7,713 bases of DNA from contig RFFU01000090.1 in assembly GCA_003697085.1 (NCBI GenBank), positions 1 through 7,713 of the forward strand, given 5' to 3'. Origin of the DNA: Candidatus Hydrogenedentota bacterium. Lineage in GTDB: Bacteria; UBA8481; J006. Shown in pieces: positions 1 through 7,713 of this stretch (position 1 is the stretch's first letter; the number at the start of each line of letters is the position of its first letter). A program made the translations under genes and the position numbers. The notes under the pieces are model-generated. The model was not told the DNA's origin. It made no database searches and was given only the letters and a program-made list of their open reading frames with translations.

Positions 1-180
1 CCCATCCGCTCCTTGATCCTCTCGGACGTGAACTATCCGATCTCGATCGGCAGCCCCAGCGTCTATCGTTTCTTGCTTCCTTTTGACCGAAACACGGATT
101 ATTCCCTTCTTCTACGGCCCGGCGCCTCCGCCTCTCTCTCTGTGCGAATTCGTTTTCGTTATCCTCCGCGACGATTCTGA
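1..180 (+). CDS. C-terminal fragment of an unrecognised protein (5' end outside window)
   Basis: Reading frame 1 is open from the first base to a TGA at 178-180, giving 59 residues with no start codon needed because the gene begins upstream of the window. The translation alternates hydrophobic and polar residues (for example YPISIGSPSVYRF, then DYSLLLRPG, then SVRIRFRY) and looks like strands of a beta-sandwich ending. Its pyrimidine-rich codon choice matches the ABC transporter genes further right, which supports real coding. It converges on the YfhO-type gene and their 3' ends overlap at 112-180. I do not recognise the family; the tail of a glycosyltransferase or of an exported protein is possible, but this is a guess. 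The main doubt is that only 59 residues are visible. Confidence 0.5.
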   Translation, partial: PIRSLILSDVNYPISIGSPSVYRFLLPFDRNTDYSLLLRPGASASLSVRIRFRYPPRRF

Positions 181-2364
181 CTTCAGGAACGGCGCAGGTC
201 CCCCACGAGAAAGCCGCGGTGACAAGAGCAGAAAAAGCAGGCCTACAGCACCCGCGGAAGCAAGGAGCGAAACCCTCCATCCTGGGGGAAGATAACGAAA
301 AGCGACTTGGGAACGTCCGGGGGGGACACGCACGGAACGGAGGAAACCGAGAAAGGGGATTATCGGACGAGCCCGGCCGTTCACCTCGGCCCGCCATCCC
401 GGCGCCCAGGCATCGGCGAGCACAAGCGTGGCTGCGGTTTCCGTCTCGACCTCGATGAAAACTGAATTGTTGTCCTCGCGGACGATTTTTGCGGCGCCGG
501 TCCCCTCGAGGAGATAGACGCGTTCCTTCGCCTTCGGGTTCTCATAAAGCGCTATCCTTCGAAGCGGGAACGTTTCCGCGAGGACCCAGGGCAGGGGGGG
601 AGGAGGAGAGAGGTCGAGGTGGTTGATCCGCCATCGAACGGCGAAGAAATTGAGGTAGGGAGCATAGAGGGAGGCTGAATCCGATTCGAGCACCTCGAGA
701 TACCGCCGTGTCCGGCGGCTGAGGAGGAGTTCGTTCGCCCCCTGGGCGTGCCGGACGCCCCAGAGCGCACCGCGGGAGGGTTGGATGACGAGCCGACCGA
801 TCTCGGCCGTCCGAGCCTCTTTTCCGAATATCGGCGGCGCCGGAGCACTCCACCACGCCTTATCGACAAAGATGCGTCCTTTTCGAACTCGTGAAGCAAT
901 CAGCGGCGGGGCATAAGCATCTTGCGGTATCAACTCCGCAAAACGCCCCCCGGCTCCAAGGAAATCGATTACGAGGATGACGGGAACGATAACCGGAACA
1001 ACACTCCTCTTCCGAAAGAAAAGAAGAACCACGGCCATGCAAAAGAGGGCCACCACCGAATCCCGCGCGGCGGAAAGGCCGTAGGTGCGCAAGAAGGAGC
1101 CGAAATGCCGATCCAAACCGGCCAGCGAAACACTTGCCGGCAACGCCGTTCCAAGGATGATCGATACGAAAAGAATGAAACGGCTGGAATACTTCAAGCG
1201 AAGAAGTCCATCAAGTCCATAGGCCGCAAGAATCGGAAGGGCCAGGGAGGTAAACCAGAGGTATTTGATCGGATAACGGACAAGGTGAAGAGGCAAAGCG
1301 AAAGACCAGAGGAGCCGAAAGAGGGGGGAATGGGAACCGCCGGCCAACACGATCCCCAAAGCGGCGACCACAAACCAAAAGAGAATCCGTATCCGCTCTT
1401 TTCGGTTTCGGTGGAAAGGAGAAAAGACGGCAAGGAAGAGAACCGGAGATCCTAGGTAAAGGGAGCCGAAAAGAGGAAAACCATTGGCAAAGAGGTTCGA
1501 AAAAAAGACGCGGTGTCCATCAGGCGCCACGAAACCGTAAGGCAGAAAAAGGCTTCCGATGTTGTGAAGTCCCAGCGAATCCACCAACGCGGAGGCGGGG
1601 GTGAGTCCCCGACTGCGAACGGACTCCGCGAAGGTGTGCAGGAGCACGGGGATCCAGGCCGGCGCGGCCAAGAGCGTTCCCAGAATCAAGGCCCCCGTTC
1701 CCGAGAAAAACCGTTTCTTTCCACCGTAAACGAAACCTCCGGCCAGCGCCACCGGTCCTAGAATCATCGCGCGTTCCCACGATCCCCCCGTAATCACCAA
1801 CCCCCACGCGAGGGTACCGTAGAGCAGAGGTCGGCGGGAATGGAAGACCGCCCAGAGAAAGAAGACACCGTACGCGGCTATCGTGAGATGATGCGGAACC
1901 GGCGATTCGCATATTCTCAGCGCAGAAAACGCAAACGCCGTCCCCCCCGTGACCGCGGGAAGTATCCCCAAGCCTTCCTTCTTGAGAAAAAGCACCATTA
2001 AGCCGTAGGCAAGAACATAGAAAAGAAGAACGATCCCGGTAAAGAGAACCGGCACACGGCCGGGCAGGAGAAAAACGAGGTTGGATGGATCGAGGGGAAA
2101 ATACGCCGGTTGAGCGATCAGCGGTACGCCTCCCGCGGGATAAGGATTCCAGAACGGAAGTATTCCGTGACGAAGCGAAGACGCGATCACGGCTTTCGCC
2201 GGTACGTAAGTGCTGTGCAGGTCACGGAAATAGAGGACGTCGCCGAAGAGAAAACGAGGGAAGATCAAGAGCGTGGCGGTAATCCCCCAAAGGAGAACGA
2301 TCGCGCTTCCAAGAAATCGTGACAGTCCAGACCGCAATCCTCTGTCTCTTCGGATAACGCGCAC
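112..2364 (-). CDS. YfhO-type polytopic membrane protein (putative GT-C-like glycosyltransferase)
   Basis: Predicted integral membrane protein of 750 residues resembling the bacterial YfhO family, whose studied members are linked to sugar modification of cell-wall or teichoic-acid polymers. The N-terminus has a membrane helix (about 18-38) followed by an external loop with YFRDLH (45-50), whose Asp48 sits where GT-C enzymes keep a catalytic acid. Then comes the family signature ILPFWNPYPAGGVPL (68-82). About a dozen further hydrophobic segments follow to about 470, including VRYPIKYLW (362-370) and AAYGLDGLL (380-388), both typical of the family. A soluble C-terminal part has WAPGWRAEVNGR (653-664), then VPPG and FRYLPPGW, and a last helix at about 698-715. 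The GTG start at 2364 is chosen because AAAGGAG lies 8 bases upstream. The frame stays open to 2574, but those 70 residues are arginine/glycine-rich and precede the ribosome site. The final roughly 30 residues are charged and low-complexity, and fall largely in the overlap with the convergent gene. Substrate is unknown. Confidence 0.85.
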   Translation of the reverse strand: MRVIRRDRGLRSGLSRFLGSAIVLLWGITATLLIFPRFLFGDVLYFRDLHSTYVPAKAVIASSLRHGILPFWNPYPAGGVPLIAQPAYFPLDPSNLVFLLPGRVPVLFTGIVLLFYVLAYGLMVLFLKKEGLGILPAVTGGTAFAFSALRICESPVPHHLTIAAYGVFFLWAVFHSRRPLLYGTLAWGLVITGGSWERAMILGPVALAGGFVYGGKKRFFSGTGALILGTLLAAPAWIPVLLHTFAESVRSRGLTPASALVDSLGLHNIGSLFLPYGFVAPDGHRVFFSNLFANGFPLFGSLYLGSPVLFLAVFSPFHRNRKERIRILFWFVVAALGIVLAGGSHSPLFRLLWSFALPLHLVRYPIKYLWFTSLALPILAAYGLDGLLRLKYSSRFILFVSIILGTALPASVSLAGLDRHFGSFLRTYGLSAARDSVVALFCMAVVLLFFRKRSVVPVIVPVILVIDFLGAGGRFAELIPQDAYAPPLIASRVRKGRIFVDKAWWSAPAPPIFGKEARTAEIGRLVIQPSRGALWGVRHAQGANELLLSRRTRRYLEVLESDSASLYAPYLNFFAVRWRINHLDLSPPPPLPWVLAETFPLRRIALYENPKAKERVYLLEGTGAAKIVREDNNSVFIEVETETAATLVLADAWAPGWRAEVNGRARPIIPFLGFLRSVRVPPGRSQVAFRYLPPGWRVSLLASAGAVGLLFLLLSPRLSRGGPAPFLKSESSRRITKTNSHRERGGGAGP

Positions 2365-2372
2365 GATCCCTT

Positions 2373-2379
2373 CTCCTTT
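2373..2379 (-). promoter_or_regulatory. Ribosome binding site deciding the YfhO-type gene start
   Basis: On the minus strand AAAGGAG is followed by 8 bases and then GTG (2364-2362). This is the best ribosome site in the open frame, and it sets the start 70 codons inside the longest possible reading frame. Confidence 0.7.
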
Positions 2380-2407
2380 ACCGCTGTCAAGGGTAGCAGA
2401 GGGGGAA

Positions 2408-2425
2408 ATTCCGACAAGGCGGAAT
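2408..2425. repeat. Perfect 6-6-6 inverted repeat in the YfhO-type leader
   Basis: ATTCCG, six bases (ACAAGG), then CGGAAT. It lies 44-61 bases upstream of the GTG start on the minus strand, so it could be an operator or a leader hairpin. A six-base arm can arise by chance in this much GC-rich sequence, so its function is uncertain. Confidence 0.4.
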
Positions 2426-2520
2426 CCCAGCCGTGACACTCGCCCTCCAAAAATGCACACTCGGTACCGCGCTATTCTTCCGCGGCCGAAAATGCCTGTC
2501 CCCCCCCGGCGGATTTGAGA

Positions 2521-2549
2521 TTGAATTGCTAACACAGGAAGCGTATCTT
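2521..2549 (+). promoter_or_regulatory. Candidate sigma70-type promoter of the ABC importer operon
   Basis: TTGAAT (2521-2526) and TATCTT (2544-2549) are separated by exactly 17 bases. Each matches four of six consensus positions. Transcription would start near 2556, giving a leader of about 50 bases before the TTG start at 2608. The position in a divergent intergenic region directly upstream of the operon fits. This is inferred from consensus only. Confidence 0.5.
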
Positions 2550-2595
2550 TTCCCCCGAACCATGGAACGCACATTCACAATCACCGTTGAAGAAC

Positions 2596-2600
2596 GGAGG
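2596..2600 (+). promoter_or_regulatory. Ribosome binding site deciding the substrate-binding protein start
   Basis: GGAGG is followed by seven bases (CTTGTCG) and a TTG at 2608. It would lie inside the gene if the upstream TTG at 2587 were used, so it favours the 2608 start. Confidence 0.7.
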
Positions 2601-2607
2601 CTTGTCG

Positions 2608-4023
2608 TTGGATAGGAAACTCCATCGCGCGCCCTGCCATTTTTCAAAATCCCCGCCCTTCAGGAATAAGCCCGCCGGGATTTCTCTTCCGTCTTTTCGT
2701 TTCCTCCGCTCCTCTTTCCTCCTCGTCCTCTCTCTTGTTTTTCTCTCTTCCTTCCTCCCCGGATGCGGCGGTTCCTCCTCTCCTTCATCCCCTGGAAAGA
2801 ACAAGACGATCGCGTTCGCCGTGGGAGGCGCTCCGAACGAGATTGCGTTCTGGGAACGGCTTGCCAAAGAGTTCGAATCCCGCTCCGGAATCGGTGTCCG
2901 CCTGATACGCCAGCCGACCAACACCGATCAGCGGCGCCAGGGACTCGTGTTGGCGCTCAAGGCCCATCAATCCGACCCGGACGTCTTCTTGATGGATGTC
3001 GCTTGGATCGGCCAATTCGCCGCCGCCGACTGGCTCCTTCCCCTTTCCGGTGGACTCTCTCCGGTCAAGACGAAACCGAAGGAACTCTTCGAGAACGTGA
3101 TCCGGACGGCGGGAACCTATCGTAATCGCGTCGTTGCGTTACCGGTTTATGTTGATGCGGGCCTGCTCTATTACCGCACGGACCTTCTCGAAAAGGCCGG
3201 ATTCGATTCCCCCCCGAAGACGTGGCCGGAACTGGTAGAGATGGCTTCGAAGATTCAGCGACGGGAGCGAGCGCGAGGCAGGCGGCGTTTCTCGGGATAC
3301 GTCTGGCAGGGCGCACAATACGAGGGGCTCGTGTGTCATTTCCTCGAGGTGGCGTCGAGCGCGGGGGGCGGAATCGTCGTAAACGGGAAGGGGCTTCTTC
3401 ATGTCGCCTCGCCTCAAAACGTCCGCGCTCTGACCTTCCTGCGCGATCTGATTCGGAAATGGAGGATTTCGCCGCCGAGCACCTACACGGAGATGCGCGA
3501 GGAGGAGGTTCGCCGGGCGTTTCAGCAGGGACGGGCGCTTTTCGAGCGGAACTGGCCCTATGCCTGGGCCCTCCACCAGGATACGGAATCCCGCGTCCGG
3601 GGAAAGGTGGGGCTCGCTCCGCTTCCTCACTTCGACACGTATCCTTCCGCCGCGACTTTGGGCGGATGGCATATCGGAATCTCGCGATTCAGCGATCGGA
3701 AGGCCGCGGCGGGCGCCTTCGTCGATTTCGTTCTCTCTCCGGAGATTCAGAAGCGGTTGGCGCTAAATCTGGGTTGGAATCCGGGCCGCCGTTCGACCTA
3801 TACGGACAGCGATGTCCTGGCAAAGGCACCTCACCTGGCGGCACTCTCCCGGGTCTTCGAAAACGCCGTCGCCCGTCCCAACCTTCCTTACTGGCCGCTC
3901 GTCTCCGCCGCGCTCCAAGAACACCTCAATGCCGCGCTGGCCGGAAGGGAATCCCCCGAGGACGCCTTGAAGCAAGCCGAGGAGGCGATGAACGAGATCG
4001 CCGCACGATACGAAAGCCCCTGA
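2608..4023 (+). CDS. ABC importer carbohydrate-binding lipoprotein (family 1 extracellular solute-binding protein)
   Basis: Binds a sugar or oligosaccharide outside the cytoplasmic membrane and delivers it to the two permeases encoded next. The TTG start at 2608 gives 471 residues. The n-region is unusually long (about 30 residues, basic), then a leucine-rich helix ends in the lipobox FLPGC with the lipidated Cys at 53, followed by a Gly/Ser/Pro linker to about residue 64. Family features in order are a first strand at about 66-74, DVFLMDVAW (125-133), ALPVYVDAGLLYYRTDLLEKAG (about 177-198, the usual hinge-region segment), FERNWPYAW (312-320), VGLAPLPHF (334-342) and TLGGWHIGIS (350-359). The pattern DVFLMDVAWIGQFAAADWL resembles maltose/trehalose-binding proteins, so such a glycan is the best guess; sequence alone does not settle the ligand. 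It is the first gene of the operon, with 10 bases to the next. A shifted start is possible because no ATG lies near the signal peptide. Confidence 0.9.
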   Translation: MDRKLHRAPCHFSKSPPFRNKPAGISLPSFRFLRSSFLLVLSLVFLSSFLPGCGGSSSPSSPGKNKTIAFAVGGAPNEIAFWERLAKEFESRSGIGVRLIRQPTNTDQRRQGLVLALKAHQSDPDVFLMDVAWIGQFAAADWLLPLSGGLSPVKTKPKELFENVIRTAGTYRNRVVALPVYVDAGLLYYRTDLLEKAGFDSPPKTWPELVEMASKIQRRERARGRRRFSGYVWQGAQYEGLVCHFLEVASSAGGGIVVNGKGLLHVASPQNVRALTFLRDLIRKWRISPPSTYTEMREEEVRRAFQQGRALFERNWPYAWALHQDTESRVRGKVGLAPLPHFDTYPSAATLGGWHIGISRFSDRKAAAGAFVDFVLSPEIQKRLALNLGWNPGRRSTYTDSDVLAKAPHLAALSRVFENAVARPNLPYWPLVSAALQEHLNAALAGRESPEDALKQAEEAMNEIAARYESP

Positions 4024-4033
4024 ACGGCAGTCG

Positions 4034-4906
4034 ATGAGCCGGCCGCGGAAATACCTTCTCCGCGTGCTCCCCTACCTCTTTCCCCTTCTCCTCCTTCTCG
4101 GCCTCTTCGCGGCTCTACCTGTCCTGGGCACGATCGAGAATAGTTTTTTTCGGGATATTCCCTTTCTGCCGCGACATTGGGCCGGTTTCGAGAATTACCG
4201 CGCCATCCTCTCCTCATCCGATTTTCGTAAGAGCCTCTGCTTCACGCTCCTGTTCACCGCTGTCTCCGTTCCGATCGAGATCGTGCTGGGGTACGTCTAT
4301 GCTCTGACGCTCAACGCCGTCTCTCGCCGCCGACTCCTTCAGGCCGTTCTTCTTCTCCCTTGGGCGCTTCCGCTCGTCGTTGCCGGCCGCCTCTGGCAAC
4401 TCGATACCGATTACCATTCCGGCATCCTCAACCTTCTTCTGACCCGTTTCGGTTTCGAACCCGTCAATTGGCTCGGAACACCGGCCCGTGCTTTCACGCT
4501 CCTCGTCGTCGCCGATTCGTGGAAAACCGCTCCTTTCGTTGCCATCATTCTTTACGCCGCTCTGACAACCATTCCGCAATCGCTCTACGAACAGGCCTCG
4601 GTGGACGGCGCAGGTCTCTTGCGTCGTTTTCTCTTCATTACGCTCCCTCTCACACTACCGTCGGCCTTTGTCGCAGGCCTCTTTCGGTCCGTTGACGCCC
4701 TTCGAATCTTCGACCTCGTCTTCGTCCTCACGCACGGCGGTCCCGGCGGTGGAACCACCTCCCTTTCGCTTCTCGCTTACCGGTACTATCTCTCCGGGGA
4801 TTTCGGGACCGGCGGCGCCGTCTCCGTTCTTCTCTTCGCCGTCGCCTTCCTCGTCTCGCTCCTTCTCGTTCGGCTCCTCCGCGCTCCCACCGAGGCGGCC
4901 GTATGA
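4034..4906 (+). CDS. ABC sugar importer permease, MalF-like (binding-protein-dependent inner membrane component)
   Basis: One of the two membrane subunits forming the translocation channel of the importer. It has 290 residues, usual for this family and without the large periplasmic insertion of E. coli MalF. About six membrane helices are visible, near 10-34, 68-92, 101-120, 155-178, 206-226 and 261-282. The cytoplasmic EAA loop, which docks onto the ATPase, is clear: EQASVDGAG (186-194) followed by the LP pair (204-205). Just beyond it lies LTHGGPGGGT (232-241), a stretch very common in MalF/UgpA-type permeases. The ATG at 4034 lies 10 bases after the previous stop, with only a weak ribosome site, consistent with translation coupled to the upstream gene. 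Its last four bases overlap the next gene. The sense strand is strikingly pyrimidine-rich, which reflects its Leu/Phe/Ser content and codon choice. Confidence 0.93.
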   Translation: MSRPRKYLLRVLPYLFPLLLLLGLFAALPVLGTIENSFFRDIPFLPRHWAGFENYRAILSSSDFRKSLCFTLLFTAVSVPIEIVLGYVYALTLNAVSRRRLLQAVLLLPWALPLVVAGRLWQLDTDYHSGILNLLLTRFGFEPVNWLGTPARAFTLLVVADSWKTAPFVAIILYAALTTIPQSLYEQASVDGAGLLRRFLFITLPLTLPSAFVAGLFRSVDALRIFDLVFVLTHGGPGGGTTSLSLLAYRYYLSGDFGTGGAVSVLLFAVAFLVSLLLVRLLRAPTEAAV

Positions 4907-5727
4907 GACAACATCCTTCGGCTCGCCTTCTTACCATCCTCGGAACGGTCTTCGTCGTTCTCTTCTCGCTCGGCCCGCTCCTCCCCGCCCTCCTGGTCAG
5001 CCTCTCCCGCACGGGCACGCTCGTCTCGTTCCCCGCGCTTTCCCTTACTCTCGATCATTACCGTACGGTCCTTTCCTCGCCAACGCTCAAATTCGGCCGG
5101 GCACTCGGAAACGCCGTTTTGCTCAGCCTAACCGCCAGTCTCCTTGCCGTCGGAACCGCCCTTCTCGGCGCCTTCGCGCTTCGCCTCCTGCCCCCCCGCC
5201 GCCGGCCGTTCCTTCTGCTCTCCGTTCTCGCCCTCTCGCTCTTTCCACAAATCAGTATCATCGGAGCACTCTACCGCGCGTATTCCAACCTCGGCTTGAT
5301 CAATGTCCTTCTCGCCCTCGCTCCCCCCTACGCCGCCCTCTTCCTCCCGCTCGTCCTTTGGCTCCTTCACGCGCTCCTTCAGACCGTGCCGCGGGAATTG
5401 GACGAGGCGGCACGGGTCGATGGTGCCGGCGATACAACCATTCTCGCGCGCATCCTCGTGCCCCTTTCCCTCCCCGGAATCCTCTCCGCCTTCCTGCTGG
5501 TTTTCGTTCAAGGATTCAACGAATTCCTCTACGCCCTGATGCTTCTCGTCGATCCCAACGCGCGGACTGTCTCCGTCGCGATCGCAATGTTCGAGGGCCT
5601 GCACGGGAGGATCCCGTGGGGCGAAACGATGGCGGCCGCGGTGATTGCATCGCTGCCCGCGGTTCTCTTGGCTCTCTTTTGCCAGAAGTGGATCATCGCG
5701 GGACTGACAAAGGGAGCGGTGAAATAA
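4903..5727 (+). CDS. ABC sugar importer permease, MalG-like (binding-protein-dependent inner membrane component)
   Basis: Second membrane subunit of the importer, 274 residues, a normal MalG-family length. About six helices are visible near 9-32, 70-97, 104-123, 137-160, 188-210 and 243-264. The EAA loop reads ELDEAARVDGAG (165-176) with the LP pair at 190-191. The C-terminus GLTKGAVK (267-274) matches the typical MalG ending, whose tail contacts the ATPase in the maltose transporter. The start overlaps the previous stop in an ATGA arrangement (4903-4906), the classic sign of translational coupling within an operon. The operon appears to end here: the next gene is 192 bases away, unrelated, and no ATP-binding subunit follows. 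Confidence 0.93.
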   Translation: MRQHPSARLLTILGTVFVVLFSLGPLLPALLVSLSRTGTLVSFPALSLTLDHYRTVLSSPTLKFGRALGNAVLLSLTASLLAVGTALLGAFALRLLPPRRRPFLLLSVLALSLFPQISIIGALYRAYSNLGLINVLLALAPPYAALFLPLVLWLLHALLQTVPRELDEAARVDGAGDTTILARILVPLSLPGILSAFLLVFVQGFNEFLYALMLLVDPNARTVSVAIAMFEGLHGRIPWGETMAAAVIASLPAVLLALFCQKWIIAGLTKGAVK

Positions 5728-5743
5728 TGTAAATTTTTTTACA
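5728..5743. repeat. Perfect AT-rich inverted repeat TGTAAA-N4-TTTACA, candidate operator
   Basis: It begins at the base right after the stop codon of the MalG-like gene: TGTAAA, TTTT, TTTACA. In GC-rich DNA such a perfect AT-rich dyad stands out. The 6-4-6 layout resembles Rex-type sites (TTGTGAA-N4-TTCACAA) but differs at one core base per arm and lacks the outer pair, so the regulator is unknown. Its centre is about 53 bases upstream of the start predicted from the TATAAT box at 5777. The transcript could also fold as a weak terminator hairpin for the ABC operon, but the stem is only A-U and G-U/G-C poor. Confidence 0.5.
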
Positions 5744-5749
5744 ATCTTT

Positions 5750-5770
5750 TTCGGGATATCCGTCCCCGAA
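5750..5770. repeat. Inverted repeat TTCGGG-N9-CCCGAA
   Basis: Perfect six-base arms (5750-5755 and 5765-5770) surround a nine-base spacer, which with the inner arm bases includes the eight-base palindrome GGATATCC (5754-5761). It lies seven bases upstream of the TATAAT box, where a -35 element would be expected. It could be an operator or activator site, or a GC hairpin after the ABC operon. No T-run follows, so a classical terminator is unlikely. Confidence 0.4.
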
Positions 5771-5776
5771 TCGGCC

Positions 5777-5782
5777 TATAAT
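5777..5782 (+). promoter_or_regulatory. Candidate -10 box (TATAAT) of the FecR-GspG gene
   Basis: A perfect TATAAT in a GC-rich intergenic region directly upstream of the next gene. No acceptable -35 hexamer lies 16-18 bases upstream; that position is inside the two neighbouring inverted repeats. This arrangement is common for activator-dependent promoters, which is an inference. Transcription would start near 5789. Confidence 0.45.
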
Positions 5783-5919
5783 TTCTTGAGCGATGGGAAA
5801 GCAGGAGGGAATTCCCGGAAACTTCCCGAAAGGTCAGAAAGCGGACAGAGCGGAGAGCGCGGCGGGGTCGAGCCGAGGCTTACGGCGACGCCGAAGGTAA
5901 CAGGAGGAGGAGCGAAGAG
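5783..5919 (+). other. Long purine-rich leader of the FecR-GspG gene, with a possible short upstream ORF
   Basis: If transcription starts near 5789, the leader is about 130 bases. It contains the palindrome GGGAATTCCC (5807-5816), a near direct repeat TTCCCGGAAA/TTCCCGAAAG (5812-5821 and 5823-5832), and a tight hairpin CGGC-GAC-GCCG (5883-5893). An ATG at 5793 opens a 35-codon frame ending in TAA at 5898-5900, just before the downstream ribosome site; its product would end in a run of arginines. I could not match the leader to a riboswitch class I know. The short frame has no clear ribosome site and may be chance. Confidence 0.35.
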
Positions 5920-6879
5920 ATGCTGTGCTTGAGACTCGAAAGGCAGGCGTGGAAGACGGCAGTGGTTGTACTGGGGTTTCTTTTGGCCTTCGGCGCGGCA
6001 TGTGGTAGAGCGAACGAAGCCGTGCCGGCTGCGAAGCAGGCTTCGGAATCGGCCGCGGCCGTCGCGGGGGTCCCCGTCGCCGGGATGGTGACCTCGGTAA
6101 AAGGCACCGCGGAGATACTCGAAAGGGAAAACGGAACCGAGACATGGCGGGGATTAAAGGTTAAGGATTCCGTCCCGCCCGGCTCTCGCATCCGCACCAG
6201 CGACGGCCAAGTGGATATCCTTCTCGCAAAAAAGAGCGCCGTGCGTTTGAAGAAGAATTCCGAACTGATGCTCGAAAAGAACGAGGAAGTCGAGGGAAAA
6301 TCGGTCATTGATGTCAGGCTGGACCGCGGAAGAATCCTGCATCGCTTCGAAGGACAAAAGGGGGCGGTGGAATACAATCTGAAGACGGCCGTTGCGGGCG
6401 CTGTCGTGCGGGGGACGAAGTTCGACGCGGCGTACCAATCAGGGGTTGCCCGGATCCGCGTCCTTTCGGGCTCGGTCGAGGTTCGGAACGCGAAAGGCAA
6501 GGCGATGGTGGCGGCGAAGCAGGGGGTCGAGATCGAAGAGAACGAAGCGCCGCCGGCGCAGCCCGCGCGCCTGACGGACCGCGATCTGAAGGAACTGGGC
6601 GAGTGCAATCTGCTCAATCTCGCCGTGGCGATCAAGAAGGCACGAAAGGTCGCCTCGATCGCCGAGATGCGTAATCTCACAAATGCCCTCGACCTCTTTA
6701 TGGCGATGCACGGACGTTATCCCAAGACCCTCAAGGATGCCGGCATCGCCCAATTCCGAGACCAGTGGGATCGGCCCTACCGATACACGGTGTCTCCGGA
6801 CGGGCGGGACTACACGCTCAAGAGCGACGGGCCGGACCAGCGCCCGAACACGGAGGACGACATCGTCCTCAAGCACTGA
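5920..6879 (+). CDS. Exported FecR-domain protein with C-terminal GspG-type pseudopilin core
   Basis: Protein of 319 residues with unknown cellular role. An N-terminal export signal is visible: basic start, hydrophobic 13-27, then AACG with Cys28. The residue three before the Cys is Gly, so the lipobox is imperfect and lipidation uncertain. Residues 29-54 are an Ala-rich linker. Residues 55-204 form a FecR domain: VTSVKGTAEIL, then VPPGSRIRTSDGQVDILL (85-102), VIDVRLDRGRI (129-139), VAGAVVRGTKFDAAY (158-172) and VLSGSVEV (181-188). A charged, probably helical stretch (219-258) leads into the soluble core of a type II secretion major pseudopilin (about 245-319): LTNALDLFMAMHGRYP, WDRPYRY (283-289), YTLKSDGPD (298-306) and TEDDIV (311-316), the last two covering the calcium-binding end of GspG. 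The pilin prepilin-peptidase site and membrane helix are absent. The start has the strong ribosome site AGGAGGAGGAG 7 bases upstream. It is transcribed alone. FecR is most likely a ligand- or partner-binding beta domain here; no sigma factor lies nearby. Confidence 0.88.
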   Translation: MLCLRLERQAWKTAVVVLGFLLAFGAACGRANEAVPAAKQASESAAAVAGVPVAGMVTSVKGTAEILERENGTETWRGLKVKDSVPPGSRIRTSDGQVDILLAKKSAVRLKKNSELMLEKNEEVEGKSVIDVRLDRGRILHRFEGQKGAVEYNLKTAVAGAVVRGTKFDAAYQSGVARIRVLSGSVEVRNAKGKAMVAAKQGVEIEENEAPPAQPARLTDRDLKELGECNLLNLAVAIKKARKVASIAEMRNLTNALDLFMAMHGRYPKTLKDAGIAQFRDQWDRPYRYTVSPDGRDYTLKSDGPDQRPNTEDDIVLKH

Positions 6880-6937
6880 GGAACCGTCACTCCTCCCCGG
6901 CGGGACATCCGCGATCGGCGCGGAAAGACTCACGAAC

Positions 6938-6954
6938 GCCGAAGGCGGTTCGGC
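6938..6954 (+). repeat. GC-rich hairpin after the FecR-GspG gene
   Basis: GCCGAA, five bases (GGCGG), then TTCGGC. A competing fold uses GAACGCC (6934-6940) with GGCGGTTC (6944-6951) and one bulge. No T-run follows, so it is not a complete terminator by itself; it may protect or stabilise the 3' end. Confidence 0.4.
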
Positions 6955-6963
6955 ACTCAAGCC

Positions 6964-6979
6964 CCCGGCATCCGGGTTT
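6964..6979 (+). terminator. Possible intrinsic terminator of the FecR-GspG gene
   Basis: CCCGG-CAT-CCGGG is a perfect five-pair GC stem with a three-base loop, directly followed by TTTCGT, 85 bases after the stop codon. The stem is short and the T-run weak, so this is a modest candidate. Confidence 0.4.
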
Positions 6980-7010
6980 CGTCCGTTCAACCCGCCTCCG
7001 TTACAAAAGG

Positions 7011-7057
7011 TTGTTTCTTCGTTCTTCTCCGTTTAACATTTCTCTTGTCGAAAGAGA
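7011..7057 (+). promoter_or_regulatory. Weak candidate promoter with adjoining dyad, upstream of the DUF2225-type gene
   Basis: TTGTTT (7011-7016) and TAACAT (7034-7039) are spaced by 17 bases. The inverted repeat TCTCTT-N5-AAGAGA (7041-7057) begins two bases after the -10 box, over the expected start of transcription, where a repressor would bind. The hexamers match consensus poorly, so this is tentative. Confidence 0.3.
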
Positions 7058-7147
7058 TTTGCCGTCACGAGGTTGCGGGTTGACAAGTGATTCCCGAACC
7101 GGCAAGCGTTTTTTTTCGCGGGTGACCGACGAGCGAAAGACAAAAGG

Positions 7148-7160
7148 CGGTGAATCACCG
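7148..7160 (+). repeat. Dyad CGGTGA-A-TCACCG in the DUF2225-type leader
   Basis: A perfect 13-base interrupted palindrome whose end is 31 bases before the GTG start at 7192. As RNA it would fold as CGGUG-AAU-CACCG. It may be an operator or a leader hairpin; chance cannot be excluded. Confidence 0.35.
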
Positions 7161-7191
7161 GAAAGAAAGATAGGAGAAACGGACGGAGATA

Positions 7192-7713
7192 GTGACGAAG
7201 AAGACGGTTTGGCTTTATTCTCAGGAGAACACCTGCCCGCTCTGCGGCACCCGATTTCCTTCCGAGAAGGTGCTTTCGCGGAAGATCGCTCCGCGAGCGA
7301 TCGGAGAAGGTTTGCGGAACATCTACGACGAGAACGCCGACCATCCGGACCCGATTCTCTACTCGATCACCGTCTGTCCGAAGTGCCTATTCTCGGCTTT
7401 CGAGGCGGATTTCGCCCGCGCGACGATCAATTCCGCCGGTTTCAAGAACGCCTCCTCCGAATCGCGTTCCGTCCTCGCGGCGTTATCGCTTCTGCCCGGC
7501 CATTTTCTTGAACCGCGCACGGTCTTGACCGGTCTTGCGTCATACTTTCTGGCCTCCCTTTGGTATCAACATCGGGAAAAGTTCCCGATCCGCAATCTCC
7601 GGCGGGCCATGAGTGCCTACCGCCGGGTATGGTTTCTCGATCCCGCTGGAAGGCTCGGAGCCGATCCCTCATTGCAGGACATCCCAGAAACGGACCGCGC
7701 CCGGTACAGGCTC
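7192..7713 (+). CDS. DUF2225-type zinc-ribbon protein, 3' end outside window
   Basis: The frame is open from GTG at 7192 to the last base, giving the first 174 residues. An in-frame TAG at 7171-7173 leaves this GTG as the only usable upstream start. The ribosome site is unusual: GGAG at 7185-7188 is only three bases away, while AGGAG at 7172-7176 is 15 bases away. Two CxxC pairs, TCPLCG (Cys15, Cys18) and VCPKC (Cys62, Cys65), are spaced as in DUF2225 proteins, with the typical ILYSITVCPKCLFSAFEADF context (55-74). They probably bind one zinc ion. After this the chain appears helical (about 92-150), with SAYRRVWFLDPAG (141-153) resembling a TPR-like repeat, which is usual for the family. There is no signal peptide, so it is likely cytoplasmic. 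The molecular function of the family is not established. Confidence 0.82.
   Translation, partial: MTKKTVWLYSQENTCPLCGTRFPSEKVLSRKIAPRAIGEGLRNIYDENADHPDPILYSITVCPKCLFSAFEADFARATINSAGFKNASSESRSVLAALSLLPGHFLEPRTVLTGLASYFLASLWYQHREKFPIRNLRRAMSAYRRVWFLDPAGRLGADPSLQDIPETDRARYRL

Follow-up and report, generated by a model that had tools for sequence, protein, structure and literature searches.

What can a protein do with the head of a pseudopilin when the parts that carry such a head into a filament are missing? The question is raised by one gene in a 7,713-nucleotide stretch of DNA from Candidatus Hydrogenedentota bacterium (assembly GCA_003697085.1, contig RFFU01000090.1; hereafter the window), which encodes a protein of 319 residues with an export signal, a FecR domain and a C-terminal core of the GspG type. 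The gene (5920..6879, stop codon included; forward strand, as are all its features given below) is whole, as judged from its open reading frame, Pfam and an ortholog, and a strong ribosome-binding site (AGGAGGAGGAG, 5902..5912), read directly from the sequence, lies 7 nt ahead of the ATG. Its neighbours in the window are, by Pfam, a YfhO-like protein, an ABC sugar-type transporter and a DUF2225 protein. The YfhO-like membrane protein (112-2574, reverse strand) is divergent from the ABC transporter operon (2587-5727), and the start of the DUF2225 gene (7192-7713), which carries two CxxC zinc-type pairs, is cut by the contig end. Membership of our gene in the upstream transporter operon is unsupported, given a gap of 192 bp and a neighbour that is found beside no relative, and a promoter scan upstream of the gene yielded nothing useful.

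The protein starts with a hydrophobic segment that forms an export signal over residues 1-27 and leads to a probable lipobox, FGAA-C28 (5920..6003, with the Cys28 codon at 6001-6003). The sequence FGAAC at residues 24-28 fits the PROSITE-type lipobox pattern, and the ortholog in G001 carries a clearer lipobox, TIIG-C, with the cysteine at the same aligned position. By these sequence patterns, the signal is probably that of a lipoprotein and the protein probably lipid-anchored. The FecR domain follows at residues about 55-208 (6082..6543); its Pfam match covers residues 90-187 (6187-6480) with an E value of 2.5e-13 and 50.7 bits (cut-off 24), which places the protein in PF04773. Structural alignment superposes residues 86-210 on the juxta-membrane subdomain of PupR (6ovk, residues 111-232) with a Z score of 14.1 and 2.3 A over 118 residues. 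In PupR, this subdomain (110-238) is followed by an STN subdomain (250-324) (PMC7186176), and the window protein likewise resembles the sigma regulators FecR and PupR in having a FecR fold and then a second small C-terminal domain. Unlike them, however, it has no cytoplasmic anti-sigma domain, begins with an export or lipoprotein signal and carries a GspG core at the position of the STN subdomain; by the tests run, it is not a sigma regulator.

Among NCBIfam families, the FecR region is most like the Leptospira surface lipoproteins Lsa33 (NF047849) and LipL45 (NF033165), with 59.3 bits over residues 55-228, but this score is far under the family cut-offs of 420 and 350 bits and the GspG core is left unmatched. 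Residues 51-147, the first FecR stretch, also align with 5ix9, a ‘cell surface anchoring domain’ (Z 6.5), as does the model of a relative (Z 8.0), a likeness that may reflect a structural link or merely a common beta arrangement.

The helix-less GspG core occupies residues about 230-318 (6607..6867, to residue 316) and is seen by several routes. Pfam T2SSG (PF08334) matches with an E value of 4.3e-7 and 30.4 bits (cut-off 21), best over residues 280-314, and no further Pfam domain appears in the protein up to an E value of 1. A profile built only from 25 true prepilins gives the C-terminus 45.7 bits over residues 231-316, whereas the highest-scoring of 2000 shuffles reaches 7.6 bits, and residues 224-318 align with the GspG/EpsG structures 3g20, 3gn9 and 3fu1 at a Z score of 9.1, well above unrelated rows; shuffles and fold together rule out a chance match. 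The AlphaFold2 model, built from 12 sequences (mean pLDDT 72, pTM 0.45), is usable for the domains and not for their relative placement; it predicts beta strands over residues 55-208, then a helix (230-264) and the strands of the pseudopilin fold. The model of an Omnitrophota-type relative, whose FecR part is of low confidence so that the core alone was used, gave no significant whole-model Foldseek match, and its core matches PulG with a Z score of 10.5.

With GspG, PulG and EpsG (PF08334; 3g20, 1t92, 3fu1) the window protein thus shares the core fold, a D-W-x-x-P-Y segment, present as WDRPYRY (6766..6786) and aligned as the counterpart of the GspG DPWGxPYxY, and a GPD...TEDD loop. In contrast to them, it has no prepilin peptidase site and no hydrophobic N-terminal helix: a prepilin cleavage signature is absent from the 319 residues, the N-terminal signal is their only hydrophobic segment, and the TIGR01710 score of 22.9 bits is below the cut-off of 88.85. 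By the tests run it is not a pseudopilin, and because both the prepilin site and the hydrophobic helix are absent, its incorporation as a normal pseudopilus subunit is impossible. The original prediction, made from the sequence alone, is largely borne out in this anatomy: profile and structure searches recover both the FecR domain that it had placed at about 55-204 and the GspG core, the predicted fold holds the pseudopilin strands, with the calcium motif showing one departure, and the export signal stands, now refined to a probable lipoprotein signal. Two of its statements are only partly right. The core, which it had set at 245-319, starts nearer to 230, and the pilin helix, which it had taken to be missing together with the cleavage site, is missing only in its hydrophobic half, the amphipathic half being retained.

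The departure concerns the loop GPDQRPNTEDD (residues 304-314, 6829..6861). The PERCAL/GspG motif consists of eleven residues, G-x-D-G-x-x-[GN]-[TN]-x-D-D, which coordinate calcium in 3G20, and a consensus PERCAL peptide binds calcium at 33-79 micromolar (PMC3396595). The window loop departs from this motif at position 4 only, where glycine is replaced by glutamine, and in alignments the proteins of G001 and G270 keep loops like it. From these sequences, calcium binding may matter in the branch to which the window belongs. Such a loop could mean that the GspG fold serves as a small, stand-alone periplasmic binding domain for calcium or a ligand, in which calcium stabilises the C-terminal loop and which has no role in secretion. 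The PERCAL-like motif kept in the window, G001 and G270 proteins speaks for it, as do two non-FecR proteins that have a GspG core with the motif and without a prepilin signal and so suggest a wider reuse of the core. The glutamine in place of the consensus glycine speaks against it, and so does the Omnitrophota-labelled branch, which keeps the fold (PulG Z 10.5) and has lost the acidic motif. Because of that loss, calcium is not the general role of the family, and the reuse of a calcium-binding fold that had been proposed for this protein holds at most for the window’s branch; as an account of the protein as a whole we consider it doubtful.

The sequences of the two non-FecR proteins show the GspG core reused outside filaments. 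One, of 466 residues, ends in a GspG core (T2SSG 40.1 bits), has no prepilin site and carries the full PERCAL motif GPDGVRGTEDD; it is encoded on contig C67 of the window genome (L006 1438-2838, reverse strand, the same as L124 6946-8346). The other, in G270 (L187 2980-3624, forward strand), has its GspG core (T2SSG 37.7 bits) in one chain with a single hydrophobic segment and an N-terminus that resembles a zinc finger. A further open frame in G133 (L186 5203-6648, forward strand) joins an enzyme that by eye resembles sialic acid synthase to a complete GspG prepilin (KKGFTLIEIL), and is either a true fusion or the product of a lost stop codon.

How widespread is the combination of FecR and GspG? 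The sole other genome of the phylum, G001, encodes an ortholog with both domains and 43% identity over 268 residues. A profile built from 15 two-domain proteins and run over 386 diverse genomes, with a match needed over both domains, finds the architecture in 10 of them (G000, G001, G270, G075, G125, G262, G379, G025, G310 and G172), which represent about six lineages; within the phylum of G125, 11 of 35 genomes carry it. The survey for the same two-domain order that the original prediction had called for is thus positive, and the retention of both domains in the ortholog and in other lineages rules out an assembly or frame artefact. Contigs of the G125 phylum are mostly labelled Candidatus Omnitrophota in the named collection, where a contig search with the single window protein as query returned no relatives and one with an Omnitrophota-type alignment recovered them. 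A single origin is neither established nor rejected by the FecR tree: the fusion label needs four changes on it, and one fusion clade is not rejected (p-AU 0.26). In a search confined to the literature, we found no paper combining ‘FecR domain’ with ‘pseudopilin’, and GspG, FecR and lipoprotein occurred together only in one genome report. The FecR–GspG domain combination therefore appears undescribed in the literature searched, whereas operons of FecR and CHASE2 proteins are already known.

Conservation within this family also bears on another explanation, that the GspG core is a structural cap that takes the place of the STN subdomain and passively stabilises the FecR beta fold, with no specific partner. 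The PupR subdomains degrade rapidly once purified separately (PMC7186176), and the core does hold the position of the second one. Yet the WxRPYRY and GPDxxxNTEDD surface loops are conserved between orthologs of 43% identity, which goes beyond what a passive cap needs, and many FecR proteins have other C-terminal domains or none; we regard this explanation as improbable.

The gene context of the relatives points first to signalling, as the fusion genes lie beside CHASE2 receptors and not inside clusters for type II secretion systems (T2SS). Of the 17 loci whose flanks are readable, 12 have the fusion gene next to a CHASE2 receptor gene, although these counts are not phylogenetically independent, as 9 of the 12 adjacent cases come from one phylum, that of G125; of 68 FecR-only loci retrieved along with them, 9 have CHASE2 no more than 150 bp away. 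Four of the lineages with readable loci show the adjacency. Nine fusion genes of the G125 phylum come directly after, and often overlap, a gene for a CHASE2-class III cyclase (on the G399 contig the cyclase part only, its CHASE2 part being off the contig), and a GAF-histidine-kinase-like gene precedes the cyclase where the contig reaches far enough. The neighbour in G075 and G379 is instead a CHASE2 protein with a Ser/Thr protein kinase domain, and in G001 the CHASE2-cyclase gene is divergent from the fusion gene across a 40-bp gap. In G417, CHASE2 lies in the same cluster without being adjacent; that cluster (L119 6928-12608, reverse strand) encodes a CHASE2 cyclase, a FecR-only protein, a GAF/kinase-like protein, a response regulator on the opposite strand and the FecR–GspG protein, and so has both kinds of FecR protein beside one receptor. 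No CHASE2 gene adjoins the fusion gene in G000, G025, G310 and G172, which speaks against a tie to the receptor, and the contigs of G413 and G270, which end too early for a call, are outside the 17.

The window gene itself has no CHASE2 gene beside it or elsewhere on its contig, so that the FecR–CHASE2 module is not seen at this locus. Its genome does encode a CHASE2 cyclase, on contig C77 and with no FecR gene beside it, which is 38% identical over 796 columns to the one in G001 and, on that similarity, is the apparent ortholog of the cyclase adjoining the fusion gene there.

We therefore read the FecR–GspG protein as a signalling accessory that serves a CHASE2 receptor from the periplasm, and give this reading a probability of about one half. 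It is the best supported because the output enzyme varies while the FecR–GspG partner stays, and because FecR–CHASE2 operons are known from Burkholderia, where a LysM-FecR protein and a CHASE2 histidine kinase form an operon, ‘BiofilmReg’ (PMC5192318). In both systems, an exported FecR protein is encoded next to a CHASE2 receptor whose cytoplasmic domains vary; in ours, however, a GspG core stands where Burkholderia has LysM, the Burkholderia output is a histidine kinase, and the window gene has no CHASE2 neighbour. That the relatives often adjoin membrane receptors suggests part of a sensor rather than of a filament, and an output domain that changes beside a constant partner speaks for a contact on the periplasmic side.

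The core could still have kept an interest in filaments. The original prediction had suggested that the protein could cap, bind or sense a type II secretion or pilus-like filament from the periplasm, and had proposed checking its co-occurrence with type II secretion genes. PF00437 proved uninformative for this, as it matches in 14 of 14 controls, and PF08334 was used instead, with GspG-positive genomes counted by hand from its search table. A true GspG (E value <= 1e-20) is encoded in all 10 fusion carriers, against 142 of the 386 genomes overall (37%), with hypergeometric probabilities of 3.7e-5 by genome, 0.0023 for six lineages and 0.007 against FecR-positive genomes. The co-occurrence that had been anticipated is thus present, but it is correlative. 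It is consistent with a sensor whose helix-less core docks on the pseudopilus of a T2SS or type IV system, on its tip or on the platform that assembles it, and whose FecR half signals the machine’s state to a receptor. Such a sensor would be a special case of the CHASE2-accessory reading, with the filament as ligand, and the conserved DPWGxPY loop kept in the core agrees with it. The co-occurrence is also consistent with a core copied from a resident GspG gene, in which case the correlation would arise without any function. As no fusion gene lies inside a T2SS or pilus cluster among the loci examined, and T2SSE-type ATPases occur too widely to be informative, we hold filament sensing to be unlikely, and rather more so the full periplasmic relay in which a FecR domain carrying a pseudopilin head as a decoy would read a T2SS or type IV filament and set the output of a CHASE2 cyclase or kinase.

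As an accessory of CHASE2, the protein would be exported, probably lipid-anchored and resident in the periplasm, with its GspG core C-terminal to the FecR domain, where PupR has the STN subdomain. It would cooperate in trans with a membrane-bound CHASE2 receptor, either a class III cyclase or a Ser/Thr kinase, binding a ligand or partner in the periplasm and offering it to the sensor domain of that receptor; the sensor domain would then switch the cytoplasmic enzyme. The two domains, their conservation, the fold matches and the recurring adjacency to CHASE2 receptors are what the data show; physical contact with CHASE2, this direction of signalling and the ligand are what we infer. For the window protein, the receptor would be the cyclase encoded on C77 of its own genome.

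CHASE2 receptors are widespread. The factors that they recognise have been stated as not known (PMC5192318), and the FecR–GspG family, found repeatedly beside them, is a concrete candidate for what CHASE2 sees. With a non-polymerising pseudopilin head on such a partner, cross-talk between secretion machinery and second messengers becomes directly testable.
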